Below are positions 1 to 64,000 of a DNA stretch of 64,000 nucleotides, piece after piece. Numbering within the stretch: the first letter of the stretch is position 1; the number at the start of each line of letters is the position of its first letter. A model generated the notes under the pieces. The model was not told the DNA's origin. It was given only the letters and a program-made list of their open reading frames with translations, and made no database searches. The translations under genes were made by a program, and so were the position numbers. Source of the stretch: Natronospira bacteriovora (GTDB lineage Bacteria > Pseudomonadota > Gammaproteobacteria > Natronospirales > Natronospiraceae); assembly GCF_030848495.1 (NCBI RefSeq), contig NZ_JAVDDT010000004.1, positions 62,001 to 126,000 of the forward strand. The letters run 5' to 3'.

Positions 1-37
1 GTTGCCCGTTATCTCGTGTCGTCGCGACGTTGCCGAC

Positions 38-1573
38 TTACCAGGACTGCTTGAATTCGGTGATGCACGTCTTCATGCCTTCAACGATCTCGTCGCTGTA
101 GCCACCGGATTCATTGATCTTCTCGAACAGTTCCTTGTGACTGGCCTTGAGATGGCTGTGCAGACCGGCTTCGAAGTCCACGATCTTTTCCACCTCAACG
201 TCATCCAGGTAGCCTTCGTTGGCGGCGTACAGGGAGACGGCCATTTCCGCGATGGAGAGCGGGCTGTACTGCTTCTGCTTCATCAGCTCCATCACCCGCT
301 TGCCGCGCTCAAGCTGCTTGCGGGTGGCTTCATCCAGGTCGGAGGCGAACTGGGCGAAGGCCGCGAGCTCACGGTACTGGGCCAGGGCGATACGGATGCC
401 GCCACCCAGCTTCTTGATGATCTTGGTCTGGGCCGAACCACCCACTCGGGACACCGAGATACCGGCGTTGATGGCCGGGCGGATACCGGAGTTGAACAGG
501 TCGGTCTCCAGGAAGATCTGGCCGTCGGTGATGGAAATCACGTTGGTCGGCACGAAGGCGGACACGTCACCGGCCTGGGTTTCAATGATCGGCAGGGCGG
601 TCAGGGAACCGGTCTTGCCTTTCACTTCACCATTGGTGCGCTTCTCCACCTCTTCCTCGTTGATGCGAGCGGCACGCTCCAGAAGACGGGAATGCAGGTA
701 GAAGATGTCACCCGGGTAGGCTTCACGGCCCGGCGGACGACGCAGCAGCAGGGAGACCTGACGATAGGCCCAGGCCTGCTTGGTGAGATCGTCATACACG
801 ATCAGGGCATCTTCACCCCGGTCACGGAAGTACTCGCCCATGGCGCAACCGGCGTAGGGCGCGATGTACTGCAGGGCGGCGTTTTCAGAGGCGGTGGCGG
901 CAACCACGATGGTGTGCTCCAGGGCGCCATGTTCTTCCAGCTTGCGCACCACGGTGGCAATGGAGGAAGCCTTCTGGCCGATGGCCACGTAGATGCACTT
1001 AACGCCGGTGCCCTTCTGGTTGATGATGGCGTCCACGGCCACGGCGGTCTTGCCGGTCTGGCGGTCACCAATGATCAGCTCACGCTGGCCGCGGCCGATC
1101 GGCACCATGGAGTCGATGGACTTCAGGCCGGTCTGCACCGGCTGGTCCACGGACTTACGGGTAATCACGCCCGGGGCGACCTTCTCGATTGGAGAGGTCT
1201 GCTTGCTTTCGATCTCGCCCTTGCCGTCGATGGGACGACCCAGGGAGTCCACCACGCGGCCGAGCATGCCTTCGCCCACCGGCACTTCCAGAATGCGGCC
1301 GGTGCACTTGACCGTGTCGCCTTCGGAGATGTGCTTGTAGTCACCCAGCACCACGGCGCCGACGGAGTCACGCTCCAGGTTCAGGGCCATGCCGAAGGTG
1401 TCGCCCGGGAATTCCAGCATTTCCCCGTACTGGGCATCACCCAGACCGTGGATGGTGACAATCCCGTCGGTGACCTTGACCACGGTGCCCACATTGCGGA
1501 CTTCCGCGTCGGCATCAAAATTCTTGATGCGCTTTTTGATCAGATCGCTGATTTCGGTTGGATTGACTTGCAT
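38..1573 (-). CDS. atpA: ATP synthase F1 subunit alpha
   Basis: This is the alpha subunit of the F1 catalytic head, which forms the alpha3-beta3 hexamer and carries the non-catalytic nucleotide sites. The 511-residue length is normal. The P-loop GDRQTGKT sits at residues 169-176, a Walker B-like stretch ([11 protein letters not shown]) follows near 260, and the conserved [13 protein letters not shown] segment lies near 370. It is the last complete gene of the atpIBEFHA run, following atpH by 18 bases. The gamma, beta and epsilon genes would be expected beyond the left edge. Transcription runs away from the origin, as is usual for this operon. Identification is secure from sequence conservation along the whole length. 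Confidence 0.98.
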
Positions 1574-1591
1574 GGTCCTGTCCTACGTAAA

Positions 1592-2134
1592 TTAGTGACT
1601 CATGGCCGTGGCCAGCCGATCGAGCTGGCCTTTCACGGAACCGTCGATAACCAGATCGCCTGCCCGCAGCACAACGCCGCCGATCAGGCCTTCGTCTTCC
1701 TGCACCTTGAGCTCAACGCTGCGACCCAAGCGCTTGGCCAGGCTGTCGCGCAGGGCGGCAGCGGCCTTGTCGTCCAGAGCGTGGGCGGTACGCGCCTCCA
1801 CATTGATGCGGCCCTCGGCCTCATCACGCAGGGCCTCGTACTGCTCGGCGATCTGTGCGGCGGCCACCAGGCGGCGGCGTTCGGCCAGCAGGCGTATGAA
1901 GTTGCTGCCCGCCTCGTCCGCCCCCTTGAGGGCCTCGAGGATGGCCTCGGCCAGATCCGCCGGCGCAATGGCCGGGTGGCGAACCAGCGCGGCACCCGCC
2001 GGGTCCCGCACCAGGGCGCTCAGGCCGCCCAGCAGTTTCGACCAGGCATCGAACTGGCTGCTTTCGCTGGCCACTTCAAAGGCTGCCTGGGCGTAGGGCC
2101 GGGCCACGGTGCTTAAGTTGCTGCTCTGGGACAT
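1592..2134 (-). CDS. atpH: ATP synthase F1 subunit delta (OSCP-type)
   Basis: Delta caps the F1 head and ties it to the peripheral b2 stalk. I place the start at the ATG giving MSQSSNLSTVARPYAQ (180 residues). It is preceded by a GAGGAG ribosome site and matches the family N-terminus; the open frame continues upstream only as a shadow of atpF. The protein is an alpha-helical N-terminal domain followed by a C-terminal region ending in the typical GxV(I/L)xxGDxVIDGSVKGQL pattern seen near residues 150-170. It lies between atpF (13 bases upstream) and atpA (18 bases downstream) in the operon. Confidence 0.96.
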   Translation of the reverse strand: MSQSSNLSTVARPYAQAAFEVASESSQFDAWSKLLGGLSALVRDPAGAALVRHPAIAPADLAEAILEALKGADEAGSNFIRLLAERRRLVAAAQIAEQYEALRDEAEGRINVEARTAHALDDKAAAALRDSLAKRLGRSVELKVQEDEGLIGGVVLRAGDLVIDGSVKGQLDRLATAMSH

Positions 2135-2147
2135 GGCGATGGGCTCC

Positions 2148-2618
2148 TCAGAGCTCTTTGGCGAGGCGGTCGAGCAGCTCGCCGTGAGCCTTGGCGTCCA
2201 CTTCGCGGCCGAGAATCCGACCGGCACCCAGCACGGTGAGCTCGGCCACTTCCTGGCGCAGCTCGGCACGGGCACGGGCCACGTCCTGCTCGATCTGGGC
2301 GCGGGCGTTTTCCAGCAGACGCTCGCCTTCACGGCGGGCCTCGGCCTTGGCTTCCTCGATCATTTCGGTGCTGCGGCGGTTGGCCTGGGCAATGATCTCG
2401 GAAGACTGCTCACGGGCTTCACGGATGAGACGTTCGGTCTCGGTGGAGGCCTCTTCAAGCGCCTTGTTGCCCTTCTCGGCGGCAGCCAGACCTTCGGCGA
2501 TCTTCTCGCGACGCTCGCGCATCGCTTCCACCAGGGGCGGCCACACAAACTTCAGCGTGAGCCACACCAGAATGGCGAAGGTGACGATCTGGCCTAAAAT
2601 TGTCGCGTTCAGATTCAC
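2148..2618 (-). CDS. atpF: ATP synthase Fo subunit b
   Basis: Subunit b forms the peripheral stalk that holds F1 still against the rotor. The 156-residue protein begins with a hydrophobic membrane helix (about residues 6-26, ending near FVWPPL) and continues as a long charged amphipathic helix rich in Glu, Ala and Arg, as expected for the coiled-coil dimer. It sits between atpE and atpH in the standard order. Nothing unusual was seen. Confidence 0.96.
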
Positions 2619-2699
2619 GTCGCGAACCCTCGTTGACTACGGTTCCAAAACGGCAATGCCTGCAAAACGGGCGCAATGCGCCCGTTCACAGCCGAACTC

Positions 2700-3885
<1,186 letters not shown>

Positions 3886-4281
3886 TTACGCGTTTCGATC
3901 GCCGGGGGGAGACATCAGCTTCATGGCCGGCCACAGCCCGAACCAGAAGCCGACCAGGGCGGCAATGAAGCCGCTGATGATCTCGCCCATCTGATCGCCG
4001 CCCATGCGGGCCGCGACAATGAAAAACAGTACTGCCATCACGAGCTTGAACAGCTCGGCCCCGTAGAAGCGCCGCAGGAAGCCTTCCGGGTCCGCGGCGG
4101 CGTCCACGCTGAAGACGCGAATACCGAACCACAGGGTCAGGAAGGTGGCGGCCCCACCGCCGATCAGCACGGCCAGCGCGCTGCCTCCAAACAGGCCCCA
4201 GATCAGGGCAACCACTACCGCAAAGGCCATTTGCACACCGCAAACGCGCAGGGTCAGTCGCCAGCGTGCATTGGCCGACAT
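3886..4281 (-). CDS. atpI: ATP synthase subunit I (AtpI)
   Basis: AtpI is a small membrane protein that heads many atp operons and is thought to help c-ring assembly or magnesium supply. It is not part of the finished enzyme. The 131-residue sequence shows about four hydrophobic segments (near 12-32, 36-55, 78-93 and 103-122) with the typical YGAELFKLVMAVLFF stretch. Assignment rests on this pattern and on its place as first gene of the operon, because the family is weakly conserved. Confidence 0.9.
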   Translation of the reverse strand: MSANARWRLTLRVCGVQMAFAVVVALIWGLFGGSALAVLIGGGAATFLTLWFGIRVFSVDAAADPEGFLRRFYGAELFKLVMAVLFFIVAARMGGDQMGEIISGFIAALVGFWFGLWPAMKLMSPPGDRNA

Positions 4282-4448
4282 GTCACTCTCCGCGCTGAAC
4301 GTACGGGAACCGGAAAAAAGCCCTCTGTTTCGCCGGGTTGAATGCCCTGCGGGGGCGAGCGTTTTGCCTAGCTAGAACCAGACCTCTGGGTGGTTTGCGG
4401 GGTGGCGCGAACGTGCGCGGCCAAGCCCCCTCGGATTCGAGGCGCGCA

Positions 4449-4477
4449 AGTATACAAGGCCTGCCCCGCGGTCTCAA
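4449..4477 (-). promoter_or_regulatory. Probable sigma70 promoter of the atp operon
   Basis: Read on the minus strand this is TTGAGA, a 17-base spacer, then TATACT, close to the sigma70 consensus. It lies 168 bases upstream of the atpI start, and no competing gene lies between. It is a pattern match only; the transcription start was not measured. Confidence 0.55.
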
Positions 4478-4515
4478 GCCCGCGCGGCCCCGACATCGGC
4501 ACAGCGTGGATCGCG

Positions 4516-4676
4516 GCCCCCTGTAGGCGCGGATTCATCCGCGCAATGGCTGGAATCCGACGTTAATGCCTTTCATGAGGTGCATCACGGATCGCAACGC
4601 CCCCATTAGAGAATCAAACGGCAGCCGGGATCATTGCGCGGATAATGGAACCTTCTTCCGCTGCCTACAGGGGGCG
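4516..4676. repeat. REP-like inverted pair between parB and atpI
   Basis: Two copies of a REP-like element face each other. The left arm (4516-4548) begins CCCCCTGTAGGC and contains GCGGATTCATCCGCG; the right arm (4632-4676) is its imperfect reverse complement, sharing CCCCCTGTAGGC and ATCCGCGCAATG. The element fills much of the 424-base gap between atpI and parB (4282-4705), which otherwise holds only the atp promoter and shows no convincing gene. Related units occur near 7.5, 10.4 and 11.5 kb. Confidence 0.8.
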
Positions 4677-4705
4677 TTCCGTCAACGGGGCACGGACGTT
4701 CGGAC

Positions 4706-5581
4706 TTATTTAATTCGGTCGAGGATGCCGTCCAGTTCGTCGAGGCTGTTGTAGCGGATGACCAGCTTGCCCTTGCCGCCGCGGCCGCTTTCCACGGCCA
4801 CACGGGCACCCAGGCGGTCGGTCAGATCCTGCTCCAGGCGTTCCAGATCGGGATCACGGCGGCGACCGTCCTGTTTCGGCTTGCTGGCTCCCTCGCTCTG
4901 CTGGCGGCGAACCAGTTTCTCGGTTTCGCGCACGGACAGATCGTTTGCCACCACCTTGTTCGCCAGCGCCACCTGCGCATGGCCCTTGATGGCCAGCAGG
5001 GCCCGGGCATGACCCATGTCCAGCTTCTTCTTCTCCACCAGCTCCCGCACATCCGGCTCCAGCTCCAGCAGACGCAGCAGGTTGGTCACGGCGGTGCGGG
5101 AGCGGCCGACGGCCTCGGCGGCGGCCTGGTGGGAAAGCTCGAATTCCTCGATCAGGCGGGCCAGGGCCTTGGCTTCCTCCAGGGCACTGAGGTTTTCGCG
5201 CTGGATGTTCTCGATCAGGGCCATGGCGATGGCGGCCTGATCCGGGATCTTGCGGATCACGGCGGGGACCTCGTGCAGACCGGCCTTCTGGGCCGCGCGC
5301 CAGCGCCGCTCGCCCGCGATCAGCTCGTAGCGACCGTCACCGATGGAACGCACCACCACCGGCTGCACCACCCCCTGGGAACGGATGGAATCGGCAAGTT
5401 CCTGCAGGGCCTGGGGATCCATGCCGGTACGCGGCTGGTAGCGGCCGGGCTGGATCAGATCCACCGGCAGGTCGCGCAGGGAGGCCTCGCCTTTCTCGAC
5501 GGCTTGTTCGGGGCTGTCTTCGGAGGAGCCGGCCAGCAGGGCGTCAAGACCCCGCCCCAGACCGCGTTTCTTGGCTGCCAT
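4706..5581 (-). CDS. parB: Chromosome partitioning protein ParB
   Basis: ParB is a CTP-dependent clamp that loads at parS sites near the origin and works with ParA to segregate the new origins. The N-terminal ParB domain shows QPGRYQPRTGMD (near 46-57) and the GERRWRAAQKAGL box (near 92-104); a helix-turn-helix region with AAAEAVGRSRTAVTNLLRL follows near 150-170, and the C-terminal part carries the dimerisation domain. I prefer the ATG at 5581 (MAAKKRGLGRGLDALL, 291 residues), which has an AGGA site six bases upstream; an ATG two codons earlier is possible. Its parS targets lie at 39.6-40.4 kb. It is separated from parA by an unusual 361-base spacer. Confidence 0.96.
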   Translation of the reverse strand: MAAKKRGLGRGLDALLAGSSEDSPEQAVEKGEASLRDLPVDLIQPGRYQPRTGMDPQALQELADSIRSQGVVQPVVVRSIGDGRYELIAGERRWRAAQKAGLHEVPAVIRKIPDQAAIAMALIENIQRENLSALEEAKALARLIEEFELSHQAAAEAVGRSRTAVTNLLRLLELEPDVRELVEKKKLDMGHARALLAIKGHAQVALANKVVANDLSVRETEKLVRRQQSEGASKPKQDGRRRDPDLERLEQDLTDRLGARVAVESGRGGKGKLVIRYNSLDELDGILDRIK

Positions 5582-5649
5582 GGTCATCCTGAATGCTGGG
5601 TAAATGGATAATGCCGCGGATTATAGCGCAGGCATCTAGGTTTCTGGGG

Positions 5650-5942
5650 TTCTCGCGCAGAGACGCCGAGACGCGGAGGCTTTGTGGGCCCTGCCGGGGC
5701 TGGCCGCCGTGCTACTCCGGAAGGGCCGTGCTGGCGCGGTGGCGGGATTTGCCTCGCGCCAAGGGCGCCAGGAGCGCGACGGAAACGCCAAAGAAATCAC
5801 ACTCATTGCGTCCTTGGCGCTCTCAGCGCGAGGCCCAGTCAAGGCCCGGGGTCGGCAACCATCCGCCCGAAGCAGTACGGCTGGCCAGGCGATGCACGGC
5901 CCCAGCAATCACTGCGTCTCAGCGTCTCTGCGCGAGAACACC
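5650..5942. repeat. Long nested imperfect inverted repeat between parA and parB
   Basis: Almost the whole parA-parB spacer is one large imperfect palindrome centred near 5797. The outer arms share TTCTCGCGCAGAGACGC at about 5650-5677 and, inverted, at 5913-5940. A middle block shares CTGGCC-GCCGT-CT-CT-CGG, and an inner block shares GCCTCGCGC followed by GCGCCA (5751-5771 against 5815-5834). The right arm ends directly at the parA stop codon. No open frame in it looks coding, and no transposase was found. It resembles a non-autonomous palindromic mobile unit or the remains of one. Confidence 0.8.
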
Positions 5943-6734
5943 TTAGCCAGCCGCCTGGGCCACGCGCGCTTTTTCTTCCCGGCGGAGCATTTCGCCGGCC
6001 AGGGCGAGATAGGCAAGGGCGCCACGGGAGTTCTTGTCATGCAGCAGGGCAGGCACGCCGTAGCTGGGGGCCTCGGCCAGGCGCACATTGCGGGGGATCA
6101 TGGTGCGATACACCTTGTCGCCGAAATGCACGATCAGCTGGGCGCTGACCTCGTTGGCCAGGTTGTTGCGCGGGTCGTACATGGTGCGCAGCAGACCGGC
6201 CACCTGCAGTTCCGGGTTCACGGCCTCGCGAATCTGCTCAATGGTGTTGAGCAGGGCGGACAGGCCCTCCAGGGCGTAGTACTCGCACTGCATGGGGATC
6301 AGGATGCCGTGGGCCGCGGCCAGGGCGTTCACGGTCAGCATGTTCAGGGAAGGCGGGCAGTCGATCAGGATGTAATCGTAATCATCCAGAACCGGTTCCA
6401 GGGCCTTGCGCAGCTTGGACTCGCGTCCGAAGGCCCGCATCAGCTTGACCTCGGCGGCGGTGAGATCGCCGTTTGCCGGCAGCACGTGGATGCCGCTGTC
6501 TTCCATGTGCTGGATGGCCTCCCGGGCATTGCACTCACCCAGGATCACATCGTAGGCGGACAGCTTGAGCTGATTCTTCTCGACACCGGAGCCCATGGTG
6601 GCGTTGCCCTGGGGGTCCATGTCCACCAGCAGCACGCGGCGCCGGGTGGCGGCCAGGGAGGCGGCCAGGTTGATGCAGGTGGTGGTCTTTCCGACCCCGC
6701 CCTTCTGGTTGGCAACGGCAATGATATTGGCCAT
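5943..6734 (-). CDS. parA: Chromosome partitioning ATPase ParA (Soj)
   Basis: ParA is a DNA-binding ATPase that forms the gradient along which ParB-parS complexes move. The 263-residue protein begins [19 protein letters not shown], so the deviant Walker A motif KGGVGKTT is at residues 11-18 with the signature lysine at position 11. The Walker B-like IDCPPSL segment follows near residue 124. It is nine bases downstream of rsmG and has the normal chromosomal Soj length without an N-terminal DNA-binding extension. The rsmG-parA-parB order is the conserved one. Confidence 0.97.
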
Positions 6735-6743
6735 GACTTTCCC

Positions 6744-7394
6744 TCAGTCTTCCTGCACGCGGGCGAGTATGAGCTGGTGGCGTTCGGCGTCCAGGCCCGG
6801 CACCCGGACCGGGCGGGCACTCTGGAGGCGCCATTCCGGCGGACAGTCGGCCAGCTCTTCCTGCGGGTAACGGCCCTTCATGGCCACCAGGCGACCGCCT
6901 GGCGCCACCAGTCCCCCGGCCGCTTCCACGAAGGCCCCGAGCGAGGAAAACGCCCGGCAGGTCACGGTATCAAAGCGTCGGGCCGGACGGTAGTCCTCGA
7001 TTCGGCTCTGCACCACCTCGACATTCTCCAGGCCCAATTCCAGCGCGGCCTGGCGCACGAAACGGGTGCGCTTGAGGGCGGAATCGAGCAGGGTGAATGC
7101 CGTCTCCGGACGCGCAATCGCCAGAGGCAGGCCCGGAAAACCCGCACCGGTACCCACATCCAGCACCGTCTCCCCCTGCAGATCGGGCAGCAGGCTGAGC
7201 GAGTCCAGCAGATGCCTGGGCACCATTTCCAGCGGATCCCGCACCGCCGTCAGATTGTAAGCCTTGTTCCACTTGATCAGCAGGCCGATCAGGGCCAGCA
7301 GCCGCTCCCGGGCGGTGGCGTCCAGCTCGATGCCCATGGCCGCCAGGCCGTCGTTCAGACGCGGACGCAAATGCTCAATTGAAAACTGATCCAT
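6744..7394 (-). CDS. rsmG: 16S rRNA (guanine527-N7)-methyltransferase
   Basis: RsmG (GidB) uses S-adenosylmethionine to methylate G527 of 16S rRNA. The Rossmann glycine loop [17 protein letters not shown] is clear, as are the family segments [10 protein letters not shown] and [13 protein letters not shown]. Three possible starts lie in tandem (GTG 7400, ATG 7397, ATG 7394); the last has the best spacing from GAGG and gives [12 protein letters not shown] (216 residues). It usually follows mnmG (gidA) directly, but here mnmG is about 17 kb away. Confidence 0.95.
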
Positions 7395-7430
7395 CATCAC
7401 CCTCGGCTGGCACCAGGCACGTTTACCGCA

Positions 7431-7566
7431 CCGTGGGAGCGGATTTATCCGCGATTACAATCAATCGGTTGGCGCGCCACCCTCTATGGCCTCGCTGTGG
7501 GCGCGGCATCAAATAGCAGCATACCAACCGGAAGATTGTCATCGCGGATGAATCCGCTCCTACGGT
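7431..7566. repeat. REP-like inverted pair upstream of rsmG
   Basis: Two arms of about 40 bases (7431-7470 and 7526-7565) are inverted copies with about 85 percent identity by eye. They share GAGCGGATT-ATCCGCGAT and a GACAATC or TACAATC tail. They flank a loop of about 55 bases in the gap between rsmG and prpD. The core matches the unit at 4516-4548. Confidence 0.85.
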
Positions 7567-7575
7567 GGCATTAAA

Positions 7576-7602
7576 AAAGGCCTCCGGCTTGCGGAGGCCT
7601 TT
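7576..7602 (-). terminator. Rho-independent terminator of prpD
   Basis: The stem AAAGGCCTCCG pairs perfectly with CGGAGGCCTTT around a five-base loop, and a run of Ts follows on the minus strand. It lies 24 bases after the prpD stop. Confidence 0.88.
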
Positions 7603-7626
7603 CTCGCATGCAGTACCCGCTGCGAA

Positions 7627-9072
7627 TTACTTCACGAACAGCGTCATGAACTCGTGCACCGGGGTGTCGTCGAGGGCACCGTGGTCGTCGCACAGCTCGA
7701 TGATTTCACGGGCCTTGCGCGGGCTGAGGATCCGGGTGAGGGCATCATCGTACTTCTGCAGCAGGACCGGGATGCCTTCGTCGCGGCGACGGCGATGGCC
7801 GATGGGGAAGTCCACCTGGACGCGGTCGGTTTCGCTGCCGTCCTTGAACACCACCTTGATGGCGTTGGGGATGGCGCGCTTGTCGGCGTCATAGTAGTCG
7901 GTCGTGAACTGCTCGTTTTCCTTGACGGTCATCTTGTCGCGCAGGGCGTCGATGCGATCGTCCAGGGCGATGTTGTCCTCGTAATCCTCGGCGGTCAGGC
8001 GGCCGTAGATCAGAGGGATGGCGACCATGTACTGGATGCAGTGGTCACGGTCGGCCGGGTTGTCCAGGGGGCCGGTCTTGTCGATGATGCGAACGCCCGG
8101 CTCCTGGGTCTCGATTTCCACCCGCTCGATCTCATCCAGGCGATCCTTGACCTGCTCATGCAGCTGCATGGCGCATTCCACCGCAGTCTGGGCGTGGAAC
8201 TCGGCCGGGAAGGAGATCTTGAACAGCACGTTCTCCATCACGTAGTGGCCGAAGGCCTGGGGGATCTTGATGTCATTGCCCTTGAACAGCACGTCCTGGA
8301 AGCCCCACTTGGGCGCGGACAGGGCGGAGGGATAACCCATCTCGCCGGTCAGGGCGACCAGGGCCAGGCGCACGCCACGGGCGGAGGCATCGCCGGCGGC
8401 CCAGCTCTTGCGGGAGCCGGTGTTCGGCGCATGACGGTAGGTGCGCAGGGCGCCGCCATCGATCCAGGCATTGGAGATGGCGTTGAGCACGTCTTCGCGG
8501 CTGCCGCCGAACATGCGGGTGGCCACGGCGGTGGAGGCCAGGCGCACCAGCAGGACGTGATCCAGACCAACCCGGTTGAAGCTGTTTTCCAGCGCCAGCA
8601 CGCCCTGGATTTCGTGAGCCTTGATCATGGCGTGCAGCACGTCACGGATCTTCAGCGGCGCCTTGCCCTCGGCCAGACGGCGGCGGGACTCGTAATCGGC
8701 CACGGCGAGGATGGCACCCAGGTTGTCGGAGGGGTGACCCCACTCGGCGGCCAGCCAGGTGTCGTTGAAGTCCAGCCAGCGAACCTGGGCGCCGATGTTG
8801 AAGGCGGCGGTGACCGGGTCCAGCTCGAAGGAGGTGCCGGGCACGCGGGCGCCGCCCTTCATGTCGGCGCCGGGAACCACCGGACCGAGCATCTTGGTGC
8901 AGGCGGGGTATTCCATGGCCAGCATGGCGCAAGCCAGGGAGTCCATCAGGCAGTAACGGGCGGTGCTCAGGGATTCCTTGCTGAAATCCTCATAATCGCA
9001 CACATAGTCGGTCATCGCGACCAGAACGTCATCGGGATCGGGCCGCTTGGCGGAACGGATGTCGGCGGACAT
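7627..9072 (-). CDS. prpD: 2-methylcitrate dehydratase
   Basis: PrpD removes water from 2-methylcitrate to give 2-methyl-cis-aconitate in the methylcitrate cycle for propionyl-CoA. The 481-residue sequence matches the MmgE/PrpD family along its length, with recognisable segments [13 protein letters not shown] near 40, [19 protein letters not shown] near 100 and the [13 protein letters not shown] region near 285. The start is supported by an AGGAG site. It follows prpC by 187 bases, filled by an inverted repeat. This genome uses the PrpD route and no acnD-prpF pair is seen here. Confidence 0.95.
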
Positions 9073-9142
9073 GGGGGTTCTCCTGGGTTTTCTCTGTTCT
9101 GAAAGGTTTTACTGAATTTAGGTTTGGGCGGCTTCGGGCCGC

Positions 9143-9223
9143 CGAGTGAACAGTGAACAGTTCCCAGTGAGCAGAATGTGGCTCCGAGCCACTGTTCACT
9201 GGGAACTGGGAACTGTTCACTCG
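9143..9223. repeat. Inverted repeat of GTTCACTGGGAACTG units (copy 1)
   Basis: The left arm (about 9143-9174) runs GAGTGAACAGTGAACAG then TTCCCAGTGA. The right arm (about 9192-9223) contains CTGTTCACTGGGAACTG, a second GGGAACTG and TTCACTC. Both arms are made of short repeated 7-base units (GTGAACA and TTCCCA) and fold into a long hairpin between prpC and prpD. A second copy is at 14491-14574. Confidence 0.85.
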
Positions 9224-9259
9224 TCGGGCGCGGGGCTCGAAGCCCCAGGCCCGTAGTAC

Positions 9260-10387
9260 TTATGATCGCTCTTCGATCGGTACGTAGCGCTGAAGCTCGG
9301 GCCCGACGTATTCCGCATTGGGACGAATGATGCGGTTCTTGGCCCGCTGTTCCTTCACGTGAGCAGCCCAGCCGGTCAGGCGCGACATCACGAAGATGGG
9401 CGTGAACAGCTTGGTGGGGATGCCCATGAAGTTGTAGGCCGAGGCGTGGAAGAAGTCGGCGTTGGCGAACAGCTTCTTCTCGTTCCACATCACGCTCTCA
9501 ATCGCCTCGGAGATGGGATACAGGGTGGTATCACTCACTTCCTCGGCCAGCTTCTTGGACCATTCCTTGATGATGGCATTGCGCGGATCCCGCTCGGTAT
9601 ACACCGCGTGACCGAAGCCCATGATCTTTTCCTTGCGCTCGAGCATGCCGTGGATGCCCTGGGTGGCCTCATCCGCGCTGGAGAAGGTCTCGATCAGGGC
9701 CATGGCCTTCTCGTTGGCACCGCCATGCAGGGGCCCACGCAGGGAACCGATGGCGCCGGTGATGCAGGAGTGCATGTCCGACAGGGTCGAGGCGCAGACG
9801 CGGGCGGTGAAGGTGGAGGCGTTGAATTCATGCTCCGCGTACAGGATCAGGGAGACGTTCATCACCCGGGCGTGCAGTTCATTGGGCGCCTTGCCGTGCA
9901 GCAGGTGCAGGAAGTGGGCGCCCACGGACTCGTCATCGGTTTCGGTCTCGATGCGCTTGCCGTTGTGGCTGTACTGGTACCAGTAGCAGATGATGGAGGG
10001 GAAGACGGCCAGCAGGCGGTCGGCGGCATCGTCCTGATCGGAGAAGTCCTCGGCCTCGGTCTCCAGGTTACCCAGCATGGAGGCGCCGGTGCGCATCACG
10101 TCCATGGGGTGGGCATCGGCGGGAATCCGCTCCAGCACTTCGCGCAGGGCCTGGGGCAGACCGCGGCCCTTCTTGATCTTGGCAATGTAGTCGTCCAGCT
10201 CGGCCTTGTTGGGCAGCTTGCCGTGCAACAGCAGGTAAGCGACTTCCTCGAATCGGGCCTTCTCGGCCAGTTCCTCGATGTCGTAGCCGCGATAGGTCAG
10301 GCCGGTGCCTTCCTTGCCCACGGTACACAAGGCGGTTTCACCGGCGACCATGCCGCGCAGGCCGGCACCCATCTTCTTCTCAGCCAT
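9260..10387 (-). CDS. prpC: 2-methylcitrate synthase
   Basis: PrpC condenses propionyl-CoA with oxaloacetate. The protein is a citrate-synthase fold of 375 residues, the short form typical of methylcitrate synthases rather than the longer hexameric citrate synthase. Active-site segments are visible: the histidine in YAEHEFNASTFTARV, the histidine in MGFGHAVYTERDPRN, and the C-terminal NRIIRPNAEYVG. The start at MAEKKMGAGLRGM is chosen because an AGGAG site precedes it; the frame is open further upstream without a better signal. Placement between prpB and prpD supports methylcitrate over citrate synthase. Confidence 0.94.
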   Translation of the reverse strand: MAEKKMGAGLRGMVAGETALCTVGKEGTGLTYRGYDIEELAEKARFEEVAYLLLHGKLPNKAELDDYIAKIKKGRGLPQALREVLERIPADAHPMDVMRTGASMLGNLETEAEDFSDQDDAADRLLAVFPSIICYWYQYSHNGKRIETETDDESVGAHFLHLLHGKAPNELHARVMNVSLILYAEHEFNASTFTARVCASTLSDMHSCITGAIGSLRGPLHGGANEKAMALIETFSSADEATQGIHGMLERKEKIMGFGHAVYTERDPRNAIIKEWSKKLAEEVSDTTLYPISEAIESVMWNEKKLFANADFFHASAYNFMGIPTKLFTPIFVMSRLTGWAAHVKEQRAKNRIIRPNAEYVGPELQRYVPIEERS

Positions 10388-10410
10388 CGTCCTTCTCCTA
10401 AGTTTTTGCA

Positions 10411-10483
10411 GGCTGTGGGAGTGGCATTTCTGCCGCGATTGGCCACGCTCGCGCTCGGCCGGGGGCGGGCAAGCCCCTCCCAC
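10411..10483. repeat. REP-like inverted pair between prpB and prpC
   Basis: A unit beginning CTGTGGGAGTGGCATTTCTG and ending GCCGCGATT is followed by an inverted partner, GGGGGCGGGCAAGCCCCTCC, ending CAC. The paired GTGGGAG/CTCCCAC ends match the REP-like unit at 7.4 kb. It occupies the prpB-prpC intergenic space and may act as a transcript-stabilising hairpin. Confidence 0.75.
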
Positions 10484-10492
10484 TTCATTGAC

Positions 10493-11368
10493 TTATTGCT
10501 TGAAGAGCTTGTCCAGGGTCTGCTCGTACTCGTGGTAGCCGAGTACTTCATACAGCTCCTCGCGGGTCTGCATGCGATCAATCACGTTCTTCTGCGTGCC
10601 TTCCTGACGCAGGGTCTGATAGACCCCCAGCGCCGCCTTGCTCATGGCGCGGAAAGCAGACAGGGGATACAGGGCCAGGCGTACACCGGCGTCGCCAAGT
10701 TCCTCGGTGGTGAACAGCGGGGTCTTGCCGAACTCGGTGATGTTGGCCAATACCGGCACGCCCACCGCATCGATGAACTGGCGATATTCGTCCAGGGTCT
10801 GCAGGGCCTCGGCAAAGATCATGTCCGCACCGGCCTCGACATAGGCACAGGCCCGGTCGATGGCGGCCTGCTGGCCCTCAACCGCATGGGCGTCAGTGCG
10901 CGCCATGATGACGAACTTGTCGTCCTGGCGGCCATCCACCCCGGCGCGGATGCGATCGGCCATCTCTTCCTGTGACACCAGGGCCTTGCCCGGGCGATGG
11001 CCGCAGCGCTTGGCGGCCACCTGGTCTTCCAGGTGCAGGCCGGCGGCACCGGCGCGGGTCATTTCCCGCACCGTGCGCTGGATGTTGAAGGCCTGACCGA
11101 AGCCGGTGTCGGCATCCACCAGCAGGGGCAGATCGCTGGCCGCGGTAATGCGGCGGATGTCCTCGCAGACATCATTGAGGCTGGTCATGCCCAGATCGGG
11201 CAGGCCAAAGGAGGCATTGGCCACCCCGGCGCCAGACAGATAGATGGCACGGAAACCGGCCTGCTCGGCCAGCAGGGCGGAATAGGCGTTGATCGTACCC
11301 GCCACCTGCAGCGGACGCTCGGCTTCAAGGGCCTGCCAAAGGCGGGCACCGGCAGAATCCTGACTCAT
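10493..11368 (-). CDS. prpB: 2-methylisocitrate lyase
   Basis: PrpB cleaves 2-methylisocitrate to pyruvate and succinate, the last step of the methylcitrate cycle. It belongs to the PEP mutase/isocitrate lyase superfamily. The metal-binding DADTGFG is at about 85-91 and the signature KRCGH is at 120-124. I choose the start giving [15 protein letters not shown] (291 residues) with a GAGGT ribosome site; the longer open frame upstream is low-complexity and lies outside the family. It is first in the prpBCD order on this strand, so the operon promoter should lie within 11369-11520. Confidence 0.95.
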
Positions 11369-11478
11369 GCGGACCTCATTCGATAAGACGTTCGGGAGGG
11401 GACCCAGCCCCTTTGGGGCCGCCGATTCTACCGGATTGGGTGATTCGGCGCCATTTACCCGAGGGCGGTGGCCCCTAT

Positions 11479-11513
11479 TGCCCCCTGTAGGCGCGGAAAA
11501 TAATTTCCGAATT
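11479..11513. repeat. Solitary REP-like half unit upstream of prpB
   Basis: The sequence CCCCCTGTAGGCGCGGA repeats the start of the element at 4516 and is followed by a short GGAAA-TTTCC hairpin. It lies in the 387-base gap between prpB and the first cold-shock gene (11369-11755). The rest of that gap holds the cold-shock promoter and long leader, and I see no other gene there. Confidence 0.6.
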
Positions 11514-11516
11514 TTC

Positions 11517-11545
11517 TTGCATTCCCCCCTCAACCCGCGTATAAG
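11517..11545 (+). promoter_or_regulatory. Probable promoter of cold-shock gene 1, with a long leader
   Basis: TTGCAT, a 17-base spacer and TATAAG form a plausible sigma70 promoter. It would give an untranslated leader of about 200 bases before the cold-shock gene at 11756, which fits the long thermosensing leaders known for cspA-type mRNAs. The -35 match is partial, and the call is by pattern and context. Confidence 0.45.
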
Positions 11546-11755
11546 GGACATCGCTGTCGCAGTAAGTAGTTCGAAAAGAGCAGGATCCCGTCTGGTTTTC
11601 CCCTCCGATCGAAAGACCCTCTGCAGGATGCTGCCCGCCGGGATCAAGTCGCCCGCAGGCTGAAACTGCCCCCCAGGATCGGCATTTCAAGAACAGCATT
11701 AACGGAGTCCATGACGGGCTCGCTCAAAATCAAGTAGTTAAAGGTAGTAAGTAAC

Positions 11756-11959
11756 ATGCAAACCGGTACTGTTAAGTGGTTCAACGAATCCAAGGGTTTT
11801 GGCTTTATCGCTCCTGAAGATGGCGGCAAGGACGTTTTCGTCCATTTCTCCGGCATCGCCGGCGACGGCTTCAAGACCCTGGCCGAAGGCCAGCGCGTTC
11901 AGTTTGAGTCGAAAGAAGGCCCGAAGGGTCTCCAGGCTGTGGAAGTTTCCGCAATCTGA
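11756..11959 (+). CDS. Cold-shock protein, CspA family (copy 1)
   Basis: This is a 67-residue single-domain OB-fold protein that binds single-stranded RNA and DNA. The RNP1 motif KGFGFI and the RNP2 motif VFVHF are both present, starting [18 protein letters not shown]. It differs from the second copy at 13189-13392 by only four residues, all in the last third (S to T twice, and the final AI to PA). A perfect hairpin terminator follows at 12002. The specific csp number cannot be assigned from sequence. Confidence 0.97.
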
Positions 11960-12001
11960 AGTATCGACTCAGTCGCCCGCGCGGCACTGAATTCGATACG
12001 G

Positions 12002-12027
12002 AAAAGCCCCGCCTCGGCGGGGCTTTT
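12002..12027. terminator. Bidirectional terminator between cold-shock gene 1 and acuI
   Basis: AAAAGCCCCGCC pairs perfectly with GGCGGGGCTTTT around TC, with T runs on both sides. It can end the plus-strand cold-shock gene and the minus-strand acuI, which converge here. Its core is identical to the terminator at 13121-13148. Confidence 0.9.
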
Positions 12028-12053
12028 TCTTTTCCGGGGTTACGCATCTGCAC

Positions 12054-13046
<993 letters not shown>

Positions 13047-13120
13047 GGTCGTCTCTCCCTGCGGGGCTGAATGAACATCGAGGATCGGCATTGTGCCATG
13101 AGGCGGCATTGGGGGAAAAA

Positions 13121-13148
13121 GAAAGGCCCCGCCTCGGCGGGGCCTTTC
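13121..13148 (-). terminator. Terminator of cold-shock gene 2
   Basis: GAAAGGCCCCGCC pairs perfectly with GGCGGGGCCTTTC around TC, and a T-rich run (TTTCTTTTTC) follows on the minus strand. It starts 40 bases after the cold-shock stop. The distance and core copy the arrangement behind cold-shock gene 1. Confidence 0.9.
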
Positions 13149-13188
13149 CAGATCCGGTGTCGATCACTGCAGACCGACATCGGTGGCC

Positions 13189-13392
13189 TTAGGCGGGTGT
13201 CACTTCCACGGCCTGGAGACCCTTGGGGCCTTCCTTGGTTTCAAACTGCACACGCTGTCCTTCAGCCAGGGTCTTGAAGCCGTCGCCGGCGATGCCGGAG
13301 AAGTGCACGAAGACATCCTTGCCACCGTCCTCGGGTGCGATGAAACCAAAACCCTTGGACTCGTTGAACCACTTAACGGTACCGGTCTGCAT
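13189..13392 (-). CDS. Cold-shock protein, CspA family (copy 2)
   Basis: This is a 67-residue single-domain cold-shock protein with the same RNP1 (KGFGFI) and RNP2 (VFVHF) motifs as copy 1 and 63 of 67 residues identical. At DNA level the two copies share an exact stretch of about 36 bases in the middle of the gene, while third positions elsewhere differ. It points toward copy 1, with acuI between them. The start [14 protein letters not shown] is taken by analogy; the upstream in-frame extension is the leader. Confidence 0.97.
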
Positions 13393-13582
13393 ACTTCTAC
13401 CTTCCTTACTTGTGTAATGGAGAATGCTGGCGGGGTTCGATGGTCCGGGGAGCTTCCAATACCTGGCGAGAAAATCACGCGGGGGGAATTTCACCGGGGC
13501 CCTCGGCCCCTGTTACTCTGATGATTCGGCGGTTGGCTGTCGTTTGCGGCCTCGCTTTCACATTCAATAACCAGCACGATCA

Positions 13583-13612
13583 ATAATAGTTGGCGATTTC
13601 GGAAAATGACAA
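13583..13612 (-). promoter_or_regulatory. Probable promoter of cold-shock gene 2, with a long leader
   Basis: On the minus strand TTGTCA, an 18-base spacer and TATTAT form a good sigma70 promoter. The inferred leader is about 185 bases, similar to that of copy 1. The region between the leader and the aldo/keto reductase gene holds no other gene. Confidence 0.5.
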
Positions 13613-13659
13613 GTCACCCTGGGTGAAATTTTGGTGACGGCCAACTGGGAGATGGCACG

Positions 13660-14490
13660 ATGTGGACCGTGGAATGCAATGGCGCGCAGATTCCCGCGCT
13701 CGGTTTTGGCACCTTTCAGCTCGAGCCGGAGGACGCCCTGCGCATGGTGGACCACGCCATCCAGGCCGGCTACCGGCATATCGACACCGCCCAGATCTAC
13801 GATAACGAGGCCGCCGTGGGCGAAGCCATTGCCCATGCCCCGGTGCGCCGGGAAGAGCTGTTTCTCACCACCAAGGTCTGGATCAATGCCATGCGCCCGG
13901 GCAAGCTGGAGGCCTCGGTGGAGGAGAGCCTGGGCAAGCTGCAGACGGACTACGTGGATCTGCTTCTGCTGCACTGGCCCAATCCCAAGGTGGAGTTCCA
14001 GGCCATGTTCGACAGCCTCAACGCGGTGCGGGAGCAAGGCCTGGCCCGGCATACCGGTGTCAGCAACTACCCCAGTGACTGGCTGGCCCGGGCCCGCGAG
14101 GCGAGCCGTGGCCCGCTGGTCACCAACCAGATCGAATACCACCCCTTCCTGGCCCAGAAGACCCTGCAGCCCATGCTGCGCGAGGCCGGCATGGCCGTGA
14201 CCGCCTACTGCCCCCTGGCCCAGGGCCGGGTGTTCGAGAGCGACACCCTCAAGGCCATTGGCGAGGCCCACGGCAAGAACCCCGGACAGGTGGCCCTGCG
14301 CTGGCTGATCCAGCAGGACGGCGTCATCGCCATCCCGCGCTCCAGTCGGGAAGCCAACGCCAGCGCCAACATCGACATTTTCGATTTCGAGCTGAGCGAA
14401 AAGGAAATGTCACAGGTCGCCGACCTGGCCGACCCCAACGGGCGCGTCATCAGCCCTGAGGGGCTGGCGCCGGAATGGGACCCCAAATAA
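13660..14490 (+). CDS. Aldo/keto reductase (2,5-diketogluconate reductase-like)
   Basis: This is an NADPH-dependent TIM-barrel aldo/keto reductase of 276 residues. The catalytic tetrad is visible: Asp and Tyr in HIDTAQIYDNE, Lys in LTTKVW and His in LLLHWP. The C-terminal cofactor segment IAIPRSSREANASANIDIFDF is conserved. Overall it resembles the DkgB/YafB type that reduces aldehydes such as methylglyoxal or diketogluconate; the physiological substrate is unknown. A GGGAG site precedes the ATG. The gene stands alone between cold-shock gene 2 and a repeat. Confidence 0.93.
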   Translation: MWTVECNGAQIPALGFGTFQLEPEDALRMVDHAIQAGYRHIDTAQIYDNEAAVGEAIAHAPVRREELFLTTKVWINAMRPGKLEASVEESLGKLQTDYVDLLLLHWPNPKVEFQAMFDSLNAVREQGLARHTGVSNYPSDWLARAREASRGPLVTNQIEYHPFLAQKTLQPMLREAGMAVTAYCPLAQGRVFESDTLKAIGEAHGKNPGQVALRWLIQQDGVIAIPRSSREANASANIDIFDFELSEKEMSQVADLADPNGRVISPEGLAPEWDPK

Positions 14491-14574
14491 AGTTCCCAGT
14501 GAACAGATGAAAGTGAACAGACGGTGCCGAAGCCCTGGTTTTTCTGTTCACTGGGAACTGTTCACTGTTCACTC
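14491..14574. repeat. Inverted repeat of GTTCACTGGGAACTG units (copy 2)
   Basis: It begins right after the aldo/keto reductase stop. The left arm carries AGTTCCCAGTGAACAG and AGTGAACAG; the right arm carries CTGTTCACTGGGAACTG and two further TTCACT units. It has the same building blocks as 9143-9223 and forms a hairpin that could also end the plus-strand transcript. Confidence 0.85.
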
Positions 14575-14587
14575 TCGCGGAAAAAAA

Positions 14588-14607
14588 CGGGCCCCTGACG
14601 GGGCCCG
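14588..14607 (-). terminator. Terminator of the prolyl oligopeptidase gene
   Basis: CGGGCCCC pairs perfectly with GGGGCCCG around a four-base loop, followed on the minus strand by seven Ts. It lies 21 bases after the stop of the peptidase gene. Confidence 0.88.
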
Positions 14608-14628
14608 CTAACCTTCCTTATTGCCAAT

Positions 14629-16824
14629 TCACTCTAATTCCAGCCCCAGATGCTCCGCCAGGAACGCCCAGCGGTCGCGGGCTTCCTCGATGCGCATGGA
14701 GGTGGACATACCGGCGCCGTGGCCGGCGCGGTCCTCGATGCGAATGAGCATGGGGCTGCTGCTGTCCGGGGACTGCTTGTACTGCAGCATGGCCGCGTAC
14801 TTGAAGCTGTGGCCCGGCACCACGCGATCATCGTGATCGGCGGTGGTGACGAGAATCGGCGGGTAATCATGATTCTCGGCGATGTTGTGATACGGCGAGT
14901 AAGTCAGCTGCACCTCGAAGTCTTCCTTCACCTCGGGGTTGCCGTAGTCCGGTGCCCAGCCGGCACCGACGGTGAATTTGTGGAAGCGCAGCATGTCCAT
15001 CACGCCCACCGCGGGCAGGGCGGCGCCGAACAGCTCGGGGCGCTGATTGACCACCGCGCCCACCAGCAGGCCGCCGTTGGAACGGCCATAGATACCCAGA
15101 TTGGTCGGCGAGGTGTAACCCTCGTCGATCAGGTATTCGGCGGCGGCGATGAAATCATCAAACACGTTCTGCTTGTTCTCGCGCACCCCGGCCTGATGCC
15201 ATTCACGCCCGTACTCGCCGCCGCCCCGGATATTGGCGGAGGCGTAGATGCCACCCTGCTCCATCCAGGCCAGGTTCTCCACCGAGAAGGAAGGCAGGAT
15301 GGGGATGTTGAAGCCGCCATAGCCGTAGAGCAGGGTCGGCGTGGCGCCATCGATCTCGATATCCCGACGATGGGTGATGAACATCGGCACTTCGGTGCCA
15401 TCCGTCGATTCGTAGAACAACTGCCGGGTGACGTAGTCCTCGGGGTCAAATCCACTCAACTCGGGCTGGCGGAAGATTTCCGCTTCGTCCCAGTCGCCCG
15501 GCTTGTGATGGAAGACCGTGGTGGGATAGAGGAAGGAGCTGAAGGAGAAGAACAGCTCGCCGTCACGGCCGCTGTTGACGCTGCCGACGGTACCCAGGGT
15601 AGGCAAGTCGATGTCATGGGCGGCGTCGCCGTTGCGGCTGAACAAGGTCAGACGGCTGTGGGCATCTTCCATGTAATTGACCACGAAGAAGTCTTCCATG
15701 GCATTGACGCCACGGATAACACGCTCGCCTTCTTCCACCAGCGTCTGCCAGTTATCACGCTCGGAGGCGGTAATGTCCACGGCGATGATGCGGCCACGGG
15801 GGGCATCGGCCGTGGTGTGGAAATAGAAGGTCTCTCCGTCGTTGTCGAGGAAATGGTAGCCACCATCGAAATCGTCCAGCAGCTCCACCACGGTCCCGTC
15901 CAGTGAGGGGTTCTCGGGATCCTGCAGATCCATGTAATAGACCCGGTTGCGGCGATCGGTGCCCTCGCGGACCGTCAGAATGAGGTAGCGACCGTCGTCG
16001 GTCACCTCGGGAACGAATCGCCAGTCGGGCCGGTCCGGCCGTTCATAGACCAGAACGTTGTCGTCCTGATCCTGACCCATGCGGTGATAGAAGACCCGAT
16101 GATCCTCATTCGGCGCGGTCAGGGGATCGCCCTCGGGCTCGGGATAGCGGCTGTAGAAGAAACCGGCATGATCGTGGGTCCAGGCAGCTGGCGAATACTT
16201 GATCCACTCCAGGAAGTCGCCGGTGTCCTCACCAGACTCGATATGACGGATATGAAAGCTCTGCCAATCGGATCCGCCTTCGGCCTTGCCGTAGGCGATG
16301 TATTCCCCGTCTTCACGCACCGAGGTCATGGTGAGCGAGACAGTGCCATCCTCGGAGAAGCGGTTGGGGTCGATCAGAACACTGGGCTCATCGTCCAGCT
16401 CGGAGAGCCAGTAGAGGACATCGTGGTCCTGCAGGCCGTCATTGTGGCGATAGAAGTAACGCCCGGCTTTTTCGCTGGGAACCGAGTAACGCTCGAAATC
16501 CCACAGCTCGGTCATGCGCGCCTTGAAGCGCTCGCGACCCTCCAGACCCTCCAGGTGCCTGAAGGTGAGCTCGTTCTGGGCGTTGATCCAGTCACGCACT
16601 TCCTCGCTGTCCAGTTCTTCCAGCCAGCGGTAGGGGTCGGCGATCTCGTGACCGTGGATGGTTTCCACCAGATCCTGGCGGCGCGTCTCGGGATAGTCGT
16701 AAGCGGCACGCTCGGCCACCCGTTCGCTCTGGTCACGCTCACAGGCCGTGAGAGACAGGGCAAGCGCCGCGGCCACACCGAGGGCCACGGCGGAAGCCGG
16801 AAACGGTTTCAGGCGATCTTTCAT
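14629..16824 (-). CDS. Prolyl oligopeptidase family lipoprotein (S9A)
   Basis: This is a serine peptidase that cleaves short proline-containing peptides. The 731-residue protein has an N-terminal signal with a lipobox-like LSLTAC (Cys28), so an envelope lipoprotein is likely. A seven-bladed propeller region follows (about 90-450), then an alpha/beta-hydrolase domain with the nucleophile in GRSNGG (Ser582), the acid in ADHDDRVVP and the base in AGHGAG (His702). These motifs are typical of S9A prolyl endopeptidases. It is a single-gene unit with its own terminator. An exported peptidase fits peptide feeding. Confidence 0.94.
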   Translation of the reverse strand: MKDRLKPFPASAVALGVAAALALSLTACERDQSERVAERAAYDYPETRRQDLVETIHGHEIADPYRWLEELDSEEVRDWINAQNELTFRHLEGLEGRERFKARMTELWDFERYSVPSEKAGRYFYRHNDGLQDHDVLYWLSELDDEPSVLIDPNRFSEDGTVSLTMTSVREDGEYIAYGKAEGGSDWQSFHIRHIESGEDTGDFLEWIKYSPAAWTHDHAGFFYSRYPEPEGDPLTAPNEDHRVFYHRMGQDQDDNVLVYERPDRPDWRFVPEVTDDGRYLILTVREGTDRRNRVYYMDLQDPENPSLDGTVVELLDDFDGGYHFLDNDGETFYFHTTADAPRGRIIAVDITASERDNWQTLVEEGERVIRGVNAMEDFFVVNYMEDAHSRLTLFSRNGDAAHDIDLPTLGTVGSVNSGRDGELFFSFSSFLYPTTVFHHKPGDWDEAEIFRQPELSGFDPEDYVTRQLFYESTDGTEVPMFITHRRDIEIDGATPTLLYGYGGFNIPILPSFSVENLAWMEQGGIYASANIRGGGEYGREWHQAGVRENKQNVFDDFIAAAEYLIDEGYTSPTNLGIYGRSNGGLLVGAVVNQRPELFGAALPAVGVMDMLRFHKFTVGAGWAPDYGNPEVKEDFEVQLTYSPYHNIAENHDYPPILVTTADHDDRVVPGHSFKYAAMLQYKQSPDSSSPMLIRIEDRAGHGAGMSTSMRIEEARDRWAFLAEHLGLELE

Positions 16825-16915
16825 CAGGGACTCCTGTCGTGTTTGTCGTGCAGGTGAGTACTGTCAGACAAGGAAAAGACAGTAGGACAAATCCGGGGTT
16901 CAGGCAAAACCGGCC

Positions 16916-17110
16916 TCAACGGCCCTCATCGCCCGAATCCGGCTGGCGGTGAATCGGCCAGTCGGTAAAGGCAAACCAGAGCAGAAAGGCGATATTGACC
17001 AGGGGCAGGAGCATCAGCAGACCCAGCCAGGGGCTGAAACCCGCCTTGCCGGCGATGCGGTACCAGCTCACGCCGACGATGATTGCGAGCAGCAGGGCAA
17101 TGATGGCCAT
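16916..17110 (-). CDS. Small two-helix membrane protein of unknown function
   Basis: The predicted protein has 64 residues with two hydrophobic segments (about 2-15 and 27-47) and a charged C-terminal tail. A GGGAGAG ribosome site seven bases before the ATG supports it as a real gene. I do not recognise the family with certainty; short proteins with WYRIAGKAGFSPWLGLLMLLP-like sequence are common beside other genes and lack assigned roles. It is divergent from the next membrane protein gene. Confidence 0.65.
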   Translation of the reverse strand: MAIIALLLAIIVGVSWYRIAGKAGFSPWLGLLMLLPLVNIAFLLWFAFTDWPIHRQPDSGDEGR

Positions 17111-17203
17111 GATTCTCTCCCGTCAGTAGGCTTCGAAAACCGGCCCATGTTGGCATAATCAGGGACGTGATTCCGCAGCGGCCGATTCTGGAGGAGAAGG
17201 GCA

Positions 17204-17563
17204 ATGCAGCAACTGCTGGCGATCGTCTTCGCCGTCATCATTCTGGTCACGGGTCTGGGCCTGCTGGCCTGGCTGGTGGCCAGCGGGCTGTGGACGCCCA
17301 TCGACCCGCTGATTGCCGCCCTGTACGCCGGGCTGACGGGCGCCTTCTGGCTGCTGGCCGCCTGGCGCCTGTTCGGACCCCGCCGGGCGCGTGCCCATGT
17401 TCTCAGTGCCGCTGCCCTGATCATGGTGGTCACGGTGCTGGAGCTGGGCCTGATCCTGCTCACCGGCGCCTACACCGGTGTGGGCCTCACCCTGGCTGTG
17501 CTCGGCAGCAGCGGCGGCCTGGTATTCACCGTGGTCTCCGGTCTGATGAGCGAGACCGATTGA
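17204..17563 (+). CDS. Hypothetical four-helix membrane protein
   Basis: The product is a 119-residue, strongly hydrophobic protein with about four membrane segments (near 3-24, 34-54, 66-85 and 91-112) and almost no soluble part. A GGAGGAG site precedes the ATG. No family is recognised. Its stop lies six bases from the convergent MBL-fold gene. It is probably expressed from the 93-base divergent region shared with the 64-residue protein. Confidence 0.7.
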   Translation: MQQLLAIVFAVIILVTGLGLLAWLVASGLWTPIDPLIAALYAGLTGAFWLLAAWRLFGPRRARAHVLSAAALIMVVTVLELGLILLTGAYTGVGLTLAVLGSSGGLVFTVVSGLMSETD

Positions 17564-17569
17564 GGGTAC

Positions 17570-18529
17570 TCAGCCCCGCTGACTCAGCCAGTGATCCAGG
17601 CCCTGGGCATCCAGCTGCAGATCCATGCCCAGGAGTTCCCTTGCCTTTGTGTCGGCATCCGCGATGCCGTGTCTGGCCAGGCGGTCGGCCTCATGGTCGA
17701 TCAGATCCCGCTCGATGGCGCTGATGCGATCATCGGCGTCCCGGTTGGCCTCGGCGATGGCCACGAAGGCATCCAGTTCCTCGTGCAGGGTGCGGGCATG
17801 CCGATCCAGATCCGTGACGCGGCTGTAATGGGTGAGGAAGCAGGCATTTGGCTCAAAGCTCATGATGCGATCCACCGAGGCGTGGTAGGCATCGGGATCG
17901 AAATGCACCGGCGTGGTGGTGGGCAGGATGAACTCGCCCTGGTCGGTATCCAGTTCCCGGTAGGAAACGCCAAAGGTGTCGCCGGTGAACACGGCGTGTG
18001 AGCGGTCATCGAAGATGCAGTAATGATGCCTGGCATGGCCGGGGGTGTGAAACAGGGTGAGGCGGCGCTCGCCCAGTCGCAGCACCATGCCGTCCCGCGA
18101 CTCCCGCACCCGTTCCGGTGCAATCGGCGGGATCTCGCCATACAGTTTGTGGAAGGCCTCATCCCCGTAGACTGCCCGGGTGCCGGCCACGAGCTTGCTC
18201 GGGTCCACCATGTGCCGGGCACCCCGGGGATGAACGATGCAGATGGCATTGGGCAGGTGGCGGATCAGTTCGCCGGCGCCCCCGGCATGATCCAGGTGAA
18301 TATGGGTCAGCAGGATGTAGTCCACGGCTTCCGGCTTGAGGCCGGCCTCGTCCAGGGCCGCCAGCAGGGCCGGCACCGAATGGGTGGTGCCCGTGTCCAC
18401 GTAGGCGGCTCGCCCCTGATCCACGATCAGATGGCTGGCATCGAAGTGGGCCCGATGGTAATCGGTGTCGATGGCCGTGATGCCGTGGGGAAAGGCAGTC
18501 AGTCGCGGACGGTTGGTGTTGCGGCTCAT
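17570..18529 (-). CDS. MBL-fold metallohydrolase
   Basis: This is a metallo-beta-lactamase-fold hydrolase of 319 residues from the preferred start MSRNTNRPRLTAF (CGGAG site). The dinuclear zinc motif HIHLDH is at 76-81, followed by downstream ligands in FHTPGHARHH and AVFTGDTFG, and by FLTHYSRV. The fold and motif are clear, and the arrangement resembles glyoxalase II-like thioesterases. The substrate cannot be read from the sequence. It is divergent from the deacetylase-like gene. Confidence 0.88.
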   Translation of the reverse strand: MSRNTNRPRLTAFPHGITAIDTDYHRAHFDASHLIVDQGRAAYVDTGTTHSVPALLAALDEAGLKPEAVDYILLTHIHLDHAGGAGELIRHLPNAICIVHPRGARHMVDPSKLVAGTRAVYGDEAFHKLYGEIPPIAPERVRESRDGMVLRLGERRLTLFHTPGHARHHYCIFDDRSHAVFTGDTFGVSYRELDTDQGEFILPTTTPVHFDPDAYHASVDRIMSFEPNACFLTHYSRVTDLDRHARTLHEELDAFVAIAEANRDADDRISAIERDLIDHEADRLARHGIADADTKARELLGMDLQLDAQGLDHWLSQRG

Positions 18530-18697
18530 AGCGGGCTCCGTGGGCTTGTCACGCATCCTTCCATTCTACCGTGCGGAACGCGCCTGCAGGTGACCCTTGC
18601 GCGCTTTCCCTGGCGGGTCGCATCCAGCGTTGTGCTCCCTGTGGTCTGAACTATGATGCAGTAAGGGAAGCATCACCGCTTGTTCGGGAGTGATCCA

Positions 18698-19819
18698 ATG
18701 AGTGACGCAGGGAATCAGCGCCGGGTTCTTCTCATCAATGATCCGCGGGTGCTGGATCACCGACCAGATGTGGAAGACGAGTTTCTTCCCGGGCGCCTCA
18801 ACAAGCGGGTCCGGGGCATTCTTTCGAGTCTGGTGGTGAAATGGAACTACCCCGAGCATCCGGGGCGAATTACCGCCATTACCGATCTACTTGCGAGCGA
18901 ACCCATAGAGGGGCTGCGCATGGAGGAGGCCCGGCCGGCCAGCCGCGAAGAGCTGAGTCGCGTTCACACGGCCACTTATCTGGAATCCATCTACAAGCTG
19001 CGGGACAAGCACGCCTGGCTGGATGTGGATACCACGGCGGTGTCACCAGGCAGCGTGCAGGCGGCTGAAGTCGCGGCCGGGTCGGCAGTTCGCGCGGTGG
19101 AGGCCGTCATGAAGGGCGAGGCGGACAGTGCCTTCGCCCTCTGCCGTCCGCCGGGGCATCATGCCAATGCCGTTCGTGCCCGCGGTTTCTGCATCTTCAA
19201 TAACGTGGCCGTGGCCGCGGCCCATGCGCAGATGGAACTGGGTTGCGAGCGAGTGCTGATCGTGGACTGGGACGCCCACCATGGCAATGGCACCCAGGAC
19301 ATCTTCTGGGCCAATCCGGACGTGATGCTGTTCGACACCCACCGCTCCTCGCCCTTCTATCCCGGCAGCGGCGCCATGGAGGAAGTGGGTGAAGGCATCG
19401 GCGAGGGCACCACCATCAACGTGCCCCTGCCGGAAGGCTCGGGCGACGCGGCCCTGATCAAGGCCTTCGAGGAGATCCTGACGCCGGCCGCCGAATGGTT
19501 CCAGCCCGATCTCATCCTGGTGTCCGCGGGTTTCGACCCCCACCGCCTGGATCTCTGCCTGAATGCCACCCACGAAGGCTTCAGCGTCCTGACGTCCATT
19601 CTTCAGCAGATGGCTGACCGCCTGTGTGACGGCCGGCTGGCCTTCGTACTGGAGGGCGGCTACAACCTCGTCCCCCTGGCCCGTGGGGTTCATACGGTGC
19701 TGGGCGTACTCAGTGGGAATGCGCCCCGCCAGCCGATCGACCCCGGCCTGTCCGCCGTAGACGAGGCTCGGGAGTTTCACCTCAGCGCCTTTGCGGATGA
19801 AGAGGACGACCGGGCCTGA
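18698..19819 (+). CDS. Histone deacetylase family amidohydrolase
   Basis: This 373-residue protein is a bacterial class II histone-deacetylase-like zinc amidohydrolase. PPGHHA is at 151-156 with the paired active-site histidines, and WDAHHGNGTQ at 191-200 provides Asp192 and His194 as zinc ligands; a third ligand lies in SAGFDPH. Family members remove acetyl groups from polyamines, acetoin-related or protein substrates; which one applies here is unknown. The start is the ATG at 18698 with CGGGAG upstream, preferred over a TTG six codons earlier. It is divergent from the MBL gene. Confidence 0.92.
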   Translation: MSDAGNQRRVLLINDPRVLDHRPDVEDEFLPGRLNKRVRGILSSLVVKWNYPEHPGRITAITDLLASEPIEGLRMEEARPASREELSRVHTATYLESIYKLRDKHAWLDVDTTAVSPGSVQAAEVAAGSAVRAVEAVMKGEADSAFALCRPPGHHANAVRARGFCIFNNVAVAAAHAQMELGCERVLIVDWDAHHGNGTQDIFWANPDVMLFDTHRSSPFYPGSGAMEEVGEGIGEGTTINVPLPEGSGDAALIKAFEEILTPAAEWFQPDLILVSAGFDPHRLDLCLNATHEGFSVLTSILQQMADRLCDGRLAFVLEGGYNLVPLARGVHTVLGVLSGNAPRQPIDPGLSAVDEAREFHLSAFADEEDDRA

Positions 19820-19828
19820 AACGCCGCA

Positions 19829-21607
19829 TCAGAACGGCCACACCAGCATGATCATGGGCATGCCCAGGGCGAAGACCAGCAGGCTCAGGGGCAGGCCCAG
19901 GCGAGCAAAATCGCTGAAGCGGTAACCGGCCGGGCCCATCACCAGGGTGTTTGACTGGTGGCCGATGGGGGTCAGGAAGGCACAGGAGGCACCCACCGCC
20001 ACGGCCATCAGGAAGGGGTCGGGCGAGACCTCCAGCGCCAGTCCGATGGCGACCGCGACCGGTGCCAGCAGCACCGCGGCGGCCGCGTTGTTGATGATGT
20101 CCGACAGCAGCATGGCAATGATCAGCAAGGCCGCCAGGGTCACCGCGGGCGGCAGATCACCGGACAGGCGCACCATGGCATCCGCCAGCATGCCGGCGGC
20201 GCCGGAACTCTCGAAGGCCATACCCACCGGCAACATGGCACCCAGCAGCACGATCACCGGCCAGTCCACGGCGGAATAGGCCTGGCGCAGGGTGAGCACA
20301 CTGCCGAGCACCATGCCCAGGGCGGCGGCGGCGAGGGCGATCTGGAGGGGCAGCACGCCACTGATGATGGCCCCCAGTGCCAGGCCGAACAGGCCCAGGG
20401 CGGTGAACAGCTTGCGCGGTGAACCGACGCTCAGCTCCCGGTCCGCCAGGGGCAGGCAGCCCAGGCGACTGGCGGCTTCACCGAGCGCCTCCCGCTCGCC
20501 CTGCAGCAGCAGCACATCGCCGCTGCGAAAGCGGATGCGGCTGAGCCGTTCCCGCAGGCGTTCACCCTGACGGGCCACGGCCAGAAGACTGACCCCGAAA
20601 CGCTCCGGCAGGCTGAGCGTGCGCACGGTATGCCCGGTCATCAGGCCCTCGGGCAGCACCACCGCCTCCATGGTGGCCAGGTTTTCGGCCTCCATCTGTT
20701 CCCGATCCAGGGTTTCCAGACCCTTGATGCTCAGGCCCAGTTTCTCCGCCGGGCCTTCCAGTTCCGAAGGATCGGCCTCGACCAGGAGAATGTCGCCCTC
20801 CCGCAGCCGCTGCCAGCTCCGCACCGGGCTGGTGACCCGCTTCTCCCTGGCCAGCCCCACCACCGTGTAGTCGATCTTTTCCAGGGCTTCGTCCAGGGCA
20901 CTCAGGGGTTCGCCGATCAGCCCGGACTCTTCACCGACTTTCAGCTCAAGCAGATAGTTCTCGATCTCGAACAGATCCTCGGGCGAGGTCTCGCCCTTGC
21001 GGTCGGGAAGCACCCAACGCGGCAGAATCGCCACCAGCAGGACGCCGGCCGCCATGATGGCAAGGCCCACCGGACTGAAATCGAACATGGCAAAGGCTTC
21101 GCCCAGTTCCGTCTGGCGATAGGTGGCGATGATGATGTTCGGCGGCGTGCCGATCAGGGTGGTCAGGCCACCCAGCAGGGAGCCGAAGGCCAGGGGCATG
21201 AGCAGACGGGAGGCGGGAAAATCATTGTCCCGGGCAATGCGAATGGCCACCGGCAGCATCAGGGCCAGGGCGCCCACATTGTTCATGAAGGCTGAGCAGA
21301 CGGCCACCACCAGGGTGAGAGCCAGGGTCTGCAACAGGACACGGTCGCCGATGCGCGCCGCCTGGCCGGCAATGAGCTCGACCACGCCGGCCGCCCCCAG
21401 GGCACGGCTGATGACAAGGACCGCCGCCACGGTGATGACCGCGGGGTGGGCAAAACCGTCGAAGGCCTCGCCGGCCGGCACCAGGCCCAGGAAAACGGCC
21501 GCGAGCAGGGCCATGCCCGCCACCACGTCATAGCGCCAGCGCGCCCAGATGAACAGGATCAGTGTGGCCGCTAGCAGCAAGAGGATCAGATGATGGTCCG
21601 CCATCAT
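19829..21607 (-). CDS. SLC13-family anion transporter with RCK (TrkA-C) domains
   Basis: The 592-residue integral membrane protein has SLC13/ArsB-like membrane halves separated by a soluble middle of about 200 residues holding two TrkA-C (RCK_C) domains. The conserved segments SAFMNNVGALALMLPVA, GGLTTLIGTPPNIII and, in the second half, SDIINNAAAAVLLAP and LTPIGHQSNTLVMGPAGYRF are visible. Family members move sulfate, dicarboxylates or other anions with sodium. The specific substrate is not known. The ATG at 21607 has an AGGGAG site. Its 5' region overlaps no real gene on the other strand. Confidence 0.9.
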   Translation of the reverse strand: MMADHHLILLLLAATLILFIWARWRYDVVAGMALLAAVFLGLVPAGEAFDGFAHPAVITVAAVLVISRALGAAGVVELIAGQAARIGDRVLLQTLALTLVVAVCSAFMNNVGALALMLPVAIRIARDNDFPASRLLMPLAFGSLLGGLTTLIGTPPNIIIATYRQTELGEAFAMFDFSPVGLAIMAAGVLLVAILPRWVLPDRKGETSPEDLFEIENYLLELKVGEESGLIGEPLSALDEALEKIDYTVVGLAREKRVTSPVRSWQRLREGDILLVEADPSELEGPAEKLGLSIKGLETLDREQMEAENLATMEAVVLPEGLMTGHTVRTLSLPERFGVSLLAVARQGERLRERLSRIRFRSGDVLLLQGEREALGEAASRLGCLPLADRELSVGSPRKLFTALGLFGLALGAIISGVLPLQIALAAAALGMVLGSVLTLRQAYSAVDWPVIVLLGAMLPVGMAFESSGAAGMLADAMVRLSGDLPPAVTLAALLIIAMLLSDIINNAAAAVLLAPVAVAIGLALEVSPDPFLMAVAVGASCAFLTPIGHQSNTLVMGPAGYRFSDFARLGLPLSLLVFALGMPMIMLVWPF

Positions 21608-21732
21608 GGTGAGCTCCCTGGGTCGGACGTACCGGGTCGGGACATGCCGTGGCGGCAGGATAGCAGCTGTGTGATTCCATGACCGCAAGCGGTGTAGACT
21701 GGCGGCTCAATTTCCTCGGAGGGGATAAGGGA

Positions 21733-23145
21733 ATGAAGAAAAAGCTGATCAAATGGCTGGGTGGCCTGGTGGTGGTCATCCTGCTGCTGGTGCTGGTGGC
21801 ACCGGCGGGTGTGGGCATGCTGGCGGAAGGCCGCTACAAACAGCTCTGGGGCGACATGCTGGCGAGTGAACCCGGCATGCAGGCCGAAGTCACCGGCTTT
21901 GAACGGGGCTGGTACCAGTCACGGGCCGAAGTCACGCTCACCATCAGCGACGCCACCCTGGCACCCATGCTGCTGGAACTCGGCTGGGGCGAGGCGGACG
22001 GAGACAATGCCCTCATCCGCCTGCGCGAAGGCGTGCATCACGGGCCGGTCCCCTTCACCGCGCCGGCACCGTTCTGGCAGCGCTGGCGTCCGGGTTTCGC
22101 CATCGTCGACAGCCGCCTGGACGAGAATATTCCCATCATTGCCGAGCACGGTCTGGATGTGGTCAGTACCGTTCACATGGGTCTCACCGGCCGCCTCAAT
22201 GGCTTTTTCGAGATTGCCCCCTTTGACGTGCGCAACGAAGAGGAGCAGTTGCGCATCAGCACGCGTGAGCCGATCAGCGCCGAGTGGGGCAGCGACCGCC
22301 GTTTCAATCGCCTGGACTTGCGGGCACGGGTGGGGGAATTGCGTATCCAGGGCGAACCGGGTGTCGGCATCGTGCTGGAGAACCCCTGGTTGACCATCAA
22401 CCAGCGCCGCGGGCCCTCCGATATCTGGCTGGGCGGCAGCGAGTTGCGTCTGGCGGCGGTGGAAACCCGCCTGCCCGGTGAGGGCCGCACCCGTCTCGAG
22501 AACCTGGTCTGGGCCACCAGCGCGGGTGAACGCAACGGCCTGGTGGACCAGGAACACGAGATCCGGGTCGAGGCCCTGCGCATGGACGACTTCGTGGCCG
22601 GGCCGGCCGCGCTGGATGTGGATCTCTTCAATCTGCATGCCGAGAGCCTGTCTCGTCTGCAGGAGGCCCTGAGTGACTGGTCAGCCCCGGATGCGGAGGC
22701 CATGCTCGATGGCGAGGATGTCTTTGCACCCCTGCGTGGCCCCATCCTGGATCTGGCCATGCACCAGCCCGGCGTGCGCATCAAGCGGCTGGATATCCAG
22801 CTGCCCGGTGGCGCCATTACGGGTGAGGGACGCGTTCAGTTGATCGAGCTGGACGCCCGCTCGCTGGAAGAGCACCTGGAAGCCGGCCAGTACCTTCAGC
22901 TGCTGGACGGCGAGGCCCGGATCGGAGCGGCTCGCGATCTGGCCCGCCGCGCCCTGGCCATGAGCCTGCTGGGCCGGTTGCCGGAGGGTGAACTGGAGGA
23001 TGACCTGGCCGAGCTCATGGACATGCAGCTCGCCGCCGCCGTGGCCGAGGGCATGCTGAGCGAAACCGAGGACGGTTACGAGATTCGCCTGGAACTCCGT
23101 GACGGCGTGTTGCGGATCAACGAGCGCGAGATCCTGCGGTTCTGA
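21733..23145 (+). CDS. DUF945 (YdgA-like) family protein
   Basis: The 470-residue protein has one N-terminal membrane helix (about 8-28) after MKKKLIKWLGG and a long exported domain. The layout and the VTGFERGWYQSRAEVTLTI stretch are those of DUF945/YdgA proteins. The exported part contains repeated beta-rich stretches and a Leu/Ala-rich helical end. The role is not established; E. coli YdgA is an inner-membrane-linked protein of unknown function. It converges on the secreted protein at 23243. Confidence 0.8.
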   Translation: MKKKLIKWLGGLVVVILLLVLVAPAGVGMLAEGRYKQLWGDMLASEPGMQAEVTGFERGWYQSRAEVTLTISDATLAPMLLELGWGEADGDNALIRLREGVHHGPVPFTAPAPFWQRWRPGFAIVDSRLDENIPIIAEHGLDVVSTVHMGLTGRLNGFFEIAPFDVRNEEEQLRISTREPISAEWGSDRRFNRLDLRARVGELRIQGEPGVGIVLENPWLTINQRRGPSDIWLGGSELRLAAVETRLPGEGRTRLENLVWATSAGERNGLVDQEHEIRVEALRMDDFVAGPAALDVDLFNLHAESLSRLQEALSDWSAPDAEAMLDGEDVFAPLRGPILDLAMHQPGVRIKRLDIQLPGGAITGEGRVQLIELDARSLEEHLEAGQYLQLLDGEARIGAARDLARRALAMSLLGRLPEGELEDDLAELMDMQLAAAVAEGMLSETEDGYEIRLELRDGVLRINEREILRF

Positions 23146-23203
23146 AATCCCCCTGCTCGTTAGCGATGCGAGCACGAACGCATCGATCCGTTAGTTTCCC
23201 TGA

Positions 23204-23235
23204 GTACCTGGTGGGCAGGTCTGCCCACCAGGTAC
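23204..23235. repeat. Perfect 32-base inverted repeat between convergent genes
   Basis: Fifteen-base arms GTACCTGGTGGGCAG and CTGCCCACCAGGTAC are separated by GT and pair perfectly. It lies between the DUF945 gene and the small secreted-protein gene, 8 bases from the latter's stop. A strong hairpin would form in either transcript. There is no clear T run, so termination is possible but not shown. Confidence 0.8.
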
Positions 23236-23242
23236 CGGCTTG

Positions 23243-23653
23243 TTACAAATCGTTTCGTGAGACGGCCTCAGGCGTAATTGCCAAGGTGAGCGATTGCGCA
23301 CTCCCCTGGCCAAGTGGTATATCCCACTCAGAACGCTTCTGCCAGTCCAGCCGAATCTCGCCCGACGACTGTTCCATCAGGACGTTTCCTTCCAGGTCTT
23401 CCACCCGGAAGTTCAATGCCATACCCACGCTTTCCTCTCCCTGGCTGACTGACTGGATCCCGATCAGAATCGTAAGACCTTCCTGTTCCAGCCCCTGGGT
23501 CAGCGAGGCATTGCCATCGATGACGGCAACACTGGGAGCGGAGATCAGTTCATCTCCCAGGTGCAATTCAAAATTTAGCCGTGCCAGCGTCTCAGCACCG
23601 GCGGTGGCCATGGTCATGGTGGACAGAAACAGCGCACAGAGCATCTTCTTCAT
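23243..23653 (-). CDS. Small secreted protein paired with the winged-helix regulator
   Basis: The 136-residue product starts with a clear signal peptide (MKKMLCALFLSTMTMATAGA, cleavage near residue 20). The mature part looks all-beta, with a hydrophobic strand pattern and a SAPSVAVIDGNASL segment. That segment resembles HSPRILIPVGEAGSV in the exported domain of the regulator encoded just upstream on the same strand. No named family is recognised. I infer a periplasmic partner of the regulator, or a stand-alone copy of its sensor domain. The gene starts 105 bases after the regulator stop. Confidence 0.75.
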   Translation of the reverse strand: MKKMLCALFLSTMTMATAGAETLARLNFELHLGDELISAPSVAVIDGNASLTQGLEQEGLTILIGIQSVSQGEESVGMALNFRVEDLEGNVLMEQSSGEIRLDWQKRSEWDIPLGQGSAQSLTLAITPEAVSRNDL

Positions 23654-23758
23654 TATCGGACTCCTCGTTCAGCGGATACGAGCCGAAAGCATGACCCGAA
23701 CCAGGCCAGGGAAGCCTTGAGAAAAGCTTGGGAATTTCGTGGAATTGTCTTGGGATGC

Positions 23759-24496
23759 TCAATCGCCGGGAATCAGTGAAGCCAGATCGCTTGGCCGGGC
23801 GTTCAACTCAACCAGGAACACCTCGTCTGAACCCCGTGGCCGAATGTCGAAGCGGGCAGGTTCATCGAACCGGACCTGCTGTTGCATACCAATGCTGTGA
23901 CTGATGCTGCTCAGCACCAGATTCATGCTCGTGCCAGACGGGTTCAGAGCAATGATCCGGACTTCAAGATCAAGATCGTAGTCGTTCAGATGCACTGAAC
24001 CGGCTTCACCCACCGGAATCAGTATCCTGGGCGAATGCTGCACACCGCGCGGATCCGTTATTTCAAGGCTGATCATGGCGGCTTCCGGGTTCACCCCCCA
24101 CCCACTCCCGGCCCAGGCCAGAAATGCTCCGACTATTGTCAGCCCGGCGACCACAATTGATAGCCCAACCGGCACACGATGCGGAAGAAAGGACGGCGGC
24201 CCCGACCGGACAGCCAGTCGGTAACCACGCTTGGGTAGGGTTTCAATACAAACCTGGCGCACACCGATTTCGGTCAAGCTGCGTCGCAGCTGACTGATCA
24301 CCGAGGACAGGGTGGCATCACTCACTACTCGCCCAGACCATGCCCTGTTCAGCAATTCGTCCCGGCTTAGCAATCTACCCTCGGCCTCGGCCAGCGCCCT
24401 GAGCACGGAGATGAGCTGTGGTTCCAGCCGGCGGGTGCTTTTGGGTCCTCTGACTTCGCCGAGCGCTTCTTGCACTTCCATGTCCGCGATGCGCAT
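23759..24496 (-). CDS. Membrane-anchored winged-helix regulator (CadC/ToxR type)
   Basis: The 245-residue protein has an OmpR/CadC-type winged-helix DNA-binding domain at about 10-95, with the recognition region SDATLSSVISQLRRSL and the wing ETLPKRGYRLAV. One membrane helix follows at about 109-129, then an exported beta-rich domain of about 110 residues. This topology lets an envelope signal reach DNA directly without a kinase. The exported domain lacks the CadC pore-like fold length and instead resembles the secreted protein encoded next. It begins 27 bases after mnmG, so it may be partly cotranscribed with it. Confidence 0.88.
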   Translation of the reverse strand: MRIADMEVQEALGEVRGPKSTRRLEPQLISVLRALAEAEGRLLSRDELLNRAWSGRVVSDATLSSVISQLRRSLTEIGVRQVCIETLPKRGYRLAVRSGPPSFLPHRVPVGLSIVVAGLTIVGAFLAWAGSGWGVNPEAAMISLEITDPRGVQHSPRILIPVGEAGSVHLNDYDLDLEVRIIALNPSGTSMNLVLSSISHSIGMQQQVRFDEPARFDIRPRGSDEVFLVELNARPSDLASLIPGD

Positions 24497-24523
24497 TCGG
24501 CGAGCCCCCGGTTCCGGATGAAG

Positions 24524-26428
24524 TCAGGCGGATTGGCGAAGCTTGCCGCCGACCTTCTTCTTCTTCAGATGCACCAGCAGCAGGGAAATCGCCGCCGGGG
24601 TGACGCCCTGCAGGCGGCCGGCCTGACCGAGGGTGGCCGGGCGGGCCTCGCTCAGACGCTGGCGGACTTCATTGGACAGGCCACGCACCGCCGAATAGTC
24701 CATGTCCTCGGGCAGGGGGGTGTCCTCGTGCCGCCGGGCCTTGTCGATTTCCATCTGCTGGCGTTCGATGTAGCCGGCGTACTTGATCTGGGTTTCCACC
24801 TGTTCGGCCACCCGCGGATCCGCCACCGCTCCGCCCACGGCCGCAAGACGGGTCAGACCGGCGTAATCCACCTCCGGGCGGCGCAGGATCTCGCTGGCGT
24901 GCTGCTCCCTGGACAGGGGCTGCCCGCCCAGCACGCTTTCGGCTTCCTCGGCGCTGACCTGGCCGGGTCGAATGAGCAGGTCCGCGAGCCGCTGCTTTTC
25001 CTGTTCCACCGCCTCGCGCTTGGCCTCGAAACGGGCCCAGCGATGGTCGTCCACCAGGCCCATCTCGCGGCCCACCGGCGTCAGACGCAGATCGGCATTG
25101 TCCTCGCGCAGCAACAGGCGATGCTCGGCCCGGCTGGTGAACATGCGATAGGGTTCGCTGGCGCCGCGGGTGATCAGGTCATCCACCAGTACACCCAGGT
25201 AAGCCTCGTCGCGGCGGGGGCACCAGATGGCCTCGTCCTGGACCTGACGGGCGGCGTTGAGGCCGGCCAGCAGACCCTGGGCACCCGCTTCCTCGTAACC
25301 GGTGGTGCCGTTGATCTGCCCGGCAAAGAAGAGCCCGCCGACGAATTTCGTTTCAAGACTCGGTCTGAGGTCACGGGGATCGAAGAAATCATATTCGATG
25401 GCATAACCGGGCCGGGTGATGTGGGCGTTCTCGAAACCGGCCACCGTGCGCACGAAGGCCTCCTGCACCTCGAAGGGCAGGCTGGTGGAAATGCCGTTGG
25501 GATAGATTTCGTGGGTATCCAGACCTTCCGGCTCGACGAAGATCTGGTGGGAGTCCTTGTCGGCGAAGCGCTCCACCTTGTCTTCCACCGAGGGGCAGTA
25601 ACGCGGCCCGACACCATCTATGGCACCGGTGAACATGGGCGATTCGGCCATGTTGGCGCGAATGATGTCGTGGGTGCGGGCATTGGTGCGGGCAATCCAG
25701 CAGGAGACCTGCCGCGGGTGTTCCTCGGCGGACCCGATGTAGGAAAACACCGGGGCCGGATCATCCCCCGCTTGTTCCTCGAGCTGGCTGAAATCGATGC
25801 TGCGCCCGTCGATGCGCGGCGGGGTTCCGGTCTTCAGCCGGCCGACACGGAAGGGACGGGCACGCAGTTTTTCAGCCAGGGCATTGGACGGGGCATCGCC
25901 GGCCCGGCCGCCGGCACTCTGGGCACGACCCACGTGGATGCGCCCGCCGAGGAAAGTGCCCACGGTCAGCACCACCGCCGGCGCCATGAACTCAAGGCCC
26001 ATGCTGGTGACGACGCCCCGCACCCGATCCTGCTCGATGATCAGATCGTCCACGCCCTGCTGGAACAGGGACAGGCCGGGCTGATTTTCCACCATGGCAC
26101 GAATGGCCTGACGATAGAGATTGCGGTCGGCCTGGGCGCGGGTGGCGCGCACGGCCGGGCCCTTGCTGGCATTGAGGGTGCGGAATTGGATGCCGGCCTG
26201 GTCGATGGCGCGGGCCATGGCCCCGCCCAGGGCGTCGATCTCGCGGGTCAGATGCCCCTTGCCGATGCCGCCGATGGCCGGATTGCAGGACATCTGGCCA
26301 ATGGTATCCAGGTTCTGTGTCAGCAGCAGCGTGCGTGCGCCGGCCCGTGCCGAGGCGAGCGCCGCCTCGGTGCCGGCGTGACCGCCACCCACCACGATGA
26401 CATCGAATTGTCGTTCACTGCTGACCAT
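24524..26428 (-). CDS. mnmG: tRNA uridine 5-carboxymethylaminomethyl modification enzyme
   Basis: MnmG (GidA) acts with MnmE to add the carboxymethylaminomethyl group at wobble uridine 34 of several tRNAs. The FAD-binding loop GGGHAG is near residue 14, and the family segments [16 protein letters not shown] and [14 protein letters not shown] are clear; the C-terminal region is helical. The start [16 protein letters not shown] (634 residues) follows an AAGG site; the open frame extends upstream without support. Normally it is beside rsmG; here 17 kb separate them. Confidence 0.97.
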
Positions 26429-26614
26429 GCTCACCTTCCCGGGCTCAAACATGCAGCCCGATCGAATCCGTAACTGGCTTATTTTACGCGTCTTTTCGCC
26501 GGGACGATAGCATCCTTCGACGGCCGGTTTGACGACACTCGCCGAAACGGGAATCATGCGCCCTTTCCCGGGCAGCGGTTTTCCCGGGAACCGATTTTCC
26601 TTCGGGGGGTATGC

Positions 26615-28045
26615 ATGCTGATCAGGGAATTGCTGTTCGCCGTGGCGGCGGCCACGGGCACCGACAGTCTGTCATTCGAACCATGTGAGTTAAGGGGTAG
26701 CGGGCGCGGATCTGGTGTCTCGGCCGAGTGTTTCACGGTCTCGGTTGCGGAAGACTGGTCGCGGCCCCAGGGCAATCAGATCACCTTGCGGGCGGCCCGG
26801 ATTCCGGCCACACAGGGGGACAGTGAACGACCGCCGCTGCTGATGATCGCCGGCGGCCCGGGACAATCGGCGCTCAGCAGTTTTGTTCCCCATCTTCGCG
26901 CCCTGCGCCCGATTCGACAGCAGCATGACATCATCCTCGTCGACCAGCGCGGTACCGGTGATTCCAATCCCCTCGTTTGCCCGGATGCGGGCATGGATTC
27001 CATTTCCGTGGACGAGGCCGCCGAGCATGCCCGCGACTGTCTGGACAGGATCGGCGTGGATCCCAGGCATTACGGGACCGCCTCGGCAGTGCGTGACCTG
27101 GAAGTGGTTCGCGAGGCACTGGGCCTGTCGGAATGGCATGTTTACGGCGTCTCCTACGGCAGCCGCGTCGCCCTGGAGTATCTGCGCGGGTCCGAAGCGC
27201 AGGTGAGCAGCCTGACCCTGGACGGTGTCGTGCCCGCAGAGGAAATTCTGGGGCCCATGCTGGCGCCGTTCGCCCAGCGCGCGGTGGATCGCATGCTGGC
27301 ACGCTGCCGGGACGATGAACGGTGCCGATCGGCCTTTCCCGATCTGGAAGGCAGTCTCGATCGCGTGATGCGCCGGCTCGGAGAGCGGGACCGGCCGGTG
27401 AGGATTCGGCATCCGCGTACCCATGAGCCCACAGAGGTTCGTCTCGATCGTGATCGGTTTGCCCAGATGCTGCGCTTTGCCGCCTATCAACCCGAGATGC
27501 TGGCCCTCATGCCGCTCAAGATTCACCGCGCCGCCGAAGAGGGCGACTGGCAGCCCCTGGCCGCCCAATGGCTGACTCTGGGCGAGTCTCTTGACCAGAC
27601 CATCGCCACAGGCATGCACTACGCGGTGATCTGCAGCGAAGACATTCCCTTTCTCGATGAAAAGGATCGGATTGCCCAGGGCAACGGCTTTCTGGGCATC
27701 GATCCACTCGATTTGCTCATTCGAATCTGTGCGGACTGGCCAGTCGCGGAGGTCGGTGATCAGCGCTGGGAACCGGTGCGTTCGGATGTACCTGCACTGC
27801 TGCTTTCCGGGGAACTGGATCCGGTAACGCCACCGGAATGGGGGGAGCAGGTTGCCAGCCAGTTGAGCAACAGTCGCCATCTCGTACTGCGCGGCAAGGG
27901 CCATAACGTGGTGCATCTGGGATGCGTGCCTTTCCTGATGCGCGACCTGCTCGCCGGCGGTGAGCCGGGGGAACTGGATGCCACTTGCCTGGACGACATG
28001 CGGCCGATGCCCTTCTTTCTCGATTTTTCCGGTCCGGCGGCCTGA
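26615..28045 (+). CDS. Alpha/beta-hydrolase of the S33 (proline iminopeptidase-like) family
   Basis: The 476-residue protein has the fold of bacterial S33 aminopeptidases. The oxyanion loop [10 protein letters not shown] is followed by [12 protein letters not shown], the nucleophile in [12 protein letters not shown], the acid in [12 protein letters not shown] and the base in GKGHNVV. A hydrophobic start ([15 protein letters not shown]) suggests a signal peptide, but cleavage is uncertain. Cysteines in the helical cap (CPDA, RDC, CRDDERC) are typical of exported tripeptidyl peptidase-like members. It stands 12 bases before natA, so a three-gene unit is likely. Confidence 0.88.
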
Positions 28046-28057
28046 GGGGATGAGTTC

Positions 28058-28795
28058 ATGATTGAAGCCAGTGCCCTGAAAAAGCGCTTCGGCGAGGTTC
28101 AGGCCGTACACGATGTGACACTGTCCGCCCGTGATGGAGAGATCACCGGCCTGCTCGGTCCCAATGGGGCCGGCAAGAGCACCACGCTGCGCATCATCTC
28201 TACCGCCATCCGGGCGGATTCCGGCTCGGTGAGCGTGGACGGGATCGACGTGGCGGCGCAGCCACGAGAGGCCCGGCTGGCCATGGGCGTGATGCCGCAC
28301 AATGCGGGCCTCTATCCCCGCCTGAGCGGACGGGAGAACATTCGCTACTTCGGCGAACTCAACGGCCTTGGCGGCGAACCTCTCGATAAGGCGATTCAGC
28401 GCCTGGTGGAACGCCTGGAGATGGAGGCCTTCGTGGACCGCCCGGCGAAGGGCTACAGCCAGGGTCAGCGACTCAAGACCGCCCTGGCAAGGGCCATGGT
28501 GCACGGGCCCGGAAATCTGATACTGGATGAGCCGACCAGTGGCCTTGATGTCATGGCCACCCGCGCCCTGCGTGAGCTGATCCGGGATCTCAGGCGTGAC
28601 GGTTACTGCATTCTCTTCTCCAGCCATGTCATGCAGGAAGTGGCGGCCCTGTGCGACCGCATCGTCATCATTGCCCATGGCCGGGTGGTGGCCCGGGGCC
28701 GTCCGGATGAACTGCTTGCCGAACTGGGCACGGACAATCTCGAGGAGGCCTTTGTCCGCGCCATCGCCCGAGAGGACGGGGAGGTGCCGGCATGA
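28058..28795 (+). CDS. natA: ABC transporter ATP-binding protein, NatA-like
   Basis: This is the nucleotide-binding subunit of a NatAB-type exporter. Walker A GPNGAGKST is at 34-42, Walker B LILDEPTSGLD follows, and the signature loop is the YSQGQR variant characteristic of the NatA group. The 245-residue length is normal. Its stop overlaps the permease start by four bases (ATGA), implying coupled translation. NatAB of Bacillus exports sodium; that substrate is inferred here from family resemblance alone. Confidence 0.87.
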   Translation: MIEASALKKRFGEVQAVHDVTLSARDGEITGLLGPNGAGKSTTLRIISTAIRADSGSVSVDGIDVAAQPREARLAMGVMPHNAGLYPRLSGRENIRYFGELNGLGGEPLDKAIQRLVERLEMEAFVDRPAKGYSQGQRLKTALARAMVHGPGNLILDEPTSGLDVMATRALRELIRDLRRDGYCILFSSHVMQEVAALCDRIVIIAHGRVVARGRPDELLAELGTDNLEEAFVRAIAREDGEVPA

Positions 28796-29961
28796 AACGC
28801 ACCTGGATCGTCTATCTCAAGGAAGTGCGGGACAACCTGCGGGACCGGCGCACGCTGTTGTCGGTGCTGCTGTTCGGTCCCCTGTTTGGCCCCATCCTGT
28901 TCGCTGTCTTCATGGGTACCGCCATCACCATGGGGGCCGACGAGATCGAGAAACGCCTGACCCTGCCGGTGAAGGGCGAGTCGCATGCCCCGGAGCTGAT
29001 TGCCTGGCTGCGGGAGAACCGTCTGGATATCCAGACCTTCGAGGGCGACCCCCGTCAGGCGGTGCGGGATCGCGAGGTGGATTACGTCCTCGTGATCGAC
29101 AGTGGTTACGCCGAAGCCATGCGGGAGGGTCGTTCGGCCCCCCTGCAGCTGGTGGCGGATCGCTCGCGTCAGCGTCTGGCAGGCCAGCTGGCACGGGTGC
29201 GGAGCACCGTCAATGGCTGGGATCGTACCCTGACGGAGTTGCGCCTTCTGGCACGGGGCATCGACAGTCAGGTTATTCACCCCCTGCAGCTGGAAGAGGT
29301 GGACGTGTCAACGCCGGAAGCCCGTGGCCTGATGATCGCGGCCATGCTGCCCTACTTCATCCTGTTGACCGTGCTCATGGGCGGCTTCTATCTTGCCATC
29401 GACACCACCGCCGGTGAACGCGAGCGGGGTTCCCTGGAGCCGCTGCTGAGCACTGCGGCACGACGGGGCGAAATCCTGTTGGGCAAGCTGCTGGCCACGG
29501 CAACCTTTTCGCTGCTTGCACTGATGATCGTGATCGCTGCCTTCTCCCTCGCCCTGCGTTTCGTACCCATGGAGACGGTGGACATGTCACTGTCGCTGGA
29601 TGCGGCGACAGCGGTGAAGCTTTTCCTGACCGTGGCGCCCTTCGCCTTCCTGGGCGCGTCCGTCATGTGCCTGGTGGCATCATTCACCAAGAGCTACAAG
29701 GAAGCCCAGACCTGGTTGTCAGTGGTGATGGTAGTGCCCCTGGCACCCATGATCGTGCATTTCGTGCGGCCCTTCGAAGCCACCACCCTCAATCTGGCGA
29801 TTCCCGTTCTGGGTCAGCATGTGGCCATGCTCGAACTGCTGGGTGCCGAGGCGATTCCGACCCTGGGCCTGATTCTCAATACCGCACTGACCCTGCTCCT
29901 CAGCGCCGTGGTCGCCTGGGTGGCCTGGCTGTTCTACCGTCGCGAGAGTGTCCTGGGTTAG
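28792..29961 (+). CDS. natB: ABC-2 type permease, NatB-like
   Basis: The 389-residue permease has one membrane helix at the N-terminus (about 20-45), a large outside domain (about 50-170) and about five more helices after residue 180, ending near the C-terminus. The segment DTTAGERERGSLEPLLSTAARRGEILLGK is the hallmark of NatB/ABC-2 permeases. It is the partner of the ATPase directly upstream. The sodium role is inferred. Confidence 0.87.
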   Translation: MKRTWIVYLKEVRDNLRDRRTLLSVLLFGPLFGPILFAVFMGTAITMGADEIEKRLTLPVKGESHAPELIAWLRENRLDIQTFEGDPRQAVRDREVDYVLVIDSGYAEAMREGRSAPLQLVADRSRQRLAGQLARVRSTVNGWDRTLTELRLLARGIDSQVIHPLQLEEVDVSTPEARGLMIAAMLPYFILLTVLMGGFYLAIDTTAGERERGSLEPLLSTAARRGEILLGKLLATATFSLLALMIVIAAFSLALRFVPMETVDMSLSLDAATAVKLFLTVAPFAFLGASVMCLVASFTKSYKEAQTWLSVVMVVPLAPMIVHFVRPFEATTLNLAIPVLGQHVAMLELLGAEAIPTLGLILNTALTLLLSAVVAWVAWLFYRRESVLG

Positions 29962-30019
29962 CGGGTAGACGGCCGGATTGCTGCTAACGGTTGTCGTGAT
30001 CGCCAGCTACACTCAGGGC

Positions 30020-31141
30020 ATGGGCGTGGGAACAGGGACGAATCGGCTGCTGGGCATCCGGCTTCACCGGGATCATCGTCAGGCACTGCGTGTACGGCGT
30101 GCACTGCTGGGCGTGGTCGCCTACCTGATGTGGATCTCGGTGGGTATCTATCTCCACGTGATGGGGCTGATGCGCGTGGAGCTGGGTTGGCTGCTCAGCT
30201 ACATCCTGCTGACGCTGATCACCAATGTCGTCTTTCTGGTGATCATTCGCCTGGACTGGAACCTGCGTTTCCGTGATCCGGGCATGACCCTCGTCCAGAT
30301 CGGCTTTGGCATCTTCTGGGGCATGGTGTTGCTGTATCAGGCGGAACCGGTGGCCAGAGGCGGCATGCTCCTGATCTTCGTTACCGGTTTCTTTTTCGGC
30401 GTCTTCCGGCTGACCACCCGCCAGTTTCTCGGCCTCACCCTGTTTGCTTCCCTGGCTTATGCCTCCCTGCTGCGGCTCGACTGGAACCTGATGGATGCCG
30501 ATACCCGACAGACGGAAATCGCCCAATGGCTGTTCCTTACCGTGGTGCTCATCTGGATGTCCTTCATGGGCGGCTACGTTGCGCGGCTTCGGGCCAATCT
30601 GCGATCCGCCCTGAGCCGGATCGAAGAGCTGGCCCATCGAGATCACCTAACCGGTACCGGCAATCGCCGCGCCATCACCGGCACCCTGGAATCCGCGCTG
30701 CAAGCGTGCGTGGAGCATGGCGGTGCCCTGGCCGTGGCGCTGCTGGATCTGGATCGATTCAAGGCGCTCAACGACAAGCTTGGCCATCTCAGCGGTGATG
30801 CGGTTCTCAGGGAGTTCGTCCAGCGTATCGAACACGAGCTCAGAGGGGAGGACTTCATTCAGGGCGCCCCCGCTGAACAGCTTGGACGCTTCGGCGGCGA
30901 GGAGTTTCTCGTTGTTCTGCCGGGTTCGAATCTGGCAGGCGGTCGTGCGGCAGCCGAACGTCTGAGGGAGGCCATCGCTTGCTCGCCCTTCACTACGGAG
31001 GCCGGCGAGGTTCCCGTGACGGTTTCGATCGGGGTGGCCGAGTACCGACAGGGCGACAGCCCGGAGGACATTCTGCGGCGCGCGGATCGGGCCCTCTATC
31101 GGGCGAAGGAAGCCGGCAGAAATCGGGTCGAAGTGAATTGA
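30020..31141 (+). CDS. Membrane diguanylate cyclase
   Basis: This protein makes cyclic di-GMP. Six membrane helices fill the first 190 residues (an integral sensor of the unknown-ligand type), followed by a short linker with a GGDEF domain carrying GGEEF at 292-296. The sequence HRDHLTGTGNRRAI marks the domain start. The RxxD inhibitory site five residues before GGEEF is absent, so product inhibition may be weak. I prefer the ATG at 30020 (373 residues); a TTG at 29978 is possible. It follows natB by 58 bases. Confidence 0.9.
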   Translation: MGVGTGTNRLLGIRLHRDHRQALRVRRALLGVVAYLMWISVGIYLHVMGLMRVELGWLLSYILLTLITNVVFLVIIRLDWNLRFRDPGMTLVQIGFGIFWGMVLLYQAEPVARGGMLLIFVTGFFFGVFRLTTRQFLGLTLFASLAYASLLRLDWNLMDADTRQTEIAQWLFLTVVLIWMSFMGGYVARLRANLRSALSRIEELAHRDHLTGTGNRRAITGTLESALQACVEHGGALAVALLDLDRFKALNDKLGHLSGDAVLREFVQRIEHELRGEDFIQGAPAEQLGRFGGEEFLVVLPGSNLAGGRAAAERLREAIACSPFTTEAGEVPVTVSIGVAEYRQGDSPEDILRRADRALYRAKEAGRNRVEVN

Positions 31142-31147
31142 ACTCGG

Positions 31148-32488
31148 CTACTTGCCGATGCAGAAACTGGAAAAGATTCTCCCCAGCAGATCGTCGCTGG
31201 TGAATTCGCCGGTGATTTCATTCAAGGCCTGTTGGGCCAGTCGCAGTTCCTCGGCCAACAGCTCGCCGGCACGCATTTCGGTCAATTGGGCCTGACCGGC
31301 GTCCACATGGGCACGCGCGCGATCAATGGCATCCAGATGCCGGCGACGGGCCATGAACAGATCCTCGCCACCGGGGCGATAGCCAGCCAGACCTTTCAGT
31401 TGCTGGATCAGCTCGGTCATGCCTTCGCCGGTCTTGACGGAAACACCGAACTGTCGCTCGCTGTTGCGGCGCCCTGCCTTGCCACCGCTGATGTCGACCT
31501 TGTTGTAAACGGTCAGGGCGGTGATGTGAGCAGGCAGATCGCGACGAAGGACGGCCGGGTCGTCACCGGTGGCTTCGTCACAGAGAAGGAGAATGCAATC
31601 GGCCTTGTCCATCTCGGCCCGGGCCCGGCGCATGCCTTCGGCCTCCACGGCATCGCCGCCCGTGCGCAGACCGGCGGTATCAATGACGTGCAGGGGCAAG
31701 CCATCCAGATGAATATACTCGCGCAGCACGTCGCGGGTGGTGCCCGGAATATCGGTGACGATGGCCGCGTCATGGCCGGCCAGTCGATTGAGGAGACTGG
31801 ACTTGCCGGCATTGGGTCGTCCGGCGAGCACCACGGTCAGGCCGTCACGCATCAGTCGCCCCTGTTCCGCGCGGGCGTTGAGAACGTCGAAGGCCTCGAT
31901 GATGTCGCTCAACTGGTGCTCAATGCGCTCATCGGAGAGAAAATCCACTTCCTCTTCGGGAAAATCGATGGCGGCTTCCACGAACATTCGCAGTTCGATC
32001 AGTTTTTCCACCAGCTCATGGACCACACGGGAAAACTCGCCACTCAGTGAACGGGAAGCCGCCCTCGCCGCCTGGGCCGAACCGGCGTCGATCAGGTCGG
32101 CGACGGCTTCTGCCTGGGCAAGATCAAGCTTGTCGTTCAGGAAGGCCCGTTCGGAGAACTCCCCCGGGCGGGCGGGGCGCGCACCCAGCGCGATCGTGCG
32201 CTGCAGCAGCATGTCCATCACCACCGGGCCGCCATGACCCTGCAGTTCCAGGACATCCTCACCGGTAAAGGAATGCGGCGCCGGGAAATAGAGCAGAATT
32301 CCCTGATCGATCGCGCGTCCATGTTCGTCGAGAAACTCGGCCAGCATGGCCTTGCGCGGGGCGGGATCACGCCCCGTCAGTTGCCGCGCAAAGCCCTGCA
32401 GTGCCGGGCCTGAAAGGCGGACGATACCGACACCACCGCGGCCAGGCGGTGTTGCAACGGCGGCGATGATGTCGTCTGTCCGGCTCAT
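31148..32488 (-). CDS. mnmE: tRNA modification GTPase MnmE
   Basis: MnmE (TrmE) is the GTPase partner of MnmG in wobble-uridine modification. The 446-residue protein has the N-terminal tetrahydrofolate-binding domain, a helical domain, and an inserted G domain with GRPNAGKS (223-230), [15 protein letters not shown] and NKVD. It ends with FCIGK, the conserved catalytic CIGK tail. The start [19 protein letters not shown] is the family start; the larger upstream frame is unsupported. In many relatives it lies beside yidC, but here another gene intervenes. Confidence 0.97.
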
Positions 32489-32588
32489 GGTGCAGAGTGT
32501 ACCGCATGCGCCTGCCTGCTCCGTTGTAACAGGCCAGTATCCGTAACCTCTGTATCCTCGGGACAAAGACCATAAGGAGGGCTTTTGC

Positions 32589-33815
32589 ATGGCAAGAGAA
32601 AGCTTCGAGTTTGACGGTGGACAGGGCCAGCGGCTCTCGGGTGTGATCGAGAACCCGCGTGGGGAGCCACGCGGGTGGGCGGTGTTTGCCCACTGCTTCA
32701 CCTGCGGCAGCCAGTCGGTGGGGGCGGTGGCCATCAGCCGTTCGCTGGCCGCACGCGGCATCGGGGTGCTGCGATTCGATTTCACCGGCCTGGGGGAAAG
32801 CGAGGGTGCGTTCGGCCGGGATGGCATCGGTGGAGATATCGAAGACATCAAGGCGGCGGTGCGGGCCATGGATGAAAGCGGGCGATCCGTCGCGCTGCTG
32901 ATTGGCCATTCCCTGGGTGGGGCAGCCGTTCTCCATGCCGCCGGCGACCTGGATGGTGTGCGGGCAGTCACCACGCTGGGTGCACCCGCGGACCCGGCCC
33001 ACGTGCTGCATCTGCTGGGTGATCAAAGGGACACGATCGAGTCGGAAGGGGTGGCGGAAGTGCATATCGGCGGCCGGCCCTTCAACATTCACAAGGGCTT
33101 CATCAGGGGCATGGAGAACCGTCCATGGAGGGAGCGTATCGCGGCGCTGCGTAAACCCCTGCTGGTGATGCATGCCCCCCTGGATGACATCGTTGAGATT
33201 GAAAATGCGGCCGAGATCTTCCTGGCGGCCAAACACCCCAAGAGTTTCGTTTCGCTGGATGAGGCGGATCATCTTCTCAGTCGACGACGGGATGCGGACT
33301 GGGCGGCGGAGGTCATCAGCGCCTGGTCAGGACGCTATCTGACAGCGGGCAATGTTGGGGATGAAGTGGAGCGCGGAGTGGAGCCGGGCGAGGGGGTTCG
33401 TACCATCACGCAGGGTAGCGGCTTCCTCAGTCATGTCCGTGCAGGCCGCCATTCCCTGATTGCCGATGAGCCGGCCAATGTTGGCGGAAGCGACCAGGGG
33501 CCAACGCCGTATGATCTGCTCGGCGCGGCTCTTGGCAGCTGCACGGGCATGACCCTGGCCATGTACGCCCGCCACAAGCAATGGTCACTTGAGCAGACGG
33601 ACGTACAGGTCAGCCACGATCGGATTCATGCCCGGGATTGTGAGGACTGCGAGAAGGAAGAAGGCAAGGTGGATCGCTTCACCCGTACCATCCGGATAAA
33701 GGGAAAGCTGGATTCATCACAGCGGCAACGCCTGCTTGAAATCGCGGATCGCTGTCCCGTTCACCGCACTCTGGAGAACGAAATACGGATCGAAACACGC
33801 CTGGATGAAGCTTGA
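32589..33815 (+). CDS. Alpha/beta-hydrolase fused to an OsmC domain
   Basis: This is a two-domain protein of 408 residues. The first 260 residues form an alpha/beta-hydrolase with the nucleophile in [12 protein letters not shown] and a likely base in DEADHLLS. The rest is an OsmC/Ohr domain with the redox cysteines in [12 protein letters not shown] and DRCPVHRTL. OsmC proteins reduce organic hydroperoxides with thiols. The fusion is known in the family as a bifunctional hydrolase/OsmC protein; its substrate is unknown. It lies between mnmE and yidC on the opposite strand, which interrupts an otherwise conserved block. Confidence 0.9.
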
Positions 33816-33824
33816 GCGGATAAA

Positions 33825-33852
33825 GGGCGGGATGCGCTCGCACACCCCGCCC
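33825..33852. terminator. Possible hairpin between the OsmC fusion and yidC
   Basis: GGGCGGG pairs with CCCGCCC across a 14-base loop in the 47 bases between the convergent genes. There is no T run, so factor-independent termination is only suggested. Confidence 0.35.
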
Positions 33853-33862
33853 GTCAATCCGG

Positions 33863-35551
33863 TTACTTCTCCATACCGCTCTCAACCACGCGGTTGATCT
33901 TCCACTGCTGGGCAGCGGAGAGAATGGTATTCACCGCCCAGTAGAGAACCAGACCGGCCGGCATGAAGATGCCAATACCAATCAGCATCAGGGGCATGAG
34001 CATCAGCATCTTCTGCATCATGGGATCCGGCGGGGGCGGATTCAGCTTCTGCTGGAAGAACATGGAGGCACCCATGATCACCGGCAGAATGTAGAAGGGA
34101 TCCGGTGATGACAGATCCTGAATCCAGAGCATCCAGGGTGCGTGACGCAGTTCGGCCGATTCCAGCAGGCACCAGTACAGGGCGATAAAGACCGGGATCT
34201 GAATCAGGATGGGCAGACAGCCGGCGGCCGGATTGACCTTTTCCCGCTTGTACAGCTCCATCATCGCCTGGTTCATCTTCTGCTTGTCGTCCTTGTAGCG
34301 ATCACGGATGGTCTGCAGTCGGGGCTGTAGCTTGCGCATGCGCGCGATGGATCGACCACTGGTTTCTGACAGCTTGTAGAAGGCCAGCTTGATCAGGACG
34401 GTGAGAAGGATGATGGCCCAGCCCCAATTGCCCACAACCTTGTGGATCCAGCTGAGGGCGATGAACAGCGGCTGGGCGATGATCCACATGATGCCGTAAT
34501 CCACCACCCGTTCCAGATTGGGGGCGGCTTCACGCAGTTCACGCTGGATCTTGGGGCCGAGATAGAAGGTCTGGTTGAAAGTGAGGTTCTCTCCCGGCTG
34601 AACACGGGCGGCGCGCTGATCCGCCATGCCGATCAGATAGCGATTGGCACCCCGATGCCGGGTGTAGTAACGCACGGCATGATCCGGGCTCTGTGGGATC
34701 AGGGTAGCCACGAAGTAGTGTTCCACCATGGCCGCCCATCCACCCTGGACGTTGAGCTGCAGATTCTGGGAGGCCAGATCCGAAAAGCTCAAGCGCTCAT
34801 ACCGATCACCATCATGGTAGGCCGGACCATTATGGGAGAAGGTGGAAGGGTTGAACATGGAACGGGAGATAAGTGGGTCCGTCCGTTCGATCTGCACGAA
34901 GCTGCCACCGCGCCATTCCCGTTCGCCCCGGTTCTCCAGGCGTTGTTCCATCTTTACCTGATAGCTGCCCGGCAGGAACTTGAAGGTGCGATACAGACGC
35001 AGGCCCTGTTCGGACTCCCAGACCAGACGCACTGCCTTGCCCGCATCCTCATTGCCCGCCACTTCTTCACCATCGGCATTGATGGACCATATCCGATCCT
35101 GACGGAAGGGAATGGTACGAGGGATGCTTTCGGAGTCACCGGCAGCGATCAGTCCCGGCTGGAGAACGAATAGGCGCTCCTCACGGCTGTCCAGCAGACG
35201 AACCGGCGCTTCCTGATCCAGATCCTCGCGGTAGTCCAGCAGGTCCAGTTCCAGCAGTTCGCCACCCAGCGTATTGATGACGGCTCGCTTGGAGGCGGTG
35301 ACTATCTCGATGCGCTCACCCTCGACACGCTCGGGGAGGTCGTCGATGACGGGGGCCTCATCGTCATCCAGATCCGGGCGCGGGGCATCGGGTGCCTCGT
35401 CCGGAGTCGGCACATCGTCATCGACGAAACGTTCCTCGGCCTGTTCGGTGACGGGCTCCGGGCTGTCATCGAAATAGGCGTTCCACTCCATCCAGGTCCA
35501 GAAGGCGAGGATGGTCAGGGCAAGCAGCAGGAAAAAGCGTTGGTTATCCAT
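33863..35551 (-). CDS. yidC: Membrane protein insertase YidC
   Basis: YidC inserts and folds inner-membrane proteins, alone or with SecYEG. The 562-residue protein begins with a membrane helix in MDNQRFFLLLALTILAFW, continues with an acidic linker (about 30-80) and a large periplasmic domain (about 85-340), and ends with five membrane helices and a basic tail. Conserved segments include KLSETSGRSIARMRKLQP and PAAGCLPILIQIPVFIALYW. The acidic linker rich in Glu and Asp fits a salt-adapted host. It overlaps yidD by eight bases. Confidence 0.97.
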   Translation of the reverse strand: MDNQRFFLLLALTILAFWTWMEWNAYFDDSPEPVTEQAEERFVDDDVPTPDEAPDAPRPDLDDDEAPVIDDLPERVEGERIEIVTASKRAVINTLGGELLELDLLDYREDLDQEAPVRLLDSREERLFVLQPGLIAAGDSESIPRTIPFRQDRIWSINADGEEVAGNEDAGKAVRLVWESEQGLRLYRTFKFLPGSYQVKMEQRLENRGEREWRGGSFVQIERTDPLISRSMFNPSTFSHNGPAYHDGDRYERLSFSDLASQNLQLNVQGGWAAMVEHYFVATLIPQSPDHAVRYYTRHRGANRYLIGMADQRAARVQPGENLTFNQTFYLGPKIQRELREAAPNLERVVDYGIMWIIAQPLFIALSWIHKVVGNWGWAIILLTVLIKLAFYKLSETSGRSIARMRKLQPRLQTIRDRYKDDKQKMNQAMMELYKREKVNPAAGCLPILIQIPVFIALYWCLLESAELRHAPWMLWIQDLSSPDPFYILPVIMGASMFFQQKLNPPPPDPMMQKMLMLMPLMLIGIGIFMPAGLVLYWAVNTILSAAQQWKINRVVESGMEK

Positions 35552-35780
35552 GATGTTTGTGTCGGCAACTTTCCGGGACCGGATCAAAGCCCCCCTCCGA
35601 GAAGGGGTGACAGCGAAGGATGCGGCGCACACTCAAGCAGCAGCCACGCAGGGCGCCGTGAGTCTGAACCGCCTCCATGGCGTATTCGGAACAACTGGGA
35701 TGGAAACGGCAGCACTGCCCGAACAGGGGACTGATCAGGACGCGATAGCATTTGATCAAGAAGATGAAGAAGGCGCGCAT
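35544..35780 (-). CDS. yidD: Membrane protein insertion efficiency factor YidD
   Basis: YidD is a small protein that helps insertion of membrane proteins. The 78-residue sequence shows YRVLISPLFGQCCRFHPSCS and the conserved CHPFSEGGFDPVP. It overlaps the end of rnpA by 25 bases and the start of yidC by eight bases, typical for this tightly packed origin-linked unit. Confidence 0.95.
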   Translation of the reverse strand: MRAFFIFLIKCYRVLISPLFGQCCRFHPSCSEYAMEAVQTHGALRGCCLSVRRILRCHPFSEGGFDPVPESCRHKHHG

Positions 35781-36133
35781 TGCTTCATCAGCCGCTGCCA
35801 GTGGTGTGTCAGGCTCTCGAACAACTGGGCATTGTCTGCCCGGCTGGCCTGGGGCTGGCTCATCACCACGATGTCGAGACCGGCCAGCTGGGCCTTGTGG
35901 TGACGAAAGCTTTCCCGTACCAGACGTTTCAGGCGATTTCGTGTAACCGCGGAGCCTGAATGGCGGCGGGAAATCGCCATGCCCAGACGGGCCTGATCGA
36001 GACCGTTTGTCCGGGCCAGAATCGTGAAAAAGCGGTCTTTCGACCGCTTTCCCCGGCGGAAGACCTGCCGGAAATCATCACCCTGATTCAGGCGTACGCA
36101 GGGCGGGAAGCCCCTTTCCCCGGGTACGGCCAT
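35756..36133 (-). CDS. rnpA: Ribonuclease P protein component
   Basis: This is the protein subunit of RNase P, which trims the 5' ends of tRNA precursors with its RNA partner (not encoded in this window). The signature segment is SRRHSGSAVTRNRLKRLVRESFR, followed by LDIVVMSQP. I take the start MAVPGERGFPPCVRL (125 residues), eight bases after rpmH. The frame stays open far upstream, antisense to dnaA, but that is a compositional artefact. Confidence 0.94.
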   Translation of the reverse strand: MAVPGERGFPPCVRLNQGDDFRQVFRRGKRSKDRFFTILARTNGLDQARLGMAISRRHSGSAVTRNRLKRLVRESFRHHKAQLAGLDIVVMSQPQASRADNAQLFESLTHHWQRLMKQCAPSSSS

Positions 36134-36141
36134 ATCGACCC

Positions 36142-36276
36142 TCAGGGGGTCAGGCGAGCGCGGCCCTTGGCGCGACGGGCTTTGAGCACCTTGCGGCCGC
36201 CCTTGGTGGCCATGCGGGCGCGAAAGCCGTGAGTCCGTTTGCGACGCAGATTGCTGGGCTGAAATGTTCTTTTCAT
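36142..36276 (-). CDS. rpmH: 50S ribosomal protein L34
   Basis: The 44-residue, highly basic protein starts [20 protein letters not shown] and ends GRARLTP, which is the standard bacterial L34. It is the first gene of the rpmH-rnpA-yidD-yidC unit and is divergent from dnaA. A near-consensus promoter lies at 36357-36385. Confidence 0.98.
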
Positions 36277-36356
36277 GGCGATGATCCAGATGTTGCCGTG
36301 TTGGCCGGGCCGTGCACCGCACGCGGTCTTGTGGGGCCCGGTCAGGGAAGCGGCGA

Positions 36357-36385
36357 AATGTAGCGCGATGACCCTCGCATGTCAA
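36357..36385 (-). promoter_or_regulatory. Probable promoter of rpmH
   Basis: On the minus strand TTGACA, a 17-base spacer and TACATT form a near-perfect sigma70 promoter about 81 bases upstream of rpmH. A DnaA box lies 11 bases upstream of its -35 element. Confidence 0.65.
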
Positions 36386-36396
36386 GCACTGCAAGC

Positions 36397-36425
36397 TGTG
36401 GATAAGTAGCCTCGGGAGGTATAAA
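36397..36425 (+). promoter_or_regulatory. Probable dnaA promoter with a DnaA box over the -35 element
   Basis: TATAAA (36420-36425) is preceded at 17 bases by TGTGGA, which is part of TGTGGATAA (36397-36405), a perfect DnaA box in reverse orientation. DnaA bound here would block RNA polymerase at the dnaA promoter, a known mode of autoregulation. Both calls are pattern-based. Confidence 0.55.
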
Positions 36426-36493
36426 CTGCGGGGTTCGCCGGGCTTCCCGGCAGCCTTTTCCGCACTCAATTTTTCGGCGAACTGGAGTACTCG

Positions 36494-37825
36494 GTGAGCG
36501 ACTCGCTTTGGCAACGCTGTCTCGATCGTCTGGCCAGGGATCTGAGCGAACAGGAACTCAACACCTGGATCCGCCCCCTGCAGGTGGCCGAAGAGGGCGA
36601 TGCACTGCGCCTGCTTGCGCCGAACCGCTTCGTGCGTGACTGGGTGCGCGACCAGTTCCTGGAACACATCCGCATGGCCGTGACGGACCTGGCCGGCGAC
36701 GGCGGGCCCCGGGTCTCGCTGGAGATTGGCAGCGCGGGGCGTGCGCCCCGGCGCAAGAAGAGCGATTCCACCGAGGCGCCGGCGCAGACTCCCGAGGTGG
36801 TGCTTGGAAGCCGCCTGGTCGGCGAGCATACCTTCGAGAATTTCATCGAGGGCAAATCCAATCAACTGGCCCGGGCGGCGGCTCGCCAGGTGGCGGAGAA
36901 TCCGGGCAAGGCCTACAACCCACTGTTCATCTATGGCGGCGTTGGACTGGGCAAGACCCATTTGATGCACGCCGTCGGCAACCGGATTCTGGAGGACAAC
37001 CCTCGCGCCCGCATCGCCTACGTGCATTCCGAGCGCTTCGTCGGCGACATGGTCAAGGCGCTGCAGCACAACACTATCAATGAATTCAAGCGCTTGTACC
37101 GGGGGCTCAATGCCCTGTTGATCGACGACATCCAGTTTTTCGCCGGCAAGGAGCGTTCGCAGGAAGAATTCTTCCACACCTTCAATGCCTTGCTGGAAGG
37201 TCAGCAACAGGTCATTCTCACCTGTGACCGCTACCCGAAGGAGGTGGACGGACTCGAGGAACGGCTCAAGAGCCGGTTCGGCTGGGGGCTGACGGTGGCC
37301 ATCGAGCCGCCGGAACTGGAAACCAGCGTGGCCATCCTCATTCGCAAGGCTGCTCAGGATGGCGTGGTGCTGCCGGACGAGGTGGCCTTTTTCATTGCGC
37401 AGCGCATTCGCTCCAATGTGCGTGAGCTGGAAGGCGCACTGAGGCGGGTCATCGCCACCAGTCGCTTCACCGGTCAACCAATTACGATGGATTTCACCAA
37501 GGAAGCGCTCAAGGATCTGCTGGCGCTGCATGAGAAACTGGTGACCATCGACAATATCCAGAAGACGGTGGCCAATTATTACAAGATGGGCATGAAGGAC
37601 CTGCTGGGCAAGCGCCGCAGTCGGGCCATCACGCGGCCCCGCCAAGTGGCAATGGCGCTGGCCAAGGAGCTGACCAACCACAGCCTGCCGGAAATCGGTG
37701 AGGAATTCGGTGGCCGCGATCACACGACGGTATTGCACGCCTGTCGCAAGGTGAAAGAGCTCAGGGAGACGGACACCAAGATCAGCCAGGACTATCAGAA
37801 CCTGTTGAGAACCCTGACGACTTGA
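36494..37825 (+). CDS. dnaA: Chromosomal replication initiator protein DnaA
   Basis: DnaA binds the origin and opens it. The 443-residue protein starts with GTG and shows all four domains: an N-terminal helicase-loading domain ([19 protein letters not shown]), a short linker rich in Arg, Lys and Pro, the AAA+ domain with GGVGLGKTH at about 148-156 and the LLIDDIQFF Walker B, and a C-terminal DNA-binding domain with [15 protein letters not shown]. The linker is short but the total length is within the normal range. oriC lies directly downstream. Confidence 0.98.
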
Positions 37826-38066
37826 TGTGTACAAGCTGTGGATAAAATCGAGCGGCGGATTTTGTCCCATGTTATCCACAGTTTGTCCCACGCCCGTTCA
37901 GGCGATGGTAACGGTGTTCGTCGATAGGATTATACGAAGCAAGATACTGATATTAAAAGATAAAAGTATTTTATCCACAAAATCTGGCAGCCCTAGCAGT
38001 AACAACAGGTTTTATATATTCACTTAATCTTTTAAACCGTAGGCCAGTGGACAACAGGGTGGAAAC
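37826..38066. other. Replication origin oriC
   Basis: The 241 bases between dnaA and dnaN contain three perfect DnaA boxes: TGTGGATAA at 37837-37845, TTATCCACA at 37872-37880 and TTATCCACA at 37971-37979. An AT-rich stretch at about 37926-37972, containing GATACTGATATTAAAAGAT, lies against the third box and could be the unwinding element with DnaA-trio-like repeats. A second AT-rich patch is at 38012-38037. The switch in gene strand on either side supports the call. Confidence 0.88.
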
Positions 38067-39167
38067 ATGAAATTCCAACTCAACAGAGACCAGTTGCTCA
38101 AACCCGTTCAGGCAGTCAGCGGGGTGGTGGAGAAACGTCAGACCATGCCGGTGCTCGCCAACATCCAGATCACGGCGGAAGATGGCCGTCTGACTTTTAC
38201 CGGTACCGACCTGGAGGTCGAACTGGTGGCCGAAGGTCTGGCGGAAGTGGAGGCACCCGGCGAGATCACGGTGCCGGGTCGAAAACTGCTGGATATCTGC
38301 AAGGCGCTGCCAGACGGGGCCGAGGTCAAGGCGGAGCTGCAGGGCGAACGGATGATCATTCGCTCCGGCAAGAGTCGCTTCACCCTGTCCACCTTGCCCG
38401 CAGCCGAGTTTCCGGTGGTGGAAGACATTCAGGTTCAGCGACGCTTCGAGATTCCTCAGGGAATGTTGCGTGATCTGGTGGAGAGCACCCAGTTCTCCAT
38501 GGCGCAGCAGGATGTGCGCTATTACCTCAACGGCCTGATGCTGGAGGTAACGGACAATCGACTGCGAGCAGTGGCGACCGACGGGCATCGCCTGGCTCTC
38601 GCTGAACGGGAAGTGGAGTTGTCCGATGTGGGTACGCACCAGGTCATCGTGCCGCGCAAGGGCGTGCTGGAATTGCAGAAGCTGCTCTCGGATCAGGACA
38701 CCCCTGTTGAAGTGGCATTGGGAACCAATCACCTTCAGGTTCGCGTGGAGGGTCTTCAGTTCACCTCGAAGCTGATTGACGGCCGCTTCCCGGATTACGA
38801 GCGTGTGATCCCGCGGACTGGCGAAAAGGTGGTGGACGCCGAACGACTGCGGTTGCGGGAATCCCTGCAGCGTGCCTCGATTCTTTCCAACGAGAAGTAT
38901 CGGGGTGTGCGGCTGGAGCTGGTGCCCAATGCCCTGAAGATTCAGGCTCACAACCCGGAGCAGGAAGAGGCCGAGGAAGAACTCGAGGTTGGATTTGACG
39001 GTGAGGGCATGGAGATCGGCTTCAACGTCAATTATCTGCTCGACGCCCTGGCCGCGCTGGACTGTGAACAGGTACGAATCGATCTAATCGACGGAAACAA
39101 CAGCTGTCTGATTCGGGATCCGGGCCGGGATGACTGCAAGTATGTGGTCATGCCGATGCGGCTCTGA
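38067..39167 (+). CDS. dnaN: DNA polymerase III beta sliding clamp
   Basis: DnaN is the ring-shaped processivity clamp. The 366-residue protein starts MKFQLNRDQLLKPVQAVSG and ends with the conserved VMPMRL tail; segments such as YYLNGLMLEV and FPDYERVIPR mark the middle and last domains. It is followed by recF after 24 bases. Length and order are standard. Confidence 0.98.
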   Translation: MKFQLNRDQLLKPVQAVSGVVEKRQTMPVLANIQITAEDGRLTFTGTDLEVELVAEGLAEVEAPGEITVPGRKLLDICKALPDGAEVKAELQGERMIIRSGKSRFTLSTLPAAEFPVVEDIQVQRRFEIPQGMLRDLVESTQFSMAQQDVRYYLNGLMLEVTDNRLRAVATDGHRLALAEREVELSDVGTHQVIVPRKGVLELQKLLSDQDTPVEVALGTNHLQVRVEGLQFTSKLIDGRFPDYERVIPRTGEKVVDAERLRLRESLQRASILSNEKYRGVRLELVPNALKIQAHNPEQEEAEEELEVGFDGEGMEIGFNVNYLLDALAALDCEQVRIDLIDGNNSCLIRDPGRDDCKYVVMPMRL

Positions 39168-39191
39168 TTGGCGGCGGTCGACAGGAATGCA

Positions 39192-40268
39192 ATGACACTG
39201 ACTCGCTTGCGCCTGCGGGACTTCCGCTGCTTCGAGCAGCTGGACTGGTATCCCGGGGAGCGCTGGACGCTGATCAGTGGGGAGAACGCCTCGGGCAAGA
39301 CCAGCTTGCTCGAGGCGATTTTCTTTCTGGGCCGTGGACGCTCCTTCCGTACGGCACGCAATGAAAAGCTGATCCGTACCGGAGCCCAGGCCTTTGAGCT
39401 GGTGGGGGACATTCATTCGGATCGCAACCACCGGCTTGGCGTGCGCCGGGCGGCCAGGGAGTCGAGGTGGCGGCTGGACGGGCGTGACCTGAGGCGGATG
39501 GCCGATATTGCCAATGTCTTCCCGGTGCTTTCGATCGATACCGGGGCTCAGGTGATGATCGAAGGCGGGCCGGAGAACCGGAGGCGTTTTCTGGATTGGG
39601 GTTTGTTCCACGTGGAACAGGGGTTCATGCAAGTCTGGCGCCGCTACCGCCAGGCGCTGGCCCAGCGGAATGGTGCAATACGGGGAAGGCTGAATGAGCG
39701 TGCCATTGCCACCTGGGATCAGGCGGTTGCGGATGCCGGTGAACAGCTGGACGCCTGTCGCCAGCGACAGGTCAGGCGGTTGGCCGGGGTCTTCGAAAGC
39801 ATGGCGGCGAGTGCGCTAGGTGTCGATGGGGTGGTCTTGAGCTATCAGTCCGGCTGGAAGGAAGGTCTGCCACTGGCGGAGGCATTGCAGCGAAACCGCG
39901 CATCCGATATCCGCATGGGGCATACCCTGTCCGGACCGCATCGCGCTGAACTCCAGATCCGCGTTAAGGGTGCGCCGGCCCGGGAACGGGTCTCGCGAGG
40001 GCAGCAGAAGATGCTTGCGGCCTGCCTGTTGCTGTCCGGTGCCCGTGTGTTCGAGGAGGAGCGCCAGCGCGGGGTGGTGGTGCTGGTGGACGACCTGCCA
40101 TCAGAGCTGGACAGAGTCCACGCCGCCCGCTTTGCCGAGCTGCTGGCGACCGTACAGGGTCAGTGCTTCATTACCGGCATCGAGTCCGAACGGCTCGTCA
40201 GCCTGGCTCCGGAAGGAAGTACCTTGTTCCACGTGGAACAGGGGGGACTCGTTCCGGTTCAGGCGTGA
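39192..40268 (+). CDS. recF: DNA replication and repair protein RecF
   Basis: RecF is an SMC-like ATPase that helps RecOR load RecA at gaps. The start is the ATG giving MTLTRLRLRDFRCFEQLDW (358 residues) after AGGA; a TTG eight codons earlier is less likely. Walker A is GENASGKTS, and the signature and Walker B are in LSGPHRAEL and VVLVDDLPSELD. Two parS sequences are embedded in the coding region, each encoding LFHVEQ: one at the conserved DWGLFHVE segment and one near the C-terminus. Confidence 0.97.
   Translation: MTLTRLRLRDFRCFEQLDWYPGERWTLISGENASGKTSLLEAIFFLGRGRSFRTARNEKLIRTGAQAFELVGDIHSDRNHRLGVRRAARESRWRLDGRDLRRMADIANVFPVLSIDTGAQVMIEGGPENRRRFLDWGLFHVEQGFMQVWRRYRQALAQRNGAIRGRLNERAIATWDQAVADAGEQLDACRQRQVRRLAGVFESMAASALGVDGVVLSYQSGWKEGLPLAEALQRNRASDIRMGHTLSGPHRAELQIRVKGAPARERVSRGQQKMLAACLLLSGARVFEEERQRGVVVLVDDLPSELDRVHAARFAELLATVQGQCFITGIESERLVSLAPEGSTLFHVEQGGLVPVQA
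39604..39619. other. parS site 1 (inside recF)
   Basis: TGTTCCACGTGGAACA is a perfect 16-base palindrome containing GTTCCACGTGGAAC, the parS form known from Pseudomonas and related species. It lies about 1.7 kb from oriC. ParB encoded at 4706-5581 is the expected ligand. Confidence 0.92.
40225..40240. other. parS site 2 (inside recF, near the 3' end)
   Basis: This is a second exact copy of TGTTCCACGTGGAACA, 621 bases after the first, in the last codons of recF. Confidence 0.92.
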
Positions 40269-40363
40269 CAGTCAGGCCCCTCTCCAGCACCACCGGCACC
40301 GTCACCAAAGCGCTTGGCGTTACCCGAATGCAGGGTTGTTTTCTGTCGCCCGGGCACCCGCGC

Positions 40364-42892
<2,529 letters not shown>

Positions 42893-42920
42893 GAAAGTTG
42901 TTGTTTGAGTAGATTGGGAG

Positions 42921-42948
42921 CCGCCCCCTTTGGGGGCGGTTTTTTTTG
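42921..42948 (+). terminator. Terminator of gyrB
   Basis: CCGCCCCC pairs with GGGGGCGG around TTT and is followed by nine Ts. It lies 28 bases after the gyrB stop. Confidence 0.92.
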
Positions 42949-43024
42949 CGCCTGGGGTGATTTATGTAACGATATGTGAAACGTAATTTATATTTAAGTT
43001 AGCGTTTTGCGGTTATCCTTTTTT

Positions 43025-43290
<266 letters not shown>

Positions 43291-43302
43291 CCGCTCTGGA
43301 AA

Positions 43303-43404
43303 GGGTCTTGGTGGCCCTGCCCAGAACCGTGGGAAACAGGGGTGTTTCCCTCGAGCCTACAGGGACGTATTCACGGCGTGTTCTGGTCAGGGCCACCAAG
43401 ACCC
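43303..43404. repeat. Large hairpin repeat unit downstream of gyrB
   Basis: Outer arms of 25 bases at 43303-43327 and 43380-43404 match at 24 of 25 positions when inverted (core GGGTCTTGGTGGCCCTG). Inside is a second perfect stem, GGGAAACA-GGGG-TGTTTCCC (43331-43350), followed by GAGCCTACAGGGACGTATTC. From memory, similar intergenic sequence occurs in halophilic and marine gammaproteobacteria; no search was possible here. Confidence 0.85.
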
Positions 43405-43449
43405 GCCCCGGCAGCCATGCCCGAATTTCCTCCCCGCTTTTCCGTCAAA

Positions 43450-43482
43450 CAAAAAAAGGCCGCAGCGGGTGCTGCGGCCTTT
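43450..43482 (-). terminator. Terminator of the sodium:alanine symporter
   Basis: AAAGGCCGCAGC pairs perfectly with GCTGCGGCCTTT around GGGT, and a run of Ts follows on the minus strand. It lies 24 bases after the symporter stop. Confidence 0.92.
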
Positions 43483-43505
43483 GGTCTGTCGAATGACAGG
43501 CTGGA

Positions 43506-45245
43506 TCAGCGATCCACGTCCTTGCCGGTAATGAATACGTCCTTCCAGGACGGTGGATTCTCGGAGGGCTTTATCTCCCCGCTCTTCAGGCGACGGATGT
43601 ACTCCTTGTACGCCTTCATGGCCTTGTGACCGAAGAAGAGCATGATGGGGATGTTGGCCCAGAGCATCACCCCGGTACCGATGGTGGAGAAGTTGTTGAT
43701 CTCCTCATCGGTCGTGATCAGCCCCAGAGTCGCCACGATGATCAGCGCGCAGAAGGCGAACTTGTACGGCAGCACCGCCCGTTCACCGGCCAGGAAAATC
43801 ACGCCCTGTTCGCCGTAATAACTCCAGGCAATCATGGTGGAGATGGCGAACAGCCATACGGCAATGGTCACCATCCACATACCCAGCCCGGGAATGACGC
43901 TGTCAAATGCCTGTGCCGTCAGCGTGGCACCCGGGTAGCTGACATAGACGCCCATGTCGGTGTGTTCTGGCCGCTCGGCCGATGTCACGGTGGCCCAGCT
44001 CACATGCAGCTGGCCGTTCTCCTCGAAGATCTCACCGTAGACCCGGTGATAGGGCATGTCGGTGGAGGGGTTGGTGCTGCCGCGCACGACCATGAAGACA
44101 TTCTCGTTACCGCTCCAGTCACCGCGAACCAGGTCGCGCTCGGGCAGCGGCGTGGTGCCCAGCGACCAGAGGTTCTCCTCGGCACTGATCTGGGTGATCT
44201 CCGGAACGGTATCGAAACGTCCTTCGGCATCGCGGTTCCACGTGCCGGTGGTCAGAATCACCATGGCCGTCAGGGTGCACACCACGATGGTGTCGATGAA
44301 GGGGCCCATGGCACCGACGACGCCCTCGCGGACCGGTTCGCGTGTCTTGGCAGCCGCATAGGCAATCGGGGCCGAGCCCTGACCGGCTTCAGAGGAAAAC
44401 AGGGCGCGCTGCATACCGATCAGCAGAGCCATCCCCATGCCGCCACCGATGAAGGCGCCGGCCGCTTCCTGCGGATTGAAGGCGGAAACCACGATCAGCG
44501 TCAGGGTTTCCGGAACCACCTGCCAATTGGCGCCAATCACGATGAAGGCGGAAATGAGGTAGATGATGACCATGATTGGCACCAGTTTCGATGCCACCTG
44601 GCCGATGCGCTTCACGCCACCAATGATGACCATGCCAACGACAACGGCCAGGATGATGCCGGACAGAACCGTCGGCACGCCGAAGTAGGCATTGGTGATC
44701 TCACCCACGCTCCAGGCCTGGAACATGTTGCCACCGGTGATGGTGGAAACCAGCAGCGTGATACAGAAGATCGCGCCGATGGTCTTGCCCAGCCAGCCCA
44801 GGGAGGGTTTCACCTCGGCCAGGCCGCGCGAGATGACCCACATGGGGCCGCCATGCGGATTGTCCGGATCGTCCATGTTGCGATACAGCATGGACAGGGT
44901 GACTTCCGTCAGCTTGATGGCCATGCCGACGATGCCGATCACCCACATCCAGAACACCGCGCCGGGACCACCGAGGGCCACCGCAAGCGCGACACCGGCG
45001 ATGTTGCCCAGGCCGACAGTGGCCGAAAGCACCGTGGAGAGCGCCTGGAAATGGCTGATCGCGCCCTTGTCGTCCTTGTTGTCGTAGCGGCCGGTGAGTA
45101 CGGCCGGACCGTGCGTCAATGCACGATACTGCGAAAAGCCACTCCAGATGGTGAACAACACACCCGTGGCGAGCAGGACGAACAGCACATTCTGATGCCA
45201 GATGACATCACCAATGGCTGCCATGGTCTGGTTGAAGCTATCCAT
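43506..45245 (-). CDS. Sodium:alanine symporter family transporter (AGCS)
   Basis: This is an amino-acid importer driven by sodium. The family segments include HFQALSTVLSATVGLGNIAGVA near 65-86 and ALFSSEAGQGSAPIAYAAAK near 281-300. About ten to eleven membrane helices are visible. At 579 residues it is longer than usual members because a soluble block of about 100 residues (about 336-440), rich in charged residues, sits between the helix ending ILTTGTW and the next one at GATLTAQAFDSVIPG. The substrate is inferred from family. Confidence 0.93.
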   Translation of the reverse strand: MDSFNQTMAAIGDVIWHQNVLFVLLATGVLFTIWSGFSQYRALTHGPAVLTGRYDNKDDKGAISHFQALSTVLSATVGLGNIAGVALAVALGGPGAVFWMWVIGIVGMAIKLTEVTLSMLYRNMDDPDNPHGGPMWVISRGLAEVKPSLGWLGKTIGAIFCITLLVSTITGGNMFQAWSVGEITNAYFGVPTVLSGIILAVVVGMVIIGGVKRIGQVASKLVPIMVIIYLISAFIVIGANWQVVPETLTLIVVSAFNPQEAAGAFIGGGMGMALLIGMQRALFSSEAGQGSAPIAYAAAKTREPVREGVVGAMGPFIDTIVVCTLTAMVILTTGTWNRDAEGRFDTVPEITQISAEENLWSLGTTPLPERDLVRGDWSGNENVFMVVRGSTNPSTDMPYHRVYGEIFEENGQLHVSWATVTSAERPEHTDMGVYVSYPGATLTAQAFDSVIPGLGMWMVTIAVWLFAISTMIAWSYYGEQGVIFLAGERAVLPYKFAFCALIIVATLGLITTDEEINNFSTIGTGVMLWANIPIMLFFGHKAMKAYKEYIRRLKSGEIKPSENPPSWKDVFITGKDVDR

Positions 45246-45531
45246 TTAGACCCCCGAGGTCTGCAATCACAGTTGTCGACGCAGGCATTCGCGCCGTCGG
45301 AAAAGGTCGGCCAGGTAAGCGTTGACCGAAAAACGACAGCGCAACATGATGGCGGCAACGGCCGCCGCCCGCAAGTTGTCTTGACGCAACGGGCTTCTCG
45401 GCCCAAAAGACCCTTTACCAATGTCGTCCCCAAAGTTGACGCCGCGCAAGCTTTTCCACCCTCCAGACGCGCCCACCAGCCCGACGCCGCCTAACCGCCC
45501 GGCGCTCCCCGACTTTTTTCGAAGAACCCAG
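45246..45531. other. Gap between symporter start and thiolase terminator: no gene seen
   Basis: This is the upstream region of the symporter. No convincing coding sequence, tRNA or conserved RNA was recognised. Any regulatory site for the symporter should lie here. The short open frames are extensions of shadow frames. Confidence 0.6.
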
Positions 45532-45557
45532 AAAAAACGGGGCCCGAAGGCCCCGTT
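45532..45557 (-). terminator. Terminator of the thiolase gene
   Basis: AACGGGGCC pairs perfectly with GGCCCCGTT around CGAA, a stable tetraloop-like turn, followed by a T run on the minus strand. It lies 30 bases after the thiolase stop. Confidence 0.9.
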
Positions 45558-45587
45558 CCAGAACACAGATGCTGCCGCGTTACACCA

Positions 45588-46871
45588 TCACCGCTCCACG
45601 ATGGCGGTCACGCCCATGCCGCCGGCTGTGCACACGGACAGGAGTACTCGGCCGGAGCCCTTCTCCTTGAGCAGTTTGCCCGCCGTGGCCAGTACCCGCG
45701 CCCCGGTGGCAGCGAAGGGGTGGCCGAGGGCAACGCTGCCGCCCTTCACGTTGAGCTTGTTGCGGTCGATGCTGCCCAGCGGTTTGTCCAGGCCGAACTT
45801 CTCCTTGCAGAACTCGGCAGATTCCCAGGCCTTCAGGGTGCAGATGGCCTGGGCCGCGAAGGCCTCGTGGATTTCGTAGTAGTCGAAGTCCTGCAGCGTG
45901 AGGTTGTTGCGCGCCAGCAGGCGGGGGACAGCAAACGCCGGGGCCATCAGCAGGCCCTCGCCCTGGACGAAGTCCACCGCGGCCACTTCCACATCCGCCA
46001 GGTAGGCCATCGGCTCCATGCCCCGGGACTTGGCCCATTCCTCGGAGCCGAGCAGCACCGCGGCGGCGCCATCGGTCAGCGGCGTGGCATTGGCGGCGGT
46101 GATGGTGCCCTTGCCGGACTTGCGATCGAAGGCGGGCTTCAGGGTGGCCATCTTCTCCAGGGAGCTGTCCGGACGCACATTGTTGTCTCGCTCGGCGCCT
46201 CGGAACGGCGTGACCAGGTCATCGTAGAAACCATCCTGCCAGGCCTTGGCCGCCTTCTGGTGGCTCTCGTAGGCCAGCTCGTCCTGCTCCTTCTGAGTGA
46301 GACCGAATTCCTTTGCCATCATCTCGCAATGCTCGCCCATGCCCTTGCCGGTGCGCGGCTCACCCACACCCGGAAAGGCCGGCTTGAAGTGCCGGGGCCG
46401 CAGCTTGAGCAGGGCCTTGATGCGCTGACCGGCGGAACGCGCAAAGCGCATTTCCATCAGGATTCGCCGGTACTCCTCATTGACGGTGACTGGCACGTCG
46501 CTGGCGGTATCGGTTCCGGCCGCAATACCCGCCTCGACCTGTCCGGCAGCGATCTTGAGGCCAATCAGATTGGCTGCTTCCAGACTGGTGCCGCAGGCAC
46601 GGGTGACGTCAAAACCGGGGGTGTCCGGGTGCAGATCCGTTCCCAGGACGGACTCTCGGGCAAGGTTCCAGTCCTTGGAGTGCTTGAGCACGGCGCCGAG
46701 GCTCACGTCGCCGAGTTTTTCGCCCTTGAGCTGACAGCGTTCCACCAGGCCCTGCAGGGCCGCCGTGGCCATGTCCTGGTTGCTGGCCGAGGCGTAATTG
46801 GTGCCAACACGGCAAAAGGGGATGCGATTGCCACCGAGAATGGCAACACGGCGCATGGTTCTCTCGCTCAT
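45588..46871 (-). CDS. fadI: Acetyl-CoA acyltransferase, FadI-type thiolase
   Basis: This is a 427-residue thiolase with the acyl-accepting cysteine in TRACGTS (Cys93), a histidine in YEIHEAFAAQ, the GHPFAATGAR histidine (His384) and the second cysteine in SVCTAGGMG (Cys414). The long loop domain and the sequence SASNQDMATAALQGL match the FadI-like group of trifunctional-type thiolases rather than PhaA. The last step of fatty acid beta-oxidation is the likely role. No fadJ partner is in the window, so the gene symbol is tentative. A start five codons later (MRRVAILGG) is also possible. Confidence 0.85.
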   Translation of the reverse strand: MSERTMRRVAILGGNRIPFCRVGTNYASASNQDMATAALQGLVERCQLKGEKLGDVSLGAVLKHSKDWNLARESVLGTDLHPDTPGFDVTRACGTSLEAANLIGLKIAAGQVEAGIAAGTDTASDVPVTVNEEYRRILMEMRFARSAGQRIKALLKLRPRHFKPAFPGVGEPRTGKGMGEHCEMMAKEFGLTQKEQDELAYESHQKAAKAWQDGFYDDLVTPFRGAERDNNVRPDSSLEKMATLKPAFDRKSGKGTITAANATPLTDGAAAVLLGSEEWAKSRGMEPMAYLADVEVAAVDFVQGEGLLMAPAFAVPRLLARNNLTLQDFDYYEIHEAFAAQAICTLKAWESAEFCKEKFGLDKPLGSIDRNKLNVKGGSVALGHPFAATGARVLATAGKLLKEKGSGRVLLSVCTAGGMGVTAIVER

Positions 46872-47208
46872 GGCGAAAACCTCCTGAGAGCGGTTGATAG
46901 GCTGACTCTACTGATGCCGAGCATCATGCCACAACCGCAGAACCGAGTCGAACAACCGTTTGAATTCTGTCCTAGCCACACCTCGTCTTGCCGGGTCTCG
47001 TAAAAGCGGGAAAATGCTGGCAGGCTATGGACGCTCTGTTTGATTGGGGAAAACAGCAAGCTATTCCGCGCAAAGGGACGTCATTGCACTGCCATCCTGC
47101 ATGCCAGCAGCAAGTACATTGAAACCCCTCTATTCCTCCTGTCGGAGGTGAAGCGCCTATTGTCCCGTCGGAATCAGCCATCGACAGATTGTTCTTCAAG
47201 GGGGCCGC
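46872..47208. other. Divergent promoter region, thiolase and adaptor genes
   Basis: This 337-base spacer separates the divergent thiolase and efflux-adaptor genes. No coding sequence is supported. A small CTCC-TGTC-GGAG hairpin lies near 47138-47151, and an AAGGGGG ribosome site serves the adaptor. Promoters for both genes are expected but I do not see a clear consensus match. Confidence 0.55.
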
Positions 47209-48450
47209 ATGGACATAAAGAGGAATTCGGGCCGGGGAAAGCGCAGGGGACAGGCCTTGTGGGGATCCCTGCTCACAGGCCTGCTCGCACTCGTCATCGT
47301 CGCCGTCTGGCTGCTCAATCGGCCCCCCGCCATCAACGAGGCCGACATCTGGACCGGCCGTGTAAGCCAGGGTGAACTGCTTGCTGAAGTGACGGCCACC
47401 GGACAGCTGGTGGCACCGGAGATTCGCGCGGTGACCAACCGCAGTGACGGCGTGGTGGAGCAGGTGCTGCTCCTGCCCGGGGCCGAGGCCGACACCGATA
47501 CCGTCCTGATCGAGATGTCCAGCCCCGAGTTGCTGGATGACCTGGCCCGGTCCCGTTGGGCGCTGGAAGCCAGCCGCGCCGATGCCGCCCGCGAGCGGGT
47601 GGAAACCGCCAACGAATTCCTACAGCTGGAAGCCACCGTGGCCAATGCGGAATCCGAGTACCTGGGCGAGCGAATGGAGCTCGAGGCCTTGGAAGAACTC
47701 GAGGCGGAACAGGTTGTGTCGCAACTGGAAGTGCATCGTACCCGCCTGCGAGTGGAAGCCCTTCACCGCCGACTGCAGGCTGAGCAATCACGCCTGAACC
47801 GATTTGATGAACTCCAGACCGCGCGGGAAGAGGCCACGGCCGCGCAGTTGTCCGAGCGCCGGGCCGAAGTGGCGCAGCTGGAGGAGCGGGTCCACTCCCT
47901 TTCCGTTGCGGCCGGTTTTGCCGGCGTGGTGCAGGAAATCAATGTGGAAGAAGGTCAGCGCCTGACCGCCGGCGAGGCCGTCGCACGCATCGTCAATCCG
48001 GAGATGCTGATTGCCCGCTTGCGCGTGCCCGAGCGGCGGGCCGGCGAGCTGATGCTGGAGATGCCGGTTCGCATCGCGGTGGGCGGCCATACCCTCGAAG
48101 GCCGGATTCATCGAATCGATCCCACCGTCCGCGAGCGCCGGGTGGAAGTGGACGTGACCCTGCCCAATGAACGCCCCGGCAATCTACGCCCCGATCTCAC
48201 CGTGAACGCCCGGGTAGAGGTCGCCCGCCTGGAAGACACCCTCTACATGCCGCGTCCGCCCTGGGCGGACCCGGACAGCAGTGCCGTGGTCTTTGTGGTC
48301 TCCGGGAGTGAGGCGCACCGTCGCGAGGTCCGATTCGGCCAGGCATCCAATACCGAGATCGAGGTGCTCGAAGGTCTGGTCCCGGGTGAGCAGGTCGTGC
48401 TGCCAGACATGTCGCGCTGGCAGGATCACGCGCGCCTCAGGATCAACTGA
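47209..48450 (+). CDS. Efflux periplasmic adaptor (MacA/HlyD-like)
   Basis: The 413-residue membrane-fusion protein has an N-terminal membrane helix (about 17-36), a split lipoyl domain starting near GELLAEVTATGQL, a long coiled coil (about 110-235) and a beta-barrel and membrane-proximal domain with VAAGFAGVVQEINVEEGQRL and the C-terminal VLEGLVPGEQVVL. It would link the permease at 49192 to an outer-membrane channel. No TolC-like gene is nearby. The three genes at 47209-51606 form one unit with spacers of 22 and 26 bases. Confidence 0.88.
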   Translation: MDIKRNSGRGKRRGQALWGSLLTGLLALVIVAVWLLNRPPAINEADIWTGRVSQGELLAEVTATGQLVAPEIRAVTNRSDGVVEQVLLLPGAEADTDTVLIEMSSPELLDDLARSRWALEASRADAARERVETANEFLQLEATVANAESEYLGERMELEALEELEAEQVVSQLEVHRTRLRVEALHRRLQAEQSRLNRFDELQTAREEATAAQLSERRAEVAQLEERVHSLSVAAGFAGVVQEINVEEGQRLTAGEAVARIVNPEMLIARLRVPERRAGELMLEMPVRIAVGGHTLEGRIHRIDPTVRERRVEVDVTLPNERPGNLRPDLTVNARVEVARLEDTLYMPRPPWADPDSSAVVFVVSGSEAHRREVRFGQASNTEIEVLEGLVPGEQVVLPDMSRWQDHARLRIN

Positions 48451-48472
48451 TCAACATTGAAGGGAGGGAAGC

Positions 48473-49165
48473 ATGAGCAAGGACATTCTCATTCGCATGC
48501 GGGGCATCACCCGCGTCTACACCACCGAGGAGGTGGAAACTCATGCCCTGGGGGGGCTCGATCTGGATGTCGCGCGTGGGGATTTCCTCGCCCTGGAAGG
48601 GCCATCGGGCTGCGGCAAGTCCACGCTGCTGTCGATTCTCGGTCTGCTGGATACACCCACCAGCGGTGAATATGAGCTGGCCGGTGTGCCGATCCACGAG
48701 ATTGATGCCGAGGAGCGGGCGCGCCTGCGCAACCAGGAGATCGGCTTTATCTTTCAGAGCTTCAATCTGATACCGGAAATGACGGTCGCGGATAACGTGG
48801 GCCTGCCTCTGACTTATAGAAAAGGCGTGTACGCGAAAGAACGCCGGGAGCGGGTAATGGCCTCACTCGAGCGCGTCAACATGGAACACCGGGCCGGGCA
48901 TTTCCCGGGCCAGTTGTCCGGTGGCCAACAGCAGCGTGTGGCTGTCGCCCGCGCCCTGGTGGGTGGGCCCTCCCTGCTGCTGGCCGACGAACCCACCGGC
49001 AATCTGGACAGTGAAAACGGCGAAGCCGTGATGCGGATGCTGGATGAGCTGCATGGCAATGGCGCCACCATCGTCATGGTGACCCATGACCCGCGTTATG
49101 CCTCCCAGGCCGCCCACCGCCTGCCCATGCTGGATGGCCGTATCGCCGAACGCGACGCCGCCTGA
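48473..49165 (+). CDS. ABC transporter ATP-binding protein (MacB/LolD type)
   Basis: This 230-residue ATPase has Walker [10 protein letters not shown] at 43-51, the signature LSGGQQQR near 148-155, Walker [14 protein letters not shown] and the H-loop in MVTHDP. Its sequence is typical of the MacB/LolD/FtsE mechanotransmission group. A GGGAGGG site lies before its ATG. It should energise the permease encoded next. Confidence 0.92.
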
Positions 49166-49191
49166 ATTCAAGACAAGGGAGAGACAGGATA

Positions 49192-51606
49192 ATGTTGGGG
49201 ATCAGGGATGACCTGCTTCACAGCTGGCGTGTCTACAGCCGCACGCCGTTTCAGTCCGCGCTGGCCATCACCACCCTGGGCGTGGCCATCGCGTTTGCCA
49301 CCGCCTTCTTCAGTCTCTACAGCGACCTGGCCTTACGCACGCTGCCGGGCGTGGACGATTCGCGCCAGCTGGTGGCTCTGGGTTTGAGTGAAGGCGACAG
49401 TTTCGATCTGCTGACTACCGGTATAAGTGACCACATTGCCGAACAGGCCACTTCCCTGGCAGCAGTGGAAGGCTATCAACTCACCCAGTTTGAGCTGGAA
49501 GCACCGGAACATCCCGAGCGGGTGACGGCCGGCGGCGTCACGGATGCCTACTTCGAAAAGCTCGGCGTCCGGATCCGGCATGGGCGCCCCCTGGAAGAGA
49601 CAGACAGCGACGGCCATCTCGCGGTGATCTCCCACGATCTTGCCCTTGCCCTGTTCGGCGCGGCCGACGCGGCTCTCAACCAGGAGCTGCAGTTCCACGA
49701 CAACAGCTGGCGGATCATCGGCGTTACCGAGCCGGGCTTCGACGGGCTGATCCGGGGCCGGACACAGGATCTATGGATTTCCCGCGAGATGCTGCTCACC
49801 CAGGTCTGGAGTGTGCCTGAGCAATTCTTCCATCAGCTGCCCATGCAGGCCATCGGCCGTCTCGCCAGCGGCGTGTCCCCGGCGGCGGCGGCTGTCGAAG
49901 TGCGCAACATTGCCGCGGACCTGCCCAGCGAACTCCACGGCCGCCTGAGGGGCCAGTCCATTCGTGTCGCCCCGGAGCTGTCGGCGGATCCGGGCGCCTA
50001 TCGGGCGGCCCGCCAGCAGCTTCAGCTCATGGCCGGCGCCGCCGTGCTGGTTGCGCTAATAGCAGCAGGCAATCTGGGCCTCTTCCTGCTCGCCCGGGCA
50101 CCGGCCCGCCAGCGGGAGATGGCACTGCGCCTGAGCCTGGGCGCCACACGCGCCCGCCTGGTCCGCCAGCTGATGACGGAATCGTCCGCGCTGGTGATGC
50201 TCGGTACCGTGCTCGGAGTCCTGCTCTCCCTGTGGCTGGCCGTGGCGTTGCGGGGTCTGCCGCTGTTCGATGGCGGCAGCTTCCTGGCTCAGGGAATGGA
50301 CTGGCGGGTTCCCCTGTTCGCCTTTACCCTGGCCCTGCTGCTTGCCTTTGCAGTCGGTCTGGTTCCCTCACTCGGCATGGCCCGGGCCTCCCTGGCGGAG
50401 TACAGCCGCGGGCGTCGCCGTTCCACCGGCCCCCGTCACATGATTGCCACCGCCCAAGTGCTGTTGGCCGTGATCATTGTCGCCGGTGGCCTCTTCGCCC
50501 AGCACAGCCTGATGGCGGGCCTGGCCCTGGATCCCGGCTATGACAGCGAGGGGCTGCACGCCATCGAGCTTCGGCCCGCTGCCGACTTCGCCACCCTTCA
50601 CGCCGATGCCGAAGAGGTGGCCGCCTTTCGCGAGGAGATCCGCACGCGCCTGACCGCGGCTGGCAACATCAAGGCGATTGGTTTTGCCTCCACCCGCCCC
50701 GGCGGACGCAATCTTGTCTATCACGCCATCCACACCACGGAGGATCTGGAAACCCAGGTGCCCGGTATCTTCAGCGGCTGGGATCGGGATGTGATGGAGA
50801 TGATGGATATCCGCCTGATTCATGGCCGCTATCCCGATGCGGACGCGCCGCAGGAGGTCCTGGTGAACCGACACCTGGCCGAGGTGTTCTGGGGGCGCAG
50901 CGATGTGATCGGTGAACATGTGGAGCGCGACAGGCGTGCCTGGGGTGGCGGCAGCAGCAACGAGGCCGACCCGCATGAAATCGTCGGCGTGGTGGAGGAC
51001 GTCCATTTCGGCCACCCGCGGGAGCCCATGCGTCCGATGGTCCTGAGCGGCCGGGACAGCCCCTTCATCATGGCCGACATTCTGGTTGACGGACAGGTCA
51101 GTCGGGAACAGGCGGAAGCGGCACTCGATGACTTTCTCAACAGCTACTCGGTGCCGCTTCAGGTGCAGGCGGTCAACAGCCTCAGCGACCAGCGCCGCGA
51201 ACTGTTCGCGCAGGACCGTTCCCGGGCCCTGCTCACCGGCCTGGGCGCCATCATCGTGCTGATCATGGCGGTCCTGGGTTTCTACGGGACGCTGCGCTTC
51301 CTGATGGACTCCCATCGATTCGAATTCGCGCTCAATGCCGCGCTGGGCGCCGGACCCGCCAGTCTGTACCGGAGTGCCATGTCGACGGGGCTGGTCCTGG
51401 CCTTGCCCGGTCTGCTGCTGGGCCTGCCCGCCGCCACCATCGTCATCGCCTTGCTCAGTGATTACCTGGGCGCGGTGGATGCCTTGGCACTGCCCTCGGT
51501 GTTGGTGGCTGTAGCGCTGCTCGCCCTGGCGCTGTTACTGGCCATTCATCCCATCGCACGTCAGGCCGCCCGGCGCGATCCGGGGCCGGCCTTGCGCAGC
51601 GATTGA
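49192..51606 (+). CDS. ABC permease with two FtsX/MacB-type units (ADOP-like)
   Basis: The 804-residue permease begins with one helix (about 25-45), a MacB-like periplasmic core domain, three helices (about 280-400, with [28 protein letters not shown]), a helix near 420-440, another periplasmic domain and three final helices. The doubled layout is that of the acidobacterial duplicated orphan permease group rather than single-unit MacB. Such permeases are often found without an ATPase; here ATPase and adaptor are adjacent. Export substrate is unknown. Confidence 0.82.
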
Positions 51607-51740
51607 GCGCGCCTCAATCTTTCAGCCCACACCACCAGCCAGGGAGCGCCAGCACATGGCCATGCGCGAGCCGGCCGCGCCTGGCTACGAGCTCATTGAG
51701 GAGCGGCGGTAGCCGTAGAATATTCACAGCGGCGCTTTGC

Positions 51741-52787
51741 CTAGGGCATGAAAAACTGCAGCCAGGCAATGGCGACAACACCAACCAGCACGGCGGTACT
51801 CAGGGCGGCGATAGCCGGGCGTGGTCCCAGGGCGCGGAGGGCAGACAGACGGATTCCCAGGCCCATGGCGGCCAGGGCGATGGCGAAGAGCAGGGCGCTG
51901 AGCTGGCCGGCCAGGGACAGGAACTGCTGCCAGTGCGCCTGGTCCGCGCCGAACAGGGCATCACCCAGGCTACGCAGGCCGACCAGGGCGATGAAGCCGA
52001 GGATGAAGAGCGGGAAGGCCGGCCCAGCGCCTTTCGTAGCCTCCCCCCGCCGGGCCCACCAGATGGCCAGGGGCACCACGGCCAGGATGCCCAGGTTGCG
52101 CATCAGCTTGGTGACCGTGGCGCTGCTCAGGGCCTCCGGTGCCTGCTGGCTCTGTTCGTACATCAGGGCTGCGCCGGTGACCTGGGCGGTGTCATGGATG
52201 GCAGCGCCCAGGGCCATGCCGACCAGGCGCGGGTCGTCGAGCAGGAAGTGAAACAGCAGGGGATAGGCAAGCGTGGCCAACAGGCCGAACAGGGCCACGC
52301 AGGCAATGGCGTAGGCGGTTTCTTCGCTGCGCGCCTGGATGCCTGGCGCGGTCGCCGCAATGGCCGAGGCGCCGCAGATCGCGGTGCCCACACCGAGCAG
52401 GATGCCAAGCCGCGCCGGCAGAGCCAGCAAGCGGCTGAGCAGGGCCATCAACAGCAGCCCGCTGACAATGACCAGCAGTACCAGCACCCAGACCGAAGCC
52501 CCGATCTGCCACAGCTCGGCCAGGCTGAGCCGCAGCCCCAGCAGCACCACCCCGAGTTTCAGCAGGTCCCCGGCGGCGAATTTAAGGCCGGGCCCGAACC
52601 CGGGTCGGCGCGCCGCCCAGGGCGCCAGGGCGAGGCCAAGCAGGATGGCCAGCAAGGCGGCACTGACCGGCAGCCGTGTCGCAATGGCTTCAAACTGGCT
52701 CAGCCACCAGGCCACCAAACTGACTGAAACCCCCAGCGTGGTGGCCAACAGCAGGCCCTGTTTTTTCACTCCAATATCCCGAAACAC
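51741..52787 (-). CDS. YeiH-family putative sulfate exporter (UPF0324)
   Basis: The 348-residue protein has about ten membrane helices and the family signature GTAICGASAIAATAPGI, followed by AAIHDTAQVTGAA and TVTKLMRNLGI. YeiH-type proteins are linked to sulfite or sulfate efflux, but direct proof is limited. It stands alone and is divergent from the DUF885 gene. The 134 bases between it and the permease end show nothing notable. Confidence 0.87.
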   Translation of the reverse strand: MFRDIGVKKQGLLLATTLGVSVSLVAWWLSQFEAIATRLPVSAALLAILLGLALAPWAARRPGFGPGLKFAAGDLLKLGVVLLGLRLSLAELWQIGASVWVLVLLVIVSGLLLMALLSRLLALPARLGILLGVGTAICGASAIAATAPGIQARSEETAYAIACVALFGLLATLAYPLLFHFLLDDPRLVGMALGAAIHDTAQVTGAALMYEQSQQAPEALSSATVTKLMRNLGILAVVPLAIWWARRGEATKGAGPAFPLFILGFIALVGLRSLGDALFGADQAHWQQFLSLAGQLSALLFAIALAAMGLGIRLSALRALGPRPAIAALSTAVLVGVVAIAWLQFFMP

Positions 52788-52806
52788 CAGACCCCCTCGG
52801 CCACTG

Positions 52807-52829
52807 GTTATATATTAGAGAAATATAAC
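52807..52829. promoter_or_regulatory. AT-rich dyad between yeiH-like and DUF885 genes
   Basis: GTTATAT and ATATAAC are separated by nine bases, a T-N11-A type dyad typical of LysR-regulator sites. It lies 20 bases upstream of the yeiH-like start and about 85 bases upstream of the DUF885 start. No LysR gene is adjacent. A weak TTGACC-N16-TAATGA promoter for the DUF885 gene lies beyond it. Confidence 0.45.
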
Positions 52830-52913
52830 ATAAAAGAACGCACTGGCGTTGACCTGCCGCCCGACCTGCCTAATGATGTGCCTTTCCCAATGACATGACC
52901 GGATGGAGCCCGA

Positions 52914-54701
52914 ATGTCCCGTTCATACTCACTGATTCCCGCCAGCCTGATCCTTGCACTGCTAGCGGCCTGCGCCACCCCCGTGGAGCGCGAGCGCGAA
53001 GCGGCATCCGATGCATTGCATGTCGCCTTCGATGACTATTTCGACACACAGATCGAGCGCAACCCTCTGTATGCAACCTTCCTTGGCGATCATCGTTTCA
53101 ATGACCGTCTCGCCATTACCATTGCGCCCGACTACCGGGTTGAAACCCTGGCCATCGAGAAGGAATATCTGCAGCGGGTGGAGGCCATCGACCCCGAGCT
53201 GCTGGATCACCAGGATCGCCTCAGCCGGGAGATCTTCATCCGCGAGCGGGAGGGCGCCATCCGAGGCTACCAGTTTCCCTCCCACCTGCTTCCCCTCAAT
53301 CAGTTCCGGAACATGGGCAACACCATGGCCCAGCTGGGTTCCGGTCAGGGTGCCCAGCCTTTCAACAATGAAGGCGACTACCGCAACTTCATCGGCCGCA
53401 TGCAGGATTTCGAGCGCTGGGTCGACCAGGCCATCGCAAACATGCGCGAGGGCATGGCCGCCGGCGTGGTTCAGCCCGGCATCCTGATGGAGCGCACCGC
53501 CGATCAGCTCCGCGCGCACATGGTCGATGAGCCTGAGGACAGCCTGTTCTGGGCACCCATGAAGGAACTGCCCGGCGACATGAGTGACTCGGCCCGGGCC
53601 TCATTGAAGAGCGACTATCGCCAGGCCATCAGTGATACGCTGATCCCCAGCTATCGTCGCCTGCACGCCTTCATTCTAGATGAATACCTGCCCCAGACCC
53701 TGCCGGTGGATGGCATGCACGGCCTGCCGGACGGTGACGCCTGGTACGCGCATCTGGTGGCACAGACCACCACCACCGATCTCAGCCCGGCGGAAATTCA
53801 CGAGATTGGCCTCGCGGAAGTGGAACGCATCCATGGTGAAATCCACCAGGTGATGGCCGACGTGGATTTCGACGGTAGCCTCCACGATTTCTTCGAATTC
53901 ACGGCCACCGATCCCCAGTTCTATGTGAGTGAACCCGAGTACCTCATCCAGGCCTATGAGGATCTGCGTGAATTCGTTGACGAAGCGGCCAAGGAACTCT
54001 TTGACCTTACCCCCGAGGCCGATTACGAAATCCGCCCCGTGGAGCCCTTCCGGGAACGCAGTGCCGCCGGCGCGTCCTACATGCGCCCGGCCGCCGATCG
54101 TTCCCGGCCCGGCATCTTCTATGTGAACACCTATGACCTGTCTGCTCGCCCCCTGTGGGCGGTGGAATCCCTGTTCCTGCATGAAGCCGTGCCGGGGCAT
54201 CATTTCCAGATCGCCCTGCAGCAGGAACAGGATCACCTGCCGCGCTTCCGCCAGTTCGGCGGCAACACCGCCTTCATCGAGGGCTGGGCCCTGTATGCGG
54301 AGGCCATTGGGCCTGAAATGGGTCTCTACGAGGATCCCTATCAGTATTTCGGCATGCTCAATGCCGAACTGTGGCGGGCAATCCGCCTGGTGGTGGATAC
54401 CGGCCTGCATTACCACGGCTGGACCCGGGAAGAGGTGCTCGACTACATGTTCGCCAACTCCGCCGTGGGCGAGGCCCGGGCGGTGTCGGAAGCCGAGCGC
54501 TACATGGCGATTCCCAGCCAGGCACTGGCCTACAAGATCGGGCAGCTGGAAATCCAGCGCCTGCGACGAGCGGCGGAAGAGGCGCTGGGTGATCGCTTTG
54601 ACGTTCGCCGTTTCCACAACATGATCCTGAGCAACGGCGCCGTGCCGCTGGACATCCTGGAAGACGAAGTACAGCGCTGGGTCGATGAACAGCGAAGCTG
54701 A
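52914..54701 (+). CDS. DUF885 family lipoprotein, probable metallopeptidase-like protein
   Basis: The 595-residue protein carries a lipoprotein signal (ALLAAC, Cys20). The DUF885 domain fills the rest. The segment FLHEAVPGHHFQ places HEAVPGHH at 423-430, and EGWALYAE follows with Glu456, matching the zinc-ligand pattern (HExxxxHH then Glu) used by gluzincin-like metallopeptidases. Peptidase activity is inferred from this motif because few family members are characterised. Together with the prolyl oligopeptidase and S33 hydrolase it suggests active peptide breakdown in the envelope. Confidence 0.87.
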   Translation: MSRSYSLIPASLILALLAACATPVEREREAASDALHVAFDDYFDTQIERNPLYATFLGDHRFNDRLAITIAPDYRVETLAIEKEYLQRVEAIDPELLDHQDRLSREIFIREREGAIRGYQFPSHLLPLNQFRNMGNTMAQLGSGQGAQPFNNEGDYRNFIGRMQDFERWVDQAIANMREGMAAGVVQPGILMERTADQLRAHMVDEPEDSLFWAPMKELPGDMSDSARASLKSDYRQAISDTLIPSYRRLHAFILDEYLPQTLPVDGMHGLPDGDAWYAHLVAQTTTTDLSPAEIHEIGLAEVERIHGEIHQVMADVDFDGSLHDFFEFTATDPQFYVSEPEYLIQAYEDLREFVDEAAKELFDLTPEADYEIRPVEPFRERSAAGASYMRPAADRSRPGIFYVNTYDLSARPLWAVESLFLHEAVPGHHFQIALQQEQDHLPRFRQFGGNTAFIEGWALYAEAIGPEMGLYEDPYQYFGMLNAELWRAIRLVVDTGLHYHGWTREEVLDYMFANSAVGEARAVSEAERYMAIPSQALAYKIGQLEIQRLRRAAEEALGDRFDVRRFHNMILSNGAVPLDILEDEVQRWVDEQRS

Positions 54702-54711
54702 GCGTCCAACG

Positions 54712-55515
54712 ATGCCGACCCGTCCCCGCTCCACGCGCCAGGCACTGGCCCTGGTGCTGGGCGTCGTCCTGTGCGGCCCGGTCTGGGCACTGCCCCACTG
54801 GACACTGGAAGTGGGCAGCAGCGAGGCACGCCCGGGCACGCCGATGGATGCCCACTGCGATGATCCAGACAGTGGACCCACCCGTTTTCTTTCCTGCCGT
54901 CGTGCGGGGAATGCGGTTGTTGGCAGCAGTGACAGCTGGGCGCTGGGATTCGACACCCCGATCCGGGACGAGGCCGATGCGCCGGCCCTGTGGTGGGCGG
55001 GCTTTCGCCTGGGTGAGTACGGCACCGCGCATTATCGGGCGGAACTCCCGGCCAACGGCACGAACGGCCCGGATGCCCTGCGTGCGGGGATCGACAGCCG
55101 TTATGCCCTCGCCCAGCTGCGTCGAGAGTGGCCGCTGGTCAACGGGCGTGTACGTCCCTATCTGGCGGGCGGCGCCGGCGTGGCCCGAACCAGCGTGCGG
55201 GAATTCCGTCGTCACACCGACGACGGCGACTGGCAGGCCCCGCCTGGGGATCAGGCCGGCTACCTGCTGCGGTTGGAGACGGGCCTGATCTGGCAGGCGG
55301 GAGATCGCCTGCGCCTGGGCCTGTCACTGCGCCAGGACGCCCTGGATGGCTGGGCAACACCACGTGGTGAGGGCTGGGTTTCGGATGCCGCCGGCAGCGA
55401 GCCGCAGTCCTTCGAGGGCACCAGCGGCCGACTTGGCTGGCGCAGTGTGGTCTTCACTCTCTCCTGGCCACTCGGCGCCATGCTTGAGGATGTACGCGGC
55501 CGGGACAGACGGTAG
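54712..55515 (+). CDS. Putative outer-membrane beta-barrel protein
   Basis: The 267-residue product has a signal peptide (about 1-26, ending near PVWA) and alternating hydrophobic strands that suggest a lipid A deacylase- or OmpW-like barrel. The ends of strands show the pattern VVFTLSWPLG, but no single family is recognised. The start at 54712 lies ten bases after the DUF885 stop, so translational coupling is likely. A frame start inside the DUF885 end is less likely because it gives no signal peptide. Confidence 0.65.
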   Translation: MPTRPRSTRQALALVLGVVLCGPVWALPHWTLEVGSSEARPGTPMDAHCDDPDSGPTRFLSCRRAGNAVVGSSDSWALGFDTPIRDEADAPALWWAGFRLGEYGTAHYRAELPANGTNGPDALRAGIDSRYALAQLRREWPLVNGRVRPYLAGGAGVARTSVREFRRHTDDGDWQAPPGDQAGYLLRLETGLIWQAGDRLRLGLSLRQDALDGWATPRGEGWVSDAAGSEPQSFEGTSGRLGWRSVVFTLSWPLGAMLEDVRGRDRR

Positions 55516-55524
55516 AATTGCCCA

Positions 55525-56226
55525 ATGAAAACTCCAAACCATGCGATCCGTTTGCTGATTCTGGCCTTTCTTGTGACGGCCCTGGGTGCCTGTGCCACCC
55601 CGACCGCCGCACCCGAGGACACAGAAGCGAGCGAGCCCGCCGTCGCGGAGATCTGGCAGCCTGACCCGGCTGCGGAGGCCCGCTACATCGAGCTGGTGGA
55701 AACCGCCCAGCGAGATCCGGGGGCGGTGGATTTTGCCGAGCTGCGCGAGCTGTACATTCGCACTCACTTCTATCAGCCCTACGCCGGTGCCGAACAGCAG
55801 TTCTCTGCCGGCATGTTCCGTGCCCTGGAGAATCGGCGTGATGGCGAAGCCCTGAATCTGGCCGCCCGTATCCTGGAGGAGAATTACGTCTCCCTGGATG
55901 CCCATTACGTGGCCCGCCAGGTCTACGCCAATCGCGGAGATCAGCGTCGTCGCGACCGTCATGACCAGACCTTGCGCGCCCTGTTTCAGGTCATCCGGGC
56001 CAGCGGCGACGGTGAAAGCCGCGCCACCGCCTACCGGGTCATCAGTTCCCAGGAGCTCAACACCTTCATATCCCTGTACGGTCTCGACATGATCGAGAAT
56101 GAACTGGCGGTGGACGAGCTGGGCCCCTTCGACCGCGTGGTGGCCCATGATCCCCGCCGGGATCGGGAGTTCGAGATCTGGTTCGACATCACGCCCCAGT
56201 GGACCCGCGGTTTCGACGGTTTCTGA
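55525..56226 (+). CDS. DUF4919 family lipoprotein
   Basis: The 233-residue protein has a lipobox (LGAC, Cys23). The mature part is rich in helices and matches the general pattern of DUF4919 proteins (YIELVETAQRDPGAVDFAELRELYIRT, and the C-terminal FEIWFDITPQWTRGF). The function is unknown. It starts nine bases after the barrel gene, so DUF885, barrel and DUF4919 genes look like one transcript. Confidence 0.75.
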   Translation: MKTPNHAIRLLILAFLVTALGACATPTAAPEDTEASEPAVAEIWQPDPAAEARYIELVETAQRDPGAVDFAELRELYIRTHFYQPYAGAEQQFSAGMFRALENRRDGEALNLAARILEENYVSLDAHYVARQVYANRGDQRRRDRHDQTLRALFQVIRASGDGESRATAYRVISSQELNTFISLYGLDMIENELAVDELGPFDRVVAHDPRRDREFEIWFDITPQWTRGFDGF

Positions 56227-56486
56227 ACGGTTGCGGTCACGCGCCTCAAGGGCTAAATGTCACAAACCACCATAAAGGCCCGAAAAAGCAAATTCGCTGT
56301 TTCTGCATTGCTGCCGGAACGGCTATGCTTGGGGTAGGCCCGAGCGATTCGGGTATGTGCCACCGTCGATGCATCGTCAGGAGACTTTCTGCACCGGTGG
56401 CCAGATCAGGCATGGATGCCCGGCCACCCCACAGGGAGGATGAATCGGGCAGGGCCGGGCTCGATGCGTTGCGGAGCATCACCGGC

Positions 56487-59400
56487 ATGACACGTGCTTT
56501 CGGGATTTTGCTGTCCCTGTTCGCCCTGCCCGTCTCCTTTGCCGTTCAGGCCGCCGAACAGGCGTCAATTCCGTCCATGGCCGAAGGCATGGCGGAAAAG
56601 CGATTCCAGGATTTCGTCCGTGATGTCTGGTCCCTCGAGGCCGGTCTGCCCCAGATTACCGTCAGCACCATCGCCCAGGGCCCGGAAGGTTATATCTGGG
56701 TGGGTACGCAACAAGGCCTGGCCCGTTTTGACGGCGTGCGCTTCACCACCTTCACTCCCGACCGGGCGTCGGCGCTTCCCGGCAGCTATATCCAGTCCCT
56801 CCATACCGATTCCCGTGATCGCCTCTGGGTCGGTACCTACAAGGGTGTGGCCCTCTACCACAAGCGTGAATTTCACCCGGTACCCGGCCCGCCGGGGCCG
56901 GATGGTCTGGCCATGGAACTCAATGTCCTTGCCATTGCCGAGACGCCTCAGGGAGAAATCCTTGTCGGCGCCGAGGAAGGCCTGTTCCGGGTTCGTGATC
57001 GTCGCCTGGAGCCACTTCGCCTGCCCGAGCCGGACAGCATCACGGCCATCTATCCTGACAATGGCGTCATGATGCTCGGCGCCATCGGCCGTTACTGGCA
57101 ATACGACGGTCAGAACTTTTCCACGGCCACGGCCTTGCCCGAAGACCGGCGCTCAGCGCGCATTCTTGATTTTGCCCGACATGCGGATGCCTTGTGGATC
57201 GCCACCAGTGCGGGGGCCTTCCGGCATGATGGCGATGCCCTGCAGCCGGTGAATGACCCCGACTGGCTGCCCAGCCAGCCGGTGACCGCACTGTTCCGGG
57301 ATGCCAATGACACCCTTTGGGTGGCAGCCGACCGTGCCCTGCTGCGCTATCGCGGGGGTCGCCTGTTCGAGGAGATCGATCCCGGCCACCCCAATGCCCA
57401 TCGCCAGATCCAGAGCATGGCCCAGGACCATGAAGGCAGCCTCTGGCTGGGCAGCTTCCGTGACGGCCTGGCCCGCTACTGGAGTGGCTGGACGGAGCGA
57501 TTCAATGAACCCCAGGGCCTGCACGAACCCCTGGTCTGGAGTGTGGCCGATGCCGGTGACGGCGATGTCTGGGTGGGCACCAATGACGGCCTGAGCCGGC
57601 TGCACGACGGGCGCTATCGGCTGGTGGTGCCGGGGGCCGAATTGCCCCATCCCCATGCCTATACACTCCATGTCGGCCCCGAAGGGCTGTGGATCGGCAC
57701 CCGCCAGGGCCTGACAATTCTTGATCCGGAAAGCGGTGAGCTGCGGGTGCCGGAGGCGTTGCGTGCCCTGGACGCCTACCAGATCAATGGCGTCATCCCG
57801 GCCGGTCCCCACGGGCGCTATTTCTTTACCACCACCCAGGGCTTGCATCTGCTGGATGACACAGGCCGCCTTCGGCGCATTTCGGATCGTATTGGCAGCC
57901 GACACGTCAGGCAGCTGCGCCTGGAGGCCAATGGCAATCTGCTGGTGGCCACCAACAGTGGCCTGTTTGCCGGTCACCCCCGGAACCTGGTTCGCCTTGA
58001 CGACCGGGTGGGCCTCGACCCGGGTGCCGATTACGCGGCCATTCACCGCCTCGATGCCGAGACCGTTGTCGTCAGCACCATCGATGCCGGCCTCTATGTC
58101 GGCCGACGCGGTCAATGGCATCACCTCACCACCGAACAGGGCCTGCCCACCAATGCCAGCTATTTCGTCACCGACGATGGCGAGGCCCATCTCTGGGTGG
58201 CCGGTTTTCACGGCCTTTACCGGCTTCCCCTGCAGGAGATTCTCGCTGTCGCGGCCGGTGAGCGTCGCAACGTCAACGCGGAAATGATACTCAGCGAAAG
58301 CGGGCGTCACATCGGCAGCCAACAGGCTTTCTGCTGCAATGGCGCCGGGCACGCCAAGGGTCTGATGCGAGCGGATGGTCTCTGGTTGCCCACGCGCGGC
58401 GGGGCAGTGCGCATCCGGCCGGACGGCATCGAACGCAACCCCTACCCACCGGTCACGCTGGTGGAGCGGGTACGCTTCGATCATGCATGGCATGAGCTGT
58501 TGCCGGATCAGTCCCTGAACCTCCCCCTGGGCTCCCGGGATCTGGAGTTCGAGTTCACCGCTTTGAGCTTCCAGGATCCCAGAAGCGTGCGTCTGCGGTT
58601 CCGGCTCGCCGGTTACGACCAGCAATGGCGCGATCTTGAGAATGTGTTTCAGCGCTCGGCGGCCTACACGAACCTTCCCCCCGGGGACTACCGCTTCGAG
58701 GTGCAGGCAGCGAACAATGCCGGCGTGTGGACGGAAAACGGGGCCGGAATGCCTTTCACCGTCCCGCCTCGTTTCCATGAGACCCTCTGGTTTCAGGCCG
58801 TGCCGGTGGCGCTGGCGATCCTCCTCTTCCTGCTCGGCTACCGCTGGCGGGTGAGCCAGTTGCGCCGCCGCCAGGTTCTGCTCGAGCAGGAGGTCCAGGA
58901 ACGCACCGAACAGCTGCGTGTCAGCAACAATCGCCTGGTCGAGGCCAACCGCGCCCTGCGAGATGCCAGCCAGACCGACGCCCTGACCGGTCTTCGAAAT
59001 CGCCGTTATCTCTATGGCCAGATGGCCCGGGATCTGGCCCATTTCGAGCGTATTCGTGATCGTCTGCCCGAAGATGACCTGGTTCTGGTCTTTGCCCTGG
59101 TGGATGTGGATCACTTCAAGCGCATCAATGATGAGCTGGGCCACCGATCGGGGGATCTGGTATTGCGTCAGTTCGGCGATCGCCTCGAGAGCATCGTGCG
59201 AACCGGGGATTACGTGGTTCGCTGGGGTGGCGAAGAGTTTCTGGTGGTCTTCCGCGAAATGCGCCGGGACTGCACTGAAACCATCGTCTCCCGCCTGCAG
59301 GACAAGCTGCAACGCGAGCCTTACCGCGTGGATGAGCGCGACGGCATACGGGTCACCGCCTCGGTGGGGTTTGCCGAATACCCCCTGCGGCCGGAGAGCG

Positions 59401-59660
59401 AAGGCAGTTCCCTCAGCTGGGAGGCCCTGGTGGATCTGGCCGATCACGCTCTCTATCAGGTCAAGCGCAACGGCCGTAACGGCTGGGCCACGCTGCGACC
59501 CGGTCGCGAGAAGGATCCCATCGAATTCCTGCGCACCGTGCGCACTGATCTCGAACCCGCCATCAGCGACGGCCGTGTACTGCTGCGTGGCAGCTGGATC
59601 GCGGATCGGGCCCGGGCCGAAGCGGAAAGCCGGCAGGAAAGCAGAGACAGCAAGGGCTGA
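56487..59660 (+). CDS. Periplasmic beta-propeller sensor with GGDEF domain (diguanylate cyclase)
   Basis: The 1057-residue protein starts with a signal or anchor sequence (MTRAFGILLSLFALPVSFAV). About ten to twelve propeller repeats follow with the pattern LWVGTxxGL-R, for example IWVGTQQGLARFDG near 70 and VWVGTNDGLSRLHDG near 360. A Y_Y_Y domain precedes a membrane helix at 768-787, a short coiled coil, and a GGDEF domain with GGEEF at 914-918. The RxxD inhibitory site (RTGD) is present five residues earlier, so product feedback is expected. The start is uncertain; the frame is open upstream, but MTRAFG begins the signal. The sensed ligand is unknown. Confidence 0.92.
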   Translation: MTRAFGILLSLFALPVSFAVQAAEQASIPSMAEGMAEKRFQDFVRDVWSLEAGLPQITVSTIAQGPEGYIWVGTQQGLARFDGVRFTTFTPDRASALPGSYIQSLHTDSRDRLWVGTYKGVALYHKREFHPVPGPPGPDGLAMELNVLAIAETPQGEILVGAEEGLFRVRDRRLEPLRLPEPDSITAIYPDNGVMMLGAIGRYWQYDGQNFSTATALPEDRRSARILDFARHADALWIATSAGAFRHDGDALQPVNDPDWLPSQPVTALFRDANDTLWVAADRALLRYRGGRLFEEIDPGHPNAHRQIQSMAQDHEGSLWLGSFRDGLARYWSGWTERFNEPQGLHEPLVWSVADAGDGDVWVGTNDGLSRLHDGRYRLVVPGAELPHPHAYTLHVGPEGLWIGTRQGLTILDPESGELRVPEALRALDAYQINGVIPAGPHGRYFFTTTQGLHLLDDTGRLRRISDRIGSRHVRQLRLEANGNLLVATNSGLFAGHPRNLVRLDDRVGLDPGADYAAIHRLDAETVVVSTIDAGLYVGRRGQWHHLTTEQGLPTNASYFVTDDGEAHLWVAGFHGLYRLPLQEILAVAAGERRNVNAEMILSESGRHIGSQQAFCCNGAGHAKGLMRADGLWLPTRGGAVRIRPDGIERNPYPPVTLVERVRFDHAWHELLPDQSLNLPLGSRDLEFEFTALSFQDPRSVRLRFRLAGYDQQWRDLENVFQRSAAYTNLPPGDYRFEVQAANNAGVWTENGAGMPFTVPPRFHETLWFQAVPVALAILLFLLGYRWRVSQLRRRQVLLEQEVQERTEQLRVSNNRLVEANRALRDASQTDALTGLRNRRYLYGQMARDLAHFERIRDRLPEDDLVLVFALVDVDHFKRINDELGHRSGDLVLRQFGDRLESIVRTGDYVVRWGGEEFLVVFREMRRDCTETIVSRLQDKLQREPYRVDERDGIRVTASVGFAEYPLRPESEGSSLSWEALVDLADHALYQVKRNGRNGWATLRPGREKDPIEFLRTVRTDLEPAISDGRVLLRGSWIADRARAEAESRQESRDSKG

Positions 59661-59677
59661 AAACCCGGGGAGCCGGA

Positions 59678-59932
59678 ATGGCGAAGCTGAAACTGGATCT
59701 GCATGACATCTTCAACCAGGGTGAAAGAATCGAGGCGGCCCTGAACCGCCTCATGGACGAGGCGGAGGAAAAGAAGATCAAGACGGTCGAAATCATACCC
59801 GGCAAGGGCTCGGGCCAGCTCAAGAAACGGGTCCTCAAGTTCCTCGAACGGCCGGAGATCAAGCGGCGCTATCACCGCATCGACAAGGACAGCAGGAACT
59901 TCGGCCGCATGTTCGTCCACTTCCGTTACTAG
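59678..59932 (+). CDS. Smr-domain protein
   Basis: The product is 84 residues and consists of one Smr (MutS2 C-terminal) domain, with LDLHDIFNQGERIEAAL and the EIIPGKGSGQLKKRVLKFL loop. Smr domains nick DNA or RNA, and short stand-alone forms are widespread. It follows the sensor gene by 17 bases. Nuclease function is inferred from the domain. Confidence 0.85.
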   Translation: MAKLKLDLHDIFNQGERIEAALNRLMDEAEEKKIKTVEIIPGKGSGQLKKRVLKFLERPEIKRRYHRIDKDSRNFGRMFVHFRY

Positions 59933-60079
59933 AACCAGCCAATCGATCCCATGACCCCTGAAGGGGGTTGTCTGTTTCCCCAAATCCACGGACACTGAAA
60001 CCTTCAAACATCCGTTTGGACAGGGATACAGGGCGATCCCTTCACCAGGGAGCAGAGCGTGAGGCATCAGCCGGCAGGC

Positions 60080-63000
60080 ATGAACAACACTCTCTATCGG
60101 GAAAGTTTCGAACGGGACAGTTGCGGTTTCGGACTGGTGGCCGACATGCAGGGCCGTGCCTCCGCTGATCTGGTGCGGGTGGCCATCCGTGCCCTGGAGC
60201 GCCTGACCCACCGTGGTGCGGTGGCCGCCGACCGCAAGACGGGTGACGGCTGCGGGCTGTTGCTGCGACGGCCGGAAGCCTTTCTCCGGGCCATTGCCGA
60301 AGAGGCCGACCTGAGTCTGGGTGAAGGCTTTGCCGTGGGCTGCGTGTTCCTGGATCCGCACACGCCGGAGGCCGGCCGCCAGGCCCTGACGTCGGCACTT
60401 GAACACCACGGTCTGAGCGTGGCGGGCTGGCGCCAGGTACCCACTGATCCCGACGCCCTGGGCAAGGAAGCGGCAAAGACCCAACCGCGGATCGAGCAGT
60501 GCTTTGTCCAGCGCCCTTCCGCGATGAGTGAACGCCGTTTCCGCCTGGCGCTGATTTTCGCCCGCCGTCGCGCCGAGCGCGCCCTCGCCGGGGACGACTT
60601 CTTCTATATCCCCAGCCTTTCTCCGGACACCCTGAGCTACAAGGGCCTGGTCATGCCGGAGTACCTGCCGATCCTCTACCCGGACCTGGCCCATCCGGAT
60701 CTGGCCACGGCGTCGGTGGTCTTCCATCAGCGTTTTTCCACCAACACCCTGCCTCAGTGGCGGCTTGCCCAGCCCTTCCGTTTCCTGGCCCACAACGGCG
60801 AGATCAACACCGTGGCCGGCAACCGCGCCTGGGCCAGGGCCCGGGAAGGGATCTGGCTGCCCAAGGGCGAGGATGGCGAGGCCATCCGCGGCTGGGAGGA
60901 CATGGCCCCCTTCGTGAAGATGGATGGCTCCGATTCGGAAAGCCTGGACAACCTGCTGGAGGTTCTGATCGCCGGCGGCATGGACCTGCCCCTGGCCATG
61001 CGGGTGCTGATTCCCCCGGCCTGGCAGAACGATGAAACCCGGCCGGCGGATGTGCGTGCCTTCTTCGAAATGGTGGGCATGCACCTGGAGGCCTGGGACG
61101 GCCCCGCGGGGGTGGTGCTGTCCGATGGCCGCTACGCCGCCTGTGCCCTGGACCGCAACGGCCTGCGTCCGGCCCGCTATTGCCGCACCGACCGGGACAT
61201 CATCATGCTCGCCTCCGAGGCGGGCGTGCTGGATGCCGCCCCCGGGGAAATTACCGAGAAGGGGCGACTCGGCCCCGGCCAGATGATTGCCGTGGACACG
61301 GCCGAGGGCCGGCTCATCTATCCCGACGAACTGGACGCGGAAATCGCCGGACGCTGGCCGGCCCGCCAGTGGCTCAAGGACGGCACTACCTGGATCGGTT
61401 CCCTGCTGGTGGACGAAAAGCTCAGTGCCGAGCCCCTGGAGGGCGACGATCTGGCCCGCGCCGAAAAGCTTTTCGGCCTGAGCTTCGAGGAAAGGGATCA
61501 CATCCTGCGCCCACTGGCGCTGAATGAGGCCGAGGCGGTGGGGTCCATGGGTGACGACACCCCGCTGCCCATGCTCTCGCGCCGGGTGCGCTCCCTTTAC
61601 GACGGCTTCCGCCAGCAGTTTGCCCAGGTGACCAATCCGCCCATCGACCCCCTGCGTGAACGCCTGGTGATGTCGCTGGAAACCCGCCTGGGGCCTGAGC
61701 TCAACCCCTTTGAACCGGGCCCGCATCTGGGCGAGCGCGTCCTCATGGGGTCTCCCGTCCTGTCGACCCGCAAGTTCGAGCTCATCCGCGCCCTGGATGC
61801 GAGCCGCTGGCCGATTCACGAGATGGAGCTCAACGGCGAGCGTGGCCTCGGCCAGAAGGCGGCCGTGGCCCGCCTGGCGGACGAAGCCGAAAACGCGGCC
61901 CGCGAGGGCGCGAAGATCCTCATTCTCAGTGACCGTCGCATCGGCCCCGAAAGCCTGCCGGTGCATGCCCTGCTGGCCACGGGCGCGATCAACCGACGGC
62001 TGGTGGAAACCGGCCTGCGCGCCTCGGTCAACCTGGTGGTGGAAACGGCCACGGCCCGAGATCCCCACCATTTCGCCTGTCTGATCGGCTACGGCGCCAC
62101 GGCGGTGCACCCCTGGCTGGCCTATGAAGTCATCGCCGACATGGTGCGTTCCGGCGAGCTGGATCCGGCCCGGCGCCGGGAACCCGGGCGGGCCTTCCGG
62201 CGCGGCATCCGCAAGGGCCTGTTCAAGATCCTCTCCAAGATGGGGATTTCCACCATCGCCAGCTATCGTGGCGCCGCCCTGTTCGAGATCGTCGGTCTGG
62301 CCGACGAAGTGGTGGACACCTGCTTCACGGGCACCACCAGCCGCATCGGTGGTGCCGGCTTTGCCGATCTGGATGCCGACCAGCGTCATCTCGCCACCCG
62401 CGCCTGGGATCGTCGTGCCCTGCGCGAGCAGGGCGGCCTGCTGAAATGGATTCACGACGGCGAATACCACGCCTGGAACCCCGGCGTGGTCCACGCCCTG
62501 CAGCGGGCCGTGAAAAGCGGCGAATGGTCGGACTGGGAAGCCTTCCAGCAGCTGGTCAATGAACGCCCGGCCATGGTGCTGCGGGATCTCATGCAGCCCC
62601 GCTTCGCCCCGGAGCCGGTGCCGCTGGAGGAAGTCGAGCCCATCGAGAAGATCCTGCCGCGCTTTGACACCGCCGCCATGTCCCTAGGGGCCCTGTCGCC
62701 GGAGGCCCATGAAGCCCTGGCCATTGCCATGAATCGTATAGGCGGGCGTTCCAATTCGGGCGAAGGTGGCGAGGACGCCGCGCGTTTTCGCGATGAACGC
62801 ATTTCCAAGATCAAGCAGGTGGCCTCGGGCCGTTTCGGTGTCACCGCCGAATACCTGGTCAATGCCGAGGTCCTGCAGATCAAGATGGCCCAGGGCGCCA
62901 AACCCGGGGAGGGCGGCCAGCTGCCGGGGCACAAGGTCAATCAGTTGATTGCCCGACTGCGCTATGCCCGGCCGGGGGTGGCCCTGATTTCACCGCCGCC

Positions 63001-64000
63001 CCACCACGACATCTATTCCATCGAGGATCTGGCCCAGCTCATCTTCGATCTCAAGCAGGTCAATCCGGAGGCGCTGGTATCGGTCAAGCTGGTGGCCTCC
63101 CCCGGGGTGGGCACCATCGCCGCCGGCGTGGCCAAGGCCTATGCCGATCTGATCACCATTGCCGGCTATGACGGGGGGACCGGCGCCAGCCCCCTGACTT
63201 CGGTCAAATACTGCGGCGGACCCTGGGAAATGGGCATATCGGAAGTCCAGCAGACCCTGCGCGGCAATGACCTTCGCGGCCGCATTCGCCTGCAGGCCGA
63301 TGGTGGCTTCAAGACCGGCCTCGACGTGATCAAGGCCGCCTGCCTCGGAGCCGAAAGCTATGGCTTCGGTACCGCCCCCATGATTGCCATGGGCTGCACC
63401 TACCTGCGGGTCTGCCATCTCAACAACTGCACCACCGGGGTCGCCACCCAGGACCAGCGCCTGCGCGATGCCTTCCGCGGAACGCCGGATCGGGTGGTGA
63501 ACTACTTCTGTTTCATTGCCGAGGAAGTGCGTCGCTGGATGGCGCGCATGGGTGTGCGCAGCCTGGACGAACTCATCGGCCACCCGGAATACCTGGAGAC
63601 CGTCACCCCCGACAGCGACCGCCAGAAGGGCCTGGATCTGTCCGCCATCCTGTCCGACGGTGATCTGCCCGCCACCCGCCCGCGTCGCAGTGAGCAGGAG
63701 CGCAATCCACCCTGGGGTCGGGGCGAAATGGCCGAGCAGATGCTGGCCGATACCCTGCCCTCCATCGAGGCCAGTGCCGGCGGTGAATTCCATTACCGCA
63801 TCGAGAATTATCACCGTTCCATCGGCGCCCGCCTGTCCGGCGAGATTGCACGGCGACACGGTAACCAGGGCATGGCGGAGCATCCCCTCAATATCCATCT
63901 GGAGGGCACCGCAGGGCAGAGCTTCGGTGTGTGGAACACCGGCGGACTGCACATGAACCTCTCCGGTGAGGCCAATGACTACGTGGGCAAGGGCATGACG
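60080..64000 (+). CDS. gltB: Glutamate synthase (NADPH) large subunit, partial
   Basis: GltB makes glutamate from glutamine and 2-oxoglutarate. The class II glutaminase domain starts with the catalytic Cys in RDSCGFGLVADMQG after a short propeptide. The central and FMN/2-oxoglutarate-binding domains follow, with NSGEGGEDAARF and TIAGYDGGTGASPL. The iron-sulfur cluster cysteines are in GCTYLRVCHLNNCTTG. The gene runs off the right edge with 1307 codons visible. I use the ATG at 60080; an in-frame GTG at 60059 has a better AGGGAG site and is a real alternative. GltD would lie beyond the edge. Confidence 0.96.
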   Translation, partial: MNNTLYRESFERDSCGFGLVADMQGRASADLVRVAIRALERLTHRGAVAADRKTGDGCGLLLRRPEAFLRAIAEEADLSLGEGFAVGCVFLDPHTPEAGRQALTSALEHHGLSVAGWRQVPTDPDALGKEAAKTQPRIEQCFVQRPSAMSERRFRLALIFARRRAERALAGDDFFYIPSLSPDTLSYKGLVMPEYLPILYPDLAHPDLATASVVFHQRFSTNTLPQWRLAQPFRFLAHNGEINTVAGNRAWARAREGIWLPKGEDGEAIRGWEDMAPFVKMDGSDSESLDNLLEVLIAGGMDLPLAMRVLIPPAWQNDETRPADVRAFFEMVGMHLEAWDGPAGVVLSDGRYAACALDRNGLRPARYCRTDRDIIMLASEAGVLDAAPGEITEKGRLGPGQMIAVDTAEGRLIYPDELDAEIAGRWPARQWLKDGTTWIGSLLVDEKLSAEPLEGDDLARAEKLFGLSFEERDHILRPLALNEAEAVGSMGDDTPLPMLSRRVRSLYDGFRQQFAQVTNPPIDPLRERLVMSLETRLGPELNPFEPGPHLGERVLMGSPVLSTRKFELIRALDASRWPIHEMELNGERGLGQKAAVARLADEAENAAREGAKILILSDRRIGPESLPVHALLATGAINRRLVETGLRASVNLVVETATARDPHHFACLIGYGATAVHPWLAYEVIADMVRSGELDPARRREPGRAFRRGIRKGLFKILSKMGISTIASYRGAALFEIVGLADEVVDTCFTGTTSRIGGAGFADLDADQRHLATRAWDRRALREQGGLLKWIHDGEYHAWNPGVVHALQRAVKSGEWSDWEAFQQLVNERPAMVLRDLMQPRFAPEPVPLEEVEPIEKILPRFDTAAMSLGALSPEAHEALAIAMNRIGGRSNSGEGGEDAARFRDERISKIKQVASGRFGVTAEYLVNAEVLQIKMAQGAKPGEGGQLPGHKVNQLIARLRYARPGVALISPPPHHDIYSIEDLAQLIFDLKQVNPEALVSVKLVASPGVGTIAAGVAKAYADLITIAGYDGGTGASPLTSVKYCGGPWEMGISEVQQTLRGNDLRGRIRLQADGGFKTGLDVIKAACLGAESYGFGTAPMIAMGCTYLRVCHLNNCTTGVATQDQRLRDAFRGTPDRVVNYFCFIAEEVRRWMARMGVRSLDELIGHPEYLETVTPDSDRQKGLDLSAILSDGDLPATRPRRSEQERNPPWGRGEMAEQMLADTLPSIEASAGGEFHYRIENYHRSIGARLSGEIARRHGNQGMAEHPLNIHLEGTAGQSFGVWNTGGLHMNLSGEANDYVGKGMT

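Follow-up and report, generated by a model that had tools for sequence, protein, structure and literature searches.

The spacer that separates parA and parB in Natronospira bacteriovora, within a 64,000-nucleotide stretch of contig NZ_JAVDDT010000004.1 (positions 62,001 to 126,000 of the forward strand; hereafter the window, to whose first letter the positions given below refer unless a contig is named), is probably a decayed, non-autonomous MITE-like remnant of about 290 bp, made of nested layers and derived from a family of elements linked to GxxExxY genes that is distinct from the RAYT/REP system. A preliminary description of this DNA had listed a remnant of a transposable unit among the possible origins of the spacer. 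This origin is supported here, given that the arms of the palindrome recur in the genome and flank a candidate enzyme gene, and that sister loci are found in near-empty, full and deleted states. The spacer would itself be no more than a leftover, of interest mainly for the family to which it points.

The long nested palindrome that had been noticed between the two genes is real. It consists of three inverted blocks at 5650-5938, with 30/32 matched positions in the outer, 48/66 in the middle and 29/37 in the inner one (Table 1), and it does abut parA, its end being 4 bp from the stop codon of this gene. Scoring one half against the other gave a value of 89, while 500 random windows of 297 bp had a mean of -3.4 and a maximum of 35. 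Self-BLAST of the window detected three pairs of inverted repeats, as compared with zero in three block shuffles, and the sequence TTCTCGCGCAGAGACGC, located at 5650-5666 (+) and 5922-5938 (-), had only these two matches in the window when up to three mismatches were allowed.

Table 1. Coordinates of the parA-parB region and of the blocks that form the nested palindrome (positions in the window).
Feature	Position	Strand	Remarks
parB	4706..5587	-	88% identical to that of G002
Promoter-like block GCCTGCGCTATAATCCGC upstream of parB	5616..5633	-	Part of the 22/24 match between the two spacers; likewise precedes parB in G002
Outer arm (arm C), left	5650..5678	+	Short iterated units; shares 26/28 positions with the arm next to the C6 GxxExxY gene
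Middle block ("core" repeat), left copy	5685..5731	+	85% to the by-eye consensus, E 1.5e-8; aligned with nine genome copies
Inner arm, left	5751..5777	+	Inverted pair I2, 27 nt, 78%
Central loop of the nested palindrome	5778..5807		30 nt between the inner arms
Inner arm, right, inverted	5808..5834	-	Inverted pair I2
Middle block, right copy, inverted, more diverged	5867..5902	-	81%, E 8e-4
Outer arm (arm C), right, inverted	5909..5938	-	Inverted-pair and motif matches
parA	5943..6734	-	Found in 36/39 genomes searched

The two genes are usually close together, as had been assumed in the preliminary description: the gap is 355 bp here and ranges from -14 to 112 bp in the 27 loci outside the genus that could be used, the latter gaps being projected from the ParB alignment and none of the 27 loci belonging to the genus or the family of the window. 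For this comparison the best 30 loci were taken from the genomes in which ParA was found; 28 of them were outside the genus, and one (L054) was dropped because its ParA match was partial. In the congener G002, with a ParA 92.5% identical, the gap is 607 bp. No ParA or ParB match was found in the congeners G001 and G003, so that the comparison within the genus is with G002 alone. A spacer that was the same and non-palindromic in all relatives had been named as one of two outcomes that would speak against the preliminary description. Instead, the spacers of the relatives differ, and that of G002 is also palindromic.

The arms of the nested palindrome in the G002 spacer (GACGCAGAG..., followed by CACGGAG...) differ from those of the window and enclose a REP dimer; the outer arm is identical in 40/44 positions to the flank of the GxxExxY gene of G001 (score 34.0, with a background maximum of 19.5). 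A fourth, outermost layer suspected by eye in this spacer gave no score in the block-matching test. The best match between the spacers of the window and of G002 is a 24-nt stretch adjoining parB, identical in 22 positions and containing TATAAT; it scores 19.0, below the highest background value (19.5), and occupies an equivalent position upstream of parB in the two genomes. Since the scan of the spacer region called no full sigma-70 promoter, a private promoter of parB within the spacer is plausible only.

The preliminary description had suggested searching the genome for the arm sequence, and this search located the outer arm on contigs C1, C3, C4, C6 and C7; the second of the two outcomes named there, arms that occur nowhere else, is therefore not the case either. 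Its consensus is TCTCGCGCAGAGACGCNGAGACGCNGAG, and inverted pairs are present at C1:426126/426302, C3:178406/178569 and C6:36900/37368, along with copies that have no obvious partner at C4:260409 and C7:44703. The pair on C6 encloses a GxxExxY gene (TIGR04256, E 1e-39; PF13366 PDDEXK_3, E 3e-40). The second GxxExxY gene of the genome, on C13, lies between iterated arms of another type, GCCGCGAAATGCACGCNAAATGNACGC. These two genes were the only matches in the genome at E 0.001, and no GxxExxY remnant was found in the spacer or elsewhere in the window at the same threshold; the spacer can therefore only be a non-autonomous derivative. The middle block also recurs in the genome beside arms of this kind. 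Several multi-layer palindromes of the same nested build were detected at C6:80-108 kb and C4:250-268 kb in a scan whose motifs had been written by eye from some of those same loci, and the three nested elements inspected from these regions each contained a REP dimer. As a separate observation, part of the middle-block repeat occurs as tandem 19-bp copies at C5:156047-156112 of G000 (L026).

The spacer shows the traits that define MITEs, i.e. terminal inverted repeats, a size of about 50-500 bp and lack of an enzyme gene: it has ~290 bp and outer arms matched in 30/32 positions, and no GxxExxY gene was detected in it. As is usual in MITEs, its ends are shared with a gene-bearing element of the same genome, in this case the C6 element, with 26/28 positions in common, which would be its candidate autonomous relative. 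It differs from MITEs in that this gene-bearing relative encodes a PD-(D/E)XK protein instead of a known transposase and that its arms are made of iterated short units. A target-site duplication, another trait of MITEs, was not evident by eye at the sites compared, where the ends of the elements are not sharply defined. With respect to the GxxExxY-linked elements, the arms of the spacer are like those seen beside GxxExxY genes, and the spacer does not itself encode GxxExxY. Insertion polymorphism was observed for a related element in another genus and at one junction that differs between G003 and G000/G002; both cases are described below.

GxxExxY was found in 27/185 genomes of the class (E 1e-10) and in 55/299 genomes of the phylum sample (E 1e-20). 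Flank tests were done with the best-scoring loci only; 61 were taken and 58 were testable, with L203, L206 and L208 dropped because of contig ends. In 46 of these 58 loci, the inverted arms up- and downstream of the gene scored above every far-flank control. This was the case for 25/30 loci of the class set (27 controls, maximum 13.0) and for 21/28 loci of the phylum set (24 controls, maximum 13.5), which comes wholly from one family (f189) with near-identical loci and thus does not represent 28 independent cases. The near-identical loci inflate the cross-locus control of the phylum set (0/28 above its 99th percentile) and make it unusable, and the far-flank control was used in its place. In the class set, 18/30 arm pairs scored higher than 99% of the pairs made up of arms from different loci, which indicates that the two arms of one element tend to match each other. 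The units of the arms, as seen by eye, often read CRCRRA[G/T] and are spaced 1-3 nt. The remaining 12/58 loci, with no arms above the control, count against the proposed origin.

One arm pattern was present in 15/27 GxxExxY-positive genomes of the class and in 10/158 negative ones (Fisher p 6.5e-9, with GxxExxY defined at E 1e-10), and at least five matches to it were obtained in 11/27 and 6/158 genomes, respectively; the reversed control pattern gave matches in 0/185 class genomes. Two observations count against the proposed origin. There was no match to the pattern in 12/27 positive genomes, the window's own among them, and four of the ten negative genomes with the pattern (G142, G148, G149 and G099, with no GxxExxY match at E 1e-10) had 16 to 41 matches to it, for which loss of the gene, assembly gaps or another mover are candidate explanations. 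A search for the exact arm C pattern gave 114 stretches, with several phyla named in their titles; one deltaproteobacterial MAG accounts for 31 of these stretches. Among 117 exact copies of arm C in other genomes, 49 had an inverted partner at most 900 bp inward and 3 were at most 900 bp from GxxExxY, so that few copies have the gene at hand.

The states that a single junction can adopt were compared, by eye, at the site corresponding to the GxxExxY element L235 in 23 genomes of its genus. The full element was present in three (G375, G241, G221) and internally deleted copies in two (G315, G319), while three others (G215, G396, G304) had both arms without the gene; in G396 the left arm of G241 is kept and a second arm type is found inside. 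One clear arm was seen in four genomes (G300, G234, G351, G453), the junction was near-empty, with 11-35 bp, in nine, and an insert without visible arms was present in one (G331). In G414 the flanks were ~1.7 kb apart. As far as the sequences can tell, this junction is the step from a gene-bearing element to a short derivative, taken at a single place. No target-site duplication was evident by eye at the compared sites, and the ends of the elements are not sharply defined.

Among the congeners, at another junction (on C1) the genes overlap in G003, with no insert, and a palindrome is present in both G000 and G002, with an arm variant that differs between the two. The C6 GxxExxY element is absent from the matching junction in G002 and G003, which may be an empty site, with flanks that are only 66-72% alike. 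GxxExxY gave no match in G003, whose assembly is 83% complete. In G002 (L259) and G001 (L260) the single GxxExxY match of each genome has one internal stop codon and keeps the matching arms, and these genes look as if they were decaying.

These data would fit a scheme in which the outer ends of the spacer are members of a terminal inverted repeat family composed of a few short iterated units, and in which the gene-bearing members of this family carry the GxxExxY gene between those ends. The GxxExxY nuclease would recognise its own arms and move both the element and, in trans, gene-less derivatives of it; the nested layers would have arisen by insertion within earlier palindromes, and parB may now be read from its own promoter. 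We infer the role of the nuclease as mover of the repeats, and it could be cargo instead.

An origin of the palindrome as a REP/REPIN or TIR element of the ordinary type, mobilised by a RAYT (tyrosine transposase), is unlikely. The genome does contain one Y1_Tnp (PF01797) match and REP dimers, and such dimers lie within three of its nested elements and within the G002 spacer; PMC3733652 describes REP dimers in larger palindromes as well as RAYTs with long TIRs on either side. However, the flanks of the Y1_Tnp gene, on C5, contain REP dimers and lack arms A-D and the core, whereas those of the two GxxExxY genes contain arms A and C; here the closest REP is at a distance of about 0.8 to 1.1 kb, or the locus has none. 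This flank scan, together with the lack of any match to the REP motif at E 0.01 in the window's spacer, led us to disfavour a RAYT/REP origin of the spacer. The REP/REPIN-RAYT systems and the TIRtrons, as presented in PMC3733652, share with the GxxExxY-linked elements the intergenic palindromes, the presence of their repeat on both sides of a small enzyme gene and the palindromes within palindromes, there for REP dimers. They differ in the enzyme family and in the repeat, and the Y1_Tnp gene of this genome keeps its own REP dimers.

Replication template-switching keeps hairpin arms alike, in what is known as quasi-palindrome correction, and the arms could be such hairpins, with GxxExxY as passive cargo caught between them. 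We consider this quite unlikely. It would agree with the 18/30 arm pairs of the class set that match each other better than 99% of the cross pairs, and with the arms held by 10/158 genomes that have no GxxExxY match, but it leaves unexplained why GxxExxY is located between arms in many lineages and why the gene and the arms are associated across genomes.

The preliminary description had also proposed a folded RNA affecting parB translation, and it is very improbable that a selected structure of the parA-parB mRNA tunes the translation of parB or the stability of this transcript: parA and parB are co-directional and the spacer has a very stable fold when analyzed as RNA (-188 kcal/mol, z -8.45, for the + strand and -187.6 kcal/mol, z -10.58, for the - strand, with 0/100 shuffles as good), but this stability is nearly equal on both strands, the half-versus-half mismatches are not biased towards G-U pairs in the strand of the par mRNA (7 vs 5), the G002 spacer has almost nothing in common with this one except the promoter-like block proximal to parB, the same arms are present at unrelated junctions, and no Rfam family reached its gathering score in the spacer, the sole match in the window (cspA) being elsewhere. 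With respect to the remaining suggestion of the preliminary description, an invader that reads through, no terminator-like site was found at 5560-5960.

Returning to the remnant of a GxxExxY-linked element, the proteins of this family are annotated by name only. They have ~130 aa and a predicted PD-(D/E)XK nuclease fold. The structure was modelled for a relative from another genome (L106) with an alignment of four sequences (pLDDT 87). The matches of this model obtained with VIA-align were 4ic1 (SSO0001, Z 9.4), 3ijm (Z 9.2), 3s1s (BpuSI, Z 8.6), 1gef (Hjc, Z 7.1) and 2okf (Z 5.8), where values of Z under 8 may reflect a common arrangement alone and fold likeness shows no function. Foldseek gave no match to the model at E 0.001 or below, and the GxxExxY sequence had none among solved structures at E 1. 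The likeness to PD-(D/E)XK nucleases such as Hjc (1gef) or the fdxN element excision controlling factor (2okf) is thus one of predicted fold only. Residues D66, E76 and K78 are invariant in the four-sequence alignment, and we take them to be the catalytic ones, according to the PD-(D/E)XK fold family. GxxExxY was found in 8/72,556 plasmid records and in 0/50,697 phage records (both at E 1e-5), and, with a query that reaches close relatives only, in no confirmed viral contig. RAYTs have a chromosomal lifestyle, and the rarity of GxxExxY on plasmids and phages fits such a lifestyle better than that of a plasmid-hopping IS.

A broader proposal, whose chances we see as evenly balanced, is that GxxExxY proteins may be the enzymes of minimal mobile elements that extend across phyla and have not been recognised as such. 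Each element would consist of one PD-(D/E)XK gene of ~130 codons between inverted arms of iterated 8-10 bp units, and would seed the intergenic spaces of bacteria, operon junctions like that of parA and parB among them, with short derivatives nested one inside the other. The elements would parallel the RAYT/REP systems and be independent of them. Nested palindromes, MITEs and REPINs are already known (PMC10969869, PMC3733652). No paper tying GxxExxY to such repeats was found in the literature searched, which covers few subscription journals, and this link may be new. It would give a testable role to a family known by name only, and would explain how a conserved operon junction like parA-parB comes to be split. 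It would also offer a natural setting for asking whether a lone PD-(D/E)XK nuclease drives DNA mobility.

Other repeats and structured sequences were observed in the window outside the spacer. Positions 7429-7567 hold a self-complementary, REP-dimer-like sequence, both ends of which match the REP motif that flanks the Y1_Tnp gene of the genome. Downstream of parB, at 4510-4680, an inverted sequence looks REP-like by eye and gives no match to the REP motif. The cspA thermoregulator match of Rfam is located at 11664-12030, with a score of 78.3 for a gathering score of 78, and two similar hairpin sequences (12000-12035 and 13114-13149), 83% alike, lie in inverted orientation about 1.1 kb apart.
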